A stretch of 64,000 nt of DNA from contig OX453275.1 of NCBI GenBank assembly GCA_949710005.1, positions 10,909,019 through 10,973,018 of the forward strand, in the 5' to 3' direction. Position numbers and translations under genes: made by a program. Within the stretch, counting starts at the first letter, position 1; every line of letters begins with the position of its first letter. Shown piece after piece: positions 1 through 64,000 of the stretch. The notes beneath the pieces were generated by a model that saw only the letters and a program-made list of their open reading frames with translations, was not told the origin of the DNA and did no database searches. The stretch comes from Ricordea florida (Eukaryota; Cnidaria; Anthozoa; Corallimorpharia; Ricordeidae).

Positions 1-2356
1 TTGAAGCAGTAATTTTGCAGATGACCCCCACCCCCTCCAATTTCTAATACCATAGAGATTTTTATCAGAGAGCACAAATCAAAAGAAAGAGAACTCAATT
101 TCAGATTAAAACATTATGACAAAAAAGTGTTGCTAAAATATTTCAGGTGATTCCTCTTCTCCCTAATTTTTTTTAATTTTTTGGGTTGCCCCCCTCCCCC
201 GAAAGAAAATCCCACCATCCCCCACCCTCCTCCCTCACAAAAAAAATGGCAATCATTGCATGCTGAACTTCATATGTTTGTGTTGTGACCCTATTTCAAC
301 TAAGCTGTCAGTAGCAATGTTTTTATTGTTGGACTCCTTGACTTTTACTCTTTGTTTCAATTCAGACATATCTCTTGTTTTGGACGTATCCTTTTTGATT
401 GTCATGTAAAAGCGTTAAGGTCCTTTAATCCGAGCAACATTTTCGTTCAACCTTTCGCGCAACGTTCCATTGCAAGTTGAAGAGATTTGGTATCCGTATT
501 ACCACCTACTAGAGCAACTTGTTATACAACCAAATCCAAGGTTGCAGATCGCAGGTTGCAGCAACATGTTGTGCAAAGTAGACTTGAGTATCACCTTCTG
601 CAATAAATGTTTGTTTTGTTGCTTGTATTAACACTCCCGCCCACGTAGGTGGTAAGACGGGAACAACGCCTTTCAACTTACAATGCAACAACGTTGTGCG
701 ACAAGTTGAAAGAAAAAATTTTGCTCCTATTACTGAGCCTTTATATCCACGGTAGAGAAATTTCAGTGTGGTGGTGACTTACTATTCCAAATTTCTATTG
801 CATGGATTTTTATTTTATCAGGAGCCCAGTAATGGGCTCCTGATCATTTTATTTATTTATTTATTTTTTTTTTGTAGTTGTTGCTGTTGTTGTTTTTGTC
901 GTTTTTTTGGGCTTTTATTGTCCGAGACGAAAAATAAAACTCAAAAGAAGAACCTCTGAATTGACCTCTTACTTTGTGCGTGTTGTTGGCAAAACGCAAA
1001 AAGTAGTCGGCCAATTTCCAGCCACTCTGAGTTACTCGCGATCAATAGCCCTTAAATATCGAGCGCAGTATACCAAATATTGGAATTCAATAGACAAGTC
1101 TGGATAGTCTCAGAGGGTTCAACAAACACTTACAGAAGCTCCCCTTAACTTCCCGCAGATTTCTATATGGAATGGTCCACGTCTATTAGCACTAACATGC
1201 TGAAGACAGACTGTCTTCGTTTCCTATAAACGAAATATGCCTCCAACAAGAGCCAAAGATGCAAGTGACAAACAGTCTCGTACCGAAACTAGGATGTTTT
1301 CCGTATCTGTTTACTGTTTCTTCGAGCTCAGATTGCATATTATTTCAAATATTTATTTCTAACATTGTTAGTATTCGTGCAAAACGTCCTATAGTAAATC
1401 CGGCCCTTTCGCTCGTACATAGGTGTACGGGCAATTTTTTGCCGGGGGGGGGGGGAACCATTTGCCCAAAAATTCTCGCAAGTTGCCCAAATTTTTACGA
1501 AACAGTTGAAAAGAAACGAGGGTCATATGGTGCACTAACACAGGCCTACATATGAAGTGAAAATATGAAAATGAAATGAAAATATGAAAATGAAATATGA
1601 AAAGAGAGAGAGAGAGAAACACGATTGTGGTGTAAGGTTTTTTTTTGTCTAGACTGTGCTATTGACCTCAGTTTCTGGAAAACAGCTACTCTAGGATACT
1701 GAGTGATTTGGGGGATTTACTCTAGTATAGGGTAGCAAAATTCAGCTGAACCAGCTCTGGTATAAGCTAAAGGCTCCAGGGTTCCAGCGGCACATCCCCA
1801 CTCAGAAATTCCTAAAGTACCCCCCGGGCGTTAAATCCACAAAGTACCATATTTGGAAAGCAAGAGAAACCAAATGAACCAATCAGTGGCAACAAGCTCG
1901 AAGACTGGGTCAAGAAATTTCCTACTAGTAGTTTTATGCACTGTAGTTACTCTCGATGCAAAACGCTATAAACATTTTGTTATTCAAACATTGTAATTTT
2001 ACTCTACCTTATGTTAAATATTACTGTAAATTGCATACTATGTCCGCAATAACAACTCTCTTTTTGTTTGAAAATTCTCCCAACCGGTCGTGTAGCTAAC
2101 CCTAAGTTTCTAGTGAGTTCATAATGGATGTGTATTTTGTCAATATATCTATAATTGAATGTGGCGAAATAAATAAATATGGTACTAGGTAAATGTTAAA
2201 TCCAGACAAGCTGTGAACGCGGTTTACACGTTTCAAGTCTTGTGGGTTTCTGCTATCACCCATCGATTCCTGCCTACTGTGAACTCCAGACTTGAAGCAA
2301 GACTAATCTGCAGTCAGGAGCCGATTACTAGGAGCTTCCATCTCCCATACATCCCC
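1..2356. other. Intergenic, no gene seen
   Basis: I see no coding signal. The stretch holds T-rich low complexity around 841-905, a G-tract at about 1443-1455, an AAATATG/AAATGA-type simple run at 1558-1600, and AT-rich spacer. Short open frames here have no recognisable domain. Confidence 0.6.
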
Positions 2357-2361
2357 TTGGA

Positions 2362-2668
2362 GCAAGAGAAAATGAGGAAAGAGAACATAACCCCGTCTGA
2401 TATGATAAGAGGACATAATCTATTTTTAGCGCGGAATCTATTTGTATCTCGTTCAATGGCTGCGCGGTTTCCCAATACCGCAAGTGGAAAGTCGAGGTCG
2501 AGTGAAACATGATCCCCATGGCACATTGAAGTTACAACCACGTGATGAGAAGGACATCAGCCATTGGTCAGTTAAAGTAGTTTGAGGATCTAAAAATAGA
2601 TTCTGTCCCCTTATCATAGTAAGAGAGCCCAGTATGGAAGGTGCGTTCTCTTACCTCATTTCTCTTGC
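2362..2668. mobile_element. MITE copy A, GCAAGAGAAA-type TIRs, 5-bp TSD
   Basis: Inverted arms begin GCAAGAGAAAATGAGGAAAG and end with the reverse complement. The element is flanked by TTGGA on both sides (2357-2361 and 2669-2673). Both arms carry a TGATATGATAAG/CTTATCATA core and a TCTATTTTTAG/CTAAAAATAGA motif. A second copy lies at 52979-53226. There is no transposase, so it is non-autonomous. The superfamily is unresolved. Confidence 0.75.
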
Positions 2669-2819
2669 TTGGAGTCAACCCTTACTGTTGAAAAGTTGTT
2701 TGTAGAAATGGTTTTCGGGGCAAAATTGTCAATGCGTAATAACTAATCAACCAATCAGAGCGCAGTTCAGTCATGCTCATCTACATATTTTGTTTTTCTG
2801 AAGAACTTTTGACAACAAT

Positions 2820-2865
2820 GGCAGAAAGCGTGGTAAGGGGGGGGTGGGGGGGGGTGGGGGTGGGC
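2820..2865. repeat. G-tract (GGGGTGGGGG) low-complexity run
   Basis: Near-pure G/T run with several runs of seven or more G. It could form G-quadruplex DNA. No other function is visible. Confidence 0.6.
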
Positions 2866-2962
2866 GCGTTATGCAGACGTCCTCGGAAACAATGTATTTT
2901 CGCGGGAAAGCCTGTTCCAAAAATAATTCTTTACGGGAAAGGGTTGATTTAAGGGTACAGCA

Positions 2963-3121
2963 CATATGGGCATATAATTCATGGTAGGCCGCCATATAGT
3001 CACCAAATATAGTGTTTGTAGGGGTATGCAAGGGTTTACAAAGGTATATCCTTGTAAACCCTTGTATACCCCTGTAAACTGACTATATGGTGGCCTACCA
3101 TGAATTACATGCCCACATATG
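2963..3121. mobile_element. Foldback/palindromic MITE
   Basis: The two halves are near-perfect reverse complements: the left arm carries TTCATGGTAGGCC and AAGGGTTTACAA, and the right arm carries GGCCTACCATGAA and TTGTAAACCCTT. The centre is at about 3049. A transcript would fold into a long hairpin. No open frame explains it. Confidence 0.75.
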
Positions 3122-3838
3122 GAGTCTCTAAGTAATCGGCTCCTGCCTGCAGTGGAACGCATGTTTGAAAATAACAAATATATGGAACCCTGAATAGTAT
3201 CAGTATAGTTCCAAGTAATATTTACTAGGTAATATTTTCAGTGTAAGGAGTCTGTATATCGATCTCTTCTGGCAGTGACAGCATATTAATGTTTACCTTC
3301 CCATTCGTTGTCTAGACAGCCAAAATTTGTTAGGGGTAGGAGGGGAAGGAGAGGAGATTTTCCAGTTGTCGTTGACTCCTTCATTGGCTGTTTCGAGGTT
3401 GCACGGAAGATTGGGTCGAATTTTGAGCGAGATGCAATATGGGACTGTCTTGGGGAACGCCGTTTATCGTTTGTTGTAGGTCGATTACGAAAAATTGATC
3501 TTAGTTCTATCGTTCAAAATGTGGGATACTTGAAAACCCGTTATTTCAACCAGATGTATGCCCAGCAAGACCAACTAAATAAATAGATGGTCTATGTCTT
3601 ATATCCAGCGCCCAGAATACTGCATTGTTAGTGAGAAAATTAAGTTCCACAGGTTTCAGTGGACAATAAAGAAAAATTGATGACCGTTGTCAAGTCAAAT
3701 GCCGCGTATCTTTTTTTGCATTTTTTGAGTTCGTTCTATTTGAGTTTTCCATTAGTCAGCAGCATATGTATCTGGCACAGGAGACATTAATAAATAAAAG
3801 GATGCCTTCTCTGATGTTTTGCCGTAAAAGGAACTGTT

Positions 3839-4000
3839 GAGGGTCTCCCAGGGGGGTCCTTGTTCCCTTGTTCCCTTCCAAAATTGCCCTATGTTCCCAT
3901 GTTCCCACACATTTTCGTAAACTGTTCCCCTAATGTTCCCTTGTTCCCTTCGATATTTTGCCAATGTTCCCTTGTTCCCCAAAACCCCTGGGAGACCCTT
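3839..4000. mobile_element. Small TIR element filled with GTTCCCTT repeats
   Basis: Ends are inverted (AGGGTCTCCCAGGGG at 3840-3854, CCCCTGGGAGACCCT at 3985-3999). The interior is a degenerate tandem array of TTCCCTTGTTCCC and TTCCCATGTTCCC units. ACTGTT flanks both sides (3833-3838 and 4001-4006), suggesting a 6-bp target duplication. Confidence 0.6.
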
Positions 4001-4347
4001 ACTGTTCGTACATTTTGCTTCAGTTCGGTCAATTATTTTTCTCAAAAGAACAACTTTTGGGTCCGAGGGAAAAACTTCCTTATAAGAAGTGAGTGGGAAT
4101 GTGCCTCAAGATGGGGTCGCATTTTCACGACTAAATTGACTAGAATGGAGTAGCATTTTAAATAGAGTTAATTACTAGAATGAGGTTGCACATTTTCGGA
4201 TTTTCGGGGTAAGAAATTCTAGTACGTAGAGATTCATAGTGGTCTCGGTCAAAAAGTTCAGAAAGTTGTTGTTTACCAAATGTAATAATCAGTTCGCATT
4301 ACATTCCGTTCTTGAAACCACAACTGAAATATTGGTTAGTGAATCAT

Positions 4348-4438
4348 GTAAGTCTTTACAAAATATCCCTAGATCTCCTCGGCGGGAGGGGGGGGGAGGG
4401 GTAATCAGAAGATATCGGGATATTTTGTAAAGGCTTAC
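4348..4438. repeat. Short TIR repeat around a G-rich core
   Basis: A 22-bp arm starting GTAAGTCTTTACAAAATATC (4348-4369) is inverted at 4417-4438 with one mismatch. The core is GGCGGGAGGGGGGGGG. It is MITE-like and 91 bp long. Confidence 0.55.
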
Positions 4439-5640
4439 GAAATATTAACCGCAGTTACACAGTAGCACAAAACCACCGGTCCAGAGCAAAGTCCTCCTAA
4501 ACATTCGTGCTACGGTTCTTATTCCCAAAGGTGAGTAACGTGGGGTCTATAACTGGCCAAGCAAAAGTTAACCCAAGTGACTCCCCACCCCCACCCCTAC
4601 CCCCAAGGGCTTTAGGGAGGCGAACTTCCAATTTTCCGATCCACAGTACACTTTCCGAACAGTTAGCTTATGGCTTTCAGTGTTTGTTGTCTACGGAAGA
4701 ATAATGCGAAAATTGAACCCTAAGCCAAGTATGGAACTTCAGAATGCGCATCCGAGCCAAATGATATCGTCATGCCCACTTTTGATATACAGAGGGCTGA
4801 GGCGTGTTGCCAGTTCCCATGGATGCGATACCTGACACGATGACCCTTCGATTACCAGATCGGACGTGCTACCGGCAGTGCTAACATGACTTGCTTTCCG
4901 AACAGCAGAACCCGCGCGGGTCCCTGTTGAGAGAAATTTACAGAGTATGCCTTTGCTCAAAGGCCTGCTCTTGATTGAGCTTTTTCTCTCTGTTTGATGT
5001 TACCCTCAAAAAATGAATAAGTTCAGGCATTGGTGGAGAAAGATCGCAAATTTATAGTGAAAAAAAAACAGCAACAACCTTGTAGTTCGTAAAAGCGGCT
5101 CATGTTCCCTAGATGCTCTGATTACGCAGGTCAAGTAACATATTTTGACCTCGCAAATCAACCATAGTTATTAAAGACACGTTCTATTTTCGTAGCAATT
5201 TTGGATTTGAGCATGGAAAAACACAACTTCTCTTGAAAATATACACGCAAACATTTCAACATAATGATTGCCAGTGAAGTCCCAAACAATGCAAAGTTGA
5301 CACTGAAGTGATTTTGTCTGCAGTTTGGAATAGATAGGCAGCCACATTTGTAGACTTTTCAGACATTAAATTGCATTTTCCTCTTCCTCCCCCCTTCCTG
5401 TCTACGTGCTTCTGCAGTTTATTTAATCTTTAAAAAATTCATCAGTGCTTATGCATTGCAACTTGCGCTTGAAATCTTTTTATTATTTAAGTTTTAGCAC
5501 TCTTTCCTTCAGGCTTCTGGCCACCCGATCACCAAACTAACACTAACAGTTACTAAGACAACCACAACAGCTAATAAACGTGTGTAAACGTTGAGGGATA
5601 ATTTAAATACCAATTAACTGAGAAAAGGTAGAGTCGGGGA
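4439..5640. other. Intergenic, no gene seen
   Basis: AT-rich sequence upstream of CECR2 with no recognisable coding region. Scattered short open frames lack domain similarity or codon bias I could recognise. Confidence 0.55.
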
Positions 5641-5787
5641 GAGACGATGAAAAATCAATGGGGGCTGTTTTCTTTGTAGTCTCTCGTCCCAGACCCCTGT
5701 AGGTGTGGTCCTTGGGGAAAATCCCGGATGTTGCCGGCTTCATCTTGTGTCGTCATTGTACTGAGTCGGCCATCTGTTTTGGGTGAC
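5641..5787 (+). promoter_or_regulatory. Probable CECR2 5' UTR / promoter-proximal region
   Basis: Lies directly upstream of the inferred CECR2 start. It contains GGCCATCT at 5768-5775, the reverse of a YY1-like AGATGGCC site, and a tiny upstream open frame ATG..TAG at 5647-5679. The transcription start is not visible from sequence, so this is positional inference. Confidence 0.35.
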
Positions 5788-5794
5788 ATGGAAG
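5788..5794 (+). CDS. CECR2: CECR2 exon 1 coding part (7 nt)
   Basis: ATGGAAG followed by GTATAG. Splicing in phase 1 to exon 2 completes a GAG codon and gives [11 protein letters not shown], matching the start of the family. The ATG is the only in-frame start that joins this way. Confidence 0.75.
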
Positions 5795-8700
5795 GTATAG
5801 CTGAACGCCATCGTAAATTTACTTTCTTCGCTCTTTAGAGGATTGTCTGAGTTCCTTTTGGACAGTTGAAATGTTCATCTTATCGCATTTTTCTGGGTTG
5901 CAGAGATCCGAAATTGGTGGGAGGTTCCAAGCATAGCACACTTCTGTTCGCTGTTCCGCGCCGCTTTCGGATTGACTGACTTCGAGATCGAGGTACTGAA
6001 TCTCTTCGTTTTCTTCTAGGCTTGGTTTCTCGGGTTCTTCTCATTAGGTTAGGGGAACAAAATTTCCAAAAGCTGTTTATTTCGTTCTGTTTCACTCATA
6101 AGCCTTTGACCTTTCTTCGCGTAAACTATTTCGTGCATTGTTTATTTTAAATTTGAATTTACGGACCAAGAAACTGGTAACGTGATTGTAAGTTAAGATG
6201 GACTTATCAGTTCTTCTTTCGGCGTCGTTTTGGTTGATAAAAGTGGGCTTTATGTTGTTTTCCAGGATTTAGAAGATGCTCTTCTTATCGATGGATCAAG
6301 TGAAGAGGGAAATAACCGATTTTTGGCCGATCTTCACGCTCGATTGTTGCGGGGATTGTATGGAATAAAAGAGATAACGTAAGACACTTTCGATCCAACG
6401 TCCTCCTTTGTCTTTTTATTTTCATTACAACCGTTTCCTCGTAATATAGCTTTGAAGATGTCTTAACTATTCATTGAGCAATTTTGCTAATGTCATGTTT
6501 GCGACGTAAAAAGTTATTCTTTTCATGTCTTTCATTTGAATGTTTCAAATTCATGTCGCCAGTGCTTGCGAGCTTGCCTCATGGTAATTTGCCTCATTGT
6601 CTAATAATGTAAGTCGTGTCCTCTAAAATAAAATTACCGGGAATTCGGAGCTGTGTAAATATTTTTTCTTCGTTGTCAATTTCGGCCTTTGAGTCATACG
6701 TCTTTGTGAAATCGACAATGTAGTTTTTGGTTGGCTTGTTTTGGATGACAGGTTAGTTCGAGCGTTTATAACTTTATTTGGCAAGGTTTTGCGCACTAGT
6801 TTTCCTTTCAGTCGACGAAGTGTGCTGTTTTTCAACGATCTTTAAAGTATTTATCCGTTTGCATTGGTTTGTTTCCGCGTCGCGTTTTCTTTTGGGAGGG
6901 AAATCGAGCGATCGTGTGTCATTTTGCGATGTTGGACTCATTCGCGACCATTCTCGTCATTTCCTCTAGGAAAGAAGCAAGCTGTCTCAAATTTGTCACA
7001 CTAGTGGAATATCTCGTAAACTTTGTCTTCAACTGTCTTTTCTTTATTGGCCAAATTTCCTTGATGGTTGAGTTTTATGGTTGTTGATGTGAGAAAGCGA
7101 AAGAACCTGTGATTTGATATTCAGTTGTCGCTTGACGTGTGAAATATTTATTGAAGGATCCTATTGAAAATTTATATCTGCTCGTCGTTATTGGGTTTGC
7201 TTGGGAACGTTGAGTTATATTTAGAGATTTGCGGTAGAAATAAGAAATTTGTTTTCCTACAGTCAATTTTGACCGCTACAGTACACGTTATTTGTAAATT
7301 TTATATTGTTCGTTTCCCCTTTCATGCGTTATGTCGTGACATTTGCCATGTTGATTTTCAGGGCCGAGAACTTTGAGCCGTACCTTTCCCAAGTTTTGAA
7401 AATACGTTGGGTAGACGAACTTGGAAAGAAAAATCCCCTTGCCGACAGAGAATACAGGTGAGACATACTTATGCAAGAAAATATTAGTCGGGTTTGTCAG
7501 CCTTTTGTTGATTTGGCTCAGCGCATGTGGTAGACAAGGCACTATTGTTTATGCCAAGGAAATACGATTAGACAGGTACACACGCGGCGTTAAAATAACT
7601 GGGAAGACATCCAAACTTCTACCTAATATTTCCTTTTTGCGCCGATAGTTGGTTGAAATTAGCAGTTTAGAATTTAAAATAGGTTGTTGCGATCGATGAT
7701 TAAAGTCCTTGTGGTATTAACAATGTTCTTTGGAAGCACTTGTGGTTAAAGTTCTTTGTCTTTTAAGCCGTGTGAAGTTTCTACAAGTGCAGATTCCTTC
7801 CCAAAACGAAGTCAACTGGCTAACGGCGCCAGTCAATGTTACTTTGGTCCGTTAGCTGCGTTTTCAGAAATTATGTTATATTGTCAGACAGACAGTATTT
7901 CGAAGAGGTTTCAGCATGCAGTGAGAATGTACTGTTATTAAGTTCTGAAACCTGATTCAAATTTACATTTTGTTTTACATTGTAACTTGCGGTTTCCAAT
8001 TATTTTTGGTTTTTAAGGAAACTATCTGTGTTTTTCATTTCTTGTCATCCTTAATAGTCAGCATCACTAATTTGTTAAGAGGACTATTTTGTAATTTGTG
8101 AAATACTTATGTGTAATTCTAATTGCAGTGTTTATTTAAGATATCAGGATGTCAATCTAGTTTGCTTTATTTGTTGACCTTCACTGACAGTTTTTAGGGT
8201 TATGTATTATACCTGTGAATTTGGGTGATAGCTGTACAGTTTGCAATTCAGCAGCTCTTTTTGTGTGGCTTTAACTCTGTTTTACAAACCCTAATTTCCA
8301 TCTTCAAAAAAGTTATTGTTGCATCTAGACATTGTTTTAATGTATGGTTGAAGAAAAATAGACTTGTCCAAATTCTTGTAACTACAATTGACCTTGTTTG
8401 ACATTGCATTTATGTCAAGTCTTTATCATGTTATGCCATGGCTATCAAAGACAAATTTGTAACTAACAGGTCAGCTGTACTGTAGTTGCCTCATTGTTAA
8501 AATAAAATATAATCACTTTGATTAACAGATTTGAATAACTGGTCCCATTACCTTTTCTATCCATGAACTTTTGTGGAAAAAAACTATTGTTGTGTTGACG
8601 TTTTACTGTCAGATATCAAGTTGCTATTAAGATTTTCTAATACACACGCATTAACTTTTACTGAAAAGTTTCTTTTTCTTGTAGCAAACTTACAACAAGA

Positions 8701-11700
8701 GAAAAGGTTGAAGTTCTCCATGACCTCTGTGACTTTAGATTAGATGTAGAAGATGTTCCTGAGTTGTTAAAGGTACATGTATTTAGTCAACCAAATGTTT
8801 CTCTTGTCTGCACGCTGCATTCGTTGGCATAATTCAGATCTGGATTTGTGATTCACAATTACTCAGACCATGATGCATCAAAAGAAACAATGAATCCACT
8901 CTGGGCAAGGATTTATCAGTTTCTTTGATGAACCATGATCTGTCTGATCCAAATCCAGATCTGAATTGCAACAAACAGGTTGTTCACTAGGCATCGTAGA
9001 TCAGAGAATTATCCGGCTACTACAAAGAATTCTTTGGTCAAATTTATATGGCCTGAGCTAGTTTTGGAGCGCTTTTAAGATAATTATTCTCCTGTTACTT
9101 TACACAATTCTCCTACTACTAAAATTCTTATTGAAAACCCTTAACAAAGGAATGCACCCTTACACAAGATGATGTAATTTTATAAAGTGTTCAGAAACCA
9201 AGGTAAATGGCAAGTGGTTGCAGTGCAAAGTTTAAAACAGTTTTGTCATGATCTCGGTTTTTGAGACGATAGACCTAACACTTTTCCTGCAACAGGGAGT
9301 AAAAAGTGCATGCTAGAAGTTTACTGGACACTTCAGTTGGAGCTTTTGCTCCCTTTTTGTGATTCACCAGATGAGTCCTGCTCCAAATGTTGTCCTCTAA
9401 ATGTTACAGCTACTTTATTTATGATGAGCATGTAAGAATTCACACGTTTGTTAACAAAGAGGCAAATAAGCATGTGTTTAGCAATGAAAAGTTGACTGTT
9501 TTAGTTTTGCCCTAGAACTTCAAAGGTGTACTCTAAGTGTTCCTACGTAATTCTGGTTCATTTAGTTCCGTGCTGTTTGAAAGACAGATCTATATAAACA
9601 AGACACAAAAACAGTACAAAATGATTATTCCCAAAGGAATTTTCTTACATGAAATAAAATGTGAAACTTATCAGGTCCCCAAATGGAAACCCATGTGGAT
9701 ATGTTAGTTGAATACAACTAAAAGACTGGGATAAGAAATCATCCAAGAATTCAATCTGTGGTCACTACATGTATTTGAGAAGTGAACAAACTGGTTCGAC
9801 TGGAGAACTTCTTTCTCCATATATGATGAACATTGCGTTAGTGTTGTACATGCTCAGGGCTTGTGTTTGTCCTCACTGTTTGACCCCTGACTTTGACTCA
9901 GACATGGAAATCGCACATACCAAAAAAAACATGGCTATATTTGACTATGACAAAAAAAGAAGAAACAATGCAAATGAATTCAAGAATTCAACATAAACAA
10001 TTCAGTTGATTCAATCGACAAGGTGCCCGCAGTTGTAAACGCACTCTGTGCAAATATTCACCTTTTCAGTACACACAGAAACGGGGTTAAAGAGGATTGA
10101 ATCTCACGCTGGGCCATGTTTTACTTTTGCTCCAAGTTCCATGCCGTAGGTTAAACAAGCTTGAGTTTTGCTTCTTGACATCGAGTCTGAACTCTGAAAT
10201 GTAATTTGCCACACATGAATTCTACATTGCTTGGTGGCACAGTGGTATCGCACTTGCCCCTCAATCTGATGTTTCGCGAGGGCTCAAAGTCAAATCTTGG
10301 AATACACAAACATATTTTGACATATATTTGAATACACAAACATATTGTGCTTGCCTTTGGCATCCTGTGTAAAACTAATTTTTGTGGTATACTGAGTGGT
10401 GGCCAATTGATGTGTGATATCACTGATGCAGTAGGGTTTTGTTAATTCACTGCCATTTGTTATACCACTCTATTTTATGTAAGAAAAAGAATATTGCATT
10501 TCCTGTTGGTGATGAAAGATTTGTCTTGTCTTGATGAAAAATAAATATGAAAAACTAGAAGGAAACTTTTGCATTTCCACAAGGCCATTTGGTGTCTTCT
10601 ATATATCACTTTATTGATCTTTTTCTCTTGCTAACAGGGACTTGATGCAGACAGCTTACGAGTAGAGCCCTTGGGATTTGATGCTGAAGGGAGTACCTAT
10701 TGGTACTTCTATGGTACAAGGTTGTACCAGGAAGAGAAACCTCCAGAAAAGGGTGAAAAACCAAAAAAGAAATCTAAAAAGAAGAAAAAGATTGAGGCCA
10801 AGAACAAGAAAAAGAAAGGAAAATTGAAGAAGAAAAAGAAAAGCAAAGTATCATCCTCTGACTCTGAACCAGAGACGGACTCAAGGTACAGGCACCTTGT
10901 GTGTGATTATTATAATATATCTTAGTGATATCAGTGCACCATAAAGAATGCAGAAAACAAGAATATGTAACAATTGTTTTTCTGTGAAATTAAGGTGAAT
11001 AGTGGTAGAATATTCACTGAGCTGCAAATACATGTACCTCTGAAGCCACTGCTCACTGAGGTAGAAGAGAATTTAATAATATGTGACCCTCCATGGGATT
11101 TCAGGGAACAAGGTGAACACACACTCATTGTGGACATGACATGCTTAATGTGTTCTTATGCACATAAAAACAGTTGATTTTAGTTAGCGTGTTCCAAGCC
11201 ATTGTTTTTGTACTGTTTCTTTGTTTTTTTAACCCTTTCACTTCCAGAGTGACTTTATAGATTTTACTCTGTCTAACGCCAGATGATTTCACTCGTCATA
11301 TGGGGACCCTTGGGAGTAACCTGCGATCAGGCGATTTTTTTTTGGTTTTTGGTTTTTTGTTTTTTTGGCGGGGGAAAAAAAAATACGCCTGATACAATTG
11401 TTTGTCAATTCGTCTGCCGCCTCCTAATTAAAGGATCTGTCAACGGGAATGTGGGCCACGTCTACAGACAAGCGTGAACCAATCAAAATTTACCGGAAGT
11501 AGCTTCGTTGTCTGAGCTGTTAAGCAGGCTTATTTTGCGTCGTGTCGTATGGCAGTTTAAGATGAGTTTTCCTAAGAAGGTGAACAAAACATGCCACTCT
11601 TGTGCGATTAATGTTTCATCTGGAGAAGGCACTGTTCCTCTCTTTAAGCCACCGAAAAACAAAGAGTTTTCCGGGAAAAGTTTTTCTAAAACTGGAACTG

Positions 11701-14700
11701 TCATCCTCTCCGATCTTGTTAAGAGCGTCGGAATAGATATTGATTCTACCTCAGAAAGTGACTCGTCACTGTGTAAAAAATGTGCAAGGAAAATTTTCAA
11801 TTGTTGTACTATGTTTCATAAGCTGGAAGGATTTATGTCAAAGATCGTTTCTGCGAGCGAAACAAACGACGATGAATGTAGCGGTGTTGGAAATAAACGT
11901 CTTTACAGTGAGAATTATTAATCAACTCCCGGTTCTAAAAAGCAGAGAGGTTCTTCGTCCCGGAGAGCAGAAGGTGGGAGTAAATCGAGGAAAACGCTTT
12001 TTCAATTGAATTCTGCCTGGTCGAATATAGTCCAAGGGACTTACTACAGCAACAGTTATTTTAGTGCCATCTGCAGTCCGCCCCATATGCGACAACACTT
12101 TTGGTGTCAACTGGCGCTTTTGCCGAATCCCGTGGGAAGCACAGAGAAAACATCTTTTTTTCACAAACAATTCGCCGAATACACTCCCTTTGTTGCTCTT
12201 TAAGAGTTCTGTGCACAAAACCCTCGAGAGACGCATCTAAAGCTGATACAAACTCGCTTTCTCTGTCTTGCACTACCGCCACCATGATGAAAATTCGTCT
12301 TGCTCAGAGTATTCTTAGACCGGATGTGAAACCTCTTTACAGGTAACCAATCAGAATAAATGTTCATGTTGTCTATTGTTTCACGACCAATCGGAAAGAA
12401 GTCCAGATTCTGGACTAGATGCAGACGAATTGACAAACAATTGTATCAGGCGTATTTTTTTTTCCCCCGCCAAAAAAACAAAAAACCAAAAACCAAAAAA
12501 AATCGCCTGATCGCAGGTTACCTTGGGAGTGAAAGGGTTAATAAGGTCACTTTATTTGTTTCTTCAGCGCAGTCAATCGTATACCGAACTGTGCATGCTG
12601 TGAAGACAATAAGGCTCCAGCAATACTTTCTGTAGTTTCTTGCCTATGATACGCTAGATTAATATCCAGTTAGTTGTTTTTGCTAAATTGAAAGCAGACC
12701 AGAACAAAGGATATTTGTTTCACAATTATGAAATTTCCAGAAACAGCAAAGTCCCGTTTGAATGAAAGCACACATGTTATCAGTGCTTTGCGTGCATTCA
12801 CTTATGTTTCCATGCTTACGCATAAAAGATAGGACACAACTCAACAATTCACTATCACTCTTTTTCCTGTTCTAGCTATGATGCAGGCTCAAAATCATGA
12901 ATATTCGTACTTTCTTTTGTGCAAAAAAGAAAAGGTTTCCCTACAAGGCATTCATTGCTGGCCATGTAGAACTGGTATACAGAGTGTGCTACAGATGTTT
13001 GTTTCTCAAACATGGAAGACATGAAAAACAAGAGAAGAATGAACACAAAACAAAGAAACAATTCCATTTTGTGTATTAGAGGCAGCATTACTTTAAAGTG
13101 GCATTTAAAAAACAGCAATTTGCTCATCAGAAGATGCTCTGAATTCAGTCTGCGTTCCACAGCACAAAGTTATGTTGAAATGTAGACTTAAATGCGAGGA
13201 AAGGTAAATAGCACAATCATTTTGTAACCTCGATTTGTGTGGTAAATGCTAACTGGGTGAATTTTTGCAAAACTTCGTAACAAAGGTGCGGACAAAAAAG
13301 CTTAGGATTAAAGGCTGGGGAAGGAAAATTTACTTTTCGTGATTGTGTTGGTTGCATTTAAGCCCTAATTTTGTGTCCCGATTTGACGTTGGTTTTAATT
13401 TATTAAACCTCAATCCTTTTCTTGATACCTGGCATGCTATATTCGACAATGGACCTGACGATACACATGGATGTCGAATCTAATCCTGGTCCATTAGTCC
13501 TTCTTTGACTGAAGGAATACATCGTGAACATGATGTCAATCCAGGATACAGGTCTTTGATGTGTTCTACCTTAAAGATGTCGAATCATGTCTATAACAAC
13601 TCTACACTTGGTTCGCCATTGGTGCAATTTGTTTCGAGCCCTCGTTGGAACTGTTCACGAAATATGTACTTTCAAGGCAATTTCCGCCAAAGGAGATTTA
13701 GGGGATCTAGAGCTGGAAGGAAGGTTCAGGAGAAAAGAATGCGCTGCTCATATAATATTCAAACTTTGGTTTCAAATCCAAGTTCCCAATCAAAATCTGC
13801 ATATTCCAGAAAGAATTCTAATTGCTCAAACCACAGCAACTTAACAATAATACCGCGTCAACCGTTTGATAGAGGAAATACATCGGGGACTCGCCCTGTA
13901 AATTTCTGCCTTCTTAACACGCGTTCAGTAAACAACAAGACTCTTATCATCAAAGACTTTGTTGCTGAGCATTGCATTGATCTACTTGCTGTAACGGAAA
14001 CATGGTTGCAACTCTGCGTCCGGCTGCACCTTGGTATTCTGAAGAAATAAACAATTTGAAGAAAGATCGCAGGAGACTGGGGCGGCGTTGGCGAAGGACC
14101 AAACTTCCAGTCGATCGCCAGTTGCTTATTGACCAATGTCGTGTCGTCAACTCTTTAATTTGTTCTTCCAAGAGAACGTACTACACTAAGCTGATCAGTG
14201 ATAATCAGACGGACTATAAACTTCTTTTCAAAACAATTGACAGTCTATTACATAGAAAGTGTGATATACCATATCCGCCCTGCAACTCGCCTTCGGATCT
14301 CGCAAATAAGTTCGTCGAGTTCTTTTCTGATAAGATCACCAAAATACGGGTCGACTTAGACAATGCAGCTCTCATCATCCATCAAGTTCCTGAAGTTAAC
14401 CGGGTCTGTCCTTATACGTTTGATGAGTTCAGTTTGGTAGATGTTGACGAAGTCCGCAAATGTGTTGTGAAATTATCTTCCAAGTCATGTGATCTTGATC
14501 CTCTTCCTGGCTATGTCACAAGAAATGCTTTGAGCACACTGCTTCCATTTATCACCAAGATTATAAATACTTCGTTGCAATCTGGCCAAATGCCCTCTCA
14601 ATTAAAAGTTGCTAAGCTACGTCCTCTTCTTAAGAAGCCTTCTCTGGATCACACGCAGTTTTCAAATTATCGCCCTGTTTCGAATCTTACTTTTCTCAGC

Positions 14701-17700
14701 AAAGCAATTGAGAAGTTGGTTGCTAACCAACTGATCTCCTATGTTAACAACAACAACCTGAATGAGCCATTACAGTCTGCCTACAAACAGTATCATAGCA
14801 CAGAAACGGCTCTCATTCGCGTGCATAATGACATCCTCACAGCCATTGATAAACGTAGAACGGTAATTTTATTACTTTTGGACCTCTCCGCTGCTTTCGA
14901 TACTGTTGACCATGATATTCTCCTCTTCCGTCTACAACAGTGCTTTGGAGTTACTGGCAAGCCGTTTCTATGGTTTAAATCTTATCTGTCCAATCGCATG
15001 CAGTATGTCTCTGTTGATGGTGCAGCTTCCTCAGATCATGCTCTTCAATGTGGTGTTCCACAAGGATCAGTGTTGGGACCCATTTTGTACGTTCTTTACA
15101 CTTCACCCCTTTCAGACATTGTTAAAAAATTCAACTTGAGTTATCATTTTTATGCTGACGATTCACAACTTTATCTGTCCTTTCAGCCAACTGTACCCAG
15201 TGATAGGGATTTAGCTGTATCCAACATTGAGCGCTGTGTACATGAGATTGATCACTGGATGTTGATTAATCGTCTTAAACTTAACAAGGATAAGACTGAA
15301 CTTCTAGTGATCTCCGCAAAACATCTACCGAGACCAACCCTTCAAGAAATTTCTGTCGTCAATGAAACCATCTGCTCGTCACAGAAAGCAAGAAACATCG
15401 GTGTCATTTTTGACCATCATTTTCGTTTTAATGAACATATTGCAAGTATTTGCAAATCTTCTTTTTATCATCTCCGTAATATCAGCAATATAAGGAAGTA
15501 CCTGTCATTGACCACCACTGAAATACTTGTTCATGCATTTGTTTCTTCAAAATTGGATAACTGTAATTCTCTACTCTATGGCTTACCAAACTGTCTTTTA
15601 AAAAAATTACAGCACGTCCAGAATGCCGCTGCTCGTCTCATCACCCTCTCTAGAAAACACGAACACATCACACCTATTTTGTTTAATCTCCACTGGCTTC
15701 CTGTTAACTATTGTATCATCTTTAAAATTCTACTCATCACGTACAAGGCCCTAAACGATCTGGCGCCTTCATACGTTCGCGATCTTCTCACTCCTTACAC
15801 TCCGTCTCGTCAGCTACGTTCATCTTCTAAAGGACTTCTTTCCATTCCGCACTTCCATTTGAAAACATATGGCGCAAGATCTTTCTCTGTAGCAGCTCCT
15901 ACACTCTGGAACACTCTTCCGTCTGACATCAAGAACAGCTCCTCAGTGTCCCTTTTTAAACATAAACTAAAAATGTTCCTTTTTAAAAAAGCATTTTTAT
16001 AACTTTTTGGCGACATTTTTTATTTTTATTTTATTAGTCTGAAGGCATTTTTTATTAACTCGTGGATACGCGAAGCGTATTTGCGAGTTTTTGTGGGGAC
16101 TCCGATATGCAAATTGTCACTCACTCACTCACTCACTCACTCACTCACTCCAGTGTAGACACACTTCGTAATTAGTCGGATAGAACTCGGGGGCACCGAT
16201 ATGAAGACGACAATTGTCGTGACCGAAGTCACGGAAGTCTGTTGATGAAAGTTCACGCTGAAAGTGTATCGTACCGTTGCCAGAGTTTGTAATGATTTTG
16301 TAGCTTAAGAGGACGATTAGCGAGGCCCTGTTAGGGGTAAATTTCGACAAGCAACATGGCCTTGAAACGGCGACATAAAGGACCCGAAATGGCGACGAAC
16401 GACGAGCCGCTCACGGGAAATTACGACAGCGACCTTCGACCTTCCGAAATTGCGACATGAAAAGGTTTGAAACTCAGACGCGCGACATAAAGAACCTCAC
16501 TAACAGGGCCTCATTAGCGGTCTTACTAAAATCAAAAGGAGTTTAAATGTTTCCAGTTACGACAATGACCAAATTGGAGACTGAATTTCATGAGCCTTTT
16601 ACTCGGCCAGGCGCTAAACGTGAACAGATGATAACTATTCGCTTTTCCGACATCGACCGCCATCGACCGCCCCCAAGATTACAAGCAGTATATGAATTTC
16701 AGTTGGCTCGAAAGTGATCTGAAGATGAGAAAATCTCTTGCTAATGTAGTAAGCTTTGGTGAGAACTCATAGAGCGAAATTAGCACTTGAATGAGAACTT
16801 ATATGAGCGAAATGAGTACTCGTTATTGAACGAAACTACTACTGAAAACAGAATAAATTGACGAATCCATGATGTGAAACCGAAGAACTTCTGTGGCCAA
16901 CCTGGATAAGAAACATCGCATGTAGGACTTTTCTACTGATTTAAGTGTTAGTACTAACAGGAATGGAGTTGTAGAAGTATTGGGACGGCCAAGAAGTATG
17001 TCAACATTTACTTGTAAATATGGAGGCGGCTGCCGTGACGGAGAACCACGAAGGTTACAATGTAAGAAAGTCATTGAAGGGTTCGAAAACAGTAAGTCAT
17101 GTAGAAAATGTATTAAGTGTTATATTATATACAATACACCACAAGCCGTCAAAATGAAAAGTTTTCTGTGTATTGATTTCCGAATTTACCTTGAAGTGAA
17201 CTAGATTGTGTTGAAGTAGACATGTTGGAAAAATAGGCTTACCTGTTTTGCTTACTGTTGTGACTCATATTTACATTGTAAAAACAAGAAGTTAGAAGGA
17301 TAAAAACAAATATGTATTGCTGTATTAATGATGGCAAGTGTGATTTTTTTTAAGTGCAACGCTGAATATATATACCACTGATAACCTAAAATGAGATGGT
17401 AATGTAAATAAACTAATTCAACTTGATAAAGGATTGAGAGTCTTAAGGATTTTAAGATCATCACTAACATACTTTTCAAAAATGCAAGAAAGACTTGTTT
17501 GGTATGATTCATCAGCTGGGCTATCCTACATGGTTTTGTTCATTATCAGCTGCAGAATCAAGGTGGATATTTCTGTTGAATACATTGAATAGACTTGTAG
17601 ACAACACAAACTATAATGATGATAAAATTGACAATGTCATGGCAACAAAATTCAGACCTTATTCAGAGGACCCTGTTACATGTGTTAGAAACTTTGAACT

Positions 17701-18143
17701 CACAGACAGTGAGAAGCAGGATACCAGAACTACATTTGGTTTCGGTGCCATTTAATCCTGTACCCTTATGTTAAGTTATCAAATTTTTTAACAACTGTAT
17801 GCTTGCCACCTGCCTTATAACTGATGCCTAGTGTAGTCAAATGATTGGCGTCATGTACTCACTGTATGTTTATTTCAAAAAGCTACTCAGCTCCCTGGTC
17901 ACTTTTATGTTGTGATTATAGATTATTAAAATTATCTTCAAGTTCATTCAATCACAACTCTGAAAAAACACCTCGGTAATTTTTAAATTATTTCTTTTTT
18001 CTCTGTTTTGTAAACATATCCACGAGTTCACCATAGTCCTACTTTGATAACTATTTTACAATTTTTAATATTTTTCAAGTGTTTTTAATATTTCTAACTG
18101 TAAAGCGCTTTTGAACTTTTAGGATATTGGCGCTATATAAATA

Positions 18144-18183
<40 letters not shown>

Positions 18184-21100
18184 TATTATAAGGCACATGG
18201 TCACTGTGTTATATCATGCAAACACATGACATGACATGACACACAGATCATGACACGTTCCTTTGTTTTAATTGTGCCAATGAAAACAATGGCCCCACTG
18301 TTGATGAGGCAGGAAGTTTGCCTGCAGCTATGTTCTTTGTTTTCTATCATGCGAGCATGCCGTGTGCGTGCGTTCACCTTATTCCCTGAAATCCTGTGGA
18401 AGGTCACATAATTTATTATTCTAGTTTAGTATAAATACCCAGGTGATTATACAAAATATATGGCGCACTCTGGTTGGTTTGCTATCTTAGATTATCAGCC
18501 ATTAATCACCTTGACGAACAAAATGGCTGCCAGTTGTGGGTGCACTTTTGATCAAATAGAATTTTTTCAAGTTGTACAATGCTTTTTCTTTCCTTTTTCA
18601 AAATAATCACCTGTGTATTTATAGTAAAACAATTGTTTGCCTCAGGCTCAGTGATTATCGGTGAATTAATTCACCGATAATCACTTAGCCTTCAACAAAT
18701 AATTGTTGAATATACCAGTGAAGCAACATCGCTGGCATCTCTCCAAAACAGCTGTAAAGCAAGAATTGATGCCCGCCATTTTTTGTCTGACAAGGATTTC
18801 CCAGAATCCCCAGTACCATTTACTTGGCTTATGGTATTCGACGAAATGAAACGAAACGAAACAATTGGTAATCGACAAATTGAAACGAAACGAAACACGA
18901 TTTTTGTTTTGTTTCGCTAAATACAAACGCCTGAGGCTCAGTAACGAAGATCCCATTTTTTTTTTCATAAAATATGCCCTGTGAGATAAAGCGGACATTG
19001 CTACATCAAACTTGGAAAATACTGAGCTCCTAAACAATTCTTCTTCTTCTTTTTGTTCCACAAAATATTAAAGAGGGCTCAGTTGGTAATTGACTAAACA
19101 ATGATCTCAAATTCTTATCATAAACGGCCTTGTTCTGAAGTATGGTCTGTCCGGTAAAGCGAACATAATAATAATGAACTTTATTTGAGTGTCAACGGTA
19201 TCTAGCACTGACGTACTAATTGGGGACACTGTAAAGCACAAATCAAATCAAGTCAAATCATATTTAATTAAATTAAATCAAATCAGATCATTACTGTGTC
19301 AAACGGGGTAAATATAAGTAATTTTGGTCACGATAGTCTTCTTGCTTCGGTAAATACCAACGCAGGGGGTTTAACGTTTTGCAGTATTACTAAAAATAGA
19401 TAGCCCTACGTGACCTTGGCGGCAGTGCGCACAAGTTTCCTGCCAAAAGAGATACAAGTGACAAGAGATAAACAGCGTCACGCATTCTTCCAGACAAAAC
19501 TAGCCAGCAGCTCATCAAAATATAATTAGTATTAGCCTTCACAATTTAAGCCAGCAGGGCTCACTGTAATTTAAAGCAGTTTAAAACTTCCACAAAGGGA
19601 TGAGATGGGTAAAAAGTTTATATATAGTTTCAGATTCGAGTGTTTATGTTGTTTACATGAATATGTAATTAGCGTTCGGAGATCTCAGCACTGTATTTTA
19701 CCGTGGGAACCAAGAAAGCTGATTGGTCAACATTAATTCGATTAGTAAACAAACCCAACTATCACTGAAAGTTCTGTAAAACCTTAGAAAACTTTCTGAT
19801 AAAATCGCTCAGCTTAAACACGACGTCGACAACAATTACGGTGCAATATACAGTCTGGTAGGTCTTTTGCGGTCGTGGAACCAACCATATAGTATACAAT
19901 ATATACAAAACTTAGGCGTAAACCCACATTCACGTTTGTTCGAAGCCGTATTATCAAGTGTAGCCTGTGTGAACGCTACCGAGAGCGTCTAGTTTACATA
20001 ACAAACTCGTAACGTGAGCTTGTGACACCTGTGATTTTCATTTTCACAAGTTACAGTACTCGTTTCGTTTCGTCGATTACCAATTGTTTCGTTTCGTTTC
20101 GTCGAATACCATAAGCCGTTGTTACTTTGTAGGAGTTTTAAGTAGTGTTGAATTTCCTGAGATAATGAGCCAACTGGATTACTTGTAAAATGCCAAGGTT
20201 GCTGGGTTGGTATATATACTAAAAGTGCATGATCATCAGTAATGAACTGCAGTGATGGATGGATGTTCCTAGCCTTCCTGTAGGTAGCACTATAATGAAT
20301 TTGCATATTAATATCTATATACAGTGTAGTATGTGGGTGCAATATATTCAGGTGAATTAATCAACTTCAACAACTTCAACCTCATTTTTTATTAAAAGGA
20401 TCTTGCATTAAACTGGTCTGCAAAATAGCAGTTGCTAATGTAAATGGCCCCGTTGAAAGAAAAAGAAAAATAGAAAAATTATTGATTATATTTTATATCT
20501 TTATTGTACAACTTTAAATATCATATACATGTATGTTTTTGTTTTAAAACTGTCTGTTATTAAGTTGTGTGCTCCTGTAAATCTCTTGACGTGTAGATTA
20601 AGTATTTGCATTTACATGGAAACGTTTAGAGGATCTGTAGCATGGCTGCATGTAGCTACAAAATCTCTCTCCAACTGTTACAGTGCAAACACCCAAACCA
20701 TGAATGGTTGAACCTTTTTCAGACATTTTTTCCACTTTATTTTGTAAGCAGCCAATGAGTGCTTGCATCAGTTAGGACTGATAAAAACATTATTTAGGCT
20801 TTTTTCCCAACATTATTTGACATTAATTTTTGCCAAGTAAAGCCTCATGCATTTGTGGAAAAAAATGACTACATATGTAAATCTTTTTACCAGTGTGTTA
20901 TTGCATTAAAATAGTGAAATTATGGTTGGATGAATCTGGCTGTTACCTAGAAAATTACCATGTATAAGATCTTGAGTCAAAGTGGCTTTTGCTCCTGCAT
21001 TTATAGCAGCTAAGTTTGCACTTTCTTTTGATCCTCATTCTTTAGTGTTTGGTTTTTTGGTTCTCCTAATTCTACTCGAGAGCTTAAGCTATTTTGGGCA

Positions 21101-23172
21101 AGATTAACCGCATATCTATTTTTAGGTAACAGCCAGGTTCATCCAACCTTAACCAGGGCTCGAAATTACGACTCACTGGTTGCTAATGTAACCAGAAATT
21201 ACGCGTTGGCAACTAGATTATTAGAGCTAGTCGCCAGTGGGCGACTCATCTTCACCTTTTTTTCTCCAACCTTGTAATCTCAAAGGTAAATTAATCGTCC
21301 TTTTGGATGAAATGCACGATTTATATGAACAGATATAACAAAACAAACCCACAACTCTTCAATCGCCATGTTTCATAATTAAGCACCATGTTGGATTCAG
21401 CAGCTTCTTTAATAAAAGTAGCGCGGGCGCACTAACAAAAACATCCATGAAGAAAATGACGACTAAAAGTTAAGATCTGGCGACCAAAATTTTTGGGTCA
21501 GTCGCTAGCTGGCACCTGACTAAAAAAGTTAATTTCGAGCCCTTCCCTTCCTTCTTTAACATGTTTTTGATCTCTAAAAGTGAAAAATGTAGGAAAAATG
21601 CCTAAATAGTTTTTTAAGTCCGAATACAGGAAAAATGCCTGAAAAAGGTGCCGCTGTTCATCGTTGGAGTGTGCGCACTGTAAAAGTATTTCATAAGTGA
21701 ATGCAGGGAATGACAAACATTTTTCAGTATTAAAAAATAAATATCTCTACATGGCCATGTAATTTTGTTTTTATTGTATAAAATTTAATGATACACCAAA
21801 TGGCAGCAAATTGATAACCCTGCCAGTGATATCACATGTTTGATATCAATAACCATTTTTGTCAATTTAATTGCTATCCTGCAGTGCAGTATATGCCTGA
21901 ATTTTGTATAAGAAATCTTAAATTTAGACTGCCAGCCTTGACTTTGATAACTTACCACTGTTATGCAACTGCACGATTTGACAGCCCTAGCAGTGAGCCA
22001 CACAGCAGTGAAGAGGACAATGCAGATAATGATTATGATAATGATGATGAGCATGACTCAGAAGAGAAGGAAGAACAGGAGAAAAAGTGCAGGCCTCCAT
22101 GGAGTGTTGTTTGTTCGACGGAGGAAGAGTGGCAACAGTTAGCTGAATCATTTAAGAAAACCAAGAACAGAGATGAAAAATTGCTTTATGAGACTCTTAG
22201 TGTTGACTTTGTTCCAGAGATTGGCAAGATGATTGAAGCAAAGGTATTGTAAATTATGGTATTTGTAATCCACATTATCCAAGTTATATTTCAATGTGTA
22301 GTTTCTTGAGGTGTTGATTTTTCTTTTCAGACCATACATTTGCCGTAGATCTTTCCTTACAGTGCTGCTCAATCGCTTGTATTGGTCATTCATTAATTTT
22401 TGTTTTGGCCATGCTATCATATGACAGTAAATCCAGTATTCTCACTTTTATTACATGGTTTGCGCAATCGTGAAAAGGTCATGAATTTTAGCAGGTGTCT
22501 TCAAAGGTCATTGAATTTGCTTAAAATCCTTGAAAATTACTTGCTTTCTCTTCTTGGTCTTGAAAAGGCCTTGAAGTTTAGTCTTCCTTATATCCCCTGT
22601 CACATTTCTGGTAAATTGAATGGTTTTGTTGAGGAACTTTTGTCCACAAATGACTTCAAAATAAGGAAAAAACTTGCTAAAAATACCGGTAAATGATGCA
22701 AACTTGTACATGAAGCAAAATTTTGATCTGCACCTCAATTTTACGCACCACACGTCTGATGTGGTGTTGTTTCGTCAGCCATGGTTGAAATATCTAGCAT
22801 TGTATATGACTTAGTTGAATGTTTTGTTATGTATGAAAGGGGGACAAAGAGTTTTTGATTTCTTCAATAGAACTCTGTTCTTGAAAACTAGTTTTTGTCC
22901 TTGAAAAGTCCTTGAATTTTGTTTGTTGGAAGTTGTATGAATCTTGTATTAGAATGTGGCACACTAAATGTGTACAAATGTGTGTGTAGAATGAGAAGCA
23001 GATCTTTAGACTGAAGTAGCCTTGGAAAGTGGTATTAAAATAATAGCCTTGCCTGGTAGTGCCTTAAAAGAGGATAGTCTTAACAGAACATCAAATAAAC
23101 ATTGTACTGTTGGAGGGAAATTGATAATAATAAAATAATAATAATATAATAATAATAATATAATAATAAATA

Positions 23173-23213
<41 letters not shown>

Positions 23214-26200
23214 TTTAAGTTAATAGCCCCTCCTGTGCCAAGGTTTGGTTGGTGTTAGGTAGTGACTTGACTTTAAAATGTGACTGCAGTTTAATAAGGA
23301 GGGAGGAAAACCAAACAACCCAGGGAAAACCCCCAAAACCAATAGGGCAGAAATAGCAAATTCACCCACAGTACTGTAAGCTTATACAGGATTTCATCCA
23401 GGGTTGTAGAGGGGGAGACAAGTTTTGTCATTGCTATGCTGGCTTTCATCAATTTTTTACTCAATTTAAGATGGTGGAGTCCTAGTAGTGTAAGGCTATA
23501 ACACTTGCTTGGTTCACCTTAAGGTTCTTTTTTATCTTACATGGTAGGACAAAGCCATGAGGAAGAAACTGTTAATGGAGTTAGCACCTCGCAGGGCATC
23601 AGACAGAATTGCTTCAAAGGCTCAGGTGAAAGAAGAAGAGGAGCAAATGGAGGAGAACGAAAAGCAGCGGGAAAAGGAGAGACTTGCTGAGGAGAGGAGG
23701 AGAGAAGAAGAGGAGAGACAACGGGAAAAGCAACAACAGGCTGAGAGAAGGCAGCAAGGTTTGTTTCCATTTCCTTCTCACAGTCAGTTTGTCAAATTTA
23801 ATGGCTGTCAGGCCAAATTGTCTACTTGCAAGTACATGACTAAATCATGCAGTGAAATAATAATTATTAAAAATTACAGCATGAGCCCACCAAATACAAG
23901 AGAGAGACATTTTTGCCACATGCTCAAGCAGGTGGTGGTTATTGCAAGTTCTCTTATTTGGTAATGAAGTACATGTACACTGGGCAGTAGTTAAAGGCAC
24001 AGTCAGTAAAGTTGCAATGTTAAATGGGCACTATCCTCAATGAGTTACATGTATGACGTTCTGCTAGCTGTTCGTCTTTGAGATACAAACCCTAAAGGGA
24101 ATTACAAATGTAACTCATAATATCCAAACATGTTGTAGTGTTCTGGTTTCCCCATCTTGTTTTTGATTTGTTTGGAAGTTTGCTATTGATTTGTTTAATT
24201 TTAGAGAACAGTTTTATAACAATATCTGTCATTGTTGTGATAGTAAATGCAATAATTATGATTGTAAAGAAATAATAAAAATTTTTATAAAACACTTGTG
24301 GGACATCTGTTCTAAATATCTTACTAGAGAGAGCCAGGAGGGCACGCATGCGAGAGGAACGCCAGTGGTTGATGGCTAATGGTGAGTTTGTTCCGGAAGA
24401 GTTGAGATTGAGCACTGGCCAAGAGGAGGAAAGAGCAGAGCAAGTGGCTGAAAACAAAGTCGCAACAGATTCAAGCAGTTCAATACAACATGGGGCAGAT
24501 GATGATGATCTGGAAGATAGAGATGAGGATCTTTACACTGGAATGTACAAAGGTGATTATTGATCATTGTAGATTCAAAATGTGTTGATAGATGATGATA
24601 GTAGTTAAAAATTTTGAATAAGATTCATTGGTTTTATTTATTCTCACAGGTACATGCATGCCTTGATTGGCTTATTTAGCATACTGTTCCTCTCAGTAAT
24701 GCCCAGTAGATTGAAAACTGAACATAGAGCAACGTAGTTGTTGCGGGAGAAAATATCACACAAACAAACTACGCATTTATCACAACAAGCCTGTTTCGTG
24801 GAAATCCCCTGACGAGTGGGCAACCACCAAACAGGCTTGTAGGGATAAACGTGTAGTTTGTTTGTGTGTTTTTTTTCTCCCGCAACAACTATAAATTTTA
24901 TATATATATATATATAAAGTGTAAAAGTTGATTAATCGTAAAACAGTGCTCAATACGTGAACGTAGAGCGAAGTAGTTGTTGCGGGAGAAAAAACACACA
25001 AACAAACTACAGGTTTATCCCTACAAGCCTGTTTCGTGGTTGCCCACTCATCAGGGGATATTCATATCCTCATATCCCCTGATGAGTGGGCAACCACGAA
25101 ACAGGCTTGTAGGGATAAACCTGTAGTTTGTTTGTGTGTTTTTTCTCCCACAACAACTATATATATATATATATATATGCCATGTAATTTTCTTTACCTT
25201 ATTTTTTGTAGTTATGGATGCATTAAAGAAACATAACAATGCATGGCCATTCTTAGAACCAGTGGAAGAGTCGTATGCTCCTCAGTATTATGAGATAATT
25301 GAGGTGAGCTCTCACAGTCTTTATTGTATAAATTTGTTTCTTTTCTTTTAAGATGCAATTCAAATGAATAGGTTAGTGATTCTACACTGTAGATGAGACA
25401 GCTCTGCTTGACATTCTTTTTGCTGTATGACAGGCTCTGCATGGTTAATGTTGAGTCCCTGAATTGTATGACGCAAAGTCAGATTAACAGTTTCTTGTGT
25501 CAATGACAGAACTCAAGAAACTTGGGAATTAGTATTGGTTTAATATACGGTGGGTATATAGCTTCTCATCAATATGCAATCTGGTAAATGAGTTTATTTT
25601 GTCCATGTTTGTTTTCAATCTGCACTTGTCATCCTGCTCACTTAAGAAATCTTCCTTGATTTTGATTGGCTAGGATGGGCTAACGCCATGAACTGCTTAA
25701 TTGTTATTGGCTGCTAAACTTTCAGATTTGGCCTGTCCAATTACAAATGTTTGTTATTGGACAGATCAAGTCGGGCAGTCTGAACCAGAAACAGCCAATT
25801 AATCCATAAATAACGTCTATTCGAGAATAGAATTTTGTTATTGACACAATTATGTAAAAAATTGGTTATTATGTCCAGATCAGTTATTTGACTTGGCAGG
25901 TAATAAGACACATTGTTTTCTTTCACCTTTTGTTTTTTATATATATATCAGCAACCTATGGATCTGTCCACCATTGAACAAAAGCTTGATGATAGTAAAT
26001 ACAAGAATTTAAATGAGGTAAGAATTCATGTGGAGTAACCTGTTTTATATCATCTAAGTCCTTTTAAGGCTTATGAGTGCACAGAAAGCAGATGAAAAAC
26101 ACTGCCATCTCTTACTACAAACTGGCTCCTGTCTTTTGTACCAATGTACCAAATAAACCCTTCCTCACTCGCTCCGACGAGTGAGGAAGGGTTTACTTTA

Positions 26201-29200
26201 TCAATTATTATCAATTTATCTGTATTACTTTATCAACTTGTTTTTTTATACCAATTTCTTGTGTTCTAAATCCCCTCCGACCCAGCATCAGGTTCTTGAG
26301 AACAGCCAGTTAATCCCAAACATATGTACATAAAATAATGAAATGTTTTTTCAGTGTAATTTGGAGTGAACACTGTAACCTTAACCAACAGATTGAAACT
26401 GTGAATGGAGTTAAGTTGCTTAGAGTACTTTTGTTTTAGTTTGTAGCAGACATGAAGCTGATGTTTGAAAACTGTCTAGAGTACAATGGACAAGATAGCA
26501 GTAAGTGATTTTTTCTGTTGCTCGTATCTGATGTGTGTTGCGTATTGTATTCACCAGTACAAAAAAAAAAATAGGAAAATTGTTTTAGAAATTGCCAGTC
26601 AAAGTGGTTTCATCCCCTGGCTGACTTGAAAGCAGGTTCCAAGGATTTTATACTGTTAACCACATCTAGTAGCCTTCGGTGTCGATCAAGAAATGCCGTT
26701 TGAGGCTGCTTTTGATAAAGCTGTTGGGAGCTTCCAACTTTTATTCTCACTGACATTTATAGCTTAATCGTTATTTCCTTTCATTTACAGTATTTATTTT
26801 TCAACGTCCACAGTAATGGAGAACCTCAGTTGTTGTAACTTACCAAGTTTACCTTTATAGGGTTTTGGTTTGTTGTTTCCACTTTTGGTAATTTAGAATC
26901 ACGGCTACGCTACTTGTGGTTAGGGAGCAACAGTTAAATATTTGGAATGCATTAAAATTGTCTCCTCTCAATGCATACGATTTAGAGTACTTGTTTAGAA
27001 TGTGCATGCAAAAGTTCCAAGATTATGATAACAGCCAGTTAATCCCAAACAGTGCAGATATATTCCACACATTTGGAATGCATTAAAATTGTCTCCTCTC
27101 AATGCATACGATTTAGAGTACTTGTGATGTTATTGATGGTAACTTTCTTATTGTGACAGTGTATACAAAAATGGCTAACAGCCTGGAGGCTGCATTCAAC
27201 CGCCATTTGAAGAAACACTTTCCCGAAGACGATGATAACAGCGACGAAGATTTTGAGGAAGAACTTGCCAGGAAAAGTAAGAAAGACAAGAAAAGACGAT
27301 CTGAAAGTCATTCGACTCCTGACATGTTCCGCGGTGTGCAAACACCCGATGAACATCACTTTGCGCCGCAGTTGACACCGTCTGGAATGCAATCCATGTT
27401 TTCAAATCACATGATGCCAAATACCATGACAAACGGTGGCATGATGCCGTCACATCATCCCTCCAGAATGCCATTCCCGGGCCCTCCTCACTTTGCCCCA
27501 GATGGACGGCCCCTGTATCCACCACAGTTTTATCAGAACACTTTTAACCCAACTGCCTTTGCAAGGTTTGGTATGGCCCAGGCTGCTGCTCCTCAGTACA
27601 ACAGGGTGACTTATCCTCAGGGCAATCCCATGAGTCAAATGGGTCAACCACCGCAACCTTCACCTTTCCCACCCCAAGGAATGCCGGGAAGGTTACCGTT
27701 CCAGTTTGGAATGCCATCGGGAAGTGGTCATTCGCTCAGGGAAAATGATATGAATGGGCCAAACCAAACGGAACAGCCAAAACAGCTATCGCCACAACAG
27801 CTGGGACCTGTTTCCACTTCAGGTAAGTTCAGACATTGTTGTCAGTATAAAGTAGCTTCATTCTCTCCTTCTCACACTCTTATTTTATTTCCTTTCATAA
27901 GCATCGATAATTCTGCCGCGACATTTTGCATTTAGGCTACGTTTCAACCAGGGAGCCCCTAGTTCAATTTCACTAAGTTTCTGTTAAAAGTCAGGGATTG
28001 TGACAGTCGTGCCTACAATCTTCGTTAGCTCAAGTTTTTCCCTTGCAATCTCTGTGTTATTCCCTGTGGGCGTAGGGAGTTCAGCAAGTGCTCCCAGAAG
28101 TCAATACAATGTCCTGATTAATCAATGAAAGTTTCAAAATAAATATGTTGTTTGGTAGGCGAGCCTACTCCCTCTGCGGTAACTGGAGGTATGGAAAGAG
28201 GTCGTCAACTGCAGCAGCCTCATCGACCTCCCTACTATAGACCACAGTCATTTAATCAGGCATTCCCTGGGTATCCACGGAGCAGCGGTATGCCACCGTA
28301 CGGAGCTCCGGGGACCGCGTCATACGGTCAACCCATGATTCCTGGCCGAGAGCCTTGGCGCATTGACAGAAGGACCCCAGAAGCGGCACCACAGAGAGTA
28401 CCATTAGCCAATGGTCCGTTCCGGGAAGAAGGTACAAAACCTGCTTGTTTACCTTGATGCATTTTGCAAACCATTAGAGACAATACAACAAGCGAAAGGC
28501 CTGGTTTATTTGGCACGCAAAATTTGACGCAAGTTTCTGTTTTAGTGGAAGCTCTAACAACGTAGAAGAAGGTCATGCAAACTGAAACTTAAGTAATTCC
28601 TCAAATAACGGGATTTCCAAGGCTTTCACGTAACAAATTATTCCGTTTCGTCTCTCTTGACTTATTAAGGTTTACAACCTCTCTCGATGCACAGGTGACA
28701 GACCATGATTAATACACCCCTTCCTTGTCCAAAAAATGTACTAAAATCAAAGCAACGCCATCTTCATACTTGTCGCTACTTTCAGTACAAACTTTCGTTT
28801 TTTACAGGCCAGCCCTCAAATCCTCCGGAACCGACAAAGGATCGAGCACACAACTATAATTTCTCGGGAAGCCAACCAAAAACGGACAGTTCCAGCGATA
28901 GCGACGAACGCGACAGTGGACCAGAACATCAACAAGAGCTTCGTGACAGCTTGAACAAAGAACCTTGTGACAAAAGCCCACACCAGCCGAGAAACAAAGT
29001 CCCAGCTACACTCTCCATCAGCCACATCTTGAGTGGTGCATCACGGGAAGGACAGCAGCAGGGCGCAGGCGCGAGACTTCAACAAACGCCTGGCCAGGTT
29101 ACTGGAAAGGTTGCCAGTAGCTCTCCACCTGTGTTGGATAAACGAGCGCCCCATGTGTCCAATAATATTGAAGGAGCCAAGCCTCCCAATAATTCCTATG

Positions 29201-30838
29201 ATGCATTTTCTGGTAAAGGACCCTACGACGGTGCACCTGGCAGGGAATCTTTCGGCGGAATGTATGGAAGAGAACATTATAGAAATGTGCAAAAGGAAGG
29301 TTTAGAATGGAAAGGCCCGTCACAGGATGGCCTACACCGTAAAGAACCATTCGAAAATGCTTTTAGTATTAAATTTAATGATAGGAAATTCCCCAGCGAC
29401 GCCATCGAAAGCGTTATCAAGAAGTCAGCTCATGAAAACGTTCCCGAGCCAAACTCAAGTAAGAAAATGCCTGAGCTCAGACCGATTAAAGACACTTACG
29501 AGATTACGCAACGTAGCGAAGAAAAAAAGTCTGAAGAAAGAACGCACGACATTGCGCCTGCAAACGGGCACTTAGAGTCCAGCAAAACAGATTCTGCCGG
29601 GCATAGAATATCTGCAGACATGTATAAACAAATGAGTGCAGGTGCCCGGACAGCACCGTACAAAAACTGGCCTGGAATTCATGAGGGATCTTCACCCCTC
29701 GCAACAGGGAGCTTTTTGCAGGAACTCAACGATGCTGGACCACCGTCGGCAACAATAACAGAGAAGCCAGTGGCCAGTGAGAATCATCGGCTTCCTTTTA
29801 CTTCTCTTCTTAAAGGAATAGTGCCTTCCCAAAGCAACCCCGTCGAGAGCCGGGGTGGGTACGTGAACCTCGAGGCAACAAACCGTGATAGGATGAGGGA
29901 GAACATGATGGCTGCTGGGGGCTACATGCGGGCAGCGAATGAGAAGTTTGATAGGTTCAATCCGGCCCGACCTGGTGATGTCTCTCCGTACGCCATGTAT
30001 GCAAACAAGCGACCGTCTGAGATGATGCCACCTCTCCAGTACAGACCGAACATGAGCGCTTTGGCGCAGCAGCGAAATCTGGAGGGTGCCGGCATGTCCG
30101 CATCTGATCCGCAATTCGTGGACCTGAACTCGATGCAGTTCCGCCATGCCCCGAGATACCCATCACGGGACTCGCTTACAAGAGAGCAGATGTACTTCTT
30201 AGAACAGCAGCGACGACAACAGATGACATCATCAATGGGCGCCATGATGGCGGGGGGTCAGCCAGATCGTATACTTGGATTCAGTGGAATGTTGCGTCAG
30301 CAGCAGTTGTTTGATGCGGCGTACGCGAGTCACATGAGAAATGGCGAGTATCCCGGATACCCAAATGAAGGTGAGCGAGATGTGCCATCTGCTGTTAATT
30401 GTGTTGTGTAGAGAAAACGCCATTTAGCAGCTAGCGTTATGTTGCACTCGTCGCTGTCTCGTTTTTTCCCACCTAGACTGTGAGCAGTCTGTCTTTAAGC
30501 GTATGGAAACGAATTGAACAACGGTGTGGGAATAGGAACAGGGAGGAAAGGGGAAAAAGTCCTATCCCATTCCCAGTCCATTCCCGCCACCACGCCGGTA
30601 CATGTAGTTTCTGGGTATACGCACTTCACTAGTAGTCAGAAAATCGCAGCATAAGTATTCCAGGCGCATTCTGTTTTTGCAGTTTGTTTTTTTTTGCAAA
30701 CAATTTTTCAAGGGTCGCTTTCCATGTACATTGTAACGATGATTCTACGTTCTGTAAAACAGAGTTGCCGTTTTAAATTGACATTGCTTTGTTCTCTTCT
30801 TTGCAGAAGTCCCCGCTAAAATGGGGAGATTCAGTTGA
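5788..30838 (+). CDS. CECR2: CECR2 homologue, DDT-like and bromodomain chromatin remodelling protein (16-exon gene)
   Basis: In vertebrates CECR2 pairs with ISWI ATPases in the CERF complex and reads acetylated histones in the nucleus. Exons: 5788-5794, 5904-5992, 6266-6378, 7362-7457, 8685-8772, 10638-10885, 21985-22243, 23548-23758, 24328-24552, 25212-25303, 25952-26017, 26440-26500, 27160-27822, 28159-28431, 28808-30370, 30807-30838. All introns are GT-AG. The spliced length is 4086 nt, exactly 1361 codons plus stop. The N-terminal DDT-like region (residues 5-150) has [14 protein letters not shown] and [12 protein letters not shown] lysine-rich basic stretch follows at about 160-200, a [12 protein letters not shown] segment at about 250, a charged coiled coil at 320-385, and the bromodomain at about 440-540 with the WPF shelf and the acetyl-lysine-binding Asn in CLEYNG. 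The C-terminal 800 residues are low complexity, rich in Pro, Gln, Met and Ser. Introns 6, 9 and 12 hold repeats. Exon edges come from splice motifs plus conserved residues. Confidence 0.93.
5904..5992 (+). CDS. CECR2: CECR2 exon 2 (DDT-like region)
   Basis: Encodes [17 protein letters not shown] and then GLTDFEIE, the most conserved N-terminal block of CECR2. Acceptor TTGCAG, donor GAG/GTACTG. Ends in phase 0. Confidence 0.93.
6266..6378 (+). CDS. CECR2: CECR2 exon 3
   Basis: Encodes [14 protein letters not shown] through [16 protein letters not shown], equal to the family block ending in GCYQRRDIT. Acceptor TTTTCCAG, donor AC/GTAAGA, phase 2. Confidence 0.92.
7362..7457 (+). CDS. CECR2: CECR2 exon 4
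   Basis: Encodes [20 protein letters not shown] and KNPLADREY. It continues the DDT-like fold. Acceptor TTTTCAG, donor AG/GTGAGA, phase 2. Confidence 0.92.
8685..8772 (+). CDS. CECR2: CECR2 exon 5
   Basis: Encodes [20 protein letters not shown] then VEDVPELLK, matching the family helix LRTRVEILHRLCDYRLD. Acceptor CTTGTAG, donor AAG/GTACAT, phase 0. Confidence 0.93.
10638..10885 (+). CDS. CECR2: CECR2 exon 6 (end of DDT region and lysine-rich tract)
   Basis: Encodes [13 protein letters not shown] and [13 protein letters not shown], both strongly conserved in CECR2, then an almost pure Lys tract ([10 protein letters not shown] and KLKKKKKSK) likely to act in nuclear import or DNA binding. Donor TCAAG/GTACAG, phase 2. 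The following intron is about 11.1 kb. Confidence 0.93.
11562..11921 (+). CDS. ZAD-like zinc-binding protein of transposon, C-terminally broken
   Basis: 119 residues from the ATG at 11562. Cysteines sit at C11-x2-C14 and C71-x2-C74, followed by [17 protein letters not shown]. The four-Cys layout and the helix after the second pair resemble the zinc-finger-associated (ZAD) fold. The frame is closed by TAA at 11919-11921, but the same frame continues with a basic, Ser-rich run ([15 protein letters not shown]) to about 12005, so the stop is probably a nonsense change in a longer protein. Role is not known; DNA or protein binding in transposition is inference. Confidence 0.5.
   Translation: MSFPKKVNKTCHSCAINVSSGEGTVPLFKPPKNKEFSGKSFSKTGTVILSDLVKSVGIDIDSTSESDSSLCKKCARKIFNCCTMFHKLEGFMSKIVSASETNDDECSGVGNKRLYSENY
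12018..12285 (-). pseudogene. RecQ-like helicase N-terminal fragment inside the transposon
   Basis: Reading the minus strand from 12285, [17 protein letters not shown] resembles RecQ motif 0 (Q motif). After a one-base slip in a T-run near 12155-12161 the next frame reads [13 protein letters not shown], a Walker A motif. Further on, [13 protein letters not shown] matches motif Ia. The rest of the helicase is missing at the junction with the plus-strand gene. The fragment cannot make an active enzyme. Confidence 0.65.
13434..13508 (+). other. 2A-like ribosome-skipping motif in LINE leader
   Basis: The frame ATG(13434)..TGA(13508) encodes a short peptide containing DVESNPGP at 13470-13493, an exact fit to the D-x-E-x-N-P-G-P consensus. 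Such motifs are known near the ORF start of some CR1-type LINEs. Four codons after the motif the frame ends, and the LINE ORF continues in another frame, so this copy is broken. Confidence 0.6.
13505..14050 (+). pseudogene. LINE ORF2 N-terminal part with start of APE endonuclease
   Basis: The frame includes [20 protein letters not shown] and [11 protein letters not shown], the first conserved blocks of the APE-type endonuclease. At about 14010 the sequence jumps to the endonuclease-RT linker in a different frame and this frame stops at 14050. The catalytic His and most Asp residues of the endonuclease are gone. Confidence 0.75.
14002..16002 (+). CDS. Reverse transcriptase of L2/CR1 LINE (long intact frame)
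   Basis: An open frame of 666 codons. It starts in the endonuclease-RT linker ([20 protein letters not shown]) and covers the whole [21 protein letters not shown], the catalytic Asp in [22 protein letters not shown], and the active site FYADDSQLY, then a thumb and a Cys-poor C-terminal region ending in [16 protein letters not shown]. All RT catalytic residues are present. The first codon at 14002 is only the first ATG after the deletion, not the native start. This copy could still give RT protein but cannot cut target DNA itself. Confidence 0.9.
   Translation: MVATLRPAAPWYSEEINNLKKDRRRLGRRWRRTKLPVDRQLLIDQCRVVNSLICSSKRTYYTKLISDNQTDYKLLFKTIDSLLHRKCDIPYPPCNSPSDLANKFVEFFSDKITKIRVDLDNAALIIHQVPEVNRVCPYTFDEFSLVDVDEVRKCVVKLSSKSCDLDPLPGYVTRNALSTLLPFITKIINTSLQSGQMPSQLKVAKLRPLLKKPSLDHTQFSNYRPVSNLTFLSKAIEKLVANQLISYVNNNNLNEPLQSAYKQYHSTETALIRVHNDILTAIDKRRTVILLLLDLSAAFDTVDHDILLFRLQQCFGVTGKPFLWFKSYLSNRMQYVSVDGAASSDHALQCGVPQGSVLGPILYVLYTSPLSDIVKKFNLSYHFYADDSQLYLSFQPTVPSDRDLAVSNIERCVHEIDHWMLINRLKLNKDKTELLVISAKHLPRPTLQEISVVNETICSSQKARNIGVIFDHHFRFNEHIASICKSSFYHLRNISNIRKYLSLTTTEILVHAFVSSKLDNCNSLLYGLPNCLLKKLQHVQNAAARLITLSRKHEHITPILFNLHWLPVNYCIIFKILLITYKALNDLAPSYVRDLLTPYTPSRQLRSSSKGLLSIPHFHLKTYGARSFSVAAPTLWNTLPSDIKNSSSVSLFKHKLKMFLFKKAFL
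16111..16151 (+). repeat. (TCAC)n tail of the LINE
   Basis: About nine TCAC units directly after the LINE 3' UTR. This is the expected 3' end of an L2/CR1 insertion. Confidence 0.85.
16310..16520. repeat. TIR repeat with GAGGCCCTGTTAG ends
   Basis: GCGAGGCCCTGTTAG near 16319-16333 is inverted as CTAACAGGGCCTC near 16498-16511. The interior is unusually rich in CGACAT/GGCGAC motifs. It is MITE-like. Confidence 0.5.
17490..17755 (+). pseudogene. Helitron Rep/helicase protein fragment (N-terminal domain)
   Basis: The frame carries [36 protein letters not shown] and [10 protein letters not shown]. These match the order of blocks in the Helitron-like N-terminal domain, where W(F)xSxSAAxxRW and DPVTCAR are hallmarks. 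It is about 80 residues long, with no rolling-circle HUH motif or Pif1 helicase nearby. It is a decayed fragment on the sense strand of CECR2 intron 6. Confidence 0.7.
18085..18188 (+). repeat. Retroelement 3' tail with (TTA)n
   Basis: GTAAAGCGCTTTTGAAC and GGCGCTATATAAAT precede a TTA microsatellite (18146-18187). This GCGCTATATAAAT-(ATT)n ending is a common 3' tail of animal SINE/LINE copies. The body upstream is not recognisable. Confidence 0.5.
18431..18622. mobile_element. MITE with ATAAATACCCAGGTGATTAT-type TIRs
   Basis: A 20-bp left end (18431-18450) is inverted with one mismatch at about 18603-18622. It is 192 bp long with no coding potential. Confidence 0.6.
18650..18685. repeat. 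Perfect 36-bp palindrome
   Basis: AGTGATTATCGGTGAATT is followed immediately by its exact reverse complement with no spacer. Weaker complementarity extends outward (CAATTGTTTGCCTCA versus AACAAATAATTG). It could be the fused core of a foldback element. Confidence 0.8.
18826..20117. mobile_element. Candidate 1.3-kb TIR element with GAAAC-repeat ends
   Basis: GGCTTATGGTATTCGACGAA at 18826 is inverted at 20098-20117. The arms continue through 5-bp AAACG units and AATTGGTAATCGAC. The left arm has one more AAACG unit than the right. The interior has no gene; it has AATCAAATCAAG-like simple sequence at 19240-19290. A clear target duplication is not seen. Confidence 0.5.
20921..21152. mobile_element. 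MITE with GGTTGGATGAA TIRs
   Basis: A 28-bp arm TATGGTTGGATGAATCTGGC.. (20921-20948) is inverted at 21126-21152. It is 232 bp long and non-coding, and directly abuts the next element. Confidence 0.6.
21156..21545. mobile_element. hAT-like MITE, CAGGGCTCGAAATTA ends
   Basis: CAGGGCTCGAAATTA at 21156 is inverted as TAATTTCGAGCCCTT ending at 21545. CAGGG-type ends are usual for hAT elements. A flanking 8-bp duplication is only partly conserved. It is non-coding. Confidence 0.55.
21985..22243 (+). CDS. CECR2: CECR2 exon 7
   Basis: Encodes an acidic Ser-rich run ([11 protein letters not shown]), then [20 protein letters not shown] and [20 protein letters not shown], matching the CECR2 block around TEEEWRQVTESF. 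Acceptor TTTGACAG joins exon 6 in phase 2. Donor AAG/GTATTG. Confidence 0.92.
22420..22700. repeat. Degenerate CTTGAAAAGGTCTTGAA repeats
   Basis: Several loosely repeated units: GTGAAAAGGTCATGAATTTT, CTTCAAAGGTCATTGAATTT and TTGAAAAGGCCTTGAAGTTT. Another unit (GAAAAGTCCTTGAATTTTG) lies at about 22902-22920. They are inside CECR2 intron 7. Confidence 0.5.
23125..23212. repeat. (AAT)n microsatellite
   Basis: Imperfect then perfect AATAAT run in CECR2 intron 7. Confidence 0.85.
23548..23758 (+). CDS. CECR2: CECR2 exon 8 (charged helix)
   Basis: Encodes [20 protein letters not shown] and a long Glu/Arg/Gln-rich helix ([20 protein letters not shown]) predicted to be a coiled coil. It equals the KRKEEEEERQILL region of vertebrate CECR2. 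Acceptor ATGGTAG, donor CAAG/GTTTGT, phase 1. Confidence 0.9.
24328..24552 (+). CDS. CECR2: CECR2 exon 9
   Basis: Continues the helix with [20 protein letters not shown] (family: KLREERAWLLAQGKE), then acidic linker [17 protein letters not shown] leading into the bromodomain. Acceptor CTTACTAG, donor AAAG/GTGATT, phase 1. Confidence 0.92.
24734..24892. mobile_element. Foldback repeat copy A in CECR2 intron 9
   Basis: The left arm GTAGTTGTTGCGGGAGAAAA and the right arm TTTTCTCCCGCAACAACTAT are inverted. The arms continue through ACACAAACAAACTAC and AACAAGCCTGTTTCGTGG. It is followed by a TATATA run. It has the same structure and leader as copy B. Confidence 0.8.
24973..25160. mobile_element. 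Foldback repeat copy B in CECR2 intron 9
   Basis: Nearly perfect inverted arms of about 90 bp around ATATTCATATCCTCATAT. Arm motifs include CTACAGGTTTATCCCTACAA and CCCACTCATCAGGGGATA. It ends in a TA run only about 50 bases from exon 10. The long hairpin would form in the pre-mRNA. Confidence 0.85.
25212..25303 (+). CDS. CECR2: CECR2 exon 10 (bromodomain start)
   Basis: Encodes [20 protein letters not shown] and [11 protein letters not shown]. The WPF shelf and the Tyr-rich ZA loop of the bromodomain are present. Acceptor TTTGTAG, donor GAG/GTGAGC, phase 0. Confidence 0.95.
25952..26017 (+). CDS. CECR2: CECR2 exon 11 (bromodomain)
   Basis: Encodes [22 protein letters not shown] in 22 codons: the PMDL motif at the end of the ZA loop and the start of helix A. 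Acceptor ATCAG, donor GAG/GTAAGA. Confidence 0.94.
26155..26194. repeat. 17-bp stem hairpin in intron 11
   Basis: AAACCCTTCCTCACTCG and its exact reverse complement are separated by CTCCGA. AATAAA lies next to the left arm. No run of T follows that would suggest a defined terminator. Confidence 0.75.
26440..26500 (+). CDS. CECR2: CECR2 exon 12 (bromodomain)
   Basis: Encodes [20 protein letters not shown]. It carries the acetyl-lysine-binding Asn in the YNG motif. Acceptor GTTTTAG, donor GCA/GTAAGT, phase 1. Confidence 0.95.
26940..27125. repeat. 55-bp direct duplication in intron 12
   Basis: An identical 55-bp segment starting ATTTGGAATGCATTAAAATT occurs at 26940-26994 and 27071-27125. A shorter shared block, AACAGCCAGTTAATCCCAAA, occurs at about 26303 and 27031. 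This is a recent local duplication beside exon 13. Confidence 0.85.
27160..27822 (+). CDS. CECR2: CECR2 exon 13 (bromodomain end, low-complexity tail start)
   Basis: Begins [25 protein letters not shown], the last bromodomain helix (family: FHRAMMKHFPGED). It is followed by acidic and Lys-rich linker [12 protein letters not shown] and then Pro/Met/Gln-rich sequence. Acceptor TTGTGACAG, donor CTTCAG/GTAAGT, phase 1. Confidence 0.94.
28159..28431 (+). CDS. CECR2: CECR2 exon 14
   Basis: Pro/Gly/Tyr-rich low-complexity segment ([20 protein letters not shown]). Phase 1 at both ends, acceptor TTGGTAG, donor GAAG/GTACAA. The domain is likely disordered. Confidence 0.85.
28808..30370 (+). CDS. CECR2: CECR2 exon 15 (long C-terminal exon)
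   Basis: 521 codons of polar, disordered sequence with acidic Ser patches ([19 protein letters not shown]) and a basic Met/Gln-rich end ([20 protein letters not shown]). The donor GAAG/GTGAGC at 30371 joins exon 16 in phase 1. If this donor is not used, the frame reads on to TAG at 30409-30411 and gives an alternative C-terminus of 13 residues. Confidence 0.88.
30807..30838 (+). CDS. CECR2: CECR2 exon 16 (last coding exon)
   Basis: After acceptor TTCTTTGCAG the frame gives [11 protein letters not shown] and TGA. The EEVP recalls EEVPPHKPP near the vertebrate C-terminus. The length keeps the total coding sequence divisible by three. It is short, so evidence rests on splice motifs. Confidence 0.65.
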
Positions 30839-32129
30839 CAGAGACCAATCATGTCGATTCGTTACCATTTTCGTCATAATTCCATTTTACACACGAACGT
30901 GAAATAGTAGAAGTTATTTTTCTGTGATTGAAACCGCAAGCGTGATATTACCCGCGCCAGTGCCGATATCCGCTTAATCGAGGGAATAACAGGAAGTCAC
31001 CAGATTTTCGTGTAGAAAATAATTACATTAGATTCTTAAGTATTCATGTAAGGAATGTAAAATTGCCATGAAATTTCCGCTTTTTTGTCATAATAACCAT
31101 TAAGATGGACTCAATTGCGAACTTTGTTGCTTCAAGGAAATTATTAGGAAAATTTACTCGAGGCTATGAAGTGGACCCTTTCACTCCCAGAACCAAACCG
31201 CAGAAGTCAAATCATGTTGTCACTTAGGATTTAAATTTCAGTGACATTTTTGACGGTCATGATACCCACCCACCCCTCCCACCCCACTACAAGTTATGAT
31301 AGGTGTGAAAGAGCTACCAGTAGAAGTGAATACGGTGCGAAGTGGCTGCTTGAAGTTCATAACAGCTGGAAGACAGTTTTAAGTCCTTCCTCGTTTTTAT
31401 TATGCTTTCTGGAATTTTGGTGAATCTACAAATTGTGTACCGTTGCCTCTTTGGGGAAAAGGACGCAATCCTGAAATCTTGAAACAGCCCGCTGTTGCTG
31501 TCGCCAACATTTTGACTTTTCCCACGTTGCTAAGCGACGCAACATTTTCTTTTTACGTCTGATGGCGTGACAACCGAGGGCACTGGCTTAGTTGTTTTGT
31601 TTTGGTCGTTTGCCTTTCTTATAGCGTTCAAAGGTTTGGAATGTAGTTAAAATCTCCGATGTTTGCCAAAAACCACGCTTCATCCCCCATCATGGTGTGC
31701 TCCTATTTTTGTATACTGCAGGTCCACAAGACTCTCAACCCTGAGTGGTTCCCTTTATTTCATATTATGTCTTTCTTAGCGGCAGTAATTTGTTTGTCTT
31801 TAGCGTTCGCGTATTTCATCTTATGTCCTGTGTGAAACAGTCAATTTTCTATCTTCAGATTGTTTCAAAAAGAATCTTTTGTTGATATTAATCTAACGTC
31901 AAATTCCTCAATTCACTAATTCTAATCGCAATGTTTTTAAATTGAATATTTGTAAGAAATGACCACCAGAACTCTATCGTCTTTCGTATTTATTTTGTAT
32001 CTTTTTATATTTATATTCTTCGATATCAAATTTGTATCAGGCCAGACAAAATAAATATTGATTGTAAGAGCAGATCTCCTTGTCGGTTAACTGATCTTAA
32101 GCAGTCAGGTTCACACTTTGCCAAATAAA
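30839..32129 (+). other. Probable CECR2 3' UTR with two poly(A) signals
   Basis: AT-rich non-coding sequence after the stop. AATAAA occurs at 32050-32055 and 32124-32129. The true cleavage site is not known. Confidence 0.5.
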
Positions 32130-32643
32130 TCTCGCATTCTTTATTGACTGTGGTGTCTTTGATCCGTCTTAACTTGTTATGCAGCTGTTTGTTCTTTTTT
32201 GAAATTTGTTTTACGATCGTGGTGGTTATGCATTCAAACGTCAGGTGATCGAACCATTAAAAATCTCCCGCTAGTTAACAATTCATTCATCTTTTGCCAA
32301 CGTGTTTTTTTCGCTTTTGGGGATGATGACGAACTTGAGTTTAAATTCCATTCTTTACGCAAAGTAAAAAAAAGCACGGCTTACAACGTAACCTCGCCTT
32401 CAATATAGTCACCTGAAAAAGATTTGGGACTTGGAGGTAAAGAGTGGGGGGAATTTGGAAAATTGTGCGTACCTCTGGAAACATCCTGGCGACTCCCCTG
32501 GTCTGTATGCATCTGTTGTACTGAAGTACTGTTCGTTGACTTGGAAATCTCAAACTTTTGAACTTACAATTCAGCCATGTAACTGTAACCACTCTAAGCT
32601 GTTACGATGGACTGTCTGTTTTAGCGTTTTGGTACAAAATTTA

Positions 32644-32975
32644 TGCACCTATCAATGTCAAGCCGGCGGGGGGTGGGGGGGGGGGAGTCAGGGCATGGGG
32701 TGGGGATTTTTACATTTTTGAAAAATTTGCCGTCGAATTCCCTGCCCACGGGCAAATCATTCCAGTCAAATGCAACCAAATTTCCCCACCCCGGGCTGCA
32801 CATTGCTGTCAAATATCCCAAGGTTGGCAAAGAAAGATTCAAACATTCCCTCCCCTGGGAGAACAAGGTCAGTCAAATGCCTTACCCCAGGGCCAACAAA
32901 GACAATCAAATCCACACCCCATGCCCTGACTCCCCCCCCCCCCCCCCCCCCGCCGGCTTAACTTTGATAGGTGCA
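32644..32975. mobile_element. G-tract MITE, TGCACCTATCAA TIRs, TTA duplication
   Basis: Ends TGCACCTATCAATGTCAAGC and GCTTAACTTTGATAGGTGCA lead into GCCGGCGGGGGG and its complement. TTA flanks both ends (32641-32643 and 32976-32978), as in Tourist/Harbinger elements. The interior has repeated CAAATCATTCCAGTCAAATG-like and CCCCAGGGCCAACAAAG-like motifs, and no real gene. Confidence 0.75.
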
Positions 32976-33217
32976 TTATTTATTGACTTCACTTTGTAAT
33001 GTGAACGTTTACTCCCATTCACTCGTCCACCATCCCCCGCTACCCACCCACTGCCCCGAAAATGTCAATCTGTTTTTCCCGTAAATACAGTTTTATGCAC
33101 CGTGGTGCATGCTTTCCATAACGAACAGAATTAACTTCCAGTAGGTATATATATATGTAGCAGTCGCTATATCATTTTCAGCATGAGTTAACTAGGGAGA
33201 GGAAATATGAGTTCTTC

Positions 33218-33290
33218 CAAAAGAAGTTGAACCTGGGAACCTTCTAGAAGTACTTCGAACGCGCTCTACCACTAAGCTCTGAAAGATTCC
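33218..33290 (-). repeat. tRNA-derived SINE fragment
   Basis: On the minus strand, TTAGTGGTAGAGCGCGTTCG resembles an A box with D-arm, and GGTTCCCAGGTTCAACTTC resembles a B box. There is no good cloverleaf or 3' tail, so it is a SINE or tRNA relic and not a working tRNA gene. Confidence 0.45.
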
Positions 33291-33587
33291 TGTACCTTAT
33301 TCTGCAAAATTTTCAAATGTGTTTCTTTAGCAGTAATTAAATAATCCAACACCAATCACATGACAACACCGCTAGGTAGGAAGCCATGTTTAATTTACTT
33401 TTAAAAACTTGAATTTAAATCTTAAAAGCTTGAATGTTAATGTTAGTGCTACAAATCACTTCCCAAAATTCCCACTGAGCATTCGCTCTGGAAATTGGGA
33501 AGAAGAATCGCAAGTCAGAGAGAACTTTCCTTGGCCTCGGTAGGAATCAAACCCACGACCTGCGGAACAACTACCGTTGATAAAATA

Positions 33588-34000
33588 GCGACAATGATAA
33601 CGACAATGACATTGACAATGACAATGACACTGATAGCAATGATAATGACATTGACATTGATAATAACAATGATAATGACAATGACATTGATAACGACAAT
33701 GACAATCACATTGAAAATAACAATGATAATGACATTGACATTGATAATAACAATGATAATGACAATGACATTGATAATAATGACAATCACATTGATAATA
33801 ACAATGGTAATGACATTGACATTGATGATAACAATGATAATGACAATGACTTGATAATAACAATGATAATGACAATGACATCGATAATAACAATGGCAAT
33901 GACATTGATAATGACAATGACAATCATTAATAATAACAATGATATTAACAATGACAATCACATTGACTATGACATTGAAAATAACAATGATAATGACAAT
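33588..34000. repeat. GATAATGACAATGACATT satellite array
   Basis: About 410 bp built from 6-bp ATGACA, ATTGAT and ATAATGA-type words in higher-order 12- and 18-bp units. It gives long open frames of Met/Thr/Ile on one strand and Cys/His/Tyr on the other, which are artefacts of the repeat. Confidence 0.9.
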
Positions 34001-34550
34001 GTTATATTCTGTAAAACGCCATCACACTGGTTCGGTAAATACGCATACACGCTTTTATCATTATCAGTGTTCCCGTTTAGTTACAACAGTAACAGAGAAA
34101 AGGGTATTCTTGCTTGAGAGAACGTTTTTGTTCTTTTCCAACTTGTCGTAGCAAGTGCCATATTAGATTGTAGCATACTCAATAGAGCCTTTTCACTCAC
34201 GTGATCAGCGGCCATGTTTTTTAACGGAAACAAAAGAAGATGTTTGCATAAGAATATAATTTAATTCCCAGGGGATCAATTTCGGACACCAACATGGCCG
34301 CCTTTTCTTTGTTTGGGAACACCAACATGGCTGCCGTGACGTCATGTGCAAACGCTCTATATCGCACTTTATCATATGGCTGGTTCCACGAGCGGCAAGA
34401 TGAGGCGAATCCTGAGTTCTGATTGGCTATCCGAGCGGGCAATATAGGCATATCTTGCCCGCTCAGGATTTCCCGCGTTGTGCCGCGACACGAATTGAAA
34501 ACAAGGGGAAATGGCTATCACCTAATAAATCCTTTATTGACGAAACTTGT

Positions 34551-34667
34551 GTGGTCAAGTTGGCTGGATATTAGCCTTTTTCTTTTTGGCGTATTTATTG
34601 ACCTCGACTATGTCTCGGTCAATAAAAGCGCAAAAAGAACTCGGCCAATATGCAGCCAACTTAACCT
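34551..34667. repeat. Foldback repeat with GTCAAGTTGGCTGGATATT arms
   Basis: The left arm GTGGTCAAGTTGGCTGGATA and the right arm ATATGCAGCCAACTTAACC are inverted around TTATTGACCTCG and CGGTCAATAA. Non-coding, MITE-like. Confidence 0.6.
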
Positions 34668-34743
34668 CGCGCTTGGTCAATAACGAATATAGGTTATTAG
34701 AAAATATCCCAAGGAAAATTCGAGTGCCGATTGGTTAAAAATC

Positions 34744-34801
34744 GTGTTTCTATAACTCGATAGAAACACATAAAAGTTGTAAGGTTAATGACGTGTAAAT
34801 C

Positions 34802-34839
<38 letters not shown>

Positions 34840-35031
34840 ACGATCCATTTTTGTTCGTTGTTCGTTATTTTCCTTGGGTTATTTTCTAAAAGAAATAGAA
34901 AATATTTTCTTTGTGAAAGTTTAGGAGAACTCGCAAAAGCTGCGGAAACACTCCCCTATCGGCTCGCGTTCCCACAGCATTTCTCATTCTCCCAAACTTC
35001 CACTCGTGTTTCTATAACTCGATAGAAACAC
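34744..35031. repeat. Paired identical hairpins GTGTTTCTAT-aactcg-ATAGAAACAC
   Basis: The same 26-base hairpin (10-bp stem, 6-base loop) occurs at 34744-34769 and 35006-35031, direct orientation. The interval is non-coding and contains TTTTCTAAAAGAAATAGAAAA. These may be the ends of one element. Confidence 0.6.
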
Positions 35032-35278
35032 GGAAAATGTTTTCTATTTCTTAATTAATAGGACTGTTGTCTCAATAGGAAAATAGTTTCGCAATTGAGA
35101 GAGAACGCCCAACTAGTACTACCTGCATTTTTGACTAACTTACTTTGATGTTATGTAATTTAACATATGCTGCAATTGATACCTCTTAAAAGGGCTTCTT
35201 CACTTTTATTAATTTCTTTCTTTCTTGGAACCGCATTGTAACATTTGCTGGAAGCAGTGTCTCAACTTTGTAATGTAA

Positions 35279-35284
35279 TTTATT
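35279..35284 (-). terminator. Poly(A) signal candidate for GPCR 1
   Basis: AATAAA on the minus strand about 260 bases after the stop codon of the receptor gene at 35546. Confidence 0.35.
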
Positions 35285-35545
35285 GTGTTTCAAACTGGTT
35301 TTTGTTCTTTTGCAACGAGGCTTAGGAAGCACTTGCTTACCCTTCCGTGCGATGCCATTCATTTAGGTCCAGTCTATTTTAATTGTAACAAAGATCATTG
35401 CTCTGTATTACTGATAGAATACGGCAATCTTACGTCAAAGGACGTCCAGTGTCTGCTAGTGTAATGAAGTAATTGTTTTAAGTGAGCTGAGTTCGTGATT
35501 AAAATCACGGAAGGAAGTAATTGTGTTTCCAGTGTAAATCGTAAT

Positions 35546-36544
35546 TTACTGACACTTAATTAAGACTTTGGCCGCTTGCCGGAACTCCCTTCTATAAAAG
35601 GAATAAATTAGCGGATTCATAAACGACTGCAAAAGGAGAAAAGTTACTGAAATCTTACGAAGAAACGGACTTGCCCATTCCGTACGCTGAAATAAATAGA
35701 AGAAAAAGTAACATGCCCTCGGCAGCCAGCACACTACAAATGTCACAACTACTAGAATACACGAAAGAGTTCCTTTGCAGCGCTGCAGATAGTTCATGCG
35801 ATGTCTTCTCTTCCACCAGTACTTGTTACTGTTGGAGTCAAAGGTGGTTATTTTTGTCCTTTGTTCTCTTATGGCTCGAAAGATCGCCGCATTGATAACG
35901 CACACAATGGTTATGGGTATTATAACGAAAGAAAAAAGGAGAATGTAGGAATAAAGTCTGTTCAGGTACTCAACTGTATTATGAGGCTGACTGTGCTGCC
36001 AAATGTTTCTTACTAATGCCAGGAATAAAGGAAGTGTCCAAACTATGGCTAGCATCAGAAGAAGTTTTACCCGAGACATTTTGGCCTGATATTTTAGCGG
36101 ACGAAAAACCGCTAGGTGTCTATCGTAAGAGATTGCCAACAAGTTAAAAACGGAGCCTAGAAAACAGACATCTTTACCCCCTTCGAATAGCCAACAAAAC
36201 TCAGTAAGGTTGTACGAGCAGCCGGTACAAAATGCCGCATATCCCGGCATAACAATCACAGCCATAAGGATATCACACACAGCAAGACTCAATAAAAGAA
36301 GGTTCATGTAGCTCCGACGAAGTTTTTCAAACCGCAAAAACACGGCGCAAGTTAGCGTGTTTCCCAGGAGAATCAGAAATCCAATGGCGCCGTTAACAAA
36401 CCAAAAAACGAAATCAAGTTTCTTGTCACAGACCTCAGTACCTGCCTGATTTGATTTACCACCAGGTTGAAAAACGGGAAGTTTTGGCTCCGAGAATCGA
36501 GACAAATTGAAAGTAAAACTGCCTGGGGAGGAATTTCCATGCAT
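35546..36544 (-). CDS. Class A (rhodopsin-like) orphan GPCR 1
   Basis: 332 residues, single exon, seven hydrophobic segments. Motifs: GNTLTCAVF in TM1, LSLAVCDILMA in TM2 (conserved Asp), SYDRHLAVFRPL at the end of TM3 (DRH in place of DRY), CWLPR in TM6, and NPLIYSFYRREFRQAA in TM7 and helix 8. The N-terminus has glycosylation sites NSS and NLS. The TM3 Cys is present (FCWLF), but the second extracellular loop has no Cys. Instead loop 1 has CTGC. The C-tail ends right after helix 8. No retinal-binding Lys sits before NPxxY, so it is not an opsin. The ligand is unknown. It is a paralogue of the receptors at 40525, 49871 and 53762. Confidence 0.93.
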   Translation of the reverse strand: MHGNSSPGSFTFNLSRFSEPKLPVFQPGGKSNQAGTEVCDKKLDFVFWFVNGAIGFLILLGNTLTCAVFLRFEKLRRSYMNLLLLSLAVCDILMAVIVMPGYAAFCTGCSYNLTEFCWLFEGGKDVCFLGSVFNLLAISYDRHLAVFRPLKYQAKMSRVKLLLMLAIVWTLPLFLALVRNIWQHSQPHNTVEYLNRLYSYILLFSFVIIPITIVCVINAAIFRAIREQRTKITTFDSNSNKYWWKRRHRMNYLQRCKGTLSCILVVVTFVVCWLPRACYFFFYLFQRTEWASPFLRKISVTFLLLQSFMNPLIYSFYRREFRQAAKVLIKCQ

Positions 36545-37865
36545 AGCTCTAAACGCTTCACTGCAAGTAACTTAGTCTTAATGGAACCGTGCAGGCGCGT
36601 TTGAATATGGTTTTTTGCATACGTTTGCCATGAACAAAACTATTTCTAAGAAATGGCAATCTACATTTTTTATTGTGAAGTAAATCGCACAATTAGCAGA
36701 ATTGGCAACAAAATTTTAAACGTTTGCCTTCTCCTGATCACGTTATTGATATCTGTGTAAATAAAGAGCAAAACTTTAAATGAGAAAGTCAAGCTTTGGC
36801 TTAACCAGCTGGTCAAGAAGTCTTTAGAGATACTGTGGGTAACAAAGAAACGGAAATTAAATTACAAAAATACACAACAATGCAGGTTTCTTTAATACAG
36901 AACTTTGAAACTATGAACCTTTTATTGGGTTTAGTCTTAAATGTACTTTATCCGCCGCGATATTTTCCTGTAACAAACAAACTGATTGCATTTTTGCGTT
37001 CATTTATCGCGATGATTTGTAAACTAATGCAATTCACTTTTTAAAGTATATTGTACTAGTTTGCAAATTAAAATTTGATAAGTTCAGCCCTTCCGGATTA
37101 TGTAAGAGATACACGTACTATGAGAAAGAATAAAAAATCTTTTTTTAAGAGAAGTCGGCCGCTTGTTGAGAGAATTTCATCAAACTGTATATGTATTGGT
37201 TGCCAGTAGAAACTAGAATTTTTTTATTAGTTATTTTGAATGACACCGGAGCAATATCCACCCTCAAAACGGCTATGTAATAAAAATGTTTAAATTAAAA
37301 CAGAAATCAAATTTACACATGCGGTACCATTAGCTTATAGCACATGCGTGGTTGACATATGGATTTCCGATCGGCTGAGGCTTGGCATACACGTGAAATG
37401 TTAGGAAACAAACCACACCATCCCGTGTGAAACTCGTGAATCTTCATTGTGTCTTTTATGATTTGCAATGCATTTAACAATTATTAACTAATACCCGTTT
37501 CTCCTTGGAGTCATCACACACCGCCCCGTCTTTAATTGCCACTGGTTGTGAGATGGTCGATAAAACTGGCCACTGCTAACAGCCCGGGACACTACAACAA
37601 CTGACAAGAACAAGTATTGAGGCATCTCTTAACACAGACACATAGGAAGGAATGAATGTCAATGAGTAATCAAAGCGCTTTAAAGTTAGCACTTCAGGCC
37701 AATTACTTTAACCAGACAGAAACCAAACCCTACTGACCCCCCCTGGCCTTACCTCCTGCAGTATCACCAACTATGTCTGTAGGGTCCATAGACAGAATAA
37801 AGTACCTCAAAGAAGCTTTGGTTACAGTCCGAAACAACCCTGATGTGAAATTAAATCAAATGGCA
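36545..37865. other. Intergenic, no gene seen
   Basis: AT-rich spacer between receptor 1 and a small MITE. No coding or structural signal recognised. Confidence 0.5.
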
Positions 37866-37873
37866 GAGATTTT

Positions 37874-37977
37874 GGTAGGTACGTGGTGTAAGCATCGTGT
37901 ATGGCTATGGAGAGCAATGTATGCCATATATTCACTAACGGGAAACCACTATATGACGCTTACACCACGTACCTACC
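37874..37977. mobile_element. 104-bp MITE with 8-bp TSD
   Basis: The ends GGTAGGTACGTGGTGTAAGC and GCTTACACCACGTACCTACC are exact inverses. GAGATTTT is duplicated on both sides (37866-37873 and 37978-37985). An 8-bp duplication points to hAT- or P-type mobilisation. Confidence 0.8.
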
Positions 37978-38589
37978 GAGATTTTTAGCTTGAAAAACAA
38001 TATTCCCCCACCCCACCCCCGACAAATCAATAGCAGCAGTCTCGCAAAGACAACATGGCAAGGTAGAACTGGGTATGAACTATTCACTGACATCATCACA
38101 GACAGTCCCCCCATCAAACGAAGAGCACGCGATAGGTCTAAACCCAATTGAGTTTAGGTTAAAACTTAGCATGCGTTCTCTGAATAACACATAGATAATA
38201 TATCGGAGTTTTATTAAAAAGCATTACGGCGCCGCGTGACCTGGGGAAAATAAGTTCTTATTCTGTCCTGTTGATTAGCAAGTTTGCATGTGAGTGAAAA
38301 TGGCAAATTCAATTCTAATTTCCTCTCACCATCGCGAAATACTCGCAAAATATGGCGCTTGACTTTTTGCGAAATTAAATGAAATACTCGCGAAATTTAG
38401 TGAGAATAAGGTATACAACAATTTACAATGTTTCAGTCGACAATTTGTGGATTTCCTGTTGAAAAGGAGTCACGGTTCCTCCTGGGCAGATCATGAAACT
38501 GATGCATACCGGGCGACTAGGTCAGCGGTTTTTCAAAGAAATTAAAAAGTGACTTACTAAAATTCACACCCCACTAATTCGAGTTTTTC

Positions 38590-38895
38590 AGGTGACGAAG
38601 TCCATTCATATCCTTTAAGGGTAGACGTAGAAGCAGAGGCAAGACTGAATACTGCATTAAAGCGGCGATTTCAAGAGAAAGCAAAGTGCAAACAAATTCA
38701 GCTGAAAAAAATGAGAAATGTCCGCGGCACAGCCGATCCAAATTAAGAGTGTTTGGGATAGATTAAATCAGTTCAAAGGAGAACATCTTATTGTAGTGTC
38801 GGGTAAAGTCAGATGTGACACATGCAAGGAAAGTGTGCCAAGAAAAGCTCTGTTATGAAGCACATTTCATCTCAGAAACACATACACGTTTTTAG
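38590..38895 (+). pseudogene. Broken zinc-finger gene fragment
   Basis: One frame reads EAEARLNTALKRRFQEKAKC to a stop near 38747. Another reads VWDRLNQFKGEHLIVVSGKV then RCDTCKESVPRK, and after a one-base shift MKHISSQKHI. Together this gives a Cys-x2-Cys ... His-x5-His finger like those in transposase-derived genes. At least one stop and one frameshift separate the parts. The family is not identified. Confidence 0.4.
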
Positions 38896-38899
38896 GAAC

Positions 38900-40524
38900 A
38901 CTGATTGCAGTTAAATTGACATGAACAGCAACTGAACTCATACTAGAAGTTTTACGAGGTTAATATTGATATTAATGCGCAGTTCTTATTCATACGTATT
39001 TCGAACAAATTTATTTAGCGACGCTGGTAACAACGCGAAACTGGACAAAAATGTTTAGAAATGTTACTTTTGTTGCTTTTTTGAGCGACTTTCGTGACAA
39101 AAAGCAACTTTTGGAGCAACTTCTTGAAAAATTTCGGACAACGTTTTGAGCAATATAGGTCTCGAGCAACTTGTGAAAAGCTCTAGTTGGGATCGATTCT
39201 CGGTGCTAACCAAAAGGACCGCGGACCCTGGGAAGAAAATTAAAATCAATAAGAAGCGCATAGGGTGTACTCGTGTTCAGGATTCTGTGTGTTGTTCAAT
39301 TCACCTGACGGGAATTTGCATTCAGTGTGTGCTGCTTTGACCTGAATATCTCAAAGAATTCTATTGATGATTGCAGTTACATATATCATATTTTTACCCA
39401 CCCACAAAACGTTTTAAATATTTGAAAGTGGCCCTAACTTTGCCGATTCTTGCGAGGCTGCCTGCAAAGTTTACTATTCAAGATTGGCCTCACGCTAATG
39501 CCCAATGTTTCCACGTCGTCTTGCTCGGGAGTCTTTGGCTATAGCCATTTTCAAAGGTGTCTTCTTAACAGTATTGTTGTAATTCAGAACCGTGTATTTT
39601 TGGTCAATTTACTTTTAGAAGAGCTTCAATAACCTGCTTCACTTCTTTAACCTGAAAAGTCCTTTTTAGTTGTTTTTTTTTTTTTCAATTGCTGGGTCCA
39701 ATCCTTCACTTATACTTAAGGAATAATCAAACGGTGAATCATATTTAAACCCTAGAGCTACGTCTAAAACAAATACATTATTCGACCATAGAGTGAAGCT
39801 CTACCTTTGAAATCAAAGATTACCTTTTCAGACTGTCAGTCAGTGTTTGCTGAACTTATGCCGTACCTTAGTTTCAGCTTCTAATGCTTCTACTTTCAGA
39901 GTCAATCCCGAAAGTAAATCCTTATTCGAACTGCAATGCGATTCTTTCTTTTCATCCCTTCCCTGATTCGATTCGATGGCAAGAGTGAAACCTAGTTCGA
40001 TTCTGTCTTAACTGTATAACCCACTTTCACTCCTAGGTTCAAACCTCGAGCCAATTTTTTACCCTTTCACGTCTAGATTTGGGCCGCTAAAGTCGTATCC
40101 TGTAATTAAAACGTTTAACCCTTTCAATTCCTGATTCAAACCTTGAGTCGTTCATTGTGGTTTTAAACGCTCTGTCATTATACATTAATATGTTGTTCCT
40201 TGTTTTAATGTTTTACCAACAGAGACAAAATCTAGTCATCAAAGTTTCAATCATTTTCTGAGGCCTCGAGTCACGTACAAAAACGATTCCTTTCGTATAA
40301 GCTCGTTATTCATCTCCTGTCAATTAAGAACTGTAGCATTCATTTTAAGGCCTGTCTTACGAGGAGACTAAACTTTCAATTACTTTGGGGATATTTTCAA
40401 AACACTTGAGGCTTCGATTTTAAGGCGAAATTTTGTTCTTTTTATTTTACAGATTACGGGGAACACTTTAATTTTTACACCATAGTGTCAGATTTTCCCC
40501 ATTTGACCGGGACAATTAACGATT
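38900..40524. other. Intergenic with degenerate AACCCTTTCA repeats
   Basis: From about 40018 to 40160 there are three loosely repeated units about 50 bp apart (CACTTTCACTCCTAGGTTCAA, ACCCTTTCACGTCTAGATTT, AACCCTTTCAATTCCTGATT). There is no gene. Confidence 0.45.
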
Positions 40525-41576
40525 TTACTGACATTTCATTAACGTCCGAGCCGCTCGACGAAAGTCGGCTCTGTAGAAGGAATAAATAACAGGGTTGACA
40601 GACGACTGGAAGAAAATGAAAAACAAAGACACTTTTACCAGAGCAGGACTAGTGAGATCATTACGACCAAGTGCTGTACAAAAATTCAGGAAGGCTCGTG
40701 GGAGCCAACAAATAACAAAAATTAGCACAATTAAGATGCATGACATTGATCCTTTCTTCCGCCGAATTGCGTTCCTCTGATTTTGTGAAGTTATACCGCT
40801 TACAAACGTTTCACCGTCAATATGTGTAACCTTTTTTAACCTTCGGTTAGCCCTCTGTCAGAGCAATTCATGAGTGATTCTACCATGTCGGTATGAATTC
40901 GTTTCTTGTGACTCTGTATGGCTTTTATAAGCTTGAGGTTAATGACCAACATTACAGTAATTGGCAGTAGCGTAAATAATATTGATAGCAAAGCATTGTA
41001 CACTGTGTCAGCTTTTGAGATAGCTTCGCGCGTCCAAGAATGCTGCCAAACATTCCTCAGTGATGACACGATAAAAGGCGTTCCCCACACTACAGACAGA
41101 ATTATAAAAACTCTGCGATTCGTCATCGTTGATGTGTAACGAAGAGGCCGAAGAACGGCGAGGTGTCGGTCATAAGTGATTGCTTAAAGGTTCAGCACTG
41201 TAGCGGGAAACGCGATGTCTCTAGCACCGCTAAACAGCCAACAGTACTTGATCCATCGGTAGTAACATCCCGCGCTACAGAACGCCGCAAAACCCGGGAC
41301 CACAAACAAAGCCATAGAAATGTCGGCCACTCCCAGGCTAATGAGATATATATTCATATAGTTTTGCCTTAAATAAGGACTCGATAGAAATACAGTACAA
41401 GTAAAGCTGTTTCCCACGACTATTACCACGCCGGCTATTCCATTCAAAATCCAAAAGATAAAGTCGAGATGTTGCTCACATTGTGGAGTCAACATTGAAT
41501 CTGAAGGTACAACGTGCAAGCCGGGATCCAAGGACGTGTTTTCCGGAGGCCTCAGCTGCAAACAGGAGAAATTCAT
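40525..41576 (-). pseudogene. Class A GPCR 2, pseudogene
   Basis: Paralogue of receptor 1 on the same strand, 4 kb further on. The N-terminus to TM3 reads well (GNSFTCTVF, LGVADISMALFVVPGF, CSAGC, KYCWLF). A TAA stop interrupts at 41184-41186, where relatives have a Leu just before AITYDRHLAVLRPLRY; the same frame then continues through TM4-TM5 to another stop at 40836. Within intracellular loop 3 a one-base shift in an A/T run near 40835 changes frame. TM6-TM7 follow with CWLPRAFLNF and NPVIYSFYRADFRRAA. Two independent lesions mean no full receptor can be made. Confidence 0.88.
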
Positions 41577-42650
41577 GTCAAAACTATCAGAGCCAGTGGT
41601 CAGTAAGCGTTTCTTGGTTTGAGAGACACGATGTTGGGAGGTTCAATAAAAACAAATCTCAACGCTTCGACAGTTTTCCTTAAAGTAATATATTTTTCAG
41701 TACCAGTGAAGTTTCACCTGGTCCTTTTGTCTATATACCTTGTAATTCGAACAATATTTGATTATGGCTGACGAACTGATACAAACTTTAAGCGATCTCG
41801 GTTCCCGTGCTCTCCGAATTCTACAAATAAACTTTCGGGATAAAAATGTATCCGTCTTTTTAAACATTCTATTTATTTACTTAATTCAAGGAAGTTTGCC
41901 TAAGCGCAGCATCAGCAAATAGCAATAAACGTCAGCACAGAATTAACTCTTCAAACACCTTAGTAGCTGAAAAAACACTGTACGTTAAATGACTCATTTA
42001 AAAGGGAAAAAAAAGAAAAAACAATTTTTCACTGACTATTTTGCTCTCTGAAAAAGTTGGCGTTATAAAGTTAAAACAAAGTATAGTAATGTCTATTCAA
42101 CGGGAAATGACTCATCGCAGTGAATGCGTCAAGGGTTTCAATCAATGTTACTGCGCCGTTCACATCACCCACTAAAAAGCGGGTTGGCCTCTGGTTTCAT
42201 TATGAAGTGAACTGTAAATTAAATTTAAGCTATCCGGAAGTCAATCAAAGTTTGTGAGGGTATCAAAACCAAATAATGATGACGAGGAGCTGGTTTCATG
42301 GTGCTGACCATAAGGATCGCGGTCTCTAGGTTTTAACAAATTTGCACAAACCTTAACACAAGTACACTATTTGGAAAAAAAGGTTGTACAAGTCTCTCTA
42401 AAAGTTAGATGTATGCAACAACAAGTTGTACATGCAGAAAACAAGTTGTAGATGTGGAGCAACAAGCTATACTTCAAGCGCACAAGTTCTATATAATTTG
42501 GCACAAGTATTTCACATTTAAATACGCCTGACACCTGTTCTTGGTTCTTGTTTTGTACTGTCGCTTAATCTGACCTCCTTTATCTTTATCTTTATCGTTT
42601 AATCTGACCTCCTTTATAATTTAGCTTCTGCTACAAAATTAGAGAATAAA
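41577..42650. other. Intergenic, no gene seen
   Basis: AT-rich spacer. A 19-bp direct repeat (TTAATCTGACCTCCTTTAT) occurs at about 42566 and 42599, next to a TCTTTATCTTTATC run. Confidence 0.5.
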
Positions 42651-42651
42651 C

Positions 42652-42682
<31 letters not shown>

Positions 42683-42760
42683 CATTATTATTATTATTAT
42701 CAGAAGTAGGCTAGAGTTGAAAAAACAACTTGCACAATAGTTTTGTTTGGCATCGAGCTC

Positions 42761-42802
<42 letters not shown>
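42651..42802. repeat. (ATT)n and (GATA)n microsatellites
   Basis: ATT/ATC run at 42654-42701 and a clean GATA run at 42759-42801. Confidence 0.9.
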
Positions 42803-43076
42803 GCACCGTTAATTGAAAAAATACACTTTGCAGTCATAAGACTGAATTACATGTAATAAAATTGTTTACAATAAAAATATATGCTGATAATAAAAAGAAT
42901 TATTTACAATAAGAATACGCTAGTAATAAGAAAATATGACGATAAAAAAAATTATTAAAGGCAATAGCTGATTATGAAACTGTTCCTGAACCTATTGGTT
43001 TTACAGACTGGGGCGGTAAAGGCGCGATCCGATCTCAGATTATAACTCCGCTGTGATCGTGGTGGCAGAAGGTGCC

Positions 43077-44130
43077 TCAGTCGTGGATGTAGTCAGCGGC
43101 TAGTTGTAGAGAGCTAGGCTTGGAGGCGGTAACAGCTTCAAAGACCGTAGTGTTGATTTCGGCGAATTTCCACAAGTGGAACCCTTCTGGGAGACGGAGA
43201 TCGTTTATCATCGGTAGAAATAGCCATGGACCCAAACGGATCCCCTGAGGCACTCCAGGAGGAACGTCCAGCCAATCGGATAACACTCCATTCACTTTCA
43301 CCCTCTGCTGTCTGCTCCTTAGGAAATCGATCACCCAGTTCACAGCTGTAGGTTTCACACCAACGCTTAGAAGCTTAGCGACCAATACATGATGGTCAAC
43401 AAGGTCGAAAGCTTTTCTAAAATCTAGAAGAGCAGTCCTTACAGTTGAGCCGGTGCCGTCCGTAGCACGTAACCAATAATGGAACATGGAGATCAAAGCG
43501 AACGTGGTGCATGAACCTGGAATAAATCCAAATTGTGCGGGATCGATGGTCGACAGCAGTCCTGGTTTCAATTCCTTATCGATAACAAATCCCTCCGCAA
43601 CCTTAGACAAGGTGGATGTCAATGAGATGGGTCTAAGGTCTTTATTGATGTCACTGACAGTAGGTGCTTTAGAAAGAGGCGGCACATCAGCAATCTTCCA
43701 AGCCCGGGTAACTTTACACTCGGAGAAGGAGGTATTAAGAATTTCTGCAATTGGTGCAGCCAGAATATCTGCATATTCCCTTAATTAATACCCAGTTTGG
43801 GAGATAGTCCGTCCCACTGGCGCGTGCCCAGCTGATTTCACGAAGTTTGCGCGTCACAGAGTATCCAGTGACTAAAATAGGCTGATCGTCGTCCATATCC
43901 ACGCGCACGCAGTCAATTAAGGGCGAGTATTCTTCCATGACGCTGACGAATGCGTTGTTTATTTTGTTTGCAAGGGTAGACTCGTCGCACACGAGGTCGG
44001 GGTGAAGAATAAAAATTAAGTCACGCCCTGTTGTTTTAACAGACCCGCAAAGCTGCTTAACCTCTCTCCACTAGTTGCGCGGTTTAGAATCTTTTGAGTC
44101 TGCTCCAAATTCTGTGTTCTTCAGCTGTAA
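43077..44130 (-). pseudogene. Non-LTR retrotransposon reverse transcriptase fragment, dead
   Basis: Minus-strand frames read DESTLANKINNAFVSVMEEY, then after a frameshift near 43750 ADILAAPIAEILNTSF, DLRPISLTSTLSKVAEGFV, LLDFRKAFDLVDH and VPPGVPQGIRLGPWLF. The catalytic Asp in DFRKAFD is present. The second active-site motif, where relatives have FADDTTV, reads FAEINTTV with an inserted codon and both Asp lost. The 5' and 3' ends are missing. It is a different clade from the LINE at 13430, closer to Jockey/RTE-like elements. Confidence 0.85.
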
Positions 44131-44505
44131 AAGGGAACAATGAACTTCAGCTTGTGAAGTAATGAAAAGTGGAATTTGTTGAGCCTAATGATTGGGTGGA
44201 AAGATTGTTCCGAATGCTACAGGCAAACTCAGAAAGAAAATCCGAGTTCTGCTATCAAGGGTCAAACAAGCTTTTCAAGCGTAGATTTTGTTTTTAAGTT
44301 TGAAAAAAAAAACGCTTGTAAATTACACTTCTAAACATTTCAGTGAATTGACCCCCAGATTCACTAAATACTATCCTCACTGTTTCATAATCCTTTCACT
44401 CTGACATTCAAATCCTGATTGTGTGCAAGATGTATGTCCCATAAACCTACTTTAACGGTCTTAGGGTATTATGGTCTTTGCGAACATGCGAGCACTGTGT
44501 TTTAA

Positions 44506-44767
44506 GTAAAGGTCCGGCTAAAAGGTAGGCAGACGTACGACAAAACTCATTAAAGAGGAACGAACAGTTAATTGTTAATTTCATTTAAATCGCCTCATCT
44601 TATTGGCTAATACCAAAAAAAAAAACAGAAAAAACAATGAAAAAAGTCCAAAAAACGTCTTTTTCATACCTTGTCTTTTCCATACCCCTATATTTTCTGT
44701 CTCTCGACTAAATTTGGCTTTTGCTCTATGCGGCAATTAGCACTATGCTTCTTAGCCGGACCACCAC
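44506..44767. mobile_element. TTAA-type MITE copy 1 (GTCCGGCTAA ends)
   Basis: Ends GTAAAGGTCCGGCTAAAAGG and CTTCTTAGCCGGACCACCAC. TTAA on both sides (44502-44505, 44768-44771). It contains GCCTCATCTTATTGGCTAAT and AATTTGGCTTTTGCTCTATG. A TTAA target is typical of piggyBac or Kolobok elements. Same family as 45736-46032, opposite orientation. Confidence 0.8.
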
Positions 44768-45144
44768 TTAATATTTCGCGAGCACGAACAACGACTGAAT
44801 TTGTCTTGCGAGCATCGAGTACTTTAGAAAAATTCAATTGGCATATTTGTCTAACTTATGTTATTAACTTTTGTTATTGCAGGTTATTGTCGTGCGCTTT
44901 AACTAAACTCGACAGCCAGATTGAAAGAATCTCAGCACGATGTAGTAAAAAATTAGATCTGTACCAAAACATCGACGAAGACCGATTCACGAACTTTCGA
45001 GCAATCTAGCAAATCTCAACGAGAATTCAAGCATGCAAGCAATCGCGAAAAATTTGCGAGCACGAGCAAGCGAGCAATCGCCTAGAATTTGTGAACAAAT
45101 CGAGCAGCGGCCAAATTTTGCGAGCGCTTGAAAATTTGAAGGGA

Positions 45145-45152
45145 CTACTATA

Positions 45153-45190
<38 letters not shown>
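45145..45190. repeat. (AAT)n microsatellite
   Basis: ATAATAATAAT run ahead of a SINE copy. Confidence 0.85.
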
Positions 45191-45191
<1 letters not shown>

Positions 45192-45264
45192 AGGATAGCA
45201 CGTAACAGCCATAGAATCAACTAACATAGAAACAAAGTAACATCCATTAAATCAACTTATTATT

Positions 45265-45546
45265 TAAAGGACGACCACAACACCGGGATCTACGTCCCCC
45301 ACTCTTTTCGAACAGAGTTGTGGGATCTTTAACGTGCTACAAGAACAGTGCTGTGAGACAGGGCCGACGGTTTTTCTTCTCGTTATCCGAGAAGACTAGG
45401 ATTTCTAACCATTCGAAGATGCCATACCAAAGGCAGCACATTCTCCTCAATTGTTTTAAGACTTTGAGTGTTGGTCCGGCCGAGGTTTGAACCCACGACC
45501 TGCCGCTCGTCAGGCCGGCGCTCTATCAACTGAGCTAACCGGGCGG
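45265..45546 (-). repeat. tRNA-derived SINE copy 1
   Basis: The minus-strand head CGGTTAGCTCAGTTGATAGA (A box) and GGTCGTGGGTTCAAACCTCG (B box) come from a tRNA. The body carries AGTCTTCTCGGATAACGAGA and CACGTTAAAGATCCCACAA, shared with the copy at 55725. It is not a tRNA gene: the acceptor stem does not pair. Confidence 0.75.
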
Positions 45547-45735
45547 CGTTACCCATACTGGTCTTGTTCCCTCGAGTCTCCTATAGCTCAATGGTTGAAC
45601 CAGTCCGCATTACGTAATAGCCAGAAGGATAATGTTATTACCAGAGGCAAATGTCAGTTGAGACAGAAAGTGACGTCACACAACAACGGCATCCTACAAT
45701 GGCCTAACAACAGCAAACGCCGTGTTTGAATTTAA

Positions 45736-46032
45736 GTAATGGTCCGACTAAGAAGCAGGCAGGAAAACAATGGTGCTCGGCAATAGTGTCGGTTAATTTT
45801 TTGGTGCTATTTGGCGCATAGAGCAAAAGCCAAATTTGGCCGAGAGACAGAAAATAGGGATATGGAAAAGACAAGGTCTAAAAATGACGTCGTTTTTAAT
45901 TTTTGTTTTTTCAGAGATTTTTTGGTATTAGCCAATGAGATGAGGCGATTTTAATGGAATTTACAATTAACAGTTCGCTCTTTTTTACTGAGTTTTGCCG
46001 TACACCTGCCCACCTTTTAGCCGAACCATTAC
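45736..46032. mobile_element. TTAA-type MITE copy 2
   Basis: Reverse orientation of the element at 44506. Ends GTAATGGTCCGACTAAGAAG and CCTTTTAGCCGAACCATTAC. TTAA on both sides (45732-45735, 46033-46036). The two copies with the SINE between form a 1.5-kb inverted structure. Confidence 0.8.
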
Positions 46033-46314
46033 TTAAAGCGAAACTGTTTGTATTGATGCACCGTGGGCAGTTAAATGATTCAAAGAAATTTGAACTTCCA
46101 GCTCAGAGGGGAAGAAGTTTTTCAGAATCCAGGCAAACTCCAAAACAGTAATGAATGTTTCATATGCTGTGCCCCCATCAATTAAACTTTATTACTTTTT
46201 TCTTGAAAGCTCAATGTTCTCACTTTGTCAAGAGAAGCGTATAACTGAAACTCAATAAAAATAACTTTCAAGAATTTAAGCATTTTCCTGGTACTCCTTT
46301 CAACAAAGTGATTT

Positions 46315-46732
46315 CAACCGTACCGAGCCCAATCAAATGTTTGTAGTTATCTTATAGGCTGTGCAGTAGTTTTGATGTGGACATTAGTATAGGTAATCAA
46401 ATGATTTCGAGTGCAATTTGGGATAAATCAGCACGAGTACATTTTTCAAAGGCTAAACCAAATTTGTAGTCTGAAAAATTTACGAGTGCTGATTTATCCC
46501 AAATTGCACGAGACAAATCATGTGATTACTTGTTAATAATATACATGCAAAAATTTAATTTCAACTTTCTGCACTCAATTTCAATTTTCTGCACTGTTTG
46601 GGATTAATTGACGTGCTCTCAGCCAATGAGCATGCTGAAATTTTTTCATGTATATTATTACAACCGTACCGAGCCTAATAAAATGTTTGTAGCTAATTTA
46701 TAGGCTGTGCAGTAGTTTTGATGTGGACATTA
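46315..46732. repeat. 72-bp direct repeat flanking a palindromic MITE
   Basis: A 72-bp segment starting CAACCGTACCGAGCC and ending GATGTGGACATTA occurs at 46315-46386 and 46661-46732. Between them lies the palindromic element at 46387-46660. Confidence 0.75.
46387..46660. mobile_element. Palindromic MITE copy 1 (GGGATAAATCAGCACGAGTA arms)
   Basis: The inverted arms share AATTTGGGATAAATCAGCAC. The tail AATATACATGCAAAAATTT is itself inverted near 46640-46660. A close copy is at 60475-60777, and a third, interrupted copy surrounds 61236-63770. Confidence 0.75.
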
Positions 46733-46862
46733 AACAAGAAAGTGCTTTTTTTTATCACTCGTGGAAATGCAATTTCACAATTGATTTACAGTGCGACCAC
46801 TCGAACCAAGGCCACCCAAGCAAATTTTGATACAAATTATCCAATCACGATCCAGTATCTAA

Positions 46863-47132
46863 GGGACGGACTATTGGAAAAGTGATGGGGGGGGGGGGAA
46901 TTTTCAGCTTGCTCGAATTTTTTTTTTTTTCGCTCACTGCTTGTGCAGGAATTTTTTTTTCAGGCGAACCCCTCTGCACGAATTTTTTTTACTACGTGTG
47001 AAAAAGTCACAATTGGACCTTCCTTCTGCATGAATTCTTTTTTTTACCTTCTTCTTTGCAGAAGCTTTCTTTTTTTTTTGTTTTTTTCCTCACCCCCCCC
47101 CCCCCCCCATCACTTTTCTAATGGTCCGTCCC
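46863..47132. mobile_element. Tourist/Harbinger-like MITE with G-tract ends, copy 1
   Basis: TIRs GGGACGGACTATTGGAAAAG then TGATGGGGGGG, inverted at the right end (ACTTTTCTAATGGTCCGTCC). TAA is duplicated (46860-46862, 47133-47135), the PIF/Harbinger 3-bp target. The interior has repeated T-tract units, TTTTTTTT followed by GTGCAGGAATT or CTGCACGAATT. Non-autonomous. Confidence 0.82.
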
Positions 47133-47135
47133 TAA

Positions 47136-49870
47136 ACAATAGAACCTCTTAAAATGTTTTTGTATTTCAAGACATATCCAAATTGAAAAAGAATCATCCT
47201 GGTCGGTAGATTGGGTTACCTTGGTTCGAGCAGCCGCACTGCCGGCAACTAGCACCGAGCATTTCATTCTGGTTGTATGTTTTGAGAGCGACTTTTGGGC
47301 ATTTTTGAGCCTACATTTGTAAGTAAACTTTCCGTCTAAGGCTAGGATTGAATAAACGCCCGAAAATACATCATGAAGAAACAAAGGCTCCAAGCATTTT
47401 GCTCGATTGTATATATAATCGCCCCAAGCGTCTTTAAGCAAGTCTAAAAAAACGTTTTTTATACCTTGTTGTCTTCAATCAATTTAGATAAAAGTTGCCT
47501 CTATGTAGAGAAAAAGCAAACAAATGTTTGACAATTGCAACTGTTGACTGTCTGTGAGTAAAACGAGAATATAATAACAAATTCTTATCAAAAACCTTAA
47601 TTCTTTAACCAAACTTTATGGTTCGATTTTTAAATATAAAAATAAATAAAATTAAAAATGATTAACAAGGATCCAGAGTGGAAGCAATGGAAGTCTTGAT
47701 TTGGGCGAACGCCCTGCATCGAAAATCAACGCAGTTGTTCGGTCAAAGATGCATCTACCCTGAACATTCAGTCGACCGAGATGTCGGAAATAGTGTTAAC
47801 TTGTGCACTCACATGTTAGCGTATTTTCTTCCTTCGTCGCCTTTCACCTGTCAGGAATTTTAACTTTACACAATGTATGTCTTATTCACTTAATCCATAA
47901 TCTATTGCTAAAGGGAAAGGTCGTTCCGTCAGTGCTTCATAAGTGGATGTGGCAAATGGCGGTGGCTGATTTTGAACACTAATAATTTCAACCTCAATAA
48001 TGCCGTGAGAACTAAAAGGAAGGAAGAAATATAAGTTTTCCAGCTGCATAATGGCGTCAGAAAATAATAAATAATCTGTTTTATTGAGGTTCTGAATAAT
48101 AAGGTACTTACATATAGAATTAAAAGTATTTGTCAGCCTAGCCTATGAAGGAGCATTTGTTATTGCAAAGCAAGAAAACAGCACTGAAAAAGTGCTCGTC
48201 TGTAGATCTAAACGGAATGTTGCCAATCTTAGACTTTAAAATTCACTGTCACAGAGCTTGGATAGTAACAGAAAACCTGATAAAATATTTTATTAGGAAG
48301 CGTTCAATCACACAGTCTGTTGGCCTTAAGAAAAGCTCCATGAAGCGAAAACAACAAATAACAAACTACACCAATCAACAGTCATCATCTGAAAGCTGAA
48401 TAGTCCTCTACATTAAATAGAGAGAGCTCCTCAGAAAACAGCTCTTCTTTAGAGCTTTAATTCAATACAGATACGAATTCAGAAGGTTTCCGTTTCACAA
48501 GGGCTCGAACTAAAGTGCTTTTTCACTCAGTGAGAAATACAACTCACTGTAAGTTTTTCCAGACACTTCATGACTCTGTAATTGCTTTCGCATTTGTCAA
48601 AAGAAAAAAGGGCATTTCCGGCTACAACATTGACATTGAAAGGTCATTAATGCGAATGCACGTGTTGCAGGAGAACAAAAACATTTGAGTGCTTTGTGCC
48701 CTTTTCATTTTTCTTTGATGAATGCCTGACTCGGAATGGAAAAATACTGTTTCTGTAAACAGGCAAGCAAATATCTCTGTTGTGATTCTATTTTTAACGC
48801 TAGAGAGGAACTTTGGACTTCAGAAGCTCATAAGGCTTCCATTATTTCCAGCCTGTTCTTGTTGTCGAATGTTCGCACGATTTCTGACAACGACTTTCCA
48901 AACGTCATAAAAGGTTGTCAATTACAAGAGTTTCGTCTTTGCATAACCCCCAAATTGCCTTTTCCCTTGTTCGTGAGATAATAGCGATTCAGACGGCCGA
49001 TAGTTCAATTATCTCGATGTGCATTAAGAGAATATACAAATAGTATTTGAATCCAGACTCTTTACCGTCCGTCAGGAATAACCTAACAAAGTGGCAACAA
49101 CAGTTGAACCTTAAAATCTTGATTTGTTATCCGTTAAATCCCGGAGTATGGTTACCTGATATAGAAGATTTCCAACCTGAGGGATCATTGACTATTTTCA
49201 ACAACCAACTAAGATCACAATTTAGAAACGCAAGTAGAGACCTCCGATAGAAGGTAAGTTGGATGTAAGATATTCGACTCAAGAAATAAATTCTCTATTC
49301 TAATTGGCTTATTAATAGCAGTCTTTCTTTTCCCAAACTGAAAAGAGATTAAAATTTTAAGAAGAAACAAAATTGCAAAAACAATATTTTGCTTCCGAAG
49401 ACTAGCAGTAAGAAATACAACGAAAGCGTACCGTGAGCAAGACACACCTGTCGGTTATTTTTTCATGCATGTTATTACAAAATTCTCTCGTCGACTTTTC
49501 ACAGAGAGCAAATTTCACTCGATCTCATTCGTGTACACTTTTGCTAGTTTTAAATTGTAGTCGAAATTTTTAAATTTTTTTTTTACAATTTATTATGTTT
49601 ATGTTTTGTTTGGACCGTACAAAGGACTTCTTTGCTTAATTAAGTTAAGCAAAAATACATGAACCTGTTTTGTTAGATGGTCATTTCGTTGAATTACAGG
49701 CCATCTCACTATTGTGCTATCTTTCTCCTTCCTTCATCAACTTTTCCAGCAATGATCAAGCAGAATCGCACCCAGATATAGTTGGTAGTTAGAGGAACAT
49801 TGTATAAGTTAAACACCGTATTGTCAGCGAGTGATTAACTACGTAACTGATATTCTTTTAGAAACGTATT
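47136..49870. other. Intergenic, no gene recognised
   Basis: Several frames of 60-110 codons exist (for example 47118-47441 minus and 48145-48399 plus) but none shows a domain I recognise. Mostly AT-rich spacer before receptor 3. Untranslated exons of that gene could be here. Confidence 0.45.
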
Positions 49871-50851
49871 ATGGAGGAGACTTTCAAGACGAACTTGAGT
49901 GATTACGTAACAACGACCAACCCCACTGAGGCAAGCACCACACAAGAATCCTGCGATGGCACTTTAGAGACAACATTTCTGATATTAAACAGTATAACAG
50001 CTGCCATCATAATCCCAGGCAATCTCTTGGTGGTCCTGGTCATTGGGTCAAATTGTCGCCTGCGACAACAACAGATGAACATATTCCTGGCCTCGTTATC
50101 TTTGTCCGACATAGTTATGGGAGCATGCGTGGTTCCAGGTTTCGCGCTCTTTTGCTCCGGATGTACGACGTACCCTCTCAGCAAGTACTGTTGGTTTCTC
50201 AGGGGTCCAAAAGATGTTGCTCTTGCCTCAGGTATTTACAATGTCCTCGCCATTTCCTACGATCGGTGCTTGGCAATTTACTGGCCTCTAAAGTATTCGG
50301 CAACGATGACGAAGCGCAGAGTGATCGCCATTATCTGCTCCATTTGGGTACTATCGATCTTGATTGCCTCGATGCGCAATTTTTGGCAACATACAACAAC
50401 TGGTGCAGAGTTGGAGCGTATTGACGGAATTTACAACATGGTATTAGTCATCGGGGTCCTTTCGACACCTATAATTATAGTTTCTGTGATAAATGTTGCA
50501 ATGATATTCACCATCAGGAGGCAGTCGACTCAAGTCAACGCACAAAGAACCCAAGGAGGGCTCGATATGCTGGAGACGGAAGTGATCAAACTTGAGACAA
50601 GAAGCAGTCGCAAAGGTACCATAACATGTCTGCTCGTTATCACCGTGTTCGTGTTATCCTGGATTCCGAGAATCATCTTCAACATCCACTTCTTGATTGT
50701 GGGAGAAATGGCACTGGCCAACAAGCTGCTGATCAAGGCTTCCATGTTTTTCTTAGCCCTGCAGTCTTCTGCTAACCCCTTCATTTACTCATTGGCCAGG
50801 GCTGAATTTCGACAGGCTGCGATAAGGCTACTGAAATACAGCGGACAGTAA
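49871..50851 (+). CDS. Class A (rhodopsin-like) orphan GPCR 3
   Basis: 326 residues, single exon, seven membrane spans. GNLLVVLVIG in TM1, LASLSLSDIVMG in TM2, SYDRCLAIYWPLKY after TM3 (DRC in place of DRY), SWIPR in TM6 (the usual Cys of CWxP is Ser), NPFIYSLARAEFRQAA in TM7/helix 8. The loop 1 motif CSGC and the TM3 Cys (KYCWFL) are present; loop 2 (RNFWQHTTTGAEL) has no Cys. The shared FWQH in loop 2 ties it to receptors 1 and 2. The start is the ATG at 49871. The C-tail is short. A possible AATAAA at 50869 lies very close to the stop. Ligand unknown. Confidence 0.93.
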   Translation: MEETFKTNLSDYVTTTNPTEASTTQESCDGTLETTFLILNSITAAIIIPGNLLVVLVIGSNCRLRQQQMNIFLASLSLSDIVMGACVVPGFALFCSGCTTYPLSKYCWFLRGPKDVALASGIYNVLAISYDRCLAIYWPLKYSATMTKRRVIAIICSIWVLSILIASMRNFWQHTTTGAELERIDGIYNMVLVIGVLSTPIIIVSVINVAMIFTIRRQSTQVNAQRTQGGLDMLETEVIKLETRSSRKGTITCLLVITVFVLSWIPRIIFNIHFLIVGEMALANKLLIKASMFFLALQSSANPFIYSLARAEFRQAAIRLLKYSGQ

Positions 50852-50874
50852 CAGGTGCAACTATCCCAAATAAA

Positions 50875-52973
50875 ATTTCTGAATTGCGCATGCGGGGAAT
50901 TTCGTAGTCTGAGGAACCGTGATGACACCAACATAAAACCAGTTCAAGACATGTCTGTTAAGAATCGGAGATTACTTCTCCTGTTCGTAAAAAAAGTGAA
51001 TAATTTATCATTAGATAATTACCGATGTGAAGAGAAAACATTGTTGTCTGGGCAGAGGTTGTCAAGGCTTTTTCTAAAAACAAAAATCTAAATCAGTTTG
51101 GTTTCTGTGATTTAATGTAATACCTTGAAAGATATATGTGGATTTTCAGACATCGTGACAAGAACACAAGTGCTGTACACATATTCTGAAGTTGTAATAT
51201 CCTTCTTCTCTAAAGAATCATGTGTTAACCATTTTCAAAGTTGCTCATGTAAACAACACTGTTGTTATCTTGTCAATATCATGGGCGACAAATTACTCCT
51301 TAATTTTGGAGCGAAATTTCAGCGTTAATTTATAATTTCAGAAAGTGAAATTACAATGTTATTTTGGAAACTTCTCAGGCTACGGTGCCAAAAGTTGAAG
51401 TCTAGTTTGAAAATGTTGACGAGCAATTTCACTAATTTGTCGTCCATGGTATTAATAGGTAATCAAAGGTATTATACTCGTGAAACTAGGGAATAATGTC
51501 ACTGGCATTTTGTCCAAAATCGAATAATTTCTCTCGCCTATTATTAGAATTTGAACAAAAGGGGCTTGAAATTATTCCCTAATTTCACTCATACAAACAC
51601 GTTAGCATCACGGGGTTACCATTCGTTTATCCTCGTTTTTGCTACTATGCATGGGTCAATTTTACGTGTTACCATCCCCCTCCCCCCACCAGGCAATCCT
51701 CCGGACAGGTCCAGCCTTACGGTTCCGGGAAAGGGGAATTGTTTACGGCAGGTCTGTCCCCGGGGTAGGGGGTGGGGCAAATTAAAAATAACTCCTCTTT
51801 GTTTTTGTGAAGTATGTCATTTCCCTGTTAACACGCACGATGGCGTCGGTCACTTCGAAAGCTAACCCAATTCCAGGGAAAATCGCTGGAAAAGGATTAG
51901 CCTCTCAAAACTGAAGTCTGTATTCGAAGGTACGCTTAATATGACTTGTGAAACAAATGCTCGTATGACGCAGGCTTGTGCGAAAATCGATGTACTAGAA
52001 TGTAAAAGCACGTGATGAAAAAGATTATCAAAAATACGCAATAACCTTTGTGGAAACCTTATCAATTACTACATATGTATGATTTGTAGATTGTTCAAAC
52101 CCAGTTTGATAATGCTATTATTTTAATGTTAATTAGCTAGCGACTTGTTTTGTGTGTTTATCCAGTGTTTTAATGAGCCATAAAATGTAAAGCAAGCGGC
52201 CGCAAGCAATTAGAGAACAAACGTAAATTTTCAGCAAAATGTTGACGCGTTTGTACATTTTTACTCGCAAAGAATAAACAACTAGACTATTTGATCAACT
52301 ATGATAAATTGCCTCAGTTGCCTGCCAAAGCAAGATGGCTCGAGCGTTGTCCTCTTGGATTCTTCCCGCATCTCGTAATAGACGAGAAGAGGCCGTGAGG
52401 AAGTCCGTGTAAAAATGTCCTGCTAATCTTTGTACAGGTACAGGACGTGGTATAACGGATATCAACATCTTGCTTCAACTTCATGAACGGGGAAAGGGGA
52501 TAAGAGCGTTACCTCCAAGTTCAATCATAAATACAGTGATGCTTTGTGTGAACGGGACGGGCTGACTGACAATGAGATAGCAAACGTGGCCAAGAAGTGT
52601 CCTATCTCAGTAGAAGATATGAAATTTTGGGTGGACCACACTGAACACACGCGAAAAAAAAAAAAAAAAAACGAAAGAGAGGAGCGCGAAACAAGCAACA
52701 GGAATGCCTCTTAAGGCCTCGTCCTTACAAACCATCAAAACTCAATTTCGTTTTCCTTATCATCGTCATTAGATTTAAATATTTGCATTGAAGCAATGGT
52801 GTTATCAGAAAGTTCCAGGGATGAGGAACTATCCCTTTCGGTCTGCCCGGGAGTGGGGAATAAATGATAATATTTTTCTGTGAACCTCAATAATAAGTAT
52901 TACTTTCCAGTGACAGTGTATGTGAATTTTACATTCTATCCAACACCTCAGGTATGGCGCCTCTACTGTTTAA
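50875..52973. other. Intergenic, no gene recognised
   Basis: Contains a C-rich/G-rich inverted pair at about 51670-51780. A possible decayed frame at 52535-52715 reads CERDGLTDNEIANVAKKCPI then WVDHTEHTRKKKK; it looks protein-like but I cannot name it. Confidence 0.4.
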
Positions 52974-52978
52974 TAGAA

Positions 52979-53226
52979 GCAAAGAGAAAATGAGGTAAGA
53001 GAACATATCTTCCATACTATGATAAGGGGACAGAATCTATTTTTAGCTCCGAAAACTACTTTAACTGACCAATGGCTGGTGTTCTTCTCTTCACGTGGTT
53101 GTAATTTCAATGCACCATGTGGAAACCGCGCAGCCATGGAAAGAGATGTAAATAGGTCCCGCGCTAAATATTCTGTCCCCTTATCATATCAGACCGGATT
53201 ATGCTCTCTTTCCTCATTTTCTCTTG
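52979..53226. mobile_element. MITE copy B, GCAAAGAG-type TIRs, 5-bp TSD
   Basis: Same family as 2362-2668. The left end GCAAAGAGAAAATGAGGTAA is inverted on the right (CCTCATTTTCTCTTG). TAGAA flanks both ends (52974-52978 and 53227-53231). The core GATAAGGGGACAGAATCTAT is shared with copy A. Confidence 0.75.
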
Positions 53227-53761
53227 TAGAAGCTTGGGGCTGTGAATTAATGGCCAATCAGGTCAAAGATTTGTTTAACATATTTCTGCTTGTTCAACTG
53301 GTTCTTGGCAGAAGCTGAATCGTATTCTTAAACGGCGATTCTTGGGAAAATTAGATCTTTAATTTTTAACCATGAAGGAGGCCTGCTGTGCTATGCTCTT
53401 TGCATACAACCTCTTTTCAGCGCAATTCTAACCCTTACCTCAAGAAAGAAAATCGTTAATAAAAAAACTAAAATAATGATAGTAAAACAAAAACGGCGAA
53501 TTTTCAATATATGCCCTCATTGGATATTGGGTTTTATCTTTCTTGACGTAAAACAAACGGATGAGCATGTGCAGTTGGTTTTCTGCGATGTCATTGCTAG
53601 TTTTAAACGACATATGGTTTTGAAGTAAACTTTTCACTAGATTGTTGGCGCCAGGGATTTAGGTTATTAGCCCTTGAAATAGAATTAAGACGTATTTTTC
53701 TCGTCAGCACAAAACCTCTTTCGGGGCACTGAAGGAACCTTTTCTCTCACTACAATTGAAC

Positions 53762-54781
53762 ATGGAGGGAACTGAACTTTCACAAATGGTTTTAGAGAAT
53801 TCAAACTGTACACACCCGACGTACTTCTGTACTAAGCCTCTGGATGTGGCATTTCTGAGCGCGTATATTGTTCTTGGAATCGCGATTTTCTTTGGAAACA
53901 CGCTTTGCACCGTCGTGTTTTTATCAACGTCTCAGCTTCGCAGCTGTCACATGAACTTGTTTTTGGTTAGTCTAAGCGTAGCGGAGATACTGAGCTCTCT
54001 TTTTGTTATTCCAGGTTACTGCACCTTCTGTACAAGCTGCTCCAAGGACTATTTCTTGGACGTCTTGGGCAGAGAACAATGTCGAATCCTCGACGCTGTT
54101 AAGGACTTTGTGTGGTTGTCTTCGATCTTAAGCCTTATAGGAATCACTTATGACAGGTACATAGCAGTCATTCAACCACTTCGTTATAGATGGAAGATAA
54201 CCAACAGAAAAGTCGTGGAAATTCTACTAGCAGTATGGATACTACCCATACCTGTTGCTTTCATTAAACCAATCATAAATGCCACAGAAGTGAACTTCCT
54301 GTCTGAGAATTCCTACTCCGAAGGTGTTTACGATATAAGCGTGGTTTTGTGCTTCGTTATCTCTCCAATGGTCATCTTATTTGTCGTGAACGTTATGATA
54401 ACAAGAGCGATCAGACGACAACTTCAAAAAGTGAACACAGAAAGGAGGGAAAATGAAGTGAGCACTCGCCGAGAAAATCGCCACAAAACCATTGCATGCT
54501 CAATGCTAGTTTTGGTTTTTTTAGTTTGCTGGTTACCAAGATGTCTTCTGAATTGTCTTTACTTGTTGAAGTTTCAAGACAAGAGGATGCTGAAGCTTCT
54601 TGAAAAGATATCTTTGTTGTTTATTTTCCTTCAGTCAATGGTTAATCCTTTCTTTTATTCGTTCTACAGAAGAGACTTTCGTCAAGCGGCCATGCGATTA
54701 CTGCAAAAATCAAATTCTGCCGTTGCAAATAATCGACAAAATGGAAATGCATTCAAGGTTGCATGGAACAGATACTTTTAG
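53762..54781 (+). CDS. Class A (rhodopsin-like) orphan GPCR 4
   Basis: 339 residues from the ATG at 53762, single exon. GNTLCTVVFLS in TM1, LVSLSVAEILSS in TM2 (Glu instead of the usual Asp), TYDRYIAVIQPLRY (canonical DRY), CWLPRCLLNC in TM6, NPFFYSFYRRDFRQAAMRLL in TM7/helix 8. Extra Cys pair CTFCTSC in loop 1 and TM3 Cys in REQCRIL; no Cys in loop 2. The most divergent of the four. A tail of about 25 residues follows helix 8. AATAAA at 55282-55287 could be its poly(A) signal. Ligand unknown. Confidence 0.92.
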   Translation: MEGTELSQMVLENSNCTHPTYFCTKPLDVAFLSAYIVLGIAIFFGNTLCTVVFLSTSQLRSCHMNLFLVSLSVAEILSSLFVIPGYCTFCTSCSKDYFLDVLGREQCRILDAVKDFVWLSSILSLIGITYDRYIAVIQPLRYRWKITNRKVVEILLAVWILPIPVAFIKPIINATEVNFLSENSYSEGVYDISVVLCFVISPMVILFVVNVMITRAIRRQLQKVNTERRENEVSTRRENRHKTIACSMLVLVFLVCWLPRCLLNCLYLLKFQDKRMLKLLEKISLLFIFLQSMVNPFFYSFYRRDFRQAAMRLLQKSNSAVANNRQNGNAFKVAWNRYF

Positions 54782-55724
54782 CGAAAAACGTGGCAGTTAT
54801 CTAAATGGACAAGGACAAGCCATGGATGCAGCCGCTAAACTAAACTGGAAAATGATTTTCCATGAAATGCAAGTTGAATCCTGCTAGCTAGATGCGACTA
54901 GAACACTGTTCAACGCTATATCATAATTAAACATGACAAATGCCTTACGCCCTTGTTAAACGCTTAACAATTTGATTTCTAATTTTTCCATGCCATCGGA
55001 TCTATTTTGACATCAATATATTCAGGGCAGAGTACAAAGTTGTGAGCACTTCAGTTAAAAGTCAGACCACAGAGAGATATATACAGTGACTGCAACAGAT
55101 TCTGTAACTAAAAAGACCACTACAATTTATCGGTAGGGCAAACATCAAGTAGAAATAATTGCATTTCCAGCTGGGTTAAGAAAATTACCCAAAACCTCAT
55201 CGACGGTATGCCTAGGATTTGTTAGCTGTATAGCGTATCACGCTTACTAACAAAGCTTTCTTGCTATCAAGTTGTAAACTGAATAAAGAGTCAAAGTAAT
55301 TTTGTAAAAGTAACAAAAGGTTGTGTTACTGTACTCGTTTGACCAATTCTACCAACTGTTTTGATTGAATATGCCAAATGTTTGCTTTTCATGAAAACTG
55401 TCAAATTTCGAAAATAGAGAAGCCGTAGGGTGTTTGGTAAACCTTATGATCTCCAAACAGAGGTTTTAGTCAACCATCTCTAAAAATACCACCTTTAGTG
55501 CAGGTGGTCGCTTAAATACGAGAAAAGCAAGACAAACCACAAATTATTACTGCTGCCTTATAAATTAAATTGACGCAAATATAGTAAGCCCCCTTGAAAA
55601 AATTCCTTGTAATCACATTTTCTGCGAGGAGGACGAAATGTCTTGTCCATGGCTTACTACGATTTAAGGCACCAGTGTTCTTAGGTGCTCTTACCATAAA
55701 CGGTTTGAATTTTTCAATGCCATG
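54782..55724. other. Probable 3' UTR of GPCR 4 and spacer
   Basis: No coding signal. AATAAA at 55282-55287. Confidence 0.45.
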
Positions 55725-56112
55725 TGACTGCCGACCGGTTAGCTTGTTCCGGAGGTCGTTGGTTCGAACCTCGGTCGGACCATTACTCAGGGTCTTTAAA
55801 TAACTGAGGGGAAAGTGCTGCCTTTTTAATGACATCTGTTAATAGTTAGACTTGCGAGTCTTCTCGGCTAAGGACGATAAACCGTAGACCCCGTCTTGTA
55901 AACCTTGTTCGTAATTATCTCGTGGGACGTTAAAGAACCCTGACACTGTTCGCAAAGAGTAGGGAAAGTAGTTCCAGGTGTTGTGGTCTGACTCTTGCAA
56001 AAATGTAATTTCATGTCTTCCGTTGTGGTTGTGTTATCACGGCGCATTTGATTATATACATATAGAATTTGCGCCTTATAAATTGTGAATTCACTTCATT
56101 CATTCATTCATG
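55725..56112 (+). repeat. tRNA-derived SINE copy 2
   Basis: The head has GACCGGTTAGCTTG and the B box GGTTCGAACCTC. The body has AGTCTTCTCGGCTAAGGACG and GGGACGTTAAAGAACCC, shared with the copy at 45265-45546. It ends in a (CATT)n tail at 56097-56111. Confidence 0.75.
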
Positions 56113-57380
56113 CTCTAGCTCGGCGTATTCTTCTAGTTACGTGAAATATCTGCCAGCGCCATCTTGTAAACTAATGTCTATACTTTGTGGTGTTTGAATA
56201 AGTAATGCGTGGTCGTTTACGAGAAACACGAAACAAAATAATTTGTCAAAGTTTAGGCCTCGAAAGTGGTCGCGGTCGCTTAAGGAATTTGACAAGTTAT
56301 CGCTTAAGAGAGAGGTTTTGAAATTTGTTTGACTGAGAAGCAAAACGATTCCCTTTATGGAAGCAGTCGACTAATAGAGCGGTAGAAGAGATCGAGACTT
56401 GACTGTGTTAACTATACCACACCGAGTCTCACAGGCGGATCCTACTTTTACGAATTGGACATCATTACTTTGGCTATGCACGGTCAGCATTAAGGGAAAT
56501 TCCTTAATCCCGAGTATACGACATCACTTTGTTATAGAAAGGACCTCGTTTTAATTTACTTCAGGGAACTTCTGTGGGTTTTTTATTAGCTACAGAATTT
56601 TTGTAAAAGCTACAATTTTCAAAGAGCATCAATTCCAATAATAATGATAATAATAATAATAAAATGATAGTAACGATAATAATAAAGGCAAAGACAACAA
56701 TAGAAATTACATTATTAATAGACCCTTATGCTATTTTGGTTGGTAATAATGATAATAGAAATAACGCTAAAATGATTTAATATATTATAATAATATAATA
56801 GTAATCGACTCGTGTATACTTCGACCTCCATTTTGAACAAGCTCGTCCACCTAAAGATACAATAAAGTTAAAAATGACGTCACACATGGCCAAACTAGCC
56901 CACGATCATTAAGAACATGAGAAATAAGAAAAGCAATGAGAAACAGTTAAGCAAAATGATTTAGCCTCGGATAGTTTTCCAATAAACTGTTTATATATAG
57001 TGAATTTTAAGGCGAAGCCCGTTCAAGGGACAAGAAAAAGTGTCCGTTATAATGAAGGTTTCTTACATAATAACTTCAATTATTAACTTAATCCTCTATT
57101 ATAGCATACACATGGGACGCTGGAAGGTTAAACGAACATTGCACCTTCCGCTCATAATCGTCCCCGTTGGGCCGGTTACATCCCACTTACCATCTATAGG
57201 GTTTTGGCCGACGGGCTTGTGGCCTGGTCGCTTTCCTCTTGAGGGGTGAACTGGGTAGAGTCCATTGCACTCCAGGCTCTACCAGGAATCACATGTCGCT
57301 CTGCATTACACTCACCCGTCATTACACTAATAGACTCGGGCAGAGGGCGCCTCAAATAAAAAAAAAAAACGCATGGTAGG
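56113..57380. other. Intergenic, no gene seen
   Basis: AT-rich spacer with an imperfect ATAATAATGATA run at 56636-56700 and CTTGTGGCCTGGTCGC-like sequence near 57220. Confidence 0.5.
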
Positions 57381-57545
57381 AGCAAGGTTGGCGCAGTGGT
57401 GAGAACATACGCCTACAACCTCTGGGACCCAGGTTCAATTCCCGCAGTCCCATATGGGTTGATGTCGTTGTTGGTTTTCTCCTTGCTCCGAGGGTTTTCC
57501 TCCGAGTTCTCCAGTTTTCTTCCCTCAATAAAAAACTCAAAACCC
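57381..57545 (+). repeat. Second-type tRNA-derived SINE
   Basis: A-box-like TTGGCGCAGTGGTGAGAA and B-box-like CCCAGGTTCAATTCCCG are spaced as in tRNA. The body GGTTTTCTCCTTGCTCCGAG and TTCCTCCGAGTTCTCC follows. Its A box resembles that of a relic near 10225-10297. Confidence 0.6.
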
Positions 57546-58273
57546 AACTCGACCAGGAAACAGTGGAGAAAGAGCCACCCTGTAGATGTGCCACAGCAGA
57601 AACCTATTTATTTATTATCATTTATTATTTACACGTCAATAACGCAACATTTGAAACGTCTCAAATGAAAGCAAAACATAAAACACCGATAATGCAAGTG
57701 AAAGTTTTTTTTTTTTTATCTTACAAAATTCCGATCCTCTTGCAAATGTATTCATTTCCATTCGCCTCTAATCAGAATTAATTAATTAAACCTTCACTAA
57801 ACGTTTCATAGCGATACAGTTGTTCTTTCGCAAAAAGAACTATTCAGTTGTCTTACTGAGCGGAAAAGTCAGTGACGGTTGTTTGCTTTGACTAGTTGAA
57901 TTTTATTTTCTCAGCCAAACGGCCTGCACTTCAGATACAACTCGTGCAAGTGTGCTGGTCAACCTTAATTACTCTTTGTGTCTCGTCAGATACATACTAG
58001 TTATGCAATGCTTTCGATTAAACCCGAGAATATCCTGCTCGTCACTATATATTTTTTGGGTATACACTCTCGCCTTTGCATAGCTATTTTATACCATGCC
58101 ATAGAAAATACAAAAACCAGGTGAAAGAAACTGCCGAGAATCGCAACGCACGATGGGAAGGTTGGATGTGATACCTTTGAACTGAACCGATTGTTGGGAA
58201 GGTTCGGTGGAACACCGACGATTATACAACGGCTTTCCTGCACTCTGATTGGCTGTATTTTTCTTTGGCATGG

Positions 58274-58858
58274 TATAAATAGTGCGATCATTAAGCATCG
58301 AGGTTGCTTGATCCAGGGACTTCACACTAGACTCTGCTGCACTGATAATTTCCTCCAATACTATCATTGCTGTTTTCAAGCTCGTTATCTTCTTTATCTG
58401 CTGCTGAGAGATTTAAAAAGAACTGTTCTTTCCAGCAGTTCTCGTTTAGTTGTGTGCGAGTAGGAAGAAAAGCATCTGCACGTGCGACCTCCCGAGCTGA
58501 GACTACCTCTGCTGTACTATTTACCGTTTTATCCAGTTAGCCATTCACTGTCTCCAAGTCAGGTCTAAGTCAGGTCCAAGTCAATTCTAAGTCTTTAATG
58601 TTGATTTGTTTCTATTTTCTCTTTTCGTTAATGCCGTTACTTATAGTTTCTTCTTTTTTTTTCTTAATATTGTTATATCTATTTTCTTTAACGTTGCTAT
58701 ATACACATCTTTTGTTGTTGTACATATAGTTTCTGTTTGCTTGTTTGTTTGTTCGTTTGTTTCTTTTTAAACATCCAGTAAAAAATTGAGTAGCCCGCCT
58801 AGAATAGCTATGCTAATTGCGGGCTACCATGGTCTCTGTAATGGTTTTTTAAAATAAA
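58274..58858 (+). other. Candidate solo LTR or short transcription unit
   Basis: A clear TATA box (TATAAATA, 58274-58281) and a poly(A) signal (AATAAA, 58853-58858) are 580 bp apart with no coding frame between. Just before the signal lies a 9-bp-stem hairpin GTAGCCCGC / GCGGGCTAC. A (GTT)n run follows. A solo LTR would explain this; ends and target duplication are not clear. Confidence 0.4.
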
Positions 58859-58863
58859 GTGCG

Positions 58864-58864
<1 letters not shown>

Positions 58865-58902
<38 letters not shown>
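58865..58902. repeat. (GTT)n microsatellite
   Basis: About 12 GTT units directly after an AATAAA signal. Confidence 0.9.
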
Positions 58903-58904
<2 letters not shown>

Positions 58905-59239
58905 GTCAGATTCCAGGGCAGCAAATGGATCGATTTTACCCTATTCATTTCCAGTTGGTCAAAATGTCGCAATGTGGCAAAGTCTTGTCACATACGACAT
59001 CCGGACGGATATTTTCTTATCGTACTGTATGAGATCTAGAGCAGCCATTAGCTCAATCGTGTGACGAAAGATTGTAGCCAGACTTTCCGTTGGAACGGGG
59101 TTGATTTCGTATTTTATACTACTACATGAGAAATTTCTGTAATTTGATTGGCTAAGAGCAGTGGTATTTCTGCTTAATTTGAAATACCTACATGTGAAAA
59201 TTACAAACCTTTTGCGAGTAGTAGTATAAACAAATAATA

Positions 59240-59278
<39 letters not shown>

Positions 59279-59390
59279 AGATATTTCACAATTGTCTCAA
59301 ATTTCACTCGCCTAAGGGCTCTTGAAATTACGTACAACAATTTTGAAATATCCCTCGTGGTATTTATACCAAATATCACTACAAACCATG
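59240..59390. repeat. Inverted repeat GATATTTGG-ATAAATACCA
   Basis: GATATTTGGCATAAATACCA near 59258 is inverted as TGGTATTTATACCAAATATC near 59358-59377. Arms continue through CTCGAGATATTTCACAATTG and ACAATTTTGAAATATCC. MITE-like. Confidence 0.6.
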
Positions 59391-60474
59391 CTATTACCTA
59401 TACAAATTTTGCTGTTCGGGCAATAAAAAAAGTGTCCGTTGCACATTACATCGGAAGTCCGTTAAAACGGAGTCTTTTTAACAGAAAATGTACAACCTTT
59501 CCACCGAGACTTATGGGGTGTCTGTTAGTTGGGGTTCCACTGTAATCCTTAAATAGTAACAATGAAAATATAAGATCGCGTAGAGAGAAAAAAGTATTTT
59601 CTGCAAATCTAAATCAAGTGAAATAGAAAAACATAAAAATCCTCAAAATGCCAAAGTACCTGTTATGTAAGACCCATTTTTGGAAAACTTCTTCCCCACC
59701 TTGGTGGAATTTTCGGAAATATGTTCATTTTCCGCCATTTTGTGGAACTCTTTTAATGAAATTTTCTGAAAAATTTATTTTAAAGAGATCCGTCCTTAGA
59801 ATCTTCAAAAAACGAGAGATCGGAAAGCAAAGTCACTTCATGGCTTCAAGCAAGAAATGTTGAATTTAAGATAAAGTTATCTTTCCTTGGAGGATTACTT
59901 GGATTCTTGTTCCTGGATATATACGTCAAACAAATTATTGAATTATTTAACGACCAATTTTACGTGTCACCAATGGATTTGGTTTTGACATTTTCCTAGG
60001 ACTGTTTGACAACATTCCAGTTCTTATGCTCCAGGTACAAGCCAGCGGGCTTATTAAAAGGTTAGGTTTACCTGCTTTTTCGCGTCTTGTGACAATTTTT
60101 AAGTGCAAAGTTGCAGTGGTAATTTATGTTCCTCATTATCTTTCAAACCGACGCATGATTTATTCGTGACAACTGTTCGATTTTTCCGCTTTTCAAATGA
60201 AATACGCTGTTAGTAACAGCACTCTTTATCCACAAGTCGGTGGTAAAAGTGAAATAGCTTCCAAGATGTCCGAAACACCCTAAATAATATAGAACATTTT
60301 CTTATGTTCAAAAGGCATGCGTTTCCAACTGTTTGTGGAAGACTAATAGCCCGATTGCATCGGGAATTATCACATGTTTACAGGGCTAAAATTCTGTCGA
60401 AAGTTGTGGAAGACAGTTCAGGAAAACATCCGCGTTTAGTGCAATAAGTATCGGTAATCAAATGGCTTCGAGTA

Positions 60475-60777
60475 CTATTTGTATAGGTAATCACATGATT
60501 TGTCTCGTGCAATTTGGGATAAATCAGCACGAGTAAATTTTTCAAAGGCTAACCAAATTTGTAGTCTTTGAAAAATTTACGAGTGCTGATTTATCCCAAA
60601 TTGCACGAGACAAATCATGTGATTACTTGTTAATAATATACATGCAAAAATTTAATTTCAACTTTCTGCACTAAATTTCAACTTTTTGCACTCAATTTCA
60701 ATTTTCTGCACTGTTTGGGATTAATTGACATGTTCTCAGCCAATGAGCATGCTGAAATTTTTGCATGTATATTATTA
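60475..60777. mobile_element. Palindromic MITE copy 2
   Basis: Same family as 46387-46660: inverted arms with AATTTGGGATAAATCAGCAC, tail AATATACATGCAAAAATTT, and an extra TTTCAACTTTTTGCACT unit. Confidence 0.75.
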
Positions 60778-60901
60778 GGAATAAAAGAGCACAGGTGAAT
60801 TTCTACGAGTCCGTAGGGCGATCACAATTTGTTGGCTTTGGAAAATTTACGAGTGCCTCGTTAAACAAAATTGCACTGGAAATCATTATTATTACTTGTT
60901 A

Positions 60902-61197
60902 GGGACGGACCATTAGAAAAGTGATGGGGGGGGGGGGGGGTATGGGGAAAAAAACAAAAAAAAATTCATGCAAGGTAAAATGCCAAAAAAAAAAATCATA
61001 CAAAGAAGAAGGTAAAAAAAAAATTCATGCAGAAGGAAGGTCCAATTGTGACTTTTTCACACGTAGTAAAAAAAAATTCGGGCAGAGAGGTTCACCTGAA
61101 AAAAAAATTCCTGCAAAAGCAGTGAACGAAAAAAAAATTCGTGCAAGCTGAAAATTCCCCACCCCCCCCCCCCCATCACTTTTCTATGGTCCGTCCC
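60902..61197. mobile_element. Tourist/Harbinger-like MITE with G-tract ends, copy 2
   Basis: Same family as 46863-47132 in reverse orientation. TIR GGGACGGACCATTAGAAAAG then TGATGGGGGGG. TTA is duplicated (60899-60901, 61198-61200). The interior shows A-tract units, AAAAAAAA followed by TTCATGCA or TTCGTGCA, at fairly regular spacing. Confidence 0.82.
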
Positions 61198-61289
61198 TTA
61201 CTTTAATTTGAAATTTCTGCACTCAATTTCAAATAGTCCTTATTCGTATTCCCGGACGGCCTTGGGCGAGTGCACGATGTCGAGGCTCA

Positions 61290-62340
61290 TGCGGGGGATT
61301 TGGGTTTTCTAATAAGGCTGCCATAGAAGCTGCAGAGAATGAAGTTCAAAAATGGAAAGTTCCTGAGTTGAAATCGTATTTACAGAGCCGTGGAATAACC
61401 GCTTCGCAAAAGAGAAAAGAGGAACTGGTAGAATTGGTGGAGAAAGCTCGCGATCTTTCACTAGAACCGATCGACGATAGGGAGAAACCGGAGGATGTGA
61501 TAGTCAACAAGTTGCAGACTACGCAAGGTTCGCTCCCCTGTCCCAACACGTTACACTCCGACTGGACTTCTGACTTTTCTGATTTTCCGAACTTCACATA
61601 CGGTGACATGTATGCTTACTTAATCAACAAGGAGGGCTATGATCATGAGTCCCTCAAGGCATACAAGTGCTTACTTAATCAACAAGGAGGGCTATGATCA
61701 TGAGTCCCTCAAGGCATACAAGTCGTTCGAAGGCTTCCGCCTGTTTTGGGATGGCCATGTCTTAAAATTGATGAACAACAAGAACTTGTTTAGTGGATAC
61801 CACTACGTGAAATTTGGAGTAAAGCCAACGGAACGAGAGAAAACGCAAATTGGACAGAAACCAACTTATGATGGATGGATAATAATTCTGTCAGATGGAT
61901 TAGTTTACACAGCGCATTGTCCTTGTACAGGAGAGTGAGTTCATGGATTTTTGACAGTAAGGTAATATTTGGCAATATACAAAATAATAATTTGCAGCTT
62001 TGTGAGATTTTGTACTTCATTTCCAAATTGTTGAGTACATCTGAATTATGTGAAGTCTATGGCTTTCAGAATAATTTAATTTTATTTAATATTTAAAACT
62101 TTGACTTTGCTAATCAAAATATTTCTGTTGAAACTTTTCCTAATTCCTGATTTCTTGATCAGGGCTGATGGTGCTTGCCGGCACATTGGTGCCTCGCTTA
62201 TTGACCTTGAAGCAACACTAAGAGAAAATGTTGTAATAACCTGCACTGGGAGGAAATGTACTTGGAAACAAAGGAAGAGGACTCATGAGGGCATGACACA
62301 AGCATTAGACATGGATTTTACTAAACCCACAAAGAGTGGA
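61290..62340 (+). pseudogene. SAP and SWIM zinc-finger protein of ISL2EU-like element, broken
   Basis: Exon 1 (to 61934) has a SAP domain, VPELKSYLQSRGITASQKRK then EELVELVEKA, for DNA binding. It is followed by GYDHESLKAYKSFEGFRLFW and KPTYDGWIIILSDGLVYTAH. A GT-AG intron (61935-62162) joins CPCTGE to ADGACRHIGASLIDLE, making a SWIM finger C-x-C-x8-C-x-H. After ENVVITCTGRKCTWKQRKR and HEGMTQALDMDFTKPTKSG the sequence runs into the antisense of the transposase gene. Lesions: a 55-bp tandem duplication at 61613-61722 shifts the frame, the N-terminus has no clean start, and the expected nuclease domain is absent. Confidence 0.72.
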
Positions 62341-63681
62341 CTTCTCTATGAAGAACTCTGTACAGTCAATAATTACACGGGTCCGAGGATACTTACTAAA
62401 CCTCTTGGGCATGTGCTTTTGAATTTGAACCTTTACAGGCCATATTATAAGAACTTCCTTAAATACATGATACAGAAGATTAATCCAAGTGGTGAAAATC
62501 TTGGAAACTGAACTTTGAGAAATTGCAAAAATGTCAGCCAGGTGACTCTGTAGCAGTCCAAGCCTGAGTCTCACAAGTACCATTACAAATTCAGCAAATA
62601 ATGACATCTGCCTCTTTCGTCCAGGCTTGCCAACATGTTCATCTTCCTGTGAAGTAAGAATGTGCAGAGTTGAGTTGATGAGGCAAACATTCCTATGCAA
62701 TAATCTTATAATTTTTAGAATTAGAATGTTGTATTACCATTAATATCAAAACTGAAACATTTTATGCCATAATTTTCAATGTTTGAGACCAACTAAAAGG
62801 AAATATTAATAACAAGACTGCTGTACAAGAACGTTATTAATGTTAAAATAAATGAAATTAAGATACCTGATATGTTTCCCTCTGTCCCTTTTAATTGTTG
62901 TCCCAATATTTCATTGTATTTGCAAGAGGTTTAAGAAAGGAGAACAACATCATAAGACAGGCATAGGAGGGAAGTCCAGTGTAGAAACATACAGACTTGC
63001 TGCTTTTCAGCACGTCATCTATAAACATTTCTCTCTTCACTTCTGGTTTATTTTCCAGTTTAGCCTTGGCTGCTTCCATGCAGCCGATATCTTCACAAGT
63101 AAGGTCGGTTTGGATACACTTGTCTACAAGGGACCTTGGATCAGGTGCCTGTTCAGTTTTCATCTCACTCTCCTCAGATAAAATAAAATCCATGTCGCTC
63201 GAACACGCAGTTACCTGGAGTTGTGATGACAGGCCCTCTGGTTCTTGGTTTTCCTTGTTCTTGTTGCTTTACCTACTTTTTCCCTTGGTGCAGTCTTGGT
63301 TTTGTTTTGTAAACAATTCAAAGCTCCTCGTCTTCTTTCCTCTGGATCTGTTCGCTTCCGTTGGGTTTTGGGCTGCAAATGAGTCGGAAAACTGAAAATT
63401 GTTGGGACCGGATTAAGCTTTGTGGGTCCTAATCCACCTTCCAAGTGTGCTGAACAAATTCGTGTATGTCTTGTGACATTAAAACTGCTCAAACGACAAG
63501 CAGCTCTCCACCTTTTTCTTCTCTCGCTTTCATTCATTTCGGGTGCGTAAGTCTTCTTTCGGTCGTCCATAGGAAAAGCGTGAAATGTTATTTCCTTGAG
63601 TTCTGGATATTTCAGACGGTTTTTTTTTTGTTTTTCAGTGCTGTTGGAGCACGCATAAGCGCAGCAATTATGTTTAGCCAT
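62337..63681 (-). pseudogene. THAP-domain DDE (Tnp_4-type) transposase, broken
   Basis: Starts at the ATG at 63681. The THAP zinc finger reads CCAYACSNSTEK, ITFHAFP, RWRAACRL, CSAHLEGG and NPVPTIF (C2CH layout). A basic linker follows. After a frameshift near 63210 comes CFYTGLPSYACLMMLFSFLK then KYWDNN, where TAA interrupts. A GT-AG intron (62647-62866) leads to GKPGRKRQMSLFAEFVMVLV, SQSSVSKIFTTWINLLYHVF (helix-turn-helix) and PRTRVIIDCTEFFIE with the first catalytic Asp. The frame ends at the junction near 62337; the other two catalytic residues are absent. No active transposase is possible. Confidence 0.8.
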
Positions 63682-63850
63682 TAATTTTCCCCCGCATGAG
63701 CCTCGCTTTCGTGCACTTTCGTGCGAAAAAAATACTCGTCCCAGGCTAGTCCGGGAATACGAATAAGGCCTATTTCTGCACCGTTTAGGATTACTTTGCG
63801 CTCTCAGCCAATCAGCGACTTGAAATCTTTGCATCTATATTATTAGATTT

Positions 63851-64000
63851 TATAAAAGTCTCTGTAACCTATTTAGCCAAGGTTTTTATTTTCATCAGCT
63901 TAAAACTACGAAATTTGTCCAGTATTGTTAAGGATTTGGCAACTTTCGTTAATTACGTCAGAAAAGAACTCAGTAAAAATTACCGTAGTTGTCGTAAGCG
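63851..64000. other. Window end, no feature seen
   Basis: Short AT-rich stretch after the MITE remnant. No coding signal. Confidence 0.5.

Follow-up and report, generated by a model that had tools for sequence, protein, structure and literature searches.

The 64,000-nucleotide stretch of Ricordea florida DNA analyzed here (the window) holds, at positions 11317-12520, a ~1.2-kb element with ~100-bp terminal inverted repeats (TIRs). This element is a non-autonomous internal-deletion derivative, in which the starts of two convergent genes, one transposase-like and one encoding a RecQ-like helicase, are joined at a 4-bp microhomology (Table 1). The element and its larger relatives are likely to be AcademH-type cut-and-paste DNA transposons, an assignment made from the helicase and the duplications as described rather than from a comparison of transposases, and the type of transposon is very probably one that has already been described.

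The two TIRs are identical except for a single T within a T-run, and an exact 9-bp target duplication is present on both flanks, as an earlier note on this DNA had reported; the plus-strand open reading frame (ORF) with a C-x2-C...C-x2-C pattern was likewise confirmed. Within the window, the TIR tip was found (at up to 3 mismatches) in two places, both at the element ends, against a shuffle mean of 0.11. The minus-strand fragment, said to carry a Q-motif, Walker A and motif Ia, does hold these motifs, but in the window copy it is frameshifted, with the QQREC... stretch and VAVVSPL spread over more than one frame, whereas in other copies the whole stretch lies within one open frame. The element splits an older MITE similar to the coral CMITEs described in a section of PMC2872659.

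Table 1 Features of the element and its insertion site, in window coordinates.
Feature	Position	Strand	Remarks
Left target-site duplication	11308..11316		CCTTGGGAG, 9 bp
Left TIR	11317..11417	+	Tip TAACCTGCGATCAGGCG; tip core ACGCCTGAT inverted, ~70 bp further in
ZAD-like ORF	11562..11921	+	Four invariant Cys; begins exon 1 of the transposase-like gene; TAA at 11919-11921 ends the ORF in the window copy
Transposase-like gene, rest of exon 1	11922..12023	+	Reaches the internal-deletion junction; compared with the L015 gene
Internal-deletion junction	12020..12023		4 bp of microhomology (minus-strand CGAC), common to helicase and transposase sides
RecQ-like helicase gene, 5' part	12020..12303	-	Includes the Q-motif region, Walker A (LPTGFGKS) and motif Ia; the window copy has a frameshift
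Right TIR	12421..12520	-	
Right target-site duplication	12521..12529		9 bp
Older host insertion (MITE)	11229..12541		~100 bp, TTAA ends, CCCTTTCAC... inverted ends; split by the element

A search of the 538-Mb genome (48 contigs) identified 12 dispersed full-length copies, including the window copy, with 94-100% identity and a mean divergence of 1.1% from their majority sequence. The 9-bp target duplication is exact in 11 of the 12 and has one mismatch in the other. When all 16 copies of this family with both TIRs are counted (L014 and L016, each with one TIR seen, being excluded), 14 exhibit an exact 9-bp duplication, one a duplication with one mismatch, and one no duplication; L013 is without a matching target duplication. 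The deletion-junction string is exact in 11 of the 12 full-length copies, which shows that a single derivative multiplied. Two other TIR-bounded derivatives have different breakpoints: L015 (2200 bp, duplication TATCCACTT) keeps a longer part of the transposase-like gene, and L024 (1483 bp, duplication CCTATCTAG) a longer part of the helicase.

In L015, the ZAD-like ORF is seen to be the beginning of a longer gene. Rather than forming a separate partner, the ZAD-like protein makes up the N-terminal portion encoded by the gene for DUF6589 (E 2e-23 in L055, above the cut-off), which corrects the earlier note. The DUF6589 protein is a putative transposase, so called from its position and association; its invariant DNID, GDQL and EGDG motifs are candidates for the clustered acidic residues of a DDE transposase. 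The ZAD-like label itself was borne out weakly by score. The four cysteines are invariant in all seven sequences compared, and Pfam zf-AD (ZAD; PF07776) was matched at E up to 0.1 by three of the seven (best 0.0026; window sequence not included), with both the L015 gene (E 0.097) and L055 (E 0.98) below the cut-off. Against structures, a ZAD-like profile matched ZNF276 (7ppp, E 0.0097) and Grauzone (1pzw, E 0.21), with a brief match to PRDM9 (E 0.0035) ranking ahead of both. The domain resembles zf-AD in its C-x2-C...C-x2-C pattern and in an alignment spanning nearly the whole domain in both structures, but differs in its weak scores and its attachment to DUF6589. For the window ORF, phmmer found no PDB match, and a single-sequence AlphaFold model had a pLDDT of 37. 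Exon 2 of L015 had no Pfam match above cut-off, and one DUF6589 exon, run against viral_contigs, drew no match.

The three unaltered window ORFs matched no Pfam family at E values up to 1, and a hand-joined window helicase piece matched DEAD alone (E 0.037, below cut-off). The RecQ label, also given in the earlier note, is upheld because the longer copy L024 matches Pfam DEAD (E 6e-9, above cut-off) and NCBIfam RecQ (E 2e-10, far under the model cut-off, L024 being a fragment). A 127-aa helicase fragment had no phmmer match in the PDB at 0.001. In L055, DEAD and Helicase_C were both above cut-off (E 2e-17 each), the NCBIfam RecQ models ranked on top although below their cut-offs (exons scored separately), and Bloom, RecQ1, RecQ4 and RecQ headed the named PDB matches. 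Both domains of a RecQ-type helicase are found in L055, L058 and L060; the window holds a 5' fragment.

The earlier note had predicted an autonomous parent holding both genes in this genome. No direct parent with the exact window TIRs was found, the widest facing TIR pair under 15 kb spanning ~2.9 kb (among 100 of 133 exact TIR places listed). L021-L023 were set aside as candidate parents, since they look like another family. Beyond the short window family, the best helicase match was 49% identical (150 of 609 candidates scored). The expectation that longer two-gene copies occur in this genome is supported by three larger relatives (L057, L058 and L060; 8.4-9.1 kb), which carry both genes but belong to families other than that of the window element. 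In each, a gene with ZAD-like and DUF6589 parts faces a RecQ-type helicase gene, and the ends carry 8- or 9-bp duplications. L057 (8424 bp) has perfect 149-bp TIRs and the 9-bp duplication AAGGGAAAG; L058 (8869 bp) has perfect 81-bp TIRs and the 8-bp duplication CCTCCGCC; L060 (9073 bp) has 18-nt tips with one mismatch and the 9-bp duplication GGGGTGGGG. A sister of L057, L056, has an internal deletion and the 9-bp duplication GGGTATCGA, and L059 has an 8-bp duplication; for both L059 and L060 the flank is repetitive or G-rich, which weakens the duplication reading. L055, near-identical to L056 and L057, lacks the left TIR.

The pairing of the two genes was also assessed genome-wide. A listed RecQ match lies within 12 kb of 24 of the 103 DUF6589 matches (23 loci), and all 24 pairs are convergent; random expectation was a mean of 0.63 and a maximum of 4 (1000 draws, in which the largest listed position served as the end for some contigs). 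This count used all 103 matches (from 102 of 198 DUF6589 candidates) and all 150 listed helicase rows (of 609 candidates), including short window-family copies. Two of the 24 matches share one locus. The 24 pairs are partly non-independent, as L055, L056 and L057 are near-identical. The remaining 79 matches, including all 26 top-scoring ones, have no listed RecQ match within 12 kb, but the helicase listing is a lower bound: L058 and L060 are counted among the 79 despite carrying a helicase. Similarly, 18 of 21 exon-2 matches have no listed helicase nearby; among these, L015 lost it by deletion, and the three further loci fetched (L058, L059 and L060) all hold, in convergent orientation, either a helicase or exon 1 of one.

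TIRs are a feature of AcademH, and here they measure 100 bp in the window element, 149 bp in L057 and 81 bp in L058. By its title, Kojima's 2020 paper (Mob DNA 11:15) reportedly places AcademH in animals and fungi. The earlier note knew of no standard superfamily that joins such features, a view that is not supported, as AcademH fits: it belongs, as a lineage, to the Academ superfamily (Kojima 2020, as given in parts of PMC10045372 and PMC10799480), its stated marks are a helicase and 9- or 10-bp duplications (a passage of PMC10045372), and the helicase named for Academ in a passage of PMC3627910 is RecQ. These marks, together with the title, argue against placing the ZAD-DUF6589 and RecQ elements in a separate, undescribed superfamily that resembles AcademH in helicase and 9-bp duplications only. 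Such a placement, which we consider distinctly unlikely, is favored by the 8-bp duplications in two of the five relatives read outside the window family (L058 and L059), which fall outside the 9-10-bp range, by the lack of any mention of DUF6589 in the literature searched, and by the basis of the AcademH assignment, which is described features rather than a comparison of the ZAD-like N-terminus and DUF6589 core with Academ reference proteins. It is also rather unlikely that ZAD-DUF6589 is an unrecognized transposase class forming its own superfamily with the convergent RecQ, or at least that DUF6589, having multiplied to some hundred matches in a single genome, is the transposase of helicase-bearing elements.

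Other known systems share single features with the elements described here. Helitrons are not known to have TIRs or target duplications, and they encode Rep/HUH with a Pif1-type helicase; although a helicase is encoded here too, the clear TIRs, target duplications and RecQ-type helicase rule out a Helitron. Kolobok duplications are TTAA, whereas those observed here are 9 or 8 bp and variable in sequence, and the varied 9-bp duplications in 12 of 12 copies (one with a mismatch) rule out this assignment as well. The likeness to Kolobok lies in the RecQ helicase, which, in the relevant part of PMC9587614, is carried by KolobokH, reported there from fungi only, and by Kolobok-1_CCri, on the complementary strand.

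It is highly improbable that the window element is a Mutator-like element (MULE) with ZAD and RecQ fragments captured by chance. Long TIRs and 9-bp duplications are typical of Mutator-like elements, but the two-gene ZAD-DUF6589 and RecQ design differs. MuDR is grouped with 4-10-bp duplications in a passage of PMC10045372. Chance pick-up, which the earlier note had also raised, is contradicted by the larger relatives L057, L058 and L060, where each fragment corresponds to the 5' end of a gene and the two genes are paired, convergent and TIR-bounded, and by the convergence of every nearby DUF6589-RecQ pair. No MULE family appeared among the Pfam matches of eight L055 ORFs (E up to 1) or, at E up to 0.01, among those of eight ORFs from L058, L059 and L060. 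A reading as two normal host genes, or as a pseudogene, between unrelated repeats, to which the open reading frames and nothing more would point, has a negligible probability, being refuted by the 12 dispersed, 94-100% identical full-length copies with target duplications.

The larger relatives have two convergent genes, each with its start close inside one of the inverted repeats. One is transposase-like, with a ZAD-like N-terminus, a long middle part and a DUF6589 core; the other encodes a RecQ-type helicase. For the AcademH-type elements favored here, the following mechanism is proposed. The transposase may bind the inverted repeats, perhaps as a dimer via the ZAD-like domain, and DUF6589 would cut and join with a 9 bp stagger, with the helicase possibly helping strand opening or gap repair. 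The internal deletion could have arisen from incomplete repair following excision, and the window copy would have been mobilized in trans by a transposase.

The odd-looking window element is thus explained as a deletion derivative, and a mobile element is connected with both DUF6589, an unannotated Pfam family, and a ZAD-like domain. The young, near-identical copies offer a setting in which to study what a RecQ helicase carried by a transposon does. In such a genome, a fair number of the gene models for RecQ-like and DUF6589 proteins probably belong to transposons.

The earlier note had described terminal inverted repeats (TIRs), a 9-bp target duplication, a plus-strand open reading frame and minus-strand RecQ-like motifs in a short transposon, and these features are borne out. 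The TIRs are 101 and 100 nt long, their sole difference being one T in a T-run. The RecQ-like motifs are genuine, and the helicase stretch is frameshifted in this copy. Two occurrences of the TIR tip are present in the window, where 0.11 would be expected. An inverted copy of the tip core lies ~70 bp inward in each TIR, an arrangement suggestive of two binding sites that face each other at either end of the element. The element splits an older MITE similar to piggyBac-related coral CMITEs; it resembles those known from Acropora (PMC2872659).

Features of the window element and its insertion site
Feature	Position	Strand
Window element	11317-12520	
9-bp target duplication CCTTGGGAG, flanking the element	11308-11316 and 12521-12529	
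Open reading frame of the element	11562-11921	plus
Older MITE (~100 bp, TTAA ends, CCCTTTCAC-type inverted ends), split by the element	11229-12541	

A whole-genome search (40 of 80 candidates scored) returned at least 132 matching pieces, with the full 1-1204 covered by 12 copies, the window copy included. All 12 share the start TAACCTGCGATC and diverge from their majority sequence by 1.1% on average; the 9-bp duplication is exact in 11 and carries one mismatch in the other. Among four further copies with both TIRs, three (L015, L017/L018 and L024) have an exact 9-bp duplication, and none was found at L013. At the deletion junction, the helicase side (...TATATTCGAC) meets the transposase side (CGACCAGGCAG...) at a common CGAC. 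The joined string is exact in 11/12 full-length copies, and thus one deletion product has multiplied; the 4-bp microhomology would fit excision-gap repair halted early. Beside one partial copy, L014 2280-3763 holds sequence resembling genes for a YqaJ nuclease and for a DDE_Tnp_4 transposase, which we take to be ISL2EU-like.

The exact TIR tip is found at 133 places genome-wide, against 0 for the reversed control, and many of the listed pairs are spaced only ~100 bp apart. Tiny elements of ~100-150 bp (C13:28084968-28085111 and others) apparently hold nothing but two inverted ends. A second set of ZAD-like first exons (L043-L050, L052-L054) is 40-58% similar, and two of these (L048 and L050) lie about 0.6 kb or less from an exact copy of the 17-nt TIR tip found here (C1:44637669 and C10:4221607), which suggests a further non-autonomous subfamily. 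Three other loci, L021 (C14:12155187), L022 (C11:555823) and L023 (C6:22309886), have 107 bp at 78% in common with the helicase 5' region. The ends read, those of L021 and L022, differ from the window-element ends (GGGTGTCCGGAAACC...), and L022 contains repeats of CTAAGACCCGGAAAA and a fragment of kinase-like look; these are possibly another family with captured gene pieces.

Some copies retain more of each gene. In L015 (2200 bp), the plus-strand ZAD-like frame extends further than in the window element and continues, apparently over an intron, to a second exon of ~260 residues. The helicase is kept further in L024, as a 203-aa frame (DEAD E 6e-9) of which a 127-aa part matches NCBIfam RecQ at E 2e-10, under the cut-off of that full-length model.

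When this second exon was used to query the genome, 21 matches were obtained. In three cases a convergent RecQ match (150 of 609 helicase candidates listed) is found 4-6.5 kb away, and these were fetched as L055, L056 and L057; three more of the 21 were fetched as L058, L059 and L060. L057 (8424 bp) has perfect TIRs of 149 bp and a 9-bp duplication, L056 is its sister with an internal deletion and also a 9-bp duplication, and L055, without the left end, is 99.8% identical to L057. Read in L055, the minus-strand gene has a ZAD-like module at its start and DUF6589 (E 2e-23) at its end. The plus-strand gene matches DEAD (2e-17) and Helicase_C (2e-17); RecQ models head the NCBIfam matches of both helicase exons, under their full-length cut-offs, and the named PDB matches are headed by Bloom, RecQ1, RecQ4 and RecQ. 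The convergent pair of genes seen in L057 recurs in L058 (8869 bp), which has perfect TIRs of 81 bp and an 8-bp duplication, and in L060 (9073 bp), whose 18-nt tips carry one mismatch and whose duplication is 9 bp, despite no helicase beside them among the 150 of 609 candidates listed. L059 is a deletion derivative with an 8-bp duplication, in which the starts of both genes are fused as in the window element. The TIR tips of the window element (TAACCTGCGATCAGGC), L057 (TAGACTGCGAGCAGTC) and L060 (TAGCCTGCAGAGCAGGC) are alike. Around the deleted 6-kb element, L056 1-712 and 6682-7601 hold a frame resembling a Polinton or adintovirus packaging ATPase.

An autonomous parent with both genes had been postulated; the two-gene relatives L057, L058 and L060 support it in kind, but no full-length element with exactly the window-element TIRs is found among the 100 of 133 exact TIR places listed. 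Among these, the proposed TIR search for longer copies gave a widest facing pair under 15 kb of ~2.9 kb (C6:213632-216510). Outside the short family, the top helicase match listed has 49% identity (150 of 609 candidates scored), and the partial copy L016 ends in a stretch of N. The parent may no longer exist, may be absent from the assembly or have diverged tips, or may sit in places beyond those listed.

The four cysteines of the ZAD-like module are invariant in 7/7 sequences. Three of the seven reach zf-AD with E values of 0.1 or lower (best 0.0026), and the window sequence is not among them. The values for the L015 gene (E 0.097) and L055 (0.98) are both under the cut-off. A profile of the seven aligns over almost the whole domain with ZAD structures 7ppp (E 0.0097) and 1pzw (E 0.21), behind a top-ranking short PRDM9 stretch (E 0.0035), and single-sequence fold prediction of the frame was uninformative. 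The ZAD-like label is reasonable, not proven.

A DUF6589 search yielded at least 103 matches in the present genome, where 102 of 198 candidates were scored; 14 control genomes gave none. For 24 of the matches (at 23 loci), one of the 150 listed RecQ matches is no more than 12 kb away, convergent in 24/24, whereas random placement gave a mean of 0.63 and a maximum of 4 in 1000 draws; the pairs include near-identical copies and are therefore not 24 independent events. The number is also a lower bound, since 150 of 609 helicase candidates were scored and L058 and L060 fall among the remaining 79 yet carry a helicase. These 79 have no RecQ neighbour among the 150 listed, the 26 best-scoring included. 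The top 26 (115-127 bits; frames open over 554-693 aa, ~614 in most) are apparently a young single-exon lineage.

The motifs DNID, GDQL and EGDG are acidic and conserved across three DUF6589 proteins, and are candidate active-site residues. The ZAD-DUF6589 protein would bind the element ends and may cut and join with a stagger of 9 bp, sometimes 8 bp; the helicase would assist transposition, and short copies are probably mobilised in trans.

AcademH is, reportedly from its paper's title, a lineage in animals and fungi. Kolobok target duplications are TTAA, and a Kolobok identity for the window element does not fit. RecQ is present in KolobokH (PMC9587614). The earlier note's view that no standard superfamily unites these features is not upheld: AcademH has duplications of 9 or 10 bp (AcademX, 3 or 4 bp), linked to the encoded helicase and nuclease (PMC10045372), and a RecQ helicase is named in Academ (PMC3627910), so the RecQ and ZAD-like combination very probably has a home. 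The window element is very probably a new non-autonomous family of an already known transposon type, the original observation being confirmed and largely explained. DUF6589 is not mentioned in the literature searched (one library only), and its link to transposons may thus be a new annotation, which would be a useful, if modest, gain.
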